Shown: one piece after another, positions 1 through 35,950 of the stretch
Numbering within the stretch: the first letter of the stretch is position 1
How the letters are laid out: each line of letters opens with the position of its first letter
NCBI GenBank assembly: GCA_016903655.1
Contig: JADQBC010000025.1
Coordinates: 1-35,950, forward strand
Reading direction: 5' to 3'
Length of the DNA stretch: 35,950 nucleotides
From: Gomphosphaeria aponina SAG 52.96 = DSM 107014
Lineage (GTDB): Bacteria; Cyanobacteriota; Cyanobacteriia; Cyanobacteriales; Gomphosphaeriaceae
Position numbers and translations under genes: made by a program
The notes under the pieces: model-generated
The model's database searches: none
Told to the model about the DNA's origin: nothing
Seen by the model: the letters and a program-made list of their open reading frames with translations, nothing else

Positions 1-306
1 TCTACTGCTTCACTCTCAATTTCTTCATTCAACAACGCTGCAAAATCATCAACAGGTTGTGACTCTTCTACTGCTTCACTCTCAATTTCTTCATTCAACA
101 ACGCTGCAAAATCATCAACAGGTTGTGACTCTTCTATTTGTTCAGGAATTAACTCCTCAAAACTCTCAGGTTGTGACTCTTCTATTTGTTCAGGAATTAA
201 CTCCTCAAAACTCTCAGGTTGTGACTCTTCTATTTGTTCAGGAATTAACTCCTCAAAACTCTCAGATATTTGTTCAGGAATTAACTCCTCAAAACTCTCA
301 GGTTGT
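1..306 (-). repeat. In-frame tandem repeats of 66 bp and 48 bp encoding acidic motifs
   Basis: Positions 1-60 and 61-126 are two copies of a 66-bp unit (22 residues, DDFAALLNEEIESEA core); the array continues beyond the left edge. Positions 127-174, 175-222, 223-264 and 265-306 are four copies of a 48-bp unit (16 residues, ESFEELIPEQI core); the last two are shortened by 6 bp, which keeps the frame. All length changes are multiples of three and the copies are nearly identical in DNA, so the array expanded recently under coding constraint. Confidence 0.9.
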
Positions 307-1001
307 GACTCTTCTACTAGATTGGCATTTTGTAATGCGTGAATTTGAGCTTGATAAGATTGCTCTAATTGCTGAATTTCTGACTGATGATTTTCTTGTA
401 ATTGCTGAATTTGAGCTTGATAAGATTGCTCTAATTGCTGAATTTCTAACTGATGAGTTTCTTGTAATTGCTGAATTTGAGCTTGATAAGATTGCTCTAC
501 CTGCTCCAATTGCTGAATTTGACCTTGATGCTCCTGAATTTGAGCTTGATAAGATTGCTCCAATTGCTGAAGTTGACCTTGATGCTCCTGAATTTGAGCG
601 TGATAAGATTGCTCTAACTGCTGAATTTGACCTTGATACTCCTGAAAGCGACTTTGATAAACTTCTTGAGCGTCTTCTAATTGCCCAATTCTACTTGTAT
701 ATTCCTGTATTTTAGTTTGATATTCATGGAGTTGATTTTGATGAGCTTGATCTAATTGCTGGAGTTCAACTGCCTTTTGTGCATTAACTTTTTCAATTTC
801 CCGTGTCAACTCATCTTGATGCTCTTTTTGCAAAGAAGTGATAGTTACTTGCATTCGTGATTGATGATCTTGCTCCGCTTGTTCAAGGAGTCTGTTTTTA
901 TCTTGTAACTGTTTTTCTTTGGCAGAAACCTGAGATTGCTGGAAAAGAAAGCCCCCAAGACCTCCTAAGATAAAACCTAAAATACCTATAAAAAACTCCA
1001 T
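1..1001 (-). CDS. Membrane-anchored coiled-coil protein with peptide repeats (3' end outside window)
   Basis: The frame is open from an ATG at 1001 to the left edge (at least 333 residues, no stop reached). The start has a strong ribosome binding site (GAGGAGG, 5 bases before ATG). Residues 2-22 form one glycine-rich membrane helix (MEFFIGILGFILGGLGGF). Residues about 23-230 are a Gln/Glu-rich coiled coil built from repeats of the type QLEQSYQAQIQ. Residues 231-290 carry four copies of ESFEELIPEQI, and from 291 on copies of DDFAALLNEEIESEA. The N-terminus resembles the next gene (1075-1368): both have the glycine-rich helix, then RLLE/RLLR and a SRMQVTITSLQK/SRLQATVTSLYK segment. A tandem duplication is inferred. 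The design suggests a membrane-tethered scaffold with multivalent acidic motifs. Function is unknown. A plus-strand open frame over the same DNA (59-715) is an antisense shadow of the repeats. Confidence 0.85.
   Translation of the reverse strand, partial: MEFFIGILGFILGGLGGFLFQQSQVSAKEKQLQDKNRLLEQAEQDHQSRMQVTITSLQKEHQDELTREIEKVNAQKAVELQQLDQAHQNQLHEYQTKIQEYTSRIGQLEDAQEVYQSRFQEYQGQIQQLEQSYHAQIQEHQGQLQQLEQSYQAQIQEHQGQIQQLEQVEQSYQAQIQQLQETHQLEIQQLEQSYQAQIQQLQENHQSEIQQLEQSYQAQIHALQNANLVEESQPESFEELIPEQISESFEELIPEQIEESQPESFEELIPEQIEESQPESFEELIPEQIEESQPVDDFAALLNEEIESEAVEESQPVDDFAALLNEEIESEAV
341..644 (-). repeat. In-frame coiled-coil repeats (66-bp and 54-bp units)
   Basis: Two near-identical 66-bp units (341-406 and 407-472) and a partial third are followed by 54-bp units of the same theme. 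Each encodes the heptad-like pattern QLEQSYQAQIQ. The period (22 or 18 residues) is consistent with an extended coiled-coil rod. Copies diverge more than those in the 1-306 array. Confidence 0.8.
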
Positions 1002-1074
1002 TTGTCCCTCCTCAAATTTATTTATGCTTAATTTAAACCCAGTTGCTCCAAAAAGATTTTAATGTTAAATTGAC

Positions 1075-1368
1075 TTAAGCAGAAAGTTGCCTCTCCAATT
1101 CATCAATTCTAGCTTGATATTTGCCTATGTCAGTTTGAAAACTTTGTCGCAACTCCTCGAGTGCAGTTTCCTTTTCTTCTTTATAATCCTTGTACAAAGA
1201 AGTAACAGTAGCCTGGAGTCGAGACTCGCAGTCTTGGTTTGCTTCCCGCAGAAGTCTTTCTACTTTTTGGAGCTCGTATTCTTTTTCTTGAAGTTTAGAT
1301 TTTTGAGAGAAAAAGCCTCCCATCCCGCCGATAATTAAACCAATGACACCACCCAAAACCCACTCCAC
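1075..1368 (-). CDS. Small membrane-anchored coiled-coil protein
   Basis: A 97-residue protein starts at GTG (1368) with an excellent ribosome binding site (TAGGAGG, 4-5 bases upstream). Residues 3-20 form a glycine-rich membrane helix (VLGGVIGLIIGGMGGFF). The rest is a charged, coiled-coil-prone segment ending in ARIDELERQLSA. It is a short paralog of the N-terminal part of the protein at 1-1001, which lies 73 bp downstream on the same strand, so the two were probably born by tandem duplication and are probably cotranscribed. It lacks the long repeat-rich tail. I do not recognise the family and cannot name a function. An antisense frame at 1087-1338 is a shadow. Confidence 0.75.
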   Translation of the reverse strand: MEWVLGGVIGLIIGGMGGFFSQKSKLQEKEYELQKVERLLREANQDCESRLQATVTSLYKDYKEEKETALEELRQSFQTDIGKYQARIDELERQLSA

Positions 1369-1380
1369 TTTTGCCTCCTA

Positions 1381-1436
1381 GTTAATAGTTAATAGTTAAT
1401 AGTTGATAGTTGATAGTTGATGGTTGATGGTTGATG
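1381..1436. repeat. Heptamer short tandem repeats (STRR type)
   Basis: Eight consecutive 7-bp units, GTTAATA x3, GTTGATA x2 and GTTGATG x3, lie between the glycosyltransferase gene and the ribosome binding site of the small coiled-coil gene. Such heptamer arrays are common between cyanobacterial genes. Related short runs occur here at 4827-4850, 10205-10250, 14186-14203 and 21861-21900. Confidence 0.85.
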
Positions 1437-1441
1437 CTCCC

Positions 1442-2410
1442 TTATTCATTATTGACCAGCTCATTGTAAGCGGCATAAACTCCCTGAACGTTATACCAAT
1501 TAAGAAAAATACGAGCAAGTTCTAGAGCAAGTTGGGACTTACCATGATTAATTAGCCATTGTAATAAAGGGGCCATTGTTTGCTCATTTAACCTGCCACC
1601 AAGAGAGAGAATACCCCAGAGAAGACGATGGAAGAAAGTCATTTGAATCATCATTTTTACATTCCTGGTCGGATGTTTTTGGTAAAAAAGAACACCCATC
1701 CGTCCTCGTTGGATTTCCTTATCAATGAGAGCAGGAATTTGGTCTAAACTAAAAGGAGGATGCCAGTGATAGCCCACAGCTTCAGGACATTTAATTAATT
1801 TTAGTCCCAGTTGCTGAAGACGGACACCAAGTTCTAAATCTTCCCAACCATAGAGTTGAAAGCGAGTGTCAAACAGACCCGCAGCATCCAACCATTTACG
1901 AGCGATCGCCACATTTCCCGTTGCAAAATAAGCAGCGGAGAAATCAGTAAGTTTATAGGGTTCAGAAGTAGGACTAGCAAAATTGCAAGTATTAATTACC
2001 CAACCATAGGTAAAGTGGCGATCGCTTTCCATCTTATTTTCCCCTGCAACCAGAGCATTCCCATGAGCTTGGAGAAAATGAGCCGTCACCACCAGATCAC
2101 TATCGATAAAAATAATATAATCCCCCTTTGCTTCTCTCACACCGTAATTACGAGCTGCAGCCGGGCCCAAATGAGCTTGGGAAAGCGATCGCACATGGGG
2201 AAACTCATCCTGATGTGTAGCCAACCATTGTAAAGTACCATCACTCGAACCATCATCCACAAGCACCACCTCATACCCAACCACCAAATCATCTGTGAAA
2301 TGCTGATTTTCCAAAGCTCTCAGACACTTTTCCAGAATCGGTTTACGGTTATAAGTAGGAATAATAACGCTAAAAAACACCTTTGACAACAAAGAATAAC
2401 CTATAGACAA
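1442..2410 (-). CDS. Family 2 glycosyltransferase
   Basis: The 322-residue protein has a GT-A glycosyltransferase fold: FFSVIIPTYNRKPILEKCLRALE near residues 12-34, the nucleotide-binding segment VVLVDDGSSDGT near 48-59, and the metal-binding DxD-type motif FIDSDLVV near residue 102. It lacks membrane helices and probably works at the inner face of the membrane, transferring a sugar to a polysaccharide, lipid or protein acceptor. The best-supported start is TTG at 2410, 7 bases after GAGGA; a GTG at 2380 directly before the conserved FFSVIIPTYN segment is the alternative. The donor and acceptor cannot be deduced. The polysaccharide-export genes at 4845-8236 make an envelope-glycan role plausible, though cruP and psbV lie between. 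Confidence 0.9.
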   Translation of the reverse strand: MSIGYSLLSKVFFSVIIPTYNRKPILEKCLRALENQHFTDDLVVGYEVVLVDDGSSDGTLQWLATHQDEFPHVRSLSQAHLGPAAARNYGVREAKGDYIIFIDSDLVVTAHFLQAHGNALVAGENKMESDRHFTYGWVINTCNFASPTSEPYKLTDFSAAYFATGNVAIARKWLDAAGLFDTRFQLYGWEDLELGVRLQQLGLKLIKCPEAVGYHWHPPFSLDQIPALIDKEIQRGRMGVLFYQKHPTRNVKMMIQMTFFHRLLWGILSLGGRLNEQTMAPLLQWLINHGKSQLALELARIFLNWYNVQGVYAAYNELVNNE

Positions 2411-2606
2411 AAACCTGTCCTCATTAATTTAGCAATTAGTGGATTTTTTGGAGTAACTGGCGCACCATTTCCCCATCAGGAGCATGAGGATATTCTAATT
2501 GAGCACTCATAGAGAGCCGCTTTAGGCAGATTAATTTGCTTAACTGGTTTTTTTACTGCCTGAAAAAAATTCTGCCTCGGGAAATTCATAACAATACAAC
2601 CCCATT

Positions 2607-4151
2607 TTAAGATCCATGATAATCACCACCAGAGCCATATTTCCAAGCATCCAGCCAGCGGTGGTAGTAATATTGCTGCGCTGGGGACAACTTCTCAACT
2701 AAAGGAGAGAGTAATTTCCCCAAAGGATACAAACCACTATAAAGCCCCAGGTTAAAATAATGAATCAGCCAATCTGCCAACAGGGGCACTCCTACTTGGG
2801 GAATAATTGGTAATACTAAGCCTGGTTTTACCAAAGGAAGGGTTTTAGAGAGTGCAGGAAATTGGATCACATCTTGCAAAAATGGTTGAAGAACATCATC
2901 TCCTAATTGCTCCATCACAGCAAACACCCCACTCATTAAATCATTAATTTGATTAGGAGATATTTGTTGTTCAACCCTCACACTCATTGTCCGTTGAAAT
3001 AGCCAAGTAACAGAAATATTTGGTTGATAGGGTTGAAGTAATGATAAAGCTTCATGGGAAAGAAGATCAACTTTTAAAGCTTCATCAATACCCAAAGTCA
3101 GACGTTGTAAATGGCGTACCATTGCACCAAAACCACCAAAACTAACAGGGGACTGTCCCCCACAACTATCCCCTACTTGCAGCACCCGATCTAAAGAAAG
3201 TCGGAGAGGACTTTGACGATAAGAAGGAAAAAAGCCAAACAAAAAACGCTCAAATTTGAGTTGAGCCAATTCTACTTTTTGATACTCTGGTAAAAGCCGT
3301 AAATATTCTGCCAGCAAAAATTCTAAACTGGGACGCGACTGATGAGCATCTAAATAAGTAAACAGATAAGTTGTTCTGCCATCCCTTGCAGGAAAAGCTT
3401 CCCAGAAATATTGACACTGATTTTGAATGGGAGTAAAAGAAACAATTAAGTCACCAGTGTCATTGAATTGATAACCTTGAGCACAACTGCCAACCACTAA
3501 ACAAACTCCTTCTGGTTTTCCCCCCTTTCTTGCTTGTTGAGTAAGGGGAGAAAAGTTACCCATTGCATCAATAAATAAACGGGCATTTAACTTATTTTTT
3601 CCTGCTTGTACACAGACACCATTGGGATGAAGATAAGTAGTATTAAAGGGAGTTTTTTCTAAGAGTTTTCCCCCAGCTTCTAGGAATTTCTTTTTGAGAG
3701 TAGCTAATAAAAAAACAGGGTCAACCCCAATGTTCAGCACATCTTTAACCCAGATTTCTTGACCTTGGTAAAAGCTAACACGAGCGGGGTTATATTCAGT
3801 AGCGATCGCCTGAGCCAATTCTTCTTCTGTTAATAAATCTAAATCCAAAAACACCTTTAATTCCTGACGGGAAATATTCCATTCCTGCTCTCTTCCCCGT
3901 AAAATTCCCCTTTCGAGCAAAGCTACTTTAATACCGCGCCTTTGTAAAGCCGCACCAATTAAAATACCTAAAGTACCGCCACTAATTACCACATCCCATT
4001 CTAAGTCTGTTAAAATTTCTTTACATTCCTTGACAACAGATTCCCCTTGTGTTTTGCCTAGTCGAAGATCCTGCCAGAGTTGGTCAGCACGGCGGAGTCC
4101 AGAGAGGACATCCTGAGGCATTTGGGAGAGAATTTGGGTGATTAAGTTCAT
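2607..4151 (-). CDS. cruP: CruP-type lycopene cyclase-like FAD oxidoreductase
   Basis: The 514-residue flavoprotein has an N-terminal Rossmann FAD site at residues 53-82 (WDVVISGGTLGILIG, with the acidic ribose binder in LLERG). It carries stretches I recognise from the CruP family: EWNISRQELKVFL, ATEYNPARVSF, NQCQYFWEAFPARDGRTTYLF, and the second FAD-contact region VLQVGDSCGGQSPVSFGGFGA. CruA and CruP are the cyanobacterial lycopene cyclase family. CruP is the paralog kept in plants, where a role against oxidative damage and carotenoid epoxides has been proposed; its cyclase activity is weak or debated. It starts at ATG 4151 and is divergent from psbV across about 120 bp, so the two may share a regulatory region. 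Confidence 0.88.
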   Translation of the reverse strand: MNLITQILSQMPQDVLSGLRRADQLWQDLRLGKTQGESVVKECKEILTDLEWDVVISGGTLGILIGAALQRRGIKVALLERGILRGREQEWNISRQELKVFLDLDLLTEEELAQAIATEYNPARVSFYQGQEIWVKDVLNIGVDPVFLLATLKKKFLEAGGKLLEKTPFNTTYLHPNGVCVQAGKNKLNARLFIDAMGNFSPLTQQARKGGKPEGVCLVVGSCAQGYQFNDTGDLIVSFTPIQNQCQYFWEAFPARDGRTTYLFTYLDAHQSRPSLEFLLAEYLRLLPEYQKVELAQLKFERFLFGFFPSYRQSPLRLSLDRVLQVGDSCGGQSPVSFGGFGAMVRHLQRLTLGIDEALKVDLLSHEALSLLQPYQPNISVTWLFQRTMSVRVEQQISPNQINDLMSGVFAVMEQLGDDVLQPFLQDVIQFPALSKTLPLVKPGLVLPIIPQVGVPLLADWLIHYFNLGLYSGLYPLGKLLSPLVEKLSPAQQYYYHRWLDAWKYGSGGDYHGS

Positions 4152-4273
4152 AAAACTTTACATTTCTATACTAAATCAGATTTTCTTTAAAACTACTTGG
4201 TGGAAAAATGTCAGTTGAATGGCATGATCATTACTGTGTTGATAGTTACCATAAACCAAATTTGAGAAGAAAG

Positions 4274-4765
4274 ATGCTAAAACGATTAATCTGGGTGGTT
4301 GTGGCGGCGGTATTTTTTGCCTTCCAACTAAACATCAGTAGTGTAGGGGCCCTGGAACTAAACGAGGGAGCGCGTACTGTCCAATTAAATGGGGGAGGTG
4401 AAGAGGTTATTGTCAGTTTGCAAGACGTGAAAGAAGGCCAACGCCTGTTCGTCAATGCTTGTTCTTACTGCCATAACGGTGGGAGAACAAAAACTAACCC
4501 CAACGTAACATTAGGTTTAGCGGATCTCGCTGGAGCAGAACCCCCCAGGGATAATATCGTGGCGATTGTGGATTACTTGAAAAATCCCAAAACCTACGAT
4601 GGGGAAGACGATATCAGTTTATTCCACCCTAACACCACCAGGTCTGATCTGTACTCTGAAATGAGAAACCTCACTGATGATGACCTCGAAGCGCTTGCTG
4701 GTTATATTCTGGTTCAGTCCAATGTTCGTGGTATTACTTGGGGTAAGGGTAAGGAATTAAACTAA
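4274..4765 (+). CDS. psbV: Photosystem II cytochrome c-550 (PsbV), divergent C-terminus
   Basis: This is the extrinsic c-type cytochrome on the lumenal side of photosystem II, which stabilises the oxygen-evolving Mn4CaO5 cluster. The ATG at 4274 gives a 26-residue signal peptide (MLKRLIWVVVAAVFFAF, cleaved after SSVGA) and a 137-residue mature protein, the normal size. Heme attachment is CSYCH (C63, C66, H67); the sixth ligand is H118 in SLFHPN. In mature numbering these are H41 and H92, as in known PsbV, so this is not the PsbV2 paralog. LGLADLAGAEPPRDN and NPKTYDGEDD are also typical. The usual aromatic C-terminus (GGTIYF or GGGKIYY) is replaced by WGKGKELN. An ATG at 4208 would extend the frame but spoil the signal peptide. 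A terminator follows. Confidence 0.93.
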   Translation: MLKRLIWVVVAAVFFAFQLNISSVGALELNEGARTVQLNGGGEEVIVSLQDVKEGQRLFVNACSYCHNGGRTKTNPNVTLGLADLAGAEPPRDNIVAIVDYLKNPKTYDGEDDISLFHPNTTRSDLYSEMRNLTDDDLEALAGYILVQSNVRGITWGKGKELN

Positions 4766-4791
4766 ATTCTTTGTCTTTTCATCTTTTCTTT

Positions 4792-4822
4792 GGGATTGGG
4801 TTTTTCTTCCCAGTCCCTCTTT
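4792..4822 (+). terminator. Rho-independent terminator of psbV
   Basis: The stem GGGATTGGG (4792-4800) pairs with CCCAGTCCC (4809-4817) with one G-U pair and an 8-base loop, then TCTTT. It lies 26 bases after the psbV stop codon. Confidence 0.7.
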
Positions 4823-4844
4823 GGCAGTTATCAGTTATCAGTTT

Positions 4845-7001
4845 TCAATGACCAATGACCTCTTCGGTATCATCTGTTTCAATCTCAGCTTCAATATAAT
4901 TTATAGGCAATTCTGGGGGAGGAGCTAGGTTTTCCACTCCATTGATAGTAGCGCCTAACAGAGATAGGTCTGTATCAATAAACTCATCAATAGTTTCAGT
5001 TAACATACTGCGGCGAGTTGTTCCAGGCCTGGTCACCAGTACAATCCCATCAGTTAAAGATTCTAGTAACAAAGCATCATTACAGCGCAATAATGAAGGC
5101 GTGTCAACTATAACCAGATCAAAGCGTCCCCGTGCATCTTTAAGCAGTAACTGTAATTCGTCCGACTCAATTACCGCAGTAGCATTAGGAAGAGGGCCAG
5201 GACTAGGCAGAAGATATAAATTTTCAATTTCTGGAACTAAGGCAATACAGTTACCACTAGCATAGTAACTTAAAGGTTCAATTTTCCCCTGTTCATCAGG
5301 AATGGCATTTAACCATTGAGCAGCACTGGGCGATCGCAGGTCGGCTTCTACCAACAGAGTGCGTTTCCCTGCCAAAGCACTAGCAATGGCTAAATTGTAA
5401 GCACTCACACTCTTCCCTTCATGGTTATTAATACTGGTAATTAAAATCACCTTAGCAGGCTCGGAACCAAAGCGACGGAGATTACTGCGGAAGCGCTCAT
5501 AGAAAGGCAGATAGGTGGATTCTTCATCGAGGAAAACTGGGATCCGCTTACCATGGCGATCAAAACTCATTACCCAAGGTAACTGGCCTAAGAGAGGTAC
5601 ATCTCGCCCTGTAAGCGCTTCTCGTAACTCCCCTGGCGTATGCAAACGATCATCTAAAGTTGCTAACAAGAAAATTACTCCTGTAGCTGCAAAGAAAGCG
5701 ATCGCCCCCCCTGCAAGAATAATCAAAATTGGACCAGGGCCCAATTCTTCCTCTTGAAGTGGCACAAAAGGTGCTTGCAAAATAGTTAAACTTCCTGTAG
5801 TTTCTGCTTCTGCTGCCCGTGCATCAACTAATGCTGCCAAAATAGTTTGATAGAGAATTCTTTGACTCTGAACTGCTTGAGTCAACCTTGCTTGTTCCAT
5901 TTGTCGCTCAGGAAACTGCTCATACTGTCGCCGTAATTCTAACTCATTTGCTTTAATAGATTCCAGTTGTCGCAAAAAAGCATCTCGTTGACTTTGTAAA
6001 GCTACCAACCTATTTGCCAATTCTTGTCGAGCAGGATCTAAGCTACTATTTTTGCGGATCTCTTCGGGGGAAGGGTTCAACAAATTCCCATTAGTTATCA
6101 ACTCCTGGGCTCGCTGTTGTAAGAGATTTTCGTTAGCTTGTTTCTGCTTTTCCAACTCAACAATGGTGGGATGTGCCTGACGTAAATCTGGCCGTAAAAC
6201 CTCTAACTGTATTTCTAGGTTCATAATTTGGGCGCGGAGGTTAGCAATAATGGGGTCAGCACTCAGGGCGGAGGAGGTATAAGCTGCTTCAGGAGTCAAA
6301 CCTAACTGATTTTGTAAAGTGGCAATTTCTCCCTCAATTCCTTCTAAGATTACTAATAAATTGCGTTGCTCTTGTTGACTATTAGTTATGCCTGTAAATA
6401 AACTGCCATCCTGAATTGCTAATAAAGCTGCTCCTTCCCCAGTGATATAGCCATAGAAGGCATTTTCTGCCACCTTCAACTCCTGCTGCACATAATTCAT
6501 TCGTTCTTCGAGAGAAATAATTCTTTGTCTTAATTGGGCGGTATTGAGCAAACGACTTTGCTCCACCATTTCATCCATAAATGCTTGGAGAATTAATTTA
6601 GCAATTGCTTCTTTATTATCTTCATATCCTATTGTAATTATTGGAGGTTCATCTATTTCTGGAAATCTAATTTGTAGCTTTTCATCGAGAATTTCCTGCA
6701 TTTCTTGGCTACTCAATTGCATTTTTTTTGCCACTGCTTCGAGTACCCTAGGGGCTAATAACATTCCCGTGTTAATTATTCTGCCCTGTTGCTGAAGTTG
6801 TTCTCCAGTACTGGTAAAAATCGGAGGAGAACTGTTGAGAGACAACTGTCCCACGGCGCGATAAGTCGGTTTTTCTGAAGCTGGTGGTGGCTGAAGAGCA
6901 AGAACAAATGATGCTCCCCAAATGAAAGCAAAGATAAAAAATCCGAGTAATTTATGTTCATCAAAAGCAATCAAAAAACGCTTAACAATTGGTGGGGTCA
7001 T
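4845..7001 (-). CDS. Wzc-like polysaccharide chain-length determinant / BY-kinase-like ATPase
   Basis: The roughly 718-residue inner-membrane protein has the PCP-2a layout. A first membrane helix (LLGFFIFAFIWGASFVLAL) is followed by a large periplasmic region with long coiled coils (about residues 140-400), a second helix (ILIILAGGAIAFFAATGVIFLL) and a cytoplasmic P-loop ATPase. ATPase motifs are Walker A (SINNHEGKS), Walker A' (LLVEADLRSP) and Walker B (DLVIVDTPSL). Such proteins control chain length and export with a Wza-type partner, here encoded 77 bp upstream. The usual C-terminal tyrosine cluster of autophosphorylating kinases is missing; only one Tyr lies near the end (INYIEAE), so tyrosine-kinase activity is doubtful. 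The start is ATG 7001; a TTG three codons earlier is less likely. The last codons run into heptamer-repeat DNA. Confidence 0.9.
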   Translation of the reverse strand: MTPPIVKRFLIAFDEHKLLGFFIFAFIWGASFVLALQPPPASEKPTYRAVGQLSLNSSPPIFTSTGEQLQQQGRIINTGMLLAPRVLEAVAKKMQLSSQEMQEILDEKLQIRFPEIDEPPIITIGYEDNKEAIAKLILQAFMDEMVEQSRLLNTAQLRQRIISLEERMNYVQQELKVAENAFYGYITGEGAALLAIQDGSLFTGITNSQQEQRNLLVILEGIEGEIATLQNQLGLTPEAAYTSSALSADPIIANLRAQIMNLEIQLEVLRPDLRQAHPTIVELEKQKQANENLLQQRAQELITNGNLLNPSPEEIRKNSSLDPARQELANRLVALQSQRDAFLRQLESIKANELELRRQYEQFPERQMEQARLTQAVQSQRILYQTILAALVDARAAEAETTGSLTILQAPFVPLQEEELGPGPILIILAGGAIAFFAATGVIFLLATLDDRLHTPGELREALTGRDVPLLGQLPWVMSFDRHGKRIPVFLDEESTYLPFYERFRSNLRRFGSEPAKVILITSINNHEGKSVSAYNLAIASALAGKRTLLVEADLRSPSAAQWLNAIPDEQGKIEPLSYYASGNCIALVPEIENLYLLPSPGPLPNATAVIESDELQLLLKDARGRFDLVIVDTPSLLRCNDALLLESLTDGIVLVTRPGTTRRSMLTETIDEFIDTDLSLLGATINGVENLAPPPELPINYIEAEIETDDTEEVIGH

Positions 7002-7078
7002 GGCTATCAAACCAAATTTGAAGCTATTATTATTTTAACAGGCGATTAACAGGGGATTTTTTTGAGATTGCGTAAATT

Positions 7079-8236
7079 TTATCTAAAAAGGCGGTCAAAA
7101 AAAGTCCCAAAGCTAAAAACATCTCGAATCGGTTGGGTTAGAACGTTGAAAGCTGAGAATATTTCTCCCAGTAATGTGCGACTTACTACAATCACATCTC
7201 CATCTTTCAGGGGGACATTTTGAGAAATATCACCATCTTGAATAGCCGCTACGGGGTTGAGACTTTGGGTAACAACTCTACCGAGTTCGGGGTCAAAGCG
7301 AATGAGAGCAACTTCATCGTAGTTAATGCGCAAATCGTCTCCCACAGGGAGGGCTGCGACTACATCGAGAAAGGTACTACCATTGGGTAAGGTTATATTC
7401 CGCAAAGCTCCCCCAGAAGGGATGGTGGGGGCGAGCAGTCTCACTGTAATAATTTGCTGGGGCAGTGTGGTACGGGAAATTAACCGCCGATCATAATCGC
7501 GATCGCTTCCTATTTCGAGTCGGGAAATAATTATTGTATCTCCTCCTTGTAACATGACTTGCGGCTCTGCTTTCCCTGTGATTAAGGGAGTGTACAAGTC
7601 AACAGTTTCTTCAATTACTGTGCCATCACTTAGTTGGCGACGCAGGAGAATTGACCGTAGGTCAGCATCTACCGTGCTACCCCCAGCTGAGAATAAAACA
7701 GATGAGAGCTGTGTTCCTGGAGCTAGGGTATAATAGCCAGGTCTGACTACTTCTCCGAGGACTGTTAGCTGAACTGGACGCTGACCTGCGAGCACCGCAG
7801 TTATCTGCGGTGGATTTTGCAGATAAGTACGACTGAGTTCATAGCTAATTTTCGTTTCTACTTCTTCAAGAGTTAGCCCCACTAATGGTAATCTCCCCAA
7901 AATTGGCACTACCACATTTCCTGCTGAATCAATGGCCCCAACAAAATTAAACTCTGGATGTTGTTGCACTAAGACGCTGATAGCATCTCCAATGTCAAGG
8001 CGATAAGCACTAAACTGGCTAGATGATCGCCCTTCAATGGGATTTGGGGAAGACTCCCTCGGCGGTGGTGCAATGATGCCAAAGGTTCGCGGTGGGGGCG
8101 AAGTTGGTAAGATTACTGGTTTCCTGGGTTTAGGCAAGGAAATAGAAGTTTGAGCTACACCGCAATCAGTAAACAGGCAAATGGATAGAATATAAACTAC
8201 AACCTGAATGCTAAGTGGTTGAGCAATGGGATTCAT
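7079..8236 (-). CDS. Wza-like polysaccharide export protein (PES/SLBB domains)
   Basis: From ATG 8236 the protein has about 385 residues. It starts with a signal peptide (MNPIAQPLSIQVVVYILSI, likely cleaved after GVAQ) without a lipobox, unlike E. coli Wza. A Pro-rich linker follows, then the polysaccharide export domain (YRLDIGDAISVLV to TAVLAGQRPVQLTVLGEV) and SLBB repeats (RPGYYTLAPGTQLSSVLFSAGG; ITLPNGSTFLDVVAALP). It should form the periplasmic or outer-membrane channel that works with the Wzc-like protein downstream. The frame can be extended to ATG 8308, but those codons lie in and next to a MITE-like insertion with its inverted repeat at 8301-8313, and the extension would bury the signal peptide, so 8236 is preferred. 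Confidence 0.88.
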   Translation of the reverse strand: MNPIAQPLSIQVVVYILSICLFTDCGVAQTSISLPKPRKPVILPTSPPPRTFGIIAPPPRESSPNPIEGRSSSQFSAYRLDIGDAISVLVQQHPEFNFVGAIDSAGNVVVPILGRLPLVGLTLEEVETKISYELSRTYLQNPPQITAVLAGQRPVQLTVLGEVVRPGYYTLAPGTQLSSVLFSAGGSTVDADLRSILLRRQLSDGTVIEETVDLYTPLITGKAEPQVMLQGGDTIIISRLEIGSDRDYDRRLISRTTLPQQIITVRLLAPTIPSGGALRNITLPNGSTFLDVVAALPVGDDLRINYDEVALIRFDPELGRVVTQSLNPVAAIQDGDISQNVPLKDGDVIVVSRTLLGEIFSAFNVLTQPIRDVFSFGTFFDRLFR

Positions 8237-8300
8237 GGTCGCTGGGTAATCGTTGTATTTGTTAATATACTTGATCTGGTTAAGATTTGAGTTTTTTGCA

Positions 8301-8411
8301 TTAGACATCTCCAATTATTAGGGTTGAGAAGGGCTTTAGCCCTTACTACGATGGCCGCAGGCCTTGCCCCTTGGGCAAGCGAGTTTAATTTTATTTTCTG
8401 GAGATGTCTAA
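8301..8411. mobile_element. MITE-like element with 13-bp perfect terminal inverted repeats
   Basis: TTAGACATCTCCA (8301-8313) and TGGAGATGTCTAA (8399-8411) are exact reverse complements. If the outer TA on each side is the target duplication, the ends read GACATCTCCA, which resembles IS630/Tc1-mariner termini in cyanobacteria (recalled, not searched). The 85-bp interior has no coding capacity but three short hairpins: AAGGGC/GCCCTT, GGCC/GGCC and CTTGCCC/GGGCAAG. It sits 65 bp upstream of the export-protein start and may affect its expression. Confidence 0.65.
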
Positions 8412-8412
8412 T

Positions 8413-8619
8413 AGATGGGTTGATCCTTGGGCAACCAGAAAACTTGCTTGAGCAACCAAAATTACTACAACAGCCCTAATCTCATCATAGTTCTCATTTA
8501 ATCATAAGTATAACAGGAGATGGGTTGATCCTTGAGCAACCAGAAAACTTGCTTGAGCAAAAATTACTACAACAGCCATAATCTAATCATAGTTTTCATT
8601 TAATCATGAGTATCACAGT
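8413..8619. repeat. Two-copy tandem direct repeat of about 100 bp
   Basis: Copies at 8413-8517 (105 bp) and 8518-8619 (about 102 bp) are roughly 90% alike. Each starts AGATGGGTTGATCCTTG and contains the small perfect hairpin TTGCTTGAGCAA. No open frame is present. With the MITE-like element this fills the 430-bp gap between the cyanoexosortase-associated gene and the export gene; a promoter for the wza-wzc pair is likely here but I cannot place it. Confidence 0.8.
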
Positions 8620-8666
8620 AGCATTTTTGTTGATACCTGTTCAATTATAGGTTGATTTGCCCAAAA

Positions 8667-9401
8667 CTACCGAGAAAAAGGCCCCAAGATCAAGGCAGTT
8701 TGTACTTCTTGAGCTAAAGCTTTAGCTTTCGGCGTGGCTACATTCAAATCTCCCAAAGGTTCCATGGGAATTTGCAGACAAACAGCAATCCAAGGAACAC
8801 GAGTTCCACGTAACTGAGCGAGTTGATCAGCCCAAAACCACCATGCAGGAGAGTAATTTCCCCCTTGGGGTGTAGCATACCACTGAACTACTGCAAAAGT
8901 CTGTCGCTGATTCCAAGCCCGAAAGAACCGAGCTTTCACTTTGTATTCCCTGTCCACAGGAAAATTTAGTTGGCGGTAACTATCGGTTTTCCAGCGCTCA
9001 AAGCCATTGATGTCCATCCATTCTACTTCTGGTTGTTCCCGATGGTCGTCTTGGGTTTGCAACAGGAGTATTACTGGTTTTTCCCCTGATTTTTGGATGA
9101 TTTGAGCTAACCATTGATGAGCGCCGAGGGCTATTTTTTTTTGTCCTACTGTTTTCGAGTTGGGTAGAGTTAAACCTGTTTGTCGTAGATTTCTAATTTG
9201 ACTGAGGTTAGTTACTGGGGGAAGATTTGCCCATGACCAATTGCCGCTGATGTAACCTGGAATTGCACCAATGGCAGTAAGTAAGATTAAGAGAGCGATC
9301 GCTGCAATAGAAGGGATAGGCGATACCTGCGGTTGGCTACGCCTACGCTTTTCTTTTTGGAGATTATTGTTAGATAATATCTTCTTCATCTCTGGCTGCA
9401 T
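8667..9401 (-). CDS. Cyanoexosortase B system-associated protein (EpsI-like)
   Basis: The 244-residue protein has an N-terminal basic segment (KEKRRRSQ) and one membrane helix (IAAIALLILLTAIGAIPGYI, about residues 32-51), then a periplasmic domain typical of the partner encoded next to cyanobacterial exosortases. Family-like segments are NLRQTGLTLPN, VEWMDINGFERWKTDSYR, FFRAWNQRQTFAVVQWYATP and PAWWFWADQLAQLRGTRVPWIAVCLQIPMEPLGD. Its start codon overlaps the end of the exosortase gene by 32 bp, indicating translational coupling. EpsI-type proteins accompany exosortases in polysaccharide-linked protein sorting; the exact role is not known. The MQPEM start at 9401 is used; an ATG four codons later is possible. 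Confidence 0.85.
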   Translation of the reverse strand: MQPEMKKILSNNNLQKEKRRRSQPQVSPIPSIAAIALLILLTAIGAIPGYISGNWSWANLPPVTNLSQIRNLRQTGLTLPNSKTVGQKKIALGAHQWLAQIIQKSGEKPVILLLQTQDDHREQPEVEWMDINGFERWKTDSYRQLNFPVDREYKVKARFFRAWNQRQTFAVVQWYATPQGGNYSPAWWFWADQLAQLRGTRVPWIAVCLQIPMEPLGDLNVATPKAKALAQEVQTALILGPFSR

Positions 9402-10233
9402 AATATCTTTCCATTGTTAAATAGAGGAGTAAAATTGCGCCCAACATCCCAGCGGAATAGACATCGCCCCCCCAACCGTTGTGTAACCAATCAAATAGAT
9501 CATCTTGATGGTTGCCAAAAAAAATAGTTAATATTGTATTCCTTAAAATATTGCCAATTATACTAATGCCCACTGCCCCCACTAATAACCAGAGTACTTT
9601 ATTTTTGTTACTAATATTGCCTGTCCAATATAATAACATCAAAGCCACATAGAGACTGGTAAATAACATTTTCAGACCTGCACAATAGGGAGCTACTTCT
9701 ACCAACCTACCCCCCACAGTAATATAAATTTGTTCCACTTGCACATCAAAACCCAATTGTAGGAGAATAAAACCTGCTACCCCTGCAATTAATTGTTGAA
9801 GAGGTAAGGTATAGGGAATAATTAAATAAGGGAGAGAATTGGGGGTAGCCAACCACACCAAAATTAGGGAAAACCCTTGCAATTTTAGTCCTTCAATTCC
9901 TTTTAACCACAGACACAAACCTGTTAAGATTAAGGGAAAAGATAAATTCACCCATTCAGCCACTCCTGTTAAATAACTTATTGCTCCCCAACCCAGTAAT
10001 ATTCCTCCTAATGGATGGATTTTATTTTCTAAGCGCTGCCATTTTTTTCTCTTTAGCCAGCTTAAATAAAGAGCATAGGGCAAACCAATTAGTCCATGAC
10101 TAAAATATTCATGTTCTATGCTAATACTTTTCTCTAACCAGCCATCATACCAATGAAGAATTAAAGGCGCGTAAAGTATTCCTAATAATCCGATGATTAA
10201 AATATTGTTGATAGTTGATTGTTGATGATTCAT
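9370..10233 (-). CDS. Cyanoexosortase B, PEP-CTERM protein sorting transpeptidase
   Basis: The 287-residue polytopic membrane enzyme belongs to the exosortase/archaeosortase superfamily. It is expected to cleave PEP-CTERM tails from secreted proteins at the outer face of the membrane and pass them to a cell-surface acceptor. The catalytic triad is visible: Cys184 in VAPYCAGLK, Arg231 in GNILRNTILTIFFG and His251 in FDWLHNGWGGDVYS. About eight hydrophobic segments surround it. Assignment to type B rests on the associated protein encoded by the overlapping downstream gene. A PEP-CTERM protein is encoded at 18843-19442, and Wza/Wzc-like proteins lie downstream, matching the known link between exosortases and exopolysaccharide loci. 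Confidence 0.92.
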   Translation of the reverse strand: MNHQQSTINNILIIGLLGILYAPLILHWYDGWLEKSISIEHEYFSHGLIGLPYALYLSWLKRKKWQRLENKIHPLGGILLGWGAISYLTGVAEWVNLSFPLILTGLCLWLKGIEGLKLQGFSLILVWLATPNSLPYLIIPYTLPLQQLIAGVAGFILLQLGFDVQVEQIYITVGGRLVEVAPYCAGLKMLFTSLYVALMLLYWTGNISNKNKVLWLLVGAVGISIIGNILRNTILTIFFGNHQDDLFDWLHNGWGGDVYSAGMLGAILLLYLTMERYYAARDEEDII

Positions 10234-10252
10234 AATTGATTGATAATTGATT

Positions 10253-10273
10253 AAGCCCTAGGAGGTAGGGCTT
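10253..10273. terminator. Hairpin after the Rpn-like gene
   Basis: AAGCCCTA (10253-10260) and TAGGGCTT (10266-10273) form a perfect 8-bp stem with a GGAGG loop, 14 bases past the stop codon of the minus-strand Rpn-like gene. No T-run follows on either strand, so termination is uncertain; it may be a small dispersed repeat. Confidence 0.35.
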
Positions 10274-10286
10274 ACTTTCAGTTTAG

Positions 10287-11084
10287 TTAATTATATTCCC
10301 CATAGGCTGCTTTTTGTACCAAGTCTAGTTCCAACCCTAATTCTTGAGCTATTTGCTCAGGAGTTAAACCCAGTTTTAGCAGCAGTGGAATTGTTTCTAA
10401 CTTACCTTCCAACTTACCTTCCAACTTACCTTCTACCTCACCCTCAGCAAAAGCTTCCTGATAAAACTTAGTTTTCTTCCATTCACTTAAACCAAACATT
10501 GTTTCTAACTCCTTACGACTTAGTTTCGGAAATTTATAGACCAACATTTTCTCAATTAATTCCACAATTTCCCTTGTAATCTCAGGATTTTTTCCTTCTG
10601 ACTTTCCACGGGATAATACTTGTTTTACTTGCTTTTTTGCCTCCTTTTCCTCAGAAACTACTAACTTAACAATCCCCAAACCCACTGAGTTTATTTCCCT
10701 CAATTCATCTAAATATACCCTGGTTATGCTCTCACTCAACTTCTCATAAGAAGAAGGTAAACCTGGGTCTAAACTTCTTTTCCCCCATAATACTACTGCT
10801 TGCCAGTTTTGTTGCGGTTTATACTGACCAAGATAAACCATTAACTCTGTCATCAATCGCCAATATAAATCCACATCTTTTTGAAATTGTACCTCCAAAA
10901 AGTAAATGGGTTCCTCTGTATTTTCTTTGGGTAAAAACAACCCATCCATTGTGCGTTTTAACTCTTTTACCTCTACGGATGTAAACTTGTACTTCCTGGC
11001 TAACTCTTTCGGTTTTCCTATGAGTTCAAATAGTAATTCTGGTAGGGTTTGGAATAATTCGTAAAAAATTGTATCTGTTCTCAT
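10287..11084 (-). CDS. Rpn/DUF2887-type PD-(D/E)XK nuclease family protein
   Basis: The 265-residue protein resembles the large cyanobacterial family annotated as Rpn (recombination-promoting nuclease) or DUF2887. It starts RTDTIFYELFQTLPELLFELIG. The presumed nuclease core has Asp47 (MDGLFLP) and E64-x-Q66 (YFLEVQFQKD), fitting a D...ExQ variant of the PD-(D/E)XK site. The C-terminal half has the family's low-complexity segment, here GKLEGKLEGKLE, from three copies of a 12-bp repeat around 10405-10440, followed by TPEQIAQELGL. These proteins are often multicopy and linked to transposition or phage response. It lies 8 bp after the aminotransferase gene. Its place inside an envelope cluster looks like insertion rather than shared function. 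Confidence 0.82.
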   Translation of the reverse strand: MRTDTIFYELFQTLPELLFELIGKPKELARKYKFTSVEVKELKRTMDGLFLPKENTEEPIYFLEVQFQKDVDLYWRLMTELMVYLGQYKPQQNWQAVVLWGKRSLDPGLPSSYEKLSESITRVYLDELREINSVGLGIVKLVVSEEKEAKKQVKQVLSRGKSEGKNPEITREIVELIEKMLVYKFPKLSRKELETMFGLSEWKKTKFYQEAFAEGEVEGKLEGKLEGKLETIPLLLKLGLTPEQIAQELGLELDLVQKAAYGEYN

Positions 11085-11092
11085 TTTTCATT

Positions 11093-12253
11093 TTAATAGT
11101 ATTTCACAAGCTTAGATTGTTCATTGATAACTGATAATTGCTCACAGACAAAAGCAATTTGATTTTTAGTGATACCTGGATACATAGGTAAAGATAAAAT
11201 CTCACTACATAAGCTTTCTGCTTGAGGAAAATCTCCCCTTTCGTAACCCAAACTTTTACAAGCTGGTTGAAGATGGCAGGGAATGGGATAGTGTATTCCT
11301 GTTTCAACGCCTACTGCTGTTAGTTTATCACGGATTTGTTCCCGCTTGAAAGCGCAATTTTCCTTAATCCGAATAACATAAAGATGATAAACATGACCCT
11401 CCCCACTAGAATTTTCTATTAGAGTTATTCCCTGCAGTTTTTTAAGATGTTTATCATACTCTTTAGCTGCTTGATTGCGTAATTGATTCCAAGGAGATAA
11501 ATGGGGAAGTTTGACTTGAAGAATAGCAGCTTGAATGGTATCTAAACGGCTATTTTTGCCATATTCAGTATGATAATATTTACTTTGCGCCCCATAATTG
11601 CGCAGAGTTTTTACTTTTTGAGCTATTGCTTCATCTTGCGTAATTAACATTCCCCCATTCCCATAAGCTCCCAGATTTTTACTCGGATAAAAACTAAATG
11701 CTGTCGCCATTCCTATTGTACCCGCTCCCACACTTTCTCTCGCCGCTAAATGTGCTTGAGCTGCATCTTCAAAGATGATTAATTGATAAGTGTCAGCCCA
11801 GTCTAATAATTGTTTTGGCGATACCATTTGTCCATATAAATGTACTGGTAAAATTGCTTTAGTTTTTTTTGTAATTACTTGTGCTGCTTTGCCTAAATCA
11901 ATTAAAGCAGTTTGGGAGTCACAATCAACTAATATGGGAGTTGCACCAGCAGCAATTACGCCCATAATAGTAGCCATAAAAGTATTAACTGGTACTATAA
12001 CTTCATCTCCAGCCCCAATACCACAAGCTTGCAGACCAAGAGCGATCGCATCTGTCCCTGAAGCAACCCCTACTCCATATTGTACGCCACAAGCTTTGGC
12101 AAATGATTGTTCAAACTCCTCTAATGCTTTTCCTAAAACAAAATCACCAGCTTGAATAACCCGATTTATTGCTTGTTGGATCTCCTTTTCTAGAGGTTGA
12201 TTTTGTAAAGCGAGATCCACAAATGGCACTTTCACTAATTGTTTATTGTTCAT
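11093..12253 (-). CDS. DegT/DnrJ/EryC1-family nucleotide-sugar aminotransferase
   Basis: The 386-residue PLP enzyme belongs to the sugar aminotransferase family. It begins VPFVDLALQNQPLEKEIQQAI. Cofactor residues are visible: GTDAIALGL near 66-74, the ring-stacking and Asp region FEDAAQAH (Asp163), and the Schiff-base Lys192 in FYPSKNLGAYGNGGM. Such enzymes transfer an amino group from glutamate to a keto-sugar nucleotide, making amino-deoxy sugars for surface polysaccharide or natural products. The substrate cannot be assigned. The start ATG lies 15 bp after the upstream permease gene, and the nearby export and exosortase genes support a surface-glycan role. Confidence 0.9.
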   Translation of the reverse strand: MNNKQLVKVPFVDLALQNQPLEKEIQQAINRVIQAGDFVLGKALEEFEQSFAKACGVQYGVGVASGTDAIALGLQACGIGAGDEVIVPVNTFMATIMGVIAAGATPILVDCDSQTALIDLGKAAQVITKKTKAILPVHLYGQMVSPKQLLDWADTYQLIIFEDAAQAHLAARESVGAGTIGMATAFSFYPSKNLGAYGNGGMLITQDEAIAQKVKTLRNYGAQSKYYHTEYGKNSRLDTIQAAILQVKLPHLSPWNQLRNQAAKEYDKHLKKLQGITLIENSSGEGHVYHLYVIRIKENCAFKREQIRDKLTAVGVETGIHYPIPCHLQPACKSLGYERGDFPQAESLCSEILSLPMYPGITKNQIAFVCEQLSVINEQSKLVKYY

Positions 12254-12268
12254 TAGTTACTTAATTAA

Positions 12269-13186
12269 CTATTGCTTAGTTTTGGGATCAAAAGCATCCC
12301 GCAAACCATCCCCAATATAATTAATACTTAATACTGTCAAAAATATTGCTAGCCCAGGAAAAATCGCCATATATGGGGCCGAAGTGAGGAAATTTTGCGC
12401 ATCATATAGCATTCTGCCCCAAGTTGGCACATCGGGGGGAAACCCCAGCCCCAAAAAACTCAGGGTTGACTCAGTAATAATAGCATTGCCCACTGCTAAA
12501 GTTGCCGCCACAATAATTAATCCGAATACATTGGGTAAAATATGTCTGCTAATTATTCTTCCTTCTTGCGCTCCCAAGGCTCGAGCTGCTGTCACAAATT
12601 CCATTTCTCTTAACTTTAAAAAATTAGCTCGCACCAGTCTGGCCACTGACATCCAATTCAGACAACCAATTACTAATACTATTAAGACAAATATGCCTGT
12701 CTCAGGCCCGGCAATTGTTTTAATTATATCCCTAAATAAATAAACCACCAACAATAATAAGGGTAACTGAGGTAAGGCAAGAAATAAATCAGTAATGCGC
12801 ATTAAAACATTATCCACTAAACCACCATAATATCCAGATATTGCTCCGATACTTGTCCCCAGAGAAACAGCAACTAACATGGCTATTATCCCCACAGTTA
12901 AAGATATTCTTCCTCCATATAATACTCTAGCTAATTGGTCTTGTCCCAGGTCATTTGTCCCAAATGGATGGGCTAAACTGGGGGGTAAAGTAGATTGACT
13001 AAAATCTATTTTATCTATGGGGGTTCGATAAATTAATGGCCCGCAAATAACTGTAAGGATAATTAATAACAGTACTCCTGTTCCCACCATTGCCATTTTA
13101 TCCCGCATCAATCTTTTGATGCCTATAATATACGGGTTTTGCCACCAAGTCCCTACTGTGTTTGTTTTCAGTTTGTTATTAAGCAT
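12269..13186 (-). CDS. Peptide-type ABC transporter permease (DppC/OppC family)
   Basis: The 305-residue inner-membrane permease has an N-terminal OppC segment (first helix AMVGTGVLLLIILTVICGPLI), the LAHPFGTNDLGQDQLARVLYGGRISL signature and about six membrane helices. The coupling-loop motif that contacts the ATPase is EFVTAARALGAQEGRIISRHILPN near residues 196-219. It pairs with the DppB-like permease encoded 42 bp upstream. No ATPase or substrate-binding protein gene lies beside them, which is common in cyanobacteria where transporter parts are scattered. The substrate (dipeptides, oligopeptides, nickel or other) cannot be told from the permease. Confidence 0.92.
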   Translation of the reverse strand: MLNNKLKTNTVGTWWQNPYIIGIKRLMRDKMAMVGTGVLLLIILTVICGPLIYRTPIDKIDFSQSTLPPSLAHPFGTNDLGQDQLARVLYGGRISLTVGIIAMLVAVSLGTSIGAISGYYGGLVDNVLMRITDLFLALPQLPLLLLVVYLFRDIIKTIAGPETGIFVLIVLVIGCLNWMSVARLVRANFLKLREMEFVTAARALGAQEGRIISRHILPNVFGLIIVAATLAVGNAIITESTLSFLGLGFPPDVPTWGRMLYDAQNFLTSAPYMAIFPGLAIFLTVLSINYIGDGLRDAFDPKTKQ

Positions 13187-13228
13187 CTGTTTAAGTTTCT
13201 TTTTTGAATATTGTTAACCAGCCACCAT

Positions 13229-14185
13229 CTAATACCTAACTCGCGGGTCAAGGAAACCATAAGTTAAGTCAGCTATAATATTAAAAATCACAATTAAAAT
13301 CCCATAAATAAAAGTTATTGCCATGACAACTGGAGTGTCGCTGCGATAAATTGATTCAATTAATAACGCTCCTATTCCTGGCACTCGAAAAACTTGCTCA
13401 GTGATTAATGCTCCAGTAAAGATTGTGGGCAGATCTAAAGCAATTAAAGTAACAACAGGAATCAAAGCATTGCGTAAAATATGATTTTTAATAATCGCCA
13501 ATTTAGTTAAACCTTTGGCATAAGCAGTGCGCACATATTCCTGATTTAATTCTTCTAACACAGATGAGCGAGTAAATCTCATTAGCACCGCTCCTTGATA
13601 TAATGCTAGCACTGATATGGGCATAATTGATTGTTTGATTTGTGCAATTAATGTTTGCCAGTTAGTAACTTGTAAAGTACTATCATAAATAAAAGGCAAC
13701 CATTTTAATTGCACACTAAAAATAATGATCAATAATAAACCACTAAAAAAAGGTGGCAGAGAAAAGCCTAAAAATGCTAAAGTGGTAATTGTCAGGTCAA
13801 GCAAGCTATAAGGTTTGAGAGCTGATATGACTCCTAAAGGAATGGCAATTAATGCTGCTAACAGATAAGCACTCCCAACTACCCATAAAGTGGTAGGCAA
13901 TCTTTGTAAAATCAGTTCAATTACAGGACTACGGCTAGTAAATGAATAGCCCAGATCTCCCCGAACAAATGCCCAAGCCCATTTAAAATAACGTATATAT
14001 ATCGGTTGATCTAAGCCTAATGATTTACGGATATTTTCTCTGACTTCTGCCGTAATTGAAGGGTTAGCAGCAAATTCCCCCATTGGATCTCCTGGGGCGA
14101 CGGCTAATATGGTAAATATTACCACGCTAATCCCGATCAGGGTGGGAATGGCAATTAGTAATCGATTGATTAAATATTTTTTCAT
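13229..14185 (-). CDS. Peptide-type ABC transporter permease (DppB/OppB family)
   Basis: From ATG 14185 the protein has 318 residues and begins MKKYLINRLLIAIPTLIGIS, a typical OppB/DppB N-terminus. Family segments are PGDPMGEFAANP, the GLDQPIYIRYFKWAWAFVRGDLG stretch and the coupling loop EYVRTAYAKGLTKLAIIKNHILRNALIPVV. About six membrane helices are present. It forms a heterodimer with the DppC-like permease encoded next. The open frame extends to 14224 through a TTG, but that extension is heptamer-repeat DNA (GGTTGATG copies), so the ATG is preferred. It is divergent from the TpsB gene. Confidence 0.92.
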   Translation of the reverse strand: MKKYLINRLLIAIPTLIGISVVIFTILAVAPGDPMGEFAANPSITAEVRENIRKSLGLDQPIYIRYFKWAWAFVRGDLGYSFTSRSPVIELILQRLPTTLWVVGSAYLLAALIAIPLGVISALKPYSLLDLTITTLAFLGFSLPPFFSGLLLIIIFSVQLKWLPFIYDSTLQVTNWQTLIAQIKQSIMPISVLALYQGAVLMRFTRSSVLEELNQEYVRTAYAKGLTKLAIIKNHILRNALIPVVTLIALDLPTIFTGALITEQVFRVPGIGALLIESIYRSDTPVVMAITFIYGILIVIFNIIADLTYGFLDPRVRY

Positions 14186-14287
14186 GGTTGATGGTTGATG
14201 GGTAATTGAACAACCGCTTGTCAATTTGAGTAAAATGAAATATAAATGTTTAAGGTATTCACGGAATAGTCAAAAAACAAGGGACAA

Positions 14288-16033
14288 ATGAATCAGAAAA
14301 CCAGTAATAGCCAATTTGCATATTTATTTTTTATTACAGTAGTGTTTTGGATGAGCAATCTACCCCTTAAAAGTATGGCCCAGTCATTCCAAAGCGCGCC
14401 ACCTATTCCTGAAACTCCTCCACCTACTGCACCCCTAAACCCACCAGAAAACCCTATGGAAAGTCAGCCAACAACACCGACAACAGACAGGGAAGAAACT
14501 ACAGGAAGTTTGCGCGTCAAAACATTCGAGTTTTTTGGCAACACAGTATTTAGTCAAGAGCAGCTACTAGAAGTAGTCAAGGAATTTACAGGAAAGGAGA
14601 TCAGTTTTACCCAACTGCTCCAAGCAGCAAATAAAATCACAGAACTCTATATTCGAGAAGGGTACATCACCTCTGGAGCATACATCCCTGTTCAAGACTT
14701 CAACTCCCAGAGTGTGAAAATGCAGATCGTAGAAGGCACTTTAGAACAAATTAAGATAGAAATAGCCTCTGGGAGACTGAAATCAGGCTATGTGAGCAGT
14801 AGAATTAACAGAGAAATTTCTCAACCTTTAAACCTCAAAGACTTACAAGAAGCTTTACAAAAACTGCAACTAAACCCCTTAATAGCCAGCTTAGATGCAG
14901 AACTTAGCACAGGCACTGGTCAAGGGGAAAGCATTCTCAATGTAACCGTCTATGGAGAGAAAACTTTTACCATCACCCCCACCCTCAACAACAATCGTAA
15001 CCCAAGCGTAGGCAGTTTTGAGCGAGGGATAGAAATATCAGAAGCCAACCTCTCTGGGTGGGGAGATGGGATCAGCTTGATCTACGCTAACACCGATGGA
15101 AGCGATCGCTTTGAAATTTTATATGACCTGCCAGTGAATCCCCAAAACGGCATGGTCAGGCTTTACTATAGAAATACAGATAACGAAATTATTGAACCAC
15201 CCTTCGATGAACTAAACATCACTATCGACTCTCGCGACTACGATCTCAGCTTTCGCCAGCCAATTATTGAAAATGCTACCTCAGAAGGCAACCAAGAACT
15301 GGCAATGGGTTTAGGATTTGCCAGAAGGGAAAGCGACTCCGAAGTGCTAGGACGTAGTTTTCCCCTTTCCCTCGGAGCAAATGATGAGGGAGAAACCCGT
15401 CTCTCCATCATTCGTTTTACCCAGGAATGGACAGAACAAGGATTAGAATCAGTGTTTGCAGCCCGCTCCCAGTTTAACTTTGGGGTTGAGGCATTTAATG
15501 CTACAGTAAACGAAGCAGCCCCAGATAGCAAATATTTTCTCTGGCGAGGCCAACTACTTTATTTACGCTTGCTTAGTGAATTACAAGGAGAGCCAGCAGC
15601 GGGAATCACCATGTTGCTCAGATCCAACTTCCAACTAGCAAATAACCCCATTTTACCCTTAGAACAGTTTACACTAGGAGGACAAGCCACCGTCAGAGGT
15701 TATCGCCAAGACTATTTACTCACAGATAGTGGCGTTTTTGCTTCAGCGGAAGTCAGGTTTCCCGTGCTTCAAGTATCCGAAATAGAAGGAATTTTACAGA
15801 TAGCACCATTTATCGACTTTGGGGTAGGTTGGAACAACAGTGGGACCTCAAGAGAAGATTTAGATAAAAATACCTTAATCGGTACAGGACTAGCATTAAT
15901 CTGGAGAATGGGAGACGAACTTACCACCAGAGTAGATTGGGGAATACCTTTAGTAAATGTAGATTCCACAAAAAGAACATGGCAAGACAACGGATTTTAT
16001 TTTCAAATAGAATACAACTTCCGACCATTTTAA
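14288..16033 (+). CDS. TpsB-type outer-membrane transporter (ShlB/FhaC/HecB family)
   Basis: The 581-residue Omp85-superfamily protein of two-partner secretion exports large proteins across the outer membrane. A signal peptide ends near SMAQ (residue 32). A Pro-rich linker is followed by a ShlB-type POTRA domain (LRVKTFEFFGNTVFSQEQLL to VEGTLEQIKIE, about 74-155) and a second POTRA (to about 225). The 16-strand barrel includes the diagnostic loop-6 motif VRGYR in LGGQATVRGYRQD and the strand motif PFIDFGVGW. It ends with an aromatic-rich strand (FYFQIEYNFRPF), typical for outer-membrane insertion. The overlapping downstream gene encodes a CHAT-TPR protein with a signal sequence, which is a candidate substrate or partner; no classical TpsA haemagglutinin gene is adjacent. 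Confidence 0.92.
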   Translation: MNQKTSNSQFAYLFFITVVFWMSNLPLKSMAQSFQSAPPIPETPPPTAPLNPPENPMESQPTTPTTDREETTGSLRVKTFEFFGNTVFSQEQLLEVVKEFTGKEISFTQLLQAANKITELYIREGYITSGAYIPVQDFNSQSVKMQIVEGTLEQIKIEIASGRLKSGYVSSRINREISQPLNLKDLQEALQKLQLNPLIASLDAELSTGTGQGESILNVTVYGEKTFTITPTLNNNRNPSVGSFERGIEISEANLSGWGDGISLIYANTDGSDRFEILYDLPVNPQNGMVRLYYRNTDNEIIEPPFDELNITIDSRDYDLSFRQPIIENATSEGNQELAMGLGFARRESDSEVLGRSFPLSLGANDEGETRLSIIRFTQEWTEQGLESVFAARSQFNFGVEAFNATVNEAAPDSKYFLWRGQLLYLRLLSELQGEPAAGITMLLRSNFQLANNPILPLEQFTLGGQATVRGYRQDYLLTDSGVFASAEVRFPVLQVSEIEGILQIAPFIDFGVGWNNSGTSREDLDKNTLIGTGLALIWRMGDELTTRVDWGIPLVNVDSTKRTWQDNGFYFQIEYNFRPF

Positions 16034-18801
16034 ATACCAGAAAAGCTCGGAGAATACTGCTGATAATTTTGTCAGCCCTTTTCGGACTAAGTATTTCAGT
16101 TTGGTCAGCTTCTCAAGTAGCAGCGCAACTTCCTGTAGTCGAGTCACAACAGTTAGCTCAGACACAGACAGCTTTAAAACTGGCAAAACAAGGACAACAA
16201 TACTATGAAAAGCGGCAATTTGACCAGGCGATCGCCCTCTGGGACCAAGCAGCAGTAGCATATCAACAAGCAGGAGATGAAGAAGGTCAACTTATTACCC
16301 TCATTAATAAATCCCAAGCATTAAAAGAATTAGGATTATATCCCACAGCTTGCAGCAATTTATTAGCCGCTTTTAAAGTAGAAAATCCTCAATGTAACAA
16401 CTTCTATGAGAACAACCCCATTTTTCAAGAACAATTAGCATCTTTCATCCTCATTCTTCAAGAAAAAAAAGAACCCTTATCTTTAAATCAAGTCATTGGT
16501 TTGCGTAGTCTCGGTGATGTATTAAACAGATTAGGAGTTTTAGAACAATCCCAAGCAATATTAACAATTAGCTTATCAGCAGCAAGCGGCACTCCAGAAG
16601 AAGGAGCTATTCTCCTCAGTTTAGGGAACACCCAAAGAGCAATAGCCAACCAAACAAGAGACCGTTGGGACTACGAACAGGTCAATAAAATTATCGACCA
16701 ACAAGCTCCAGCAATGGCGCTCCAACCCTATCAACAAGCATTTAACTACTATCAACGCGCAGAAAAATTAAATTATGGGTCAATAACTACCCAGGTACAA
16801 AGCCAAATTAATTATTACACCCTCCTCTGGGATATTCAGCAGTGGTGGAATGAACAAGGAAATAAACGCATAGCATCGGGAAAAAGAACCAATGAACAAA
16901 TAGTAGTTACAAGAGCAGAAAAATTTTTAGCCGCCCTCAACTCTGAACTAATAAAAGAACTAGAAAAACAGCAAAAGCAACTAGAAGGAAAGATCAATAA
17001 ATTACCTCAAAGCAGGGAAAATATTTATGCTCGCATTAACTTAGCCCAGACATTAATTCAACAGGGAAAAATTGAACAAGTTCAACCCTTATTAACAACC
17101 GCCCTGGAAGCAGCTCACACATTAGGAGACAAACAAGCCGAAAGTTACGCTCTCGGGTATTTGGGAAATATAAAAGACAAACAAGGGCAATTGCCAGAAG
17201 CAACCCAACTCACACAAAAAGCACTCAACCTCGCCCAAGAGCAACAGTTAAATGGAGATGCGCGGGAAGTAACCTATTTGTGGCAATCCCAATTAGGGAG
17301 ATTACTCAGAAAACAGGGAGACACCAAAGGAGCGATCGCCTCATATACAGCCGCCTTCAACACCCTCGAGTCACTCCGTACTGACTTAAACAACAACAAT
17401 AAAGATGTGCAGTTCAACTTCAGAGATGAAGTCAAACCCGTTTATTTAGAATTAGCCGACTTACTCTTAAGTGCAGAATTAACCGACGCAGAAATTCAAT
17501 CATTAGGATTTTTCGACCTGAAAACCAACGTAGAGAAACAAGAAAACCAGGGACAAAAACAACAAAAAACACCCACCAATCAACGCTTAGAAATGGCAAG
17601 AACAGTAGTAGAATCTCTACAAATAGCAGAACTAGATAACTTCTTTCAAGACCCATGTTCAGAAGTATTAAATCAAGAAATTCAGATTGAAGAAATCGAC
17701 ACCCAAGCCGTAGTTATCTATCCGATTATTTTTCCAGAAAGATTAGACCTAATTGTTTCTTTTCCAGGAAAACCCCTCAACCGTTTTACCATCAACATTC
17801 CCGAAACTCAAGTAAATAACACACTAGAAACACTTTATGACTATTTAGACAACCCAACAGTGAGTGACTCCGCCAGAAATTTAATTCTATATACCCTCAA
17901 CCCAAGTCCAGAAGAATTAAGAGCAAACCTTCAGAAACTCTTGCCAATTTTTGCCCAATTATATGACTGGTTTGTCCAGCCTTTAGCCACAGAATTAACC
18001 CCAGAAATAGAAACATTAGTTTTCGTGCTCAACGGCCCATTACAAAGAGTCCCCATGGCTGCCCTTTATCATGGAAAATATCTCATCGAAGATTATAACA
18101 TTGCCATAGTTCCCAGTCTCAAACTATTAGATACCCGCGCCATAGAAAAGCAACAAATTCGCATATTAGCAGCAGGAGTAAGCGAAGCCATCAAAATAGA
18201 AGGCAGACAAACATTTCCCCCACTGGTTAATGTACCCCAGGAATTAGAAGGAATTATGACAACTTTTCCCAATTCCCAACAGCTACTCAATGAAACCTTT
18301 ACCCAAAAAACCCTTGGCAGTGAGATTCAAACTAATAACTTTCCTGTAATTCATTTAGCCACTCACGGTTTATTTAGTTCCCAACCAGAGAACAACTTTA
18401 TTATTACAGGAGATGGGAAAACCATTAGTATTGAAGCATTGAGTAACTTATTGAGTACGGTAGAAGGTGAAACTCCAGAACTGTTGGTATTAAGTGCTTG
18501 CGAAACAGCAACAGGTGACGAAAGAGCAGTATTAGGGCTAGCAGGAGTAGCTGTCCGTTCAGGTTCTCGTAGTACGCTAGCCAGTCTCTGGTCAGTGGGA
18601 GACGCTTCCACCGCTACCCTCATGGGAGAATTTTACGGAGAGTTAAGGAAACCTGAAGTCAAAAAAGTACAAGCACTCAGAAGTGCCCAACTATCTTTAA
18701 TGGAGTCTTTAAAAGTTGGGGAAAAATTACCAGAACTGCAAGATCTACCCCCTCATCCTTATTACTGGGCACCCTATATTTTAGTAGGCAACTGGCAATA
18801 A
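15979..18801 (+). CDS. CHAT-domain protease with TPR repeats
   Basis: The protein has about 940 residues. A signal or anchor helix (RILLIILSALFGLSISVWSAS) is followed by TPR-type helical repeats (LAKQGQQYYEKRQFDQAIALW; LGDKQAESYALGYLGNIKDKQGQLPEAT; a third near QGDTKGAIASYTAAFNTL). The C-terminal CHAT domain (Caspase HetF Associated with TPRs) is a caspase/separase-clan cysteine protease. The catalytic dyad is visible: His796 in IHLATHGLF and Cys841 in VLSACETATGDERAV, numbered from ATG 15979. The start overlaps the TpsB gene by 55 bp in another frame. A TTG at 15937 would extend it, and the true start is uncertain because no strong ribosome binding site is seen. Co-translation with TpsB suggests secretion or outer-membrane work. 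A terminator follows. Confidence 0.9.
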   Translation: MARQRILFSNRIQLPTILNTRKARRILLIILSALFGLSISVWSASQVAAQLPVVESQQLAQTQTALKLAKQGQQYYEKRQFDQAIALWDQAAVAYQQAGDEEGQLITLINKSQALKELGLYPTACSNLLAAFKVENPQCNNFYENNPIFQEQLASFILILQEKKEPLSLNQVIGLRSLGDVLNRLGVLEQSQAILTISLSAASGTPEEGAILLSLGNTQRAIANQTRDRWDYEQVNKIIDQQAPAMALQPYQQAFNYYQRAEKLNYGSITTQVQSQINYYTLLWDIQQWWNEQGNKRIASGKRTNEQIVVTRAEKFLAALNSELIKELEKQQKQLEGKINKLPQSRENIYARINLAQTLIQQGKIEQVQPLLTTALEAAHTLGDKQAESYALGYLGNIKDKQGQLPEATQLTQKALNLAQEQQLNGDAREVTYLWQSQLGRLLRKQGDTKGAIASYTAAFNTLESLRTDLNNNNKDVQFNFRDEVKPVYLELADLLLSAELTDAEIQSLGFFDLKTNVEKQENQGQKQQKTPTNQRLEMARTVVESLQIAELDNFFQDPCSEVLNQEIQIEEIDTQAVVIYPIIFPERLDLIVSFPGKPLNRFTINIPETQVNNTLETLYDYLDNPTVSDSARNLILYTLNPSPEELRANLQKLLPIFAQLYDWFVQPLATELTPEIETLVFVLNGPLQRVPMAALYHGKYLIEDYNIAIVPSLKLLDTRAIEKQQIRILAAGVSEAIKIEGRQTFPPLVNVPQELEGIMTTFPNSQQLLNETFTQKTLGSEIQTNNFPVIHLATHGLFSSQPENNFIITGDGKTISIEALSNLLSTVEGETPELLVLSACETATGDERAVLGLAGVAVRSGSRSTLASLWSVGDASTATLMGEFYGELRKPEVKKVQALRSAQLSLMESLKVGEKLPELQDLPPHPYYWAPYILVGNWQ

Positions 18802-18808
18802 CCACTCC

Positions 18809-18836
18809 AAGGGGTTTGGTATCCCAAACCCTTTTT
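18809..18836 (+). terminator. Rho-independent terminator of the TpsB-CHAT operon
   Basis: GGGTTTGG (18812-18819) pairs with CCAAACCC (18824-18831). The stem extends by one G-U and two A-U pairs, the loop is 4 bases, and TTTTTG follows. It starts 8 bases after the CHAT stop codon and lies just past the end of the convergent PEP-CTERM gene. Confidence 0.85.
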
Positions 18837-18842
18837 GTTTGC

Positions 18843-19442
18843 TTATTTTCTCCTCCTCAAAACAGCAAACCCAATAACCACAACCGAACCCAGCATAGTC
18901 GAAGGTTCAGGAATCGTCTTTTTAGCCACAGCATTGTCAACATTAATAGTGCCAAAATCTCCCGTTAAACTTCCATCAAGCTTGAGAAGATCTTGGGAAG
19001 CGATCCACTCAGGAGCATCCATAATGTTAGTAGGTACATCATCAAAATGGAACAAAGCTCCTGTTAATACACTCGGATCAATCCCCACATTGTAACCAAG
19101 CTCCAACTCAGCTGAAGTGGTGTTTTGATTCACAACAGAAAAAATTAAACTGCCAGGATAGCCTTCCGCCGAAGAGATAAAAGGTTGGTTATCCAGATCC
19201 AAGGTAAAACTAATGAGCTCAAGAATACCAATTTGATCATCGAGTAGCAGATCCATTTTAGCTTCTGGGTCATATTCAAATTCTCCAGAAAATACACGAT
19301 CATCTTCTAAACTGCCCAACAAATCGAATTTAACAATCTCGCTTGCAGCAGCAGCAACAGTAAAATTCAAAGCCCCCAAAGTTGCCAAGAATAACTTAAA
19401 TAAGTTACTCGATTGATGCTGAAAAACCATCAAATTATTCAT
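18843..19442 (-). CDS. PEP-CTERM sorting domain protein
   Basis: The 199-residue secreted protein has a signal sequence (LFKLFLATLGALNFTVAAAAS) and a central region of predicted beta strands with many Asp/Glu residues. The C-terminal sorting tail is classical: the PEP motif in TIPEPST, a hydrophobic helix (MLGSVVVIGFAVL) and a basic end (RRRK). Such tails are recognised by exosortase, here encoded at 9370-10233, with release to the cell surface or biofilm matrix. The middle domain is not one I can name; the segment ALFHFDDVPTNIMDAPEWIAS is distinctive. It is convergent with the CHAT gene, separated by a terminator. Confidence 0.92.
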   Translation of the reverse strand: MNNLMVFQHQSSNLFKLFLATLGALNFTVAAAASEIVKFDLLGSLEDDRVFSGEFEYDPEAKMDLLLDDQIGILELISFTLDLDNQPFISSAEGYPGSLIFSVVNQNTTSAELELGYNVGIDPSVLTGALFHFDDVPTNIMDAPEWIASQDLLKLDGSLTGDFGTINVDNAVAKKTIPEPSTMLGSVVVIGFAVLRRRK

Positions 19443-19592
19443 AATTCTGCTGATTTTAGGTAGAAATTATTCTACCATATTACCTTAATTTAAAAATCAC
19501 TGCTCCACTTTCTACCTTTTTTCGCTCTTCTCTACATAAATCATTATCGCCATAATGCTTTATGTACTTACTTTTTTTCAAAGATTTTTGTA

Positions 19593-19646
19593 ATTTAAAA
19601 GCGATCGCCCTGGGGGAAAAAGGAGAACAGGCGATCGCTTTTAAAT
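19593..19646. repeat. 17-bp perfect inverted repeat with HIP1 octamer in each arm
   Basis: ATTTAAAAGCGATCGCC (19593-19609) and GGCGATCGCTTTTAAAT (19630-19646) are perfect reverse complements around a 20-base spacer. It begins 4 bases past the stop codon of the minus-strand gene at 19651-20943, where a terminator would lie, but no clear T-run follows on that strand. Each arm contains the HIP1 palindrome GCGATCGC. Confidence 0.8.
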
Positions 19647-19650
19647 CTGC

Positions 19651-20943
19651 CTAAGACTCTAAACGCCGCTGCCATTCCGCATCAATTTTATCTGCCCTTT
19701 TAATGTCCTGCTCTAGTAAATCAGTCTCAGTAGAATAAGTAATATCTTCATCCCCAATTACTTTTTGAGCAGCAAATTGACTCGCATATTCAATTTTCTG
19801 CTGTAACCTTGCATCAGCCCGATTCAATAAAAGAGAACATTTCTCCCTTTGTTGATTCCGCAATTTTATCTTCCCATTGCGCCACTTAATCCAGAAATAA
19901 CGTATTAAAGGCACAAGCAAAAAAGCTATACCATAACCTAATAAAAGCCAGTAAATCCCATCCACAAAAGCAACTAAACCTCCCAATTGCTCTCCTATTT
20001 CTCCCTTCAATAAAGACCCCAAAACTAAAGCCAGAATAATATTAACTGCCCCCAAGCCACTAGCCAGCATAATTTGCCCACTTCCTGCTTGACTAAACTG
20101 CCATAATTGTTCTCGCAAATAGGAAGATACAGGTTGGCTTTTCCGCTCTAATGCTGTTACTTGTAACTCGGGAAAGTAATAAATAATTTCCCCAGCCGCT
20201 GAAACTTCGGGATAACCATTAAAACGAATTAACACTGGCAAAATATAATCCTCATCCTCACTTCTATCTGCTTCAATCCTATCTAAATAAGGAGCAATTT
20301 GTTCTGCCACAACTGCCCCCCGATTATTTCTAATTACAGTTCCTATTTCTTGCCAGCGACGCTCTTCTAAATCTGGATTAGGCAGACCATCACCAAAGAG
20401 AAAAGAAAAGACTGCTTCCAGAAAATTCATCTTACTTCTTTCACCAGAATTTACTCTTCTTGAGGTATTATTATACCCATTAAAGCCAAAAAAGTAGAAA
20501 AAATCTGAGAAATTAAACCAGAAAAAACCTCTACCACCTCTGCTAGAATTTCTCCCACCGCCGCCCTCTCCTTCATTATCAGAACTCATCGCCAGCAAAA
20601 TCATAGTAATAGCGATCGCCATTAAAATTATGGAAGCAATCAGAACAATCCCGAAAGAAATGCGAATCAAGAAAAATACAACTTTCCAGACTTTTTCCCC
20701 CCATTCTTGAAATGCCAATCGCCAATATTTATTGCGGAGAATAGTGCGAAAATTTTTAGGAAAGAGATAAACAATATCTCCCGACTCTGCTACTTGTAAA
20801 TGTCCACCTGCATCAGATGCTAGTGCTAACAATTCTCGTTGTGCTAAATTAATCTCTAGTCCTGCATTGGCAGCAACATCACCCACTGTCACGCGGTAGT
20901 TTAGTTTTTCTACGGACTTCATAATCTCTGGTTGGGGAGTCAT
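19651..20943 (-). CDS. Conserved cyanobacterial/plastid membrane protein (At5g03900-like)
   Basis: The 430-residue protein has two similar halves. Each carries a small winged-helix-like segment ending in an aromatic pattern: TVGDVAANAGLEINLAQREL...GDIVYLFPKNF near residues 18-66 and AEQIAPYLDRI...GEIIYYFPEL near 210-255. Each is followed by membrane helices (about 85-120 and 290-350). A Gly/Ser/Phe-rich linker (GRGFFWFNFSDFFYFFGFNGYN) lies between. It resembles proteins shared by cyanobacteria and chloroplasts, such as Arabidopsis At5g03900, whose database label mentions Fe-S biogenesis on thin evidence. That match is from memory. No catalytic residues are recognised. It is divergent from the DUF1400 gene. 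Confidence 0.75.
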   Translation of the reverse strand: MTPQPEIMKSVEKLNYRVTVGDVAANAGLEINLAQRELLALASDAGGHLQVAESGDIVYLFPKNFRTILRNKYWRLAFQEWGEKVWKVVFFLIRISFGIVLIASIILMAIAITMILLAMSSDNEGEGGGGRNSSRGGRGFFWFNFSDFFYFFGFNGYNNTSRRVNSGERSKMNFLEAVFSFLFGDGLPNPDLEERRWQEIGTVIRNNRGAVVAEQIAPYLDRIEADRSEDEDYILPVLIRFNGYPEVSAAGEIIYYFPELQVTALERKSQPVSSYLREQLWQFSQAGSGQIMLASGLGAVNIILALVLGSLLKGEIGEQLGGLVAFVDGIYWLLLGYGIAFLLVPLIRYFWIKWRNGKIKLRNQQREKCSLLLNRADARLQQKIEYASQFAAQKVIGDEDITYSTETDLLEQDIKRADKIDAEWQRRLES

Positions 20944-21060
20944 TTTCTCTTCCTCAATTAAATCCCTTCTTCTTCCAGTATAATTCTCTTCTTTAAGCGG
21001 TCTGAGGAACTTTTCTCTGATTGTCCAATCATTGAAGGAGAAAAACCTCCTTGAGCTTAA

Positions 21061-21582
21061 ATGTCACACAAAATATATTTACTGCCTTTTCTCATGTTTG
21101 TAGGGATTTTTTTCTCTGGAATACGGGTAAATGCAGCAGAATGGGTTGTGCTTAAATATGGTTTGCTCTTTGAGCATATTTCTGTACCAGAACTTAGCAC
21201 CTTTGCCGAAACTGGGGAGCTTTCTGCCTCATTGCGGGCATATTTAAGAATGGTTAATAAACAACCCAATGAGTTGCGCGAAGTCCTGACAAAGGAAATC
21301 GAAGTAGATCCTATTATTTTAGCTAAAGTTTTAAATAGCTTACCTGGGGAAATCTTGCTCGCTCAAGTGAGTGAAGTAATTAGGACTCCCACACACAGAG
21401 CGAGTCGGGAGTCCTTAAGGGGAGCGTTAGTTACTTCTGCTTTACCTGATGGAAATATAAGGTTGATTGAGGTGTTAGAAAATTATCCCACACCAGCGGT
21501 TTATGTAGAAGGCGATCGGCTTGTTGAAATTTACAACAGTCTTAACCTTGTTCTTGGGTTGCTCCCAACCATCACTTTATAG
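21061..21582 (+). CDS. Stand-alone DUF1400-domain secreted protein
   Basis: The 173-residue protein has a signal peptide (MSHKIYLLPFLMFVGIFFSG, cleaved near VNA-AEW) and then a DUF1400 domain, recognisable from AEWVVLKYGLLFEHISVPELSTFAETGELS, the LRAYLRM segment, EVDPIILAKVLNSLPGE and VLENYPTPAVYVEGDRLVEIYN. In cyanobacteria this domain usually precedes a large alpha/beta-hydrolase domain. Here the protein stops after DUF1400, so either this is a natural short form or the hydrolase part was lost. Its function is unknown. It is convergent with the small gene that ends at 21586. Confidence 0.8.
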   Translation: MSHKIYLLPFLMFVGIFFSGIRVNAAEWVVLKYGLLFEHISVPELSTFAETGELSASLRAYLRMVNKQPNELREVLTKEIEVDPIILAKVLNSLPGEILLAQVSEVIRTPTHRASRESLRGALVTSALPDGNIRLIEVLENYPTPAVYVEGDRLVEIYNSLNLVLGLLPTITL

Positions 21583-21585
21583 CAA

Positions 21586-21780
21586 TTAATAAGCCAGAGT
21601 TGCCAGAGTTTCCCGCAGGTAAAGACGCACCTGGTATTCCATACTCTCTGGTTGCAGTTGAGGGTCAATATGTTCTTGTTGCCAGCGTTTAAATCCAGAA
21701 CTCAAAGCGATCGCCCCTTTTAAACTCTCCCAAACTTCCCGCTCATTTTCTAACACTGGTGAAATCGTCGAATTTGCCAT
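21586..21780 (-). CDS. Small conserved cyanobacterial protein
   Basis: From ATG 21780 it encodes 64 residues (MANSTISPVLENEREVWESL...). The C-terminal segment MEYQVRLYLRETLATLAY and the middle SSGFKRWQQEH look like a small conserved protein often seen in cyanobacterial genomes; this is recalled, not searched. The frame extends upstream to 21837, but that part is very basic and out of family, while GAGAAA lies a suitable distance before 21780. It is downstream of infB on the same strand, 134 bp away. No function can be given. Confidence 0.65.
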   Translation of the reverse strand: MANSTISPVLENEREVWESLKGAIALSSGFKRWQQEHIDPQLQPESMEYQVRLYLRETLATLAY

Positions 21781-21861
21781 AGCTTGTTTTCTCAATCTAC
21801 TTTTTCTTCCCTTAACATAGCCTGGTTTTCCCCTCACATTATGCAGTCTATTACACCGTTA

Positions 21862-21900
21862 ATGGTTAATGGTTAATTGTTCATATTAACCATTAACCAT
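21862..21900. repeat. 15-bp perfect inverted repeat made of heptamer units, downstream of infB
   Basis: ATGGTTAATGGTTAA (21862-21876) is complementary to TTAACCATTAACCAT (21886-21900) with a 9-base loop. Each arm is two GGTTAAT-type heptamers, so the hairpin arose from inverted short tandem repeats. It could serve as a transcript end for infB, though no T-run follows. Confidence 0.7.
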
Positions 21901-21913
21901 CAAAGTTTACCTA

Positions 21914-24880
21914 CTACTTAGGGGACAAGGTACGACGTTTGAGCACCATTTCATAGCACTCAATACTATCTCCTTCTTGCCAGGCATTAAACTTAGGAGT
22001 ACCGATCCCGCATTCGTAACCAGCATTTACTTCCCGAGCATCCTCTTTTATCCGTTTCAGAGAATCTAGTGGGCCCGAGTACAGCAGTTCACCTTTACGG
22101 CGGACACGAACGAGGCGGTTACGAACCATTTTCCCTGACTGGACATAGCAACCTGCCACAGCGCCACGACCTATATTAAATACAGCTCGCACTTCAGCCA
22201 CACCCAGGCTTTCTTCCACCTCTTCTGGATCAAGCAGACCTTCCATTGCTCCATGAATATCATCAAGTAGCTTATAGATTACTGCATAATCTCGTATATC
22301 TACCCCTTCTTGATCAGCTTCTGCTCTTGCGCCATTTCCTATTGTCGTATTAAATCCTATAATCACTGCGCCACTTGCTGCTGCTAAGTCAACATCTGTC
22401 TCAGTTATGTCACCTGGAGCTGCCAACAGGACCCGAATTTGCACCTCATTTTGGGGCAATTCCTTGATCGCTCCCAGAATTGCTTCTAGAGATCCTTGAA
22501 CATCAGCTTTAAGGATTAAATTCAGTTCTTTCAGTTCACCTGCTTGAGCCTGAGCCGAAAGATTACCTAATGTTACCCTCCTCGATGACATTGCCTGTTG
22601 CAAGCGAGACTGGCGTTTAGCCTCAGCTCGTTGTTCGGCTAGAGAGCGGGCATCTTTTTCATTGTCAAAGACATCAAATTCATCTCCCGCTGCGGGAACA
22701 TCACCTAAACCCAACACTTCCACCGCAAAAGACGGGCCTGCTGCCTCCACCTTATCCCCGCGATCATCAATCATGGCGCGGATTTTACCTAATACAGCTC
22801 CTGCGACAATAATATCTCCTACTCGCAAAGTCCCATTTTGTACTAGCAGAGTTGCCACAGGGCCTTTTGTGCGATCAAGGTTAGCTTCGATCACCGTACC
22901 TTTAGCCGCCCGATCAGGATTAGCATAAAGGTCTTCCACTTCTGCCACCAGGAGAATCATTTCTAGGAGAGTATCCAGGTTTTCTCCTTTCAGGGCGCTC
23001 ACAGGAACCATAATTGTTTCCCCACCCCATTCTTCAGCGACTAAGTTTAATTCCATCAGCTCTTGTTTGATCCGATCTGGATTTGCTTCTGGTTTATCTA
23101 CTTTGTTGATGGCTACCACAATTGGCACTTCAGCCGCTCTTGCGTGACTAATCGCTTCTCTTGTTTGCGGTTGCACTCCATCATCTGCTGCTACTACTAA
23201 TACTGCAATATCAGTTACTCTGGTTCCCCTTGCTCGCATTGCCGTAAAAGCTTCGTGACCTGGTGTATCCAGAAAAACCACCTGCTCTGTACTTCCGTTA
23301 TGGCTCACATCCACGTGATAAGCACCTATGTGCTGTGTTATACCTCCCGCTTCTCCTTGTGCTACTTTGGTTTTTCTAATGGAATCTAGAAGGGTTGTTT
23401 TCCCGTGATCCACGTGTCCCATTATTGTTACTACGGGCGGACGACGCTGCAGATGTTCTAAATCTTGCTCATCGAGAATTTCTGTGGTTTTTGTCGCTGC
23501 GGCTGTTTCTTCTTTTGATTCCACACTCACCCCTAATTCCGATGCCACCAGCCGAGCTGTTTCCACTTCCAGGGTTTGGGTAATATTAACTGGAATCCCT
23601 TTAAAAAAGAGATTTTTGATAATTTCTGTTTCTGGTACTTCCAGTAATTCTGACAGTTCTCTTACCGTCAAATTTTCTGACAAAATGATCGTTGTTGGTC
23701 GTTCTTTAACACCTTTTTTCTCACGACGTTCTGATTTACTCCGTGTTTGGCCTCCTTCAGTTTTTGGCGTTGGTTTTTTCGTTTTGTTAGCTTCAGCAGG
23801 TGGCTTATTAACACCTAAAGGTTTAGGCGGCCGTGCCAAAGAAAGAGTCATCATTGCTGGAGTTAAAAGTTCATCATCCTCCAATATTTCTTCAATATCA
23901 TCTTCTTCATCGATAACTAAAGGTCTTCGCTTGCTTAATTTTGATGATTTAGTTGATTTAGATTTTCCTTCTTGTTGCTCAACATCCTCCTCTTCATCCC
24001 ATTTCTTCTTCGCCTTTGAAGGATGAGTTGGTCGCTTTAATTTTGGTTTTGCTTGCTTTTCTTTTGTTAGGTCATTGAGATCATCTACCTCAAACTCATC
24101 ATCTTCTCTAACCTGATCCCCTTTTACGAGGGTCTCCTCTTCCTCTTTTGGCTGAATTTCTTTTGCCGCTTTTGGTCTTTCAGGTCTTTTCGGTTTAGGC
24201 TGATCTCGATCATCTTGTTTTTTAGCAGTGGGTTTTTTTACCTCTTTGTCTGATTCCTTTGGACTCTTAGGAGCTTGTTTTATTTTCTCCTGCTCTTGTT
24301 CTTGTCCTGTAACTTCAACTATCTCTGATTTTTTTACTGGTTTTGTAACTTGTTTTTTATCCGCTGGTTTTGGTCTGGCGGGAGGGTTCAGCAATGATTT
24401 TTTTTCTTCGTCTCCTTTCTCCTCTATTATTGTTTCTGCCTTATTTTCCACTAATTTAGTTGGTTTTGTCGGCTCTTTCAGTTTTGGTAGTTCTGGACTA
24501 CGGACACTTATGATTGACTCATGCTTTAGTTTGGCTTTTTGCCCTGGTGTTACTGGACGATCTGGTGGTCCGATCAGGGCTGGTGTCGTCTCCTTGCTTG
24601 AATTGCTAAGATCAGGATGTTTATGATGAATTGCTAAGATTTGCTGTTTGCGCTGCCCTTCACTGCCATTTTCTGCCCCGACTGTGAGCGCTGCCCCTTT
24701 TCCCACTTGGGTGGGAGTATATTTTTCTGCTGCTGCTCGAATGCGCTCTGCTTGAGATTCTGTTATTGTACTACTGTGACTTTTTACCGTAATGTTTATT
24801 TGTTCACAAATATCTAAGATGTCTTTGTTCTCTAGATTCAAGTCTTTTGATAACTCGTAAATTCTTACTTTTCCGTTCAT
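21914..24880 (-). CDS. infB: Translation initiation factor IF-2
   Basis: The 988-residue GTPase brings initiator tRNA to the 30S subunit and promotes 50S joining. It has an IF2_N segment ([24 protein letters not shown]), a long Lys/Glu/Pro-rich linker (about 60-390), a second IF2_N ([22 protein letters not shown]), then the G domain. G motifs are GHVDHGKT (about 488-495), [10 protein letters not shown], and NKVDKPEA. Domains II to IV follow, ending in [25 protein letters not shown]. The starting ATG is the family start. The linker is longer than in E. coli, as is usual in cyanobacteria. It closes the rimP-nusA-ylxR-infB cluster. Confidence 0.97.
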
Positions 24881-25124
24881 CCACTATCCCCCTACGTTTT
24901 TTCCTCAATTGTCGGTATTTTTCTTTCCACAATTTTACTCAAAACTCAAACAAATGAGTTCTCATTGCTAATTTTTCTAGGATCCCATGTTCCTTCCTCA
25001 TTGTATAAGTTCCCTTGCGGTAGCTCTTTTGATGGTGCGGCACGGCGATCGCCTCAAATTCCCTCCTCACAATTATTTTCTCTGTTCCAGATTACTATTT
25101 TTCTTTGTTTTTTCAAGTATTTTT

Positions 25125-25406
25125 TTATTTTATGTCTCTTGGTATAGTTTCTGTTTTTGAGTCTGATAAACGTTCCCACAGGCGCTGATATATCTGTTCT
25201 GGTACAATTGTTTTCAAACTCCGCCCTAGTTTATTTTTCTGCCGCGCCCTCTGCAGACAACTTTCTTGCGGACAAATATATGCTGAACGTCCCATCCCTC
25301 GATCTAATTCTACCTGTCCTGATGGATGGAGTTTTACTAGCCGCCAAAATGAATCTTTGGGCGCAATTTGGCGGCAACTTATACAACGTCGGTAATTTTG
25401 CTTCAT
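25125..25406 (-). CDS. ylxR: YlxR family RNA-binding protein (DUF448)
   Basis: The roughly 93-residue protein begins MKQNYRRCISCRQIAPKDSF with the YlxR signature, followed by GRSAYICPQESCLQRARQKNKLGRSL. YlxR proteins are small RNA- or nucleoid-binding proteins encoded between nusA and infB in many bacteria. ATG 25406 matches family starts; an ATG eight codons upstream (25430) is also possible, and neither has a strong ribosome binding site. No ylxQ (L7Ae-like) gene is present in the 244-bp gap to infB, which appears to hold no gene. Confidence 0.9.
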   Translation of the reverse strand: MKQNYRRCISCRQIAPKDSFWRLVKLHPSGQVELDRGMGRSAYICPQESCLQRARQKNKLGRSLKTIVPEQIYQRLWERLSDSKTETIPRDIK

Positions 25407-25551
25407 GATGGCTTTTTCTTTTTTCTCCATTATGATAGCTTATTACTTTTTGTATTTTTAGCTCCACGAAAGTGAGCCCTGTTTTTCAGCTTCCCTGTAA
25501 GTCTCTATGATTCTCCTTGTCTCGATGAGTCCAATTTCAATGCGCCTTAGC

Positions 25552-26787
25552 TTATTCTGGGGTAAGTACAGTTGCTTCTGGCTCTAATTCTAATTCTGGG
25601 TTGATTGCCAATATTTCCTCACTCATGTTCCCTTCTGTTTCCTGCTCTTCTTTTTTGTTGTATTTTGCCTGATCTTTGATATCGATTTTCCAACCTGTTA
25701 GACGGGCTGCAAGGCGCACGTTTTGTCCTTCTTTCCCGATCGCTAAACTCAGTTGGTCTTCTGCTAGTAACACTTGAGCTTGACGATCTTCTGCATTTAC
25801 GAGCAACACTTCATCTACCCGCGCTGGGCTGAGGGCGTTGGCAATATAGGTTGCTGGATCTGGCGACCAGCGGATGACATCAATTTTTTCTCCCCGCAGT
25901 TCATTGACTACTGCTTGAATCCGTGAACCTCTCGCGCCAATACAAGCTCCTACTGGGTCAACTTCTCTTTCGTAGGTATCTACTGCAATTTTCGTGCGCG
26001 GCCCCACATAACGGGAAGGGGGATTTGCTTCTCTGGCTACTGCTACTATTCTCACAATTCCTTCTTCTATTTCTGGCACTTCATTCTCAAATAAATACAC
26101 TACTAAACCTGCATCTGCTCTAGAAACTACTAGCTGTGGCCCTCTTTGTGTTCCTGAAAGTACTTTTTTTAAGAACACTTTAAAGGTTGAGTTGACTCGA
26201 TAGTTGTCGTTGGGTAATTGTTCCCTTTTTGGTAATTCTGCTTCTACTTCTGATTGACCAAAACCACTACTCACCGCCATAATGGTCGATTGTTTTTCAA
26301 ATCGCATTACTTTTGCTTGTAATACTGTCTCTTCGATTTCTTTAAATTCTTCTTGCACCATTTTTCTGGAAGAATCCCGCAGTTTTTGCAGTAATACTTG
26401 TTTGGTCTGAATTGCTGCCATGCGACCAAATTCTTTTTGCTCTGGGGTTACGTCTAACACTACTTCATCCCCTAGCTGGGCTTCTTTTTCTACTTCTTGC
26501 ACTTCACTTAGGGCGATGTGATGGTCGTTGTTATCTACTTCTTCGACTATTTTTTTCGTTGCCAGAATGCGAAATCCTTCTTCTTCTATATCTAGTTCTA
26601 CTTCAAAATTATCAAAGTATTCTTCTGTAAATTCATGGCGGTTAAGGTTTTTGGAACGGCGATAACGCTCGTACCCTTTGAGTAATGCTTCTCTTAAGGC
26701 ATCTTTAACTGCTGTTTTGGGTAAGTTATTTTTCTCACTTATTTCTTCGATCAGATTTCTCAACCCAGGTAAGTTGATGATTAACAT
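25552..26787 (-). CDS. nusA: Transcription termination/antitermination factor NusA
   Basis: The 411-residue protein binds RNA polymerase and nascent RNA and modulates pausing, termination and antitermination. It has the N-terminal RNA-polymerase-binding domain (LPGLRNLIEEISEKNNLP onward), an S1 domain (about 130-200), and KH1 and KH2 domains with VDPVGACIGARGSRIQAVVNELRGEKIDVI and LSLAIGKEGQNVRLAARLTGWKIDI. It lacks the acidic repeats found in E. coli, the usual cyanobacterial length, and has a short acidic tail. The start ATG follows AAGGAG with a 7-base spacer. It may regulate its own operon. Confidence 0.96.
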   Translation of the reverse strand: MLIINLPGLRNLIEEISEKNNLPKTAVKDALREALLKGYERYRRSKNLNRHEFTEEYFDNFEVELDIEEEGFRILATKKIVEEVDNNDHHIALSEVQEVEKEAQLGDEVVLDVTPEQKEFGRMAAIQTKQVLLQKLRDSSRKMVQEEFKEIEETVLQAKVMRFEKQSTIMAVSSGFGQSEVEAELPKREQLPNDNYRVNSTFKVFLKKVLSGTQRGPQLVVSRADAGLVVYLFENEVPEIEEGIVRIVAVAREANPPSRYVGPRTKIAVDTYEREVDPVGACIGARGSRIQAVVNELRGEKIDVIRWSPDPATYIANALSPARVDEVLLVNAEDRQAQVLLAEDQLSLAIGKEGQNVRLAARLTGWKIDIKDQAKYNKKEEQETEGNMSEEILAINPELELEPEATVLTPE

Positions 26788-26850
26788 AATTTTCTCCTTA
26801 GAATACTTTTCTGTTCTTTGGCTTAGTTTTGAATATAATATAAATATTAT

Positions 26851-26872
26851 ACCCTACGCTTGGGTGTAGGGT
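26851..26872. other. Small hairpin between rimP and nusA
   Basis: ACCCTAC (26851-26857) pairs with GTAGGGT (26866-26872) around an 8-base loop in the 112-bp rimP-nusA gap. On the transcribed minus strand it is followed by AT-rich sequence but no T-run. It could be an RNA processing site or an incidental repeat. Confidence 0.35.
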
Positions 26873-26899
26873 TGCCATTTTTCTGTACTTTTTTTGTCT

Positions 26900-27361
26900 C
26901 TAACGTTCGTCGTCTAGTTGAACTTTGGCGATTAATGCTCGCGGAATGGCGTATTCTCTCCCTTTCAAGTTGAGGACTACTTCTTTTTCTGATCGCTGTT
27001 GCAGTTTTCCTCGCCATTCTTTTTGCTCGAGATCAGGTTCGTATGTGCTAACGATGACACTAAACCCCCTAAACGCCATAAATTCTCTGTCTGTTTTTAG
27101 CTCTCTGTTTGTCCCTGGACTTGAAATTTCAAGTACATAAGCTTCGGGAATTGTTTCTGTGGCATCTAGTTCTTCTTCTATAGCTCGACTCATTTTTTCA
27201 CAGTCGTCTAAACTTGTATCCTGTTCTAAGTTACGAATGAAGATTCTTAGTACTGGTGGTTTTCTGTTCGTCAGGAACACTACCTCAATTACTTCTAAGC
27301 CTAGTTTTTCGCCTATTGGTGTTGCTAAATCAATAATTTTCGGGATCAGAGAATGGGTCAT
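26900..27361 (-). CDS. rimP: Ribosome maturation factor RimP
   Basis: The 153-residue protein is needed for 30S subunit maturation. Family segments are EKLGLEVIEVVFLTNRKPPVLRIFI, the DDCEKMSRAIEEELD stretch, and the motif YVLEISSPGTNRELKTDREFMAFRGF. The C-terminal SH3-like part follows. It is first in the rimP-nusA-ylxR-infB run. A terminator-like hairpin lies 55 bp upstream on the same strand. Confidence 0.95.
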   Translation of the reverse strand: MTHSLIPKIIDLATPIGEKLGLEVIEVVFLTNRKPPVLRIFIRNLEQDTSLDDCEKMSRAIEEELDATETIPEAYVLEISSPGTNRELKTDREFMAFRGFSVIVSTYEPDLEQKEWRGKLQQRSEKEVVLNLKGREYAIPRALIAKVQLDDER

Positions 27362-27415
27362 ATCGTCTTCTTGAAAGCCAATGTCTTGCTAATCGCGCTG
27401 ATCTATTATGCCAAT

Positions 27416-27437
27416 AAAAAAAGCGGGTGAAACCCAC
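27416..27437 (-). terminator. Terminator hairpin in the rimP leader (possible attenuator)
   Basis: Read on the minus strand, GTGGGT (from 27437) pairs with ACCCGC around TTC, then seven T residues follow (to 27416). It has the full form of a rho-independent terminator and points towards rimP, whose ATG is at 27361. A longer alternative pairing upstream (GCTAC with GTAGC) precedes it. Either it ends a transcript from upstream or it attenuates the rimP-nusA-infB operon. Confidence 0.65.
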
Positions 27438-27688
27438 TTGCTACAGAGATTTCTAAATTTTTGCCCTAATAGTAGCTTCTGCTCTATTCTAGCATCATGA
27501 GTGAGATTTTGCTGGCAGCCAAACTCTCTTGAGATAATTTGGGATGGAAAAACTTTATTCATTTTTTGAACAATTTTTGACAAGTATCCTCAAACATGGA
27601 CACAAGCAGAGGACTTCACATCGTACCCAAGCTCAGTTATAATAGAAAATGTCTGGGCATAGACAGGTCTGCCATTTAGCTAGTTATT

Positions 27689-27744
27689 GTGCAAGCAAAA
27701 ACCTCACTAAAGTTTAGTAAACTTTAGCAAACCTTCACTTGCAC
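27689..27744. promoter_or_regulatory. Nested palindrome (operator or transposon-end hairpin)
   Basis: The outer arms GTGCAAG (27689-27695) and CTTGCAC (27738-27744) are complementary. Inside them CTAAAGTTTA (27707-27716) and TAAACTTTAG (27718-27727) form a perfect 10-bp inverted repeat with one central base. It lies about 30 bp before the structured RNA at 27777. It could be the left-end hairpin of an IS200/IS605-like element or a repressor operator. Confidence 0.55.
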
Positions 27745-27776
27745 CAGATCATTTAACGTTATTTTGGTCATAACAC

Positions 27777-27950
27777 CTACAGGTGCCAGCTTGCTGGCTT
27801 GTAGCTCTGTTGCTAATAGTTAAACAGGTTAGAAGCTAAGGTTTTTTAAGCCAGTGCTACAGCGACAAAGCTATAATAACCGAGCGAGGCTTACTTTAAC
27901 CTGTTTATCGGAGTTTTCAGTATCGGGATGCTCCCGCAAGAAGTTTTAAT
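27777..27950 (+). ncRNA. Structured RNA with pseudoknot, IscB omega-RNA (HEARO)-like
   Basis: Three nested or crossing pairings are visible. A 5' hairpin is CTACA (27777-27781) with TGTAG (27800-27804), enclosing GCCAGC-TT-GCTGGC. A long-range helix pairs TAAACAGGTTA (27821-27831) with TAACCTGTTTA (27897-27907), 11 perfect pairs. TAGCTCTGTTGC (27802-27813) pairs with GCGACAAAGCTA (27862-27873), 10 Watson-Crick pairs plus one G-U and one mismatch; this crosses the long helix, making a pseudoknot. A 3' hairpin CGGGA-TGC-TCCCG (27924-27936) is followed by CAAGAAG. The layout and the 3' segment recall HEARO/omega RNAs, which lie directly upstream of iscB with the guide on their 5' side. No iscB follows; antitoxin remnants do. 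The structure is well supported; the family name is from memory. Confidence 0.55.
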
Positions 27951-27962
27951 TGATGTAAAAAA

Positions 27963-28040
27963 AAAAGACCTGAAATTGCTGAAAGTATTATTGAAGCTGA
28001 AGCTGAATATAAAAGAGGTAAAGTTTTTTTGATAGTTTAG
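27963..28040 (+). pseudogene. Antitoxin-like fragment
   Basis: A reading frame without a start gives KRPEIAESIIEAEAEYKRGK and then a stop at 28038. It looks like the C-terminal part of a small antitoxin-type protein. It begins directly after the structured RNA, where an iscB start would be expected, so sequence was probably replaced here by deletion. The family is uncertain. Confidence 0.35.
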
Positions 28041-28109
28041 CTCAACTATAAAAAACTTGAAAAAATGAGCATTTTAGTTTGATAGTTAAACTAGCTTTTC
28101 AAACTAAAA
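28032..28109. promoter_or_regulatory. Clustered palindromes, toxin-antitoxin operator-like
   Basis: ATAGTT (28032-28037) and AACTAT (28044-28049) form one inverted repeat. TTTTAGTTTG (28072-28081) and CAAACTAAAA (28100-28109) form a perfect 10-bp one enclosing TAGTT-A-AACTA. The shared half-site TAGTT recurs, as in operators bound by ribbon-helix-helix antitoxins, and a CopG/ParD-like fragment starts at 28179. Confidence 0.4.
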
Positions 28110-28178
28110 TTTGAAATTAAACAAAATACTGATTATAAATTATAAATATTAAGGAAATTAGGCACAACTAGATAGGTT

Positions 28179-28273
28179 ATGAATATAGTATTATCACCTA
28201 AACTTGAGCAATTAATTCAAGAAAAAGTAAAGAAGCATTATTACTCCTAGAAAAACGAGAGCTGATAAATTAG
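28179..28273 (+). pseudogene. Broken CopG/ParD-like antitoxin gene
   Basis: An ATG at 28179 after AGG starts MNIVLSPKLEQLIQEKVK, a typical ribbon-helix-helix antitoxin N-terminus. The reading then shifts: the next frame continues EALLLLEKRELIN and stops at 28271. An intact family member would have about a dozen more residues between the parts, so a deletion with frameshift destroyed the gene. Confidence 0.6.
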
Positions 28274-28305
28274 CTGGACATGGAAAGAAATAAAAGAGGG
28301 TAAAG

Positions 28306-28431
28306 TTAGACGAATTTCGCCAATTATGGGAAGGAGAGGAAACAACTGATTTAAAAAGTCCTCAACCTCATTTACATCCAGAAGGAATTTCCATTAGTAA
28401 AGATGCTGATGAACCATTATTATTTACTTAA
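28306..28431 (+). pseudogene. C-terminal fragment of a second small protein
   Basis: An open frame without a start gives LDEFRQLWEGEETTDLKSPQ, then HLHPEGISISKDADEPLLFT and a stop at 28429. The frame just before it is broken by stops. It looks like the intact 3' end of a small gene, perhaps an antitoxin, but I do not recognise the family. Confidence 0.4.
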
Positions 28432-28579
28432 AGTTTGTAGGGTGCCTTAGGCGGATACTTAACAAAAAATTCAATAACCCCACCGAAATTTGAGCCGTAA
28501 CGAACCACCATAACAAAAATCTAAAAACCATCAAATTATTATTAAAAATATAATTCTTTGATAAAGAGGAGAAGTTTTT

Positions 28580-28654
28580 GAAGGTGAGGAGGTTTTTGCA
28601 GAACTCGATCAAGATATTGAAGAAGTTTTAACAGTTAATTCAGGAAAAATGTAG
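28580..28654 (+). pseudogene. C-terminal fragment, antitoxin-like
   Basis: A short frame without a start reads EGEEVFAELDQDIEEVLTVN and stops at 28652. The acidic, helical end is typical of several antitoxin families. The sequence before it is frameshifted. It lies 64 bp before hicB. Confidence 0.3.
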
Positions 28655-28717
28655 ATATGCAAGGTTGACAGCAAAATTATACATAAAATTTCAATCAAGA
28701 TTGATTAAGAGAGAAAA

Positions 28718-28936
28718 ATGAATACTTATACAGCAATTATTAAAGAAGTTGATGGTTGGTGGGTTGGTTGGATTGAAGAAATACCAGGAGTTAACTGTCA
28801 AGAAAAAACCCGTGAAGAGTTAATGGAAAGTTTGAAAATAACTTTAAAAGAAGCTTTGGAATTTAATAAACAAGAAGCGATTAAGGAGGCTGATACTAAT
28901 TATTTTGAAGAAAAAATTGCCATATCTTCGGGCTAA
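28718..28936 (+). CDS. hicB: HicB-family antitoxin
   Basis: The 72-residue protein begins MNTYTAIIKEVDGWWVGWIE and continues EIPGVNCQEKTREELMESLKITLKEAL, the degenerate RNase H-like fold of HicB antitoxins. The start follows GAGAGAAAA. HicB neutralises the HicA mRNA interferase. The downstream hicA lacks its proper N-terminus and overlaps the hicB end in another frame, so this may now be an orphan antitoxin. No separate DNA-binding domain is seen at the C-terminus. Confidence 0.85.
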   Translation: MNTYTAIIKEVDGWWVGWIEEIPGVNCQEKTREELMESLKITLKEALEFNKQEAIKEADTNYFEEKIAISSG

Positions 28937-29084
28937 TGGATGTGAAATGTTGCGAGAAGGGGGAAATCATTCATGGTGGTATAATCCATTGAAAAATAAA
29001 AGAACTGCTATTAGACATAATGAAATTAAAGATGTACTTGCAAGGAAAATTTGCAAAGATGTAGGAATACCTCCTAAAAATTAA
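28917..29084 (+). pseudogene. hicA: Truncated hicA toxin gene
   Basis: The frame gives LRANGCEMLREGGNHSWWYN (from 28926), PLKNKRTAIRHNEIKDVLAR and a stop at 29082. This is the dsRBD-like HicA mRNA interferase with its catalytic His in GGNHSWW. The usual first residues (of the type MKRKDLIKY) are missing, because the hicB 3' end joins directly here; only a TTG at 28917 could start it. The normally conserved Pro before RHNEI is also absent, fitting a 3-bp deletion. It is probably inactive. Confidence 0.75.
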
Positions 29085-29161
29085 TGCTTAGGGAGAGTGC
29101 AAGACTTACACCCCTACAAATTGGCAATTCTCACCTTAAAAATTGGTTTGAGAAACTAACT

Positions 29162-29355
29162 AAAATAACTGCGATATTTTTTATTATTAGTTCGATTAAA
29201 AGGATCTAAACAAAATACCCTCTGTCCCAATTTTTCCCTCGCCATTGCTGTAATTGCCAAGTTTTCTCCTAGATGATCAGTTACAATTACTGATCCTGGA
29301 TATTAAACTCCTTTTCCTGCACCTGGAGGAGCAACTGTTAATAAATTACCGTAAG
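29162..29355 (-). pseudogene. TraG/VirD4 type IV coupling protein fragment
   Basis: On the minus strand a single frame reads SYGNLLTVAPPGAGKGV, a stop at 29302-29304, then YPGSVIVTDHLGENLAITAM, AREKLGQRVFCLDPFNRTNN. This is the Walker A region (APPGAGKG) and the following strand (normally TDPKGEN) of conjugative coupling ATPases. The stop replaces about ten residues between the P-loop and YPGS, so an internal deletion occurred. Nothing else of a conjugation system is present. It points to past carriage of an integrative or plasmid element here. Confidence 0.7.
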
Positions 29356-29370
29356 ATTGCTAGATAATTT

Positions 29371-30894
29371 TCATTTGCCTGGTACATCTGTTATTTGACG
29401 TAATATTCTTGTTTGTTCGAGAAGTTCTTCTACATCTTCTTCTGCTAAACTCTGGACGTAATTAATTTTGATTTCTTCTAAAAAGTCCACGAGCAATGAT
29501 TCTATTCTCTCTAAACTTTCTTGGGTTTTAATTTCTGAAGTCATGGTTTTGCCAAAGTTGTCAATGAGTTTTTCTAACAGTTGGTCAAATTTTGGATCTT
29601 CTTCTATCATGCTACTGAGTGCTTCATGTATTCCTTGATAAATTTGTTTGGCTAGTTGCTCACTGAGGTTTGTTGTTGCTTTTTCCACTCCTGGGAGTTT
29701 TTGCATTCCCTGATATGGTGCCGATTTTTTGACTATTTTGGCGATATTATACTCTAATAAATCTTCTACCTCGGTTCTCACTTTTGGCAATACCTGACTA
29801 ATGGTCATTTTTGCCATGATTTTGACAATTTCTGCTGTTTCGTTGGTATCGTTTATATCTATATATACATTACCTTTACTAATGATTTTGACAATTTCTC
29901 CTTGTCTAATTGCTCCTTGTATCTTACTAATTATTTGCAATAAAATTACTTCGGTTAAGTCTTGAGCTATACTGGCTACAAATCCTTGACTAGTTTGTCT
30001 TTTAATTTGACGCAGATCTATTAAATTTGCCTCATTTAAACGAATTATTACTGGTAAAACTCTCAACCAACGAAATAAGGGAATTAGCAGAAAAATATCG
30101 TACCAGCGCCACAACATTGCATCTAACCAGTTAACTCCTATATGATGACGACTGATATATAATGTACGTCCGAGAAAGTCAACTAGGAAAATGACAAAGA
30201 AGGGAAAGTCAATTAGCCCGAAATTATCAACAAAGTTTCCATTCTCTCCTAGTGGACGGAAATAATTTGCCGCAATTAACGGTCTAATCTTTTGGTTAAA
30301 AAAATTTAACTCTTCTACCGCATTTCTCCTTAAATGTTCTTGAGTCCAAAATTCTCTAAATGCTTCTTTGCCTGAATTTTGTGCGTTGGGCAGATGGCGG
30401 CGCATTCTGTTTTTTATCTTTTCTAAATTCCCTGTTTTATTTGCTAGTTGAAATGGATTATTCGTAATCATTTCTTCGCTGCGATTTCGCAAATCTGCTA
30501 ATATTTTTTCTCCTTCTGGCGAGTTTAAATCTCCGATTTTTGTTTCTAGTTCATCTACTTTTAGCAAATATTCATCTGTCTCTCGATAAGTTTCTATTCC
30601 TTTGATAATGTCATATTTGGTTACGGTTTCACTGACAATTTTGGGGAGAATTTGCCAGGTCATCCCTTTGGACTCTATTGGCCCGATTTTTATGTTCCCT
30701 ACTGTTACTTTTCCCTGTAACCAAAAATCTCGCAGATGTAAGTAGCTAAAATCAAATACAACTAACAGCAGATTGGCTAAGGCAATAATTGCAATCAATT
30801 TGGCTACCCAAATGTTTTTAAACCATAAGTCGAATAGCAACCATAAACTGCTTTTCTTTTTTTGTGTTGGCGATCTTCTTTTTGTAATTGTCAT
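29371..30894 (-). CDS. Conserved membrane protein of unknown function
   Basis: The 507-residue protein has a basic N-terminus (TKRRSPTQKKKSS), a membrane helix near residues 31-52 (VAKLIAIIALANLLLVVF) and a soluble helical loop to about 215. A second hydrophobic region follows (FGLIDFPFFVIFLVDFLGRTLYI; WYDIFLLIPLFRWLRVLPVIIRL), then a long amphipathic helical tail with MQKLPGVEKATTNLSEQLAKQ. The segment RWLRVLPVIIRLNEANLIDLRQIKR resembles the charged helix of ion-channel-like proteins only loosely, and I would not call it a channel. It lies 32 bp after a TetR regulator gene on the same strand, which may control it. Family unknown. Confidence 0.75.
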   Translation of the reverse strand: MTITKRRSPTQKKKSSLWLLFDLWFKNIWVAKLIAIIALANLLLVVFDFSYLHLRDFWLQGKVTVGNIKIGPIESKGMTWQILPKIVSETVTKYDIIKGIETYRETDEYLLKVDELETKIGDLNSPEGEKILADLRNRSEEMITNNPFQLANKTGNLEKIKNRMRRHLPNAQNSGKEAFREFWTQEHLRRNAVEELNFFNQKIRPLIAANYFRPLGENGNFVDNFGLIDFPFFVIFLVDFLGRTLYISRHHIGVNWLDAMLWRWYDIFLLIPLFRWLRVLPVIIRLNEANLIDLRQIKRQTSQGFVASIAQDLTEVILLQIISKIQGAIRQGEIVKIISKGNVYIDINDTNETAEIVKIMAKMTISQVLPKVRTEVEDLLEYNIAKIVKKSAPYQGMQKLPGVEKATTNLSEQLAKQIYQGIHEALSSMIEEDPKFDQLLEKLIDNFGKTMTSEIKTQESLERIESLLVDFLEEIKINYVQSLAEEDVEELLEQTRILRQITDVPGK

Positions 30895-30926
30895 AGTTAA
30901 ATAAAAATCATTGGAAATTATACTGT

Positions 30927-31568
30927 TTAACTTTCTTCTTCTTTGGCTAATACTCCATTGAGAAAAATGTCTGAAATTCCTTCTGCAATTTCTTGTAATG
31001 TTAAGGGGTTTTGCTCCATTATGGTTTCATTGGCAAAACCAGCGATCGCAAACATTCCTAAAAATACTTGGGCGACAATTTTGGGATTCATCTTCCGATA
31101 AATTCCTCTTTCCATTGCTGTTTCAAAAAATGCTTCTGCTACATCTGTCATTTTTTCTATGACTTCCCCTTGAATGCGATCGCGTAATTCTGGATGAAAT
31201 TGGGCTTCTAGAAAACACACTCGCATTAAATCGCTATTTTCCTGTAAATTGAGCATTCGCCGACGCATTACTTGCGCTACTGCTTTGTAACTGCCCATTT
31301 CGCTTAATTCTGTTAATAAATCTGTGAGTATTTCTACCCAGCCTGATGTGGCTACTTCAATTAAAATGGCTTTTTTACTGGAAAAATGGCGAAATATTGT
31401 TGCTTCTGCTACATGAGCTGCGGTCGCTAAATCTTTTGTTGTTGTCCCATCATATCCTTTGTTGGCAAATAACCGCAGTGCCGCTCTTAAGATCCGATTT
31501 TCTGTATCTTTTTCTGAAGATTTATTTGCTACATTTTCTGCTCTCTGTCGCTGACGAAAAACCTGCAT
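30927..31568 (-). CDS. TetR/AcrR-family transcriptional regulator
   Basis: From ATG 31568 the protein has 213 residues. The N-terminal helix-turn-helix domain reads ENRILRAALRLFANKGYDGTTTKDLATAAHVAEATIFRHFSSKKAILIEV, the standard TetR pattern. The ligand-binding half is helical and not specific enough to name an inducer. A GTG seven codons upstream (31589) is an alternative start; AGGAAA lies about 12 bases before the ATG. It is divergent from the M16 operon (about 205 bp between) and directly upstream of the membrane-protein gene, so either may be its target. Confidence 0.92.
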   Translation of the reverse strand: MQVFRQRQRAENVANKSSEKDTENRILRAALRLFANKGYDGTTTKDLATAAHVAEATIFRHFSSKKAILIEVATSGWVEILTDLLTELSEMGSYKAVAQVMRRRMLNLQENSDLMRVCFLEAQFHPELRDRIQGEVIEKMTDVAEAFFETAMERGIYRKMNPKIVAQVFLGMFAIAGFANETIMEQNPLTLQEIAEGISDIFLNGVLAKEEES

Positions 31569-31774
31569 AAAATATATTTTCCTAAACACTCTAGGCTTAT
31601 TTTCTTACAGGCTCTCACTGATCTGGACTGATTCTTAATAGTTCTTTATCTTCTTGAGAAGATATGCTGGAAAAGAACGGTTGATGCCCTCTGATCCCCA
31701 TAACCCCAGTACTAAGCACCAAATAAAAACAATTATTGCTGTTCCCCTTATGTGCTAGGGGTCTCTAGGAATTT

Positions 31775-33340
31775 GTGGTTAACTCAAATAAAAATCCCTG
31801 TAAAAAAATGTTGACAAAACGCTTAATTTCTTTCTTTTTCTTTTTCTTACTTGTTTGGACTTCTCTGGCTCGAGGGGCATATTCTCAGCCTCATCCTGTT
31901 TATAATTTAGCAACATCAGATATGATGCTTGAGAGGGTAAGCTCACGCATCACTGAGTTTACCCTCGATAATGGCCTGAAATTCATTGTCCTCGAAAATC
32001 ATCAAGCTCCCGTAATCTCTTTTGTTACTTATGCCAATGTGGGTGGGGTTAATGAACCTGATGGTAAAACTGGTGTTGCTCATTTCCTCGAACATTTGGC
32101 TTTTAAGGGTACGAAGCAAATTGGCACAACAAATTACCAGGCTGAAACACTGGTGTTAGATAGTTTAGATCAAGTCTGGAAGCAAATTAAAGCGGCTCAA
32201 GCGGCAGGTAAAGAGGAAGAAGTAACTAAACTACAACAAACATTCAAGCAACTGGAAGCGGAAGCGGCTGAATATGTTATCCAAAATGAGTTTGGTCAAA
32301 TAGTTGAATCTTTTGGGGGAGTAGGTTTAAATGCTGCTACTTCGGCTGATGCTACTACCTATTTCTACTCTTTCCCTTCCAATAAATTGGAACTTTGGAT
32401 GTCTCTGGAGTCTGAACGTTTCTTAGAACCTGTATTTCGAGAATTTTATAAAGAACAACAAGTGATTTTAGAAGAACGTCGTCTCCGTACTGATAATTCT
32501 CCTATTGGTCAAATGATTGAGGCGTTTCTGGATACAGCTTTTACACAACATCCCTATAAACGCCCAGTGATAGGCTATCCTGAAGATATTGCTAATCTTA
32601 CTCGCAATGATGTTCAGCAGTTTTTCGATACTTACTACGGCCCTTCTAATTTAACCCTCGCGCTTGTGGGTGATGTAAATCCAACACAGGTAAAACAACT
32701 GGCTGAGGTTTATTTTGGGCGCTATCAACCATTACCTTCTCCTCAGTCAGTAACTACGGTGGAACCAGTACAAACACAAAGGCGAGAAGTAACTTTAAAG
32801 TTACCTTCCCAACCCTGGTATCTCGAAGGCTATCATCGCGGGGGAATTAATGATCCTGACCATGCTGTTTATCAGATTATCTCTGCTATTCTCAGCAATG
32901 GCCGCACTTCTCGTCTTTATCGCTCTTTGGTGGAAGAAAAACAGGTTGCTCTCACTGCTCAAGGATTTAGTGGTTTTCCTGGGGATAAATATCCTAATTT
33001 AATGATTTTTTATGCCCTAACTGCTCCCTCTCAAACGGTTGATGATGTGGCAGTAGCTCTTAATTTGGAAATTGAACGTTTGAAAACTGAACCTGTTTCT
33101 GAAGCGGAGTTGGAGCGGGTGAAAACTCAAGCTAGAGCGGGTTTATTGCGTACTTTGGATTCTAATATGGGCATGGCGCGATTATTGGCAGAGTATGAGG
33201 CAAAAACTGGCAGTTGGCGTAATTTGTTTACCCAATTACAGGCCCAGTCTTCTGTTTCTGCTGCTGATGTTCAACGGGTATCTCAATCTACTTTTACTCC
33301 CGAAAATCTCACTATTGGTCGTTTATTACCTTCTTCTTAA
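31775..33340 (+). CDS. M16-family zinc metallopeptidase, catalytic subunit
   Basis: The 521-residue secreted or membrane-bound peptidase has a signal helix (LISFFFFFLLVWTSLARGAYS) and the inverted zinc motif HxxEH as H103-FLE-H107 in GVAHFLEHLAFKGT. A helical insertion (about 125-165) follows, then SLESERFLEPVFREFYKEQQVILEERR, typical of the third ligand region. The C-terminal half carries the substrate-binding pattern SNGRTSRLYRSLVEEKQVAL. It pairs with the non-catalytic homolog at 34113-35582, as in bacterial heterodimeric M16B proteases. GTG 31775 is used, 4 bases after AGGA; ATG 31808 is a plausible alternative. Confidence 0.92.
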   Translation: MVNSNKNPCKKMLTKRLISFFFFFLLVWTSLARGAYSQPHPVYNLATSDMMLERVSSRITEFTLDNGLKFIVLENHQAPVISFVTYANVGGVNEPDGKTGVAHFLEHLAFKGTKQIGTTNYQAETLVLDSLDQVWKQIKAAQAAGKEEEVTKLQQTFKQLEAEAAEYVIQNEFGQIVESFGGVGLNAATSADATTYFYSFPSNKLELWMSLESERFLEPVFREFYKEQQVILEERRLRTDNSPIGQMIEAFLDTAFTQHPYKRPVIGYPEDIANLTRNDVQQFFDTYYGPSNLTLALVGDVNPTQVKQLAEVYFGRYQPLPSPQSVTTVEPVQTQRREVTLKLPSQPWYLEGYHRGGINDPDHAVYQIISAILSNGRTSRLYRSLVEEKQVALTAQGFSGFPGDKYPNLMIFYALTAPSQTVDDVAVALNLEIERLKTEPVSEAELERVKTQARAGLLRTLDSNMGMARLLAEYEAKTGSWRNLFTQLQAQSSVSAADVQRVSQSTFTPENLTIGRLLPSS

Positions 33341-33342
33341 TT

Positions 33343-33774
33343 ATGTCAAAGCGCAGAGTTATCTTGGATTTACCTGTTTCTGTTTTTCAACAATTAACTG
33401 AATTAGCTAAGGCCAAAAATCAATCTATTGAAGCAGTTGCTGCTCAAACTCTTGCTATTAATTTACCTCCGACTCAGAAAAAAATCTGGCAACGGGATGA
33501 GGTACTCGCTATTATTGCTGCACATCGGGAAGAGTTGCAATCAATGGGAGTTAAATCTCTGGAATTATTTGGTTCAGTAGCTAGGAATGAAGCTAATGCA
33601 GATAGTGATGTGGATTTTTTAGTGGAATTTGATCGCCCAGTAGGTTTTAAATTCTTTCAAGTGCAATATTTTTTAGAAGATCTACTGGGTTGTCCAGTGG
33701 ATTTAGGAAGTCGAAAAGCTTTAAAAGAACATTTACGCGAACCTGTATTGGAGGATGTGATTCATGCCTTCTAG
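33343..33774 (+). CDS. mntA: MntA-type nucleotidyltransferase antitoxin with N-terminal RHH-like extension
   Basis: The 143-residue protein has a minimal nucleotidyltransferase domain with the GSx10DxD motif exactly as required: G77-S78 and D89/D91 in FGSVARNEANADSDVDFLVE, and a third Asp at 120 in CPVDLG. In the MntA-HepT system this enzyme transfers AMP groups to a Tyr of HepT and blocks the toxin. Residues 1-45 (RRVILDLPVSVFQQLTELAK, then SIEAVAAQTL) look like a ribbon-helix-helix DNA-binding segment fused in front, which could autoregulate. It starts 2 bp after the M16 gene and overlaps hepT by 11 bp. Confidence 0.88.
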   Translation: MSKRRVILDLPVSVFQQLTELAKAKNQSIEAVAAQTLAINLPPTQKKIWQRDEVLAIIAAHREELQSMGVKSLELFGSVARNEANADSDVDFLVEFDRPVGFKFFQVQYFLEDLLGCPVDLGSRKALKEHLREPVLEDVIHAF

Positions 33775-34126
33775 AGATTGGCCATTAAGAATTAATGATA
33801 TTCTGCAATCCATTGCAGCAATTCAACAGCGTATAGCGGGTATGACGTTTGAGGAATTTCAAAAGGATGAAACGATAATTAAAGCCATCCTCTACGACTT
33901 TATTATCATTGGTGAAGCTTCCATTAATGTCCCTGCTGAAATTCAATTTTCCTCCCCCAATATACCTTGGGGATTGATGAGAGATGCTCGCAATCTCATA
34001 GCTCACGAATATTTTCGGATAAACCTAGACGTAATTTGGGATATCATAAGAAATGATTTGCCTCCCTTAGTTCCACAATTACAAAATTTACTAGAGACAG
34101 AAGAAGGAAATAATGCAGTTAATTAA
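33764..34126 (+). CDS. hepT: HepT-family toxin (HEPN RNase)
   Basis: The 120-residue all-helical HEPN protein has the catalytic and AMP-acceptor motif Rx4HxY at R76-NLIA-H81-E-Y83 in LMRDARNLIAHEYF. The usual IGEA segment of HepT is present (FIIIGEASINVP). HepT proteins cleave RNA unless AMPylated by MntA. The start ATG lies inside the end of mntA, and its last codons overlap the start of the next M16 gene by 14 bp, so all four genes are read as one coupled unit. Confidence 0.9.
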   Translation: MPSRDWPLRINDILQSIAAIQQRIAGMTFEEFQKDETIIKAILYDFIIIGEASINVPAEIQFSSPNIPWGLMRDARNLIAHEYFRINLDVIWDIIRNDLPPLVPQLQNLLETEEGNNAVN

Positions 34127-35582
34127 CAAAAAAAACCCTGGCTGGCTGGGATTACTTTTAATAACTCTGTTGCTAGTTTTACTTTTGCGTAATCGGGCAA
34201 TGGCATCAGGTGCTAGACATTTTACTGAGTTGGAGTTTCCTCCTCTCCCAGAAATTCAGTTACCTGAGTATGAACGCTATCAACTCCCTAATGGGATGGT
34301 AGTTTATCTCATGGAAGATCATGAACTTCCGCTGGTGAGTGGGAGTGCAATTATTCGTACTGGTTCCCGTTTAGAACCCCCACATCAGGTGGGTTTGGCG
34401 GAATTAACAGGAACTGTAATGCGTAGCGGTGGCACATTGGAACACCCTGCGGCTGAGTTAAATGAAATGTTGGAACAACGGGCGGCAATTGTGGAAACGA
34501 GCATTGATACTACTTCGGGTAATGCTGGTTTTAATACTTTGAGTGAAGATTTACCAACTGTGTTTAATTTATTCGCTGAGGTACTTCGTTCTCCTGCTTT
34601 TGCTGAAGAACAATTGTTGTTAGCTAAAACTCAATTACAAGGTCAAATTGCTCGTCGGAATGATGACCCTGGGGATATTGCTAGTCGGGAATTTAGTAAG
34701 TTGATTTATGGCAATACTAGCCCCTATGGTCGCACTGTAGAATATACAACTCTTGCTAATATTTCCCGTGCAGATGTGATTGACTTTTATCAAAGTTATT
34801 TTCGTCCTGATGGGATAATTTTGGGCATTGTTGGGGATTTTGAATCAACAAAAATGAAGGAGTTAATTGCACAAACTTTTGCAGATTGGCAACCTCCATC
34901 AAGGACTATAATTGAGGAATTAGTTTCTCCTTCCCAGGAAAACTTAGGCGGGATCTTTTTTGTGGAACAGCCTCAATTAACTCAAAGTAATATTCTTTTG
35001 GGTCATCTTGGTGGGCAGTTAGATAATCCTGATTATCCTGCATTATCTGTTTTAAATGGTGTATTGAATGGGTTTGGCGGTCGTTTGTTTAAAGAAGTGC
35101 GATCGCGTCAGGGTCTTGCTTATTCTGTCTATGGTTTTTGGAGTCCCAGTTATGACTATCCTGGTCTTTTTATTGCTGGGGGACAAACTCGCTCTGAGGC
35201 TACTGTTGCTTTTGTTCAATCTATTCTTACTGAAATTGATAAACTGCGTACAACTCCTATTACTCCAGAAGAATTAGCCTATGCTCAAGAGAAAACTCTC
35301 AATTCTTTTGTGTTTAATTTTGAACAACCTAGTCAAACTCTTTCCCGTTTAATGGGTTATGAATATTTTGGCTATCCCGCAGATTTTATCTTTCAATATC
35401 AGCGTGGAGTCAAAGCTACTACTATTGAAGATATCCAGCGTGTGGCTCAACAATATCTCAACCCTGAGCAAATTGTTACTTTGGTTGTGGGTAATGCTAA
35501 TGAAATTAAACCGCCTCTTACTCACCTGAATCCAGATGTAAAATTGGTTGATATTTCTATTCCTGAACCTCAAAAAAGTTAA
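34113..35582 (+). CDS. M16-family peptidase homolog, non-catalytic subunit
   Basis: The 489-residue secreted protein has a signal or anchor helix (LGLLLITLLLVLLL) and the M16 fold. At the place of the HxxEH zinc site it reads GLAELTGTVMRSGGT, so the zinc ligands are lost. The substrate-binding R/Y region is kept (GGRLFKEVRSRQGLAYSVYG). This is the standard division of labour in bacterial M16B heterodimers, with the active subunit encoded at 31775-33340. The start ATG follows AGAAGGA. Its 14-bp overlap with hepT implies translational coupling to the toxin gene. Confidence 0.92.
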   Translation: MQLINKKNPGWLGLLLITLLLVLLLRNRAMASGARHFTELEFPPLPEIQLPEYERYQLPNGMVVYLMEDHELPLVSGSAIIRTGSRLEPPHQVGLAELTGTVMRSGGTLEHPAAELNEMLEQRAAIVETSIDTTSGNAGFNTLSEDLPTVFNLFAEVLRSPAFAEEQLLLAKTQLQGQIARRNDDPGDIASREFSKLIYGNTSPYGRTVEYTTLANISRADVIDFYQSYFRPDGIILGIVGDFESTKMKELIAQTFADWQPPSRTIIEELVSPSQENLGGIFFVEQPQLTQSNILLGHLGGQLDNPDYPALSVLNGVLNGFGGRLFKEVRSRQGLAYSVYGFWSPSYDYPGLFIAGGQTRSEATVAFVQSILTEIDKLRTTPITPEELAYAQEKTLNSFVFNFEQPSQTLSRLMGYEYFGYPADFIFQYQRGVKATTIEDIQRVAQQYLNPEQIVTLVVGNANEIKPPLTHLNPDVKLVDISIPEPQKS

Positions 35583-35644
35583 AGGTTTCCTGTCATTAGT
35601 CATGGTACTGGCAATAAAAAAAGTTCTTGGGAGTCAGGCCATGT

Positions 35645-35791
35645 ATGGATAAGCTAAATCAGTACAGAGAAATTATTCAAAAAATCCTCAAGGATTATAG
35701 CGATCGCCGCTCAGATGAACTCGTGGAATCTCAGACAATTTTTGATATAGAGCGAGATCACTATCAAATAGTAAATGTGCGATTCGTTTAG
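35645..35791 (+). pseudogene. xisI: Truncated xisI (fdxN-element excision controlling factor)
   Basis: The ATG at 35645 starts MDKLNQYREIIQKILKDYS and continues VESQTIFDIERDHYQIVNV, the N-terminal half of XisI-family proteins. It then leaves the family sequence and stops at 35789, giving 48 residues against the usual 110 or so. No matching C-terminal half (of the type HLDIKDGKIWIQ) was found before the window end, and no xisH is next to it. XisH/XisI pairs are multicopy accessory genes in filamentous cyanobacteria. Confidence 0.75.
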
Positions 35792-35950
35792 GCGAAAATG
35801 ATGGGATCTAACCTGGGGTGTTGATTTTGACTAAAATTAGGGTGAATAAATTCATGCTAATTTTCTATAGCAAAGTTTTATCAAATTCTGTGAGTTCCAT
35901 GGCTCACCAGGGAATAAATTACCTGGCTAATAGCTCAAGTCCTCTAAAGA
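35792..35950. other. Non-coding tail of the window
   Basis: This stretch after the xisI fragment has no convincing gene or RNA on either strand. One frame from ATG 35853 stays open to the edge but resembles nothing I know. CCAGG/CCTGG at about 35907-35925 could form a weak hairpin. Confidence 0.4.

Follow-up and report, generated by a model that had tools for sequence, protein, structure and literature searches.

The locus described here lies within a stretch of 35,950 nt (hereafter the window) of contig C31, in a genome assembly of 3.67 Mb and 146 contigs that is 76% complete. In a permissive Rfam search, its forward strand was aligned over the full length of the HEARO model (RF02033, the IscB omega RNA), while the second-ranked match in the region scored 20.6 bits. 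No family was found at or above its gathering score in the window. For RF02033 that threshold is 83 bits, against 64.8 bits for the window copy and 69.4 bits for the best of the sister copies discussed below. When the Rfam structure is placed on the window sequence, 51 of its 67 pairs are formed, 9 are mismatched and 7 are gapped. Five of the seven gapped pairs belong to one hairpin that is absent from all five copies in this genome, which partly explains the low score of even the best copy. With 51 of the 60 testable pairs formed, the RNA is clearly derived from the HEARO family, although a score below the cut-off leads us to file it as a decayed descendant and not as a typical member. An earlier note on this DNA had named the family correctly, and the covariance model agrees with it along its full length (E 9e-13) but below the gathering score. 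The interval assigned there to the scaffold, 27777-27950, omits the 5' third of the RNA and takes in 28 bases of unrelated flank; as the match begins at 27689, the scaffold starts 88 bases further to the left, and the unit actually extends from 27689 to 27922. The features are collected in Table 1.

Table 1. Features of the omega RNA locus in the window, and sister copies in the same genome
Feature	Position	Strand	Basis or remark
Promoter-like site TTCACA-17-TATAAT, 11/12 matches	27615..27643	+	Consensus match, not proof; transcript would start near 27650
Guide position, the 16 host bases adjoining the scaffold on its 5' side	27673..27688	+	Left end from five copies with unrelated flanks; PMC9640706
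Element remnant: left end and omega RNA, stopping one base before the iscB ATG position of the sisters	27689..27922	+	Shared with C127, C8
Omega RNA (HEARO) match, model 1-211	27689..27899	+	Rfam RF02033, 64.8 bits, E 9.2e-13
Guide adaptor hairpin, its outer stem perfectly paired over 7 bp (27689-27695 with 27738-27744)	27689..27744	+	Pair tally; single-sequence folding agrees
Left-end palindrome CTAAAGTTTAGTAAACTTTAG, probable transposase recognition hairpin	27707..27727	+	Sequence; similar GTTTAGTAAAC at right ends of C127, C8, C134a
Nexus stem, 5' strand (partner 27881-27885)	27747..27751	+	Pair tally, copy comparison; A27748 faces G27884, C-G in sisters
Central stem, 5' strand (partner 27870-27880), 10/11 pairs	27758..27768	+	Weakened by window-only changes 27872, 27874; overlaps earlier supposed guide
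Stem loop with nexus pseudoknot loop 27791-27795	27777..27804	+	Alignment; inverted repeat GCCAGC-TT-GCTGGC at 27785-27798 in window
Conserved hairpin with GUUAAACAG and CAGUGC motifs	27812..27863	+	Rfam match, alignment
Nexus pseudoknot, 3' strand (GGCTT)	27888..27892	+	Alignment
Terminal hairpin before iscB	27900..27911	+	Copy comparison; CCG/CGG stem of sisters broken by T at 27902
Sister copy	C127:2609-2841		DNA search, 94% identity
Sister copy	C8:8349-8584		DNA search, 89% identity
Sister copy	C134:47911-48088		DNA search, 91% identity
Sister copy, two pieces	C134:22027-22337		DNA search, 91% and 95% identity

A DNA search of the genome recovered four further copies, every one of which starts at the base matching 27689. 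The left flanks of the five copies are mutually unrelated; from this and the common start, the left boundary of a mobile unit can be set at 27689. The copies on contigs C127 and C8 share with the window exactly the stretch 27689-27922. In both, the shared stretch (ending in TTTCAGTA) runs directly into ATGAGCAATTTTGTATTTGTTCTCGATT or a near-identical form, the start of iscB, encoding MSNFVFVLDS, which resembles the IscB N-termini of relatives (VFVLDTNKQ.., VFVLDKNKQ..). Next in C127 come the end of IscB (GSGETTKYNRT*LGLEKTHWLDAACVG, NF040563 positions 289-314) and then the remainder of the C-terminal region. C8 retains the beginning of IscB together with a short piece of its C-terminus, and in one of the C134 copies (C134a) a truncated omega RNA is joined to the IscB C-terminal region. 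Because they retain these C-terminal pieces, the three copies are recognizable as internally deleted elements. They also have a right end in common (GTTTAGTAAACTA...GCACCTC), whose palindrome resembles the one at the left end. The remaining observation on these copies concerns C134:22027-22337 (L005, reverse strand), where the omega RNA is split by an insert that has inverted ends (GACAAAATTA..TAATTTTGTC) and lies between direct repeats of TTAAACAGGTG; the insert is probably another small element.

The full-length match, even below the gathering score, and the sister copies that run into iscB remnants support identifying the window feature as an IscB omega RNA by descent, one that now stands without iscB. 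The remnant ends at 27922, the last base before the ATG position, and neither an IscB C-terminus nor the common right end occurs in the window between 27923 and 30000, in agreement with the statement in the earlier note that no iscB follows. The same note had read CAAGAAG as a tail of the RNA. That motif belongs to a hairpin, CGGGATGCTCCCG, which adjoins the remnant and occurs only once in the genome, and 27923-27950 lies outside the unit. We also considered 27924-27944 as a right end of the element and rejected it, as the sequence is unique and the other copies end differently. The window copy is like the iscB elements of the ISC (IS200/IS605) group in having a left-end palindrome and an omega RNA, and its sisters add iscB remnants, a right-end palindrome and insertion among unrelated flanks; it differs from them in having neither iscB nor a right end, only the left end being present. 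In this genome the AT-rich palindrome sits inside the first stem-loop of the omega RNA, while in the alignment the relatives have a GC-rich CCCC..CTAAAG..GGGG hairpin at that place. The putative transposase recognition hairpin and the guide adaptor hairpin would seem, then, to share sequence.

The earlier note had suggested that an IscB encoded elsewhere might serve this RNA. No IscB was found in the assembly at E 1e-30, although at 76% completeness an intact IscB may be absent from the data. Those weaker hits that were examined were general HNH proteins; the hit on C41 proved to be a small stand-alone HNH protein, and that on C79 a broken HNH fragment.

Compared with the family, the window copy retains the full-length alignment, the guide adaptor hairpin, nexus stem, central stem and stem loops, the motifs ACGTT, GCTCTG, GTTAAACAG, CAGTGC and GAGGC, and a guide position on the 5' side. 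It departs from the family in its sub-gathering score, a damaged pseudoknot loop and nexus stem, the lack of iscB downstream and, in common with all copies of this genome, the one missing hairpin. We examined covariation in an alignment of 23 sequences, namely the window, C127, C8 and, from relatives, 20 omega RNAs. Pairs were counted only from the central stem on, since the three copies from this genome align poorly to the relatives in their 5' third. Bases 27791-27795, in the loop of stem loop 27777-27804, pair across with bases just 3' of the nexus stem (27888-27892), and by its position this covarying helix is the nexus pseudoknot. Here 88.2% of cells are paired, both-sided changes occur at four of the five pairs, and the covariation score is 0.439 against 0.166 +/- 0.034 for shuffles (0 of 500 as high); sliding the register lowers paired cells to 19-47%. 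Typical exchanges are CGCT/AGCG, AGCT/AGCT, TGCT/AGCA, TGCC/GGCA and TTTCC/GGAAA. The earlier note had described a crossing helix of 12 positions, too vaguely for it to be identified. A conserved crossing helix exists, but only three of its five pairs are left in the window copy, one of them a G-U, with a loop that has become self-complementary. Mutation of the nexus pseudoknot has been reported to abolish IscB activity (PMC9640706).

The 11-bp perfect long-range helix of the earlier note is indeed present (TAAACAGGTTA at 27821-27831 with TAACCTGTTTA at 27897-27907), but it is not conserved. In the 23 sequences its paired cells amount to 36.8%, while shuffles average 35.7% and 109 of 500 of them reach as high, and slid registers pair equally well; we therefore rejected it as a conserved feature of omega RNAs. 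The helix owes its perfection in the window solely to a T at 27902, a position occupied by C in the sister copies. The region folds moderately better than shuffles (z = -1.68, 8 of 200, for 27770-27950; z = -2.27, 3 of 200, for the whole unit).

The positions at which the window departs from all other copies in the genome bear on its condition. At 27748 a C-G pair of the nexus stem becomes A-G; in the central stem, 27872 turns G-C into G-U and 27874 turns U-G into U-U; and the change at 27902 breaks the terminal CCG/CGG hairpin. Changes at 27789, 27791 and 27796, with one inserted base, make a perfect inverted repeat of the pseudoknot loop, a rearrangement suggestive of template switching at a quasi-palindrome. 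None of the window-only substitutions is compensatory, and all those in paired positions weaken their pairs. The numbers are small, but the pattern is the one expected from loss of selection.

In IscB omega RNAs, according to published work (PMC9640706), the guide directly precedes the scaffold, and the left end at 27689 therefore places the guide slot at about 27673-27688. The 27755-27776 segment favored in the earlier note is mostly central stem. That the left flanks of the copies differ is expected if the guide is taken from DNA to the left of the element; the relatives compared included no second genome of this family in which an empty site might be seen. We searched for a target of this guide elsewhere in the genome, but no site came closer than two mismatches, with 7 such sites against 6 for a reversed control pattern. 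The promoter-like site, in the same orientation as the omega RNA, is separated from the left end by 45 bases. Neither strand of the window has another 11/12 site, and the left 100 bases of the other copies contain none. It could be a chance match or an older host promoter.

Taking these observations together, the locus is the left part of a former element, in a cyanobacterium, that carried the gene for IscB, a nuclease ancestral to Cas9; it most likely survives as a decaying omega RNA relic, immobile and with no partner IscB. The ancestor was an ISC insertion element of the IS200/IS605 group; its palindromic left end formed part of the folded omega RNA, iscB came next, and a similar palindrome marked the right end. 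By analogy with published IscB work, a transcript initiated in the flank would have carried, ahead of the scaffold, a guide of some 16 flanking bases, and would have directed IscB to the corresponding site in element-free DNA. The window copy has lost everything from the iscB start codon onward, and pairing in its scaffold has since been lost in the nexus stem, central stem, terminal hairpin and pseudoknot loop. The element is now most likely inactive. Four points count against this relic reading: the match is below the Rfam gathering score, the argument for decay rests on few window-specific changes, there is a strong promoter-like site just upstream, and an assembly 76% complete may lack an intact IscB that the cell has.

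The earlier note had left the choice between a relic and a stand-alone guide RNA. The latter would be transcribed from the flanking promoter, would be served by an IscB encoded on a mobile element or in the quarter of the genome that the assembly lacks, and would address targets like 27673-27688. We consider this unlikely, if worth weighing. The promoter-like site and the fact that most of the scaffold still pairs are in its favor, as are reports, cited in PMC9581776, that stand-alone omega RNAs work with IscB in trans. Such RNAs resemble the window copy in having no adjoining iscB; the window copy differs in that its assembly yields no IscB and its scaffold carries pair-breaking changes. The window-specific weakening of the nexus stem, central stem, terminal hairpin and pseudoknot loop, combined with the failure to find IscB, leads us to favor the relic, and the guide has no close genomic target beyond chance. 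A narrower proposal, that the host transcribes an omega RNA kept after the loss of iscB, with the rearranged pseudoknot loop as a working variant serving an IscB elsewhere, seems to us more doubtful still.

It is improbable that the locus is a mobile miniature element, moved by a transposase in trans and keeping the omega RNA only as its left end. Genes for Y1 transposases are present in the genome, the unit exists in multiple copies, and both-ended copies of miniature type seem to be present in relatives. The window copy lacks a right end, however, and the deletion differs in each copy of the genome, so the deleted forms did not multiply; no other copy there has the same 27922 junction. An unrelated structured RNA or chance structure, to which the sub-gathering score, the unconserved 11-bp helix and the modest advantage in folding energy over shuffles might point, is refuted by the iscB remnants beside the sister copies (two of the four adjoin an iscB start) and by the E-value of the full-length match, and we give it almost no credence.

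That a solitary omega RNA would be new in kind is not supported, such RNAs being common and known. For 60 relatives, 150 HEARO matches were listed; an IscB match follows 57 of them within 150 bases, 85 have none at that distance, which counts in favor of a stand-alone guide, and the other 8 are situated at contig edges. Several near-complete genomes have omega RNAs yet no IscB at E 1e-30, for example G051, with 15 omega RNAs. As it stands, the locus is a useful correction to annotation and a recognizable but ordinary genomic relic. The genome shows how an IscB element decays, its five copies differing in where iscB is cut: the omega RNA is full-length in three of the five, and in the window copy it carries pair-breaking changes. 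An active window RNA, by contrast, would amount to a naturally occurring guide RNA that acts in trans and takes its guide from the host.

Close relatives of the window RNA subfamily were not found at E 1e-12 in 391 genomes of the order (two candidates per genome being scored), nor in viral contigs. One solitary match is on a metagenome-assembled contig of Oscillatoria sp. Prado101 (L056:3150-3420, reverse strand), an omega-RNA-like sequence (GCTCTGTTGCTTGTGGTTAAACAG) with no iscB in its 4.3 kb. Behind many of the stand-alone omega RNAs in relatives, some 10-20 bases 3' of the RNA, the place of iscB is taken by a conserved module of roughly 100 non-coding bases (..GCGTACAGGGTTG..CGGTAACTGTCCCG..GAAAGTAC..) (L075:1731-1830, L070:1742-1823, L068:1-83 and others). 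It is present in 6 of the 60 relatives, from 5 genera, with 15 occurrences in G051, and the omega RNA with this module looks like a dedicated family of non-autonomous omega RNA elements. Within the window, 27950-28440 contains short broken reading frames (..RPEIAESIIEAEAEYKRGKVF.., MNIVLSPKLEQLIQEKVK..) that by eye look like decayed genes of antitoxin type, and the whole intergenic stretch gives the impression of being littered with dead mobile or toxin-antitoxin genes.
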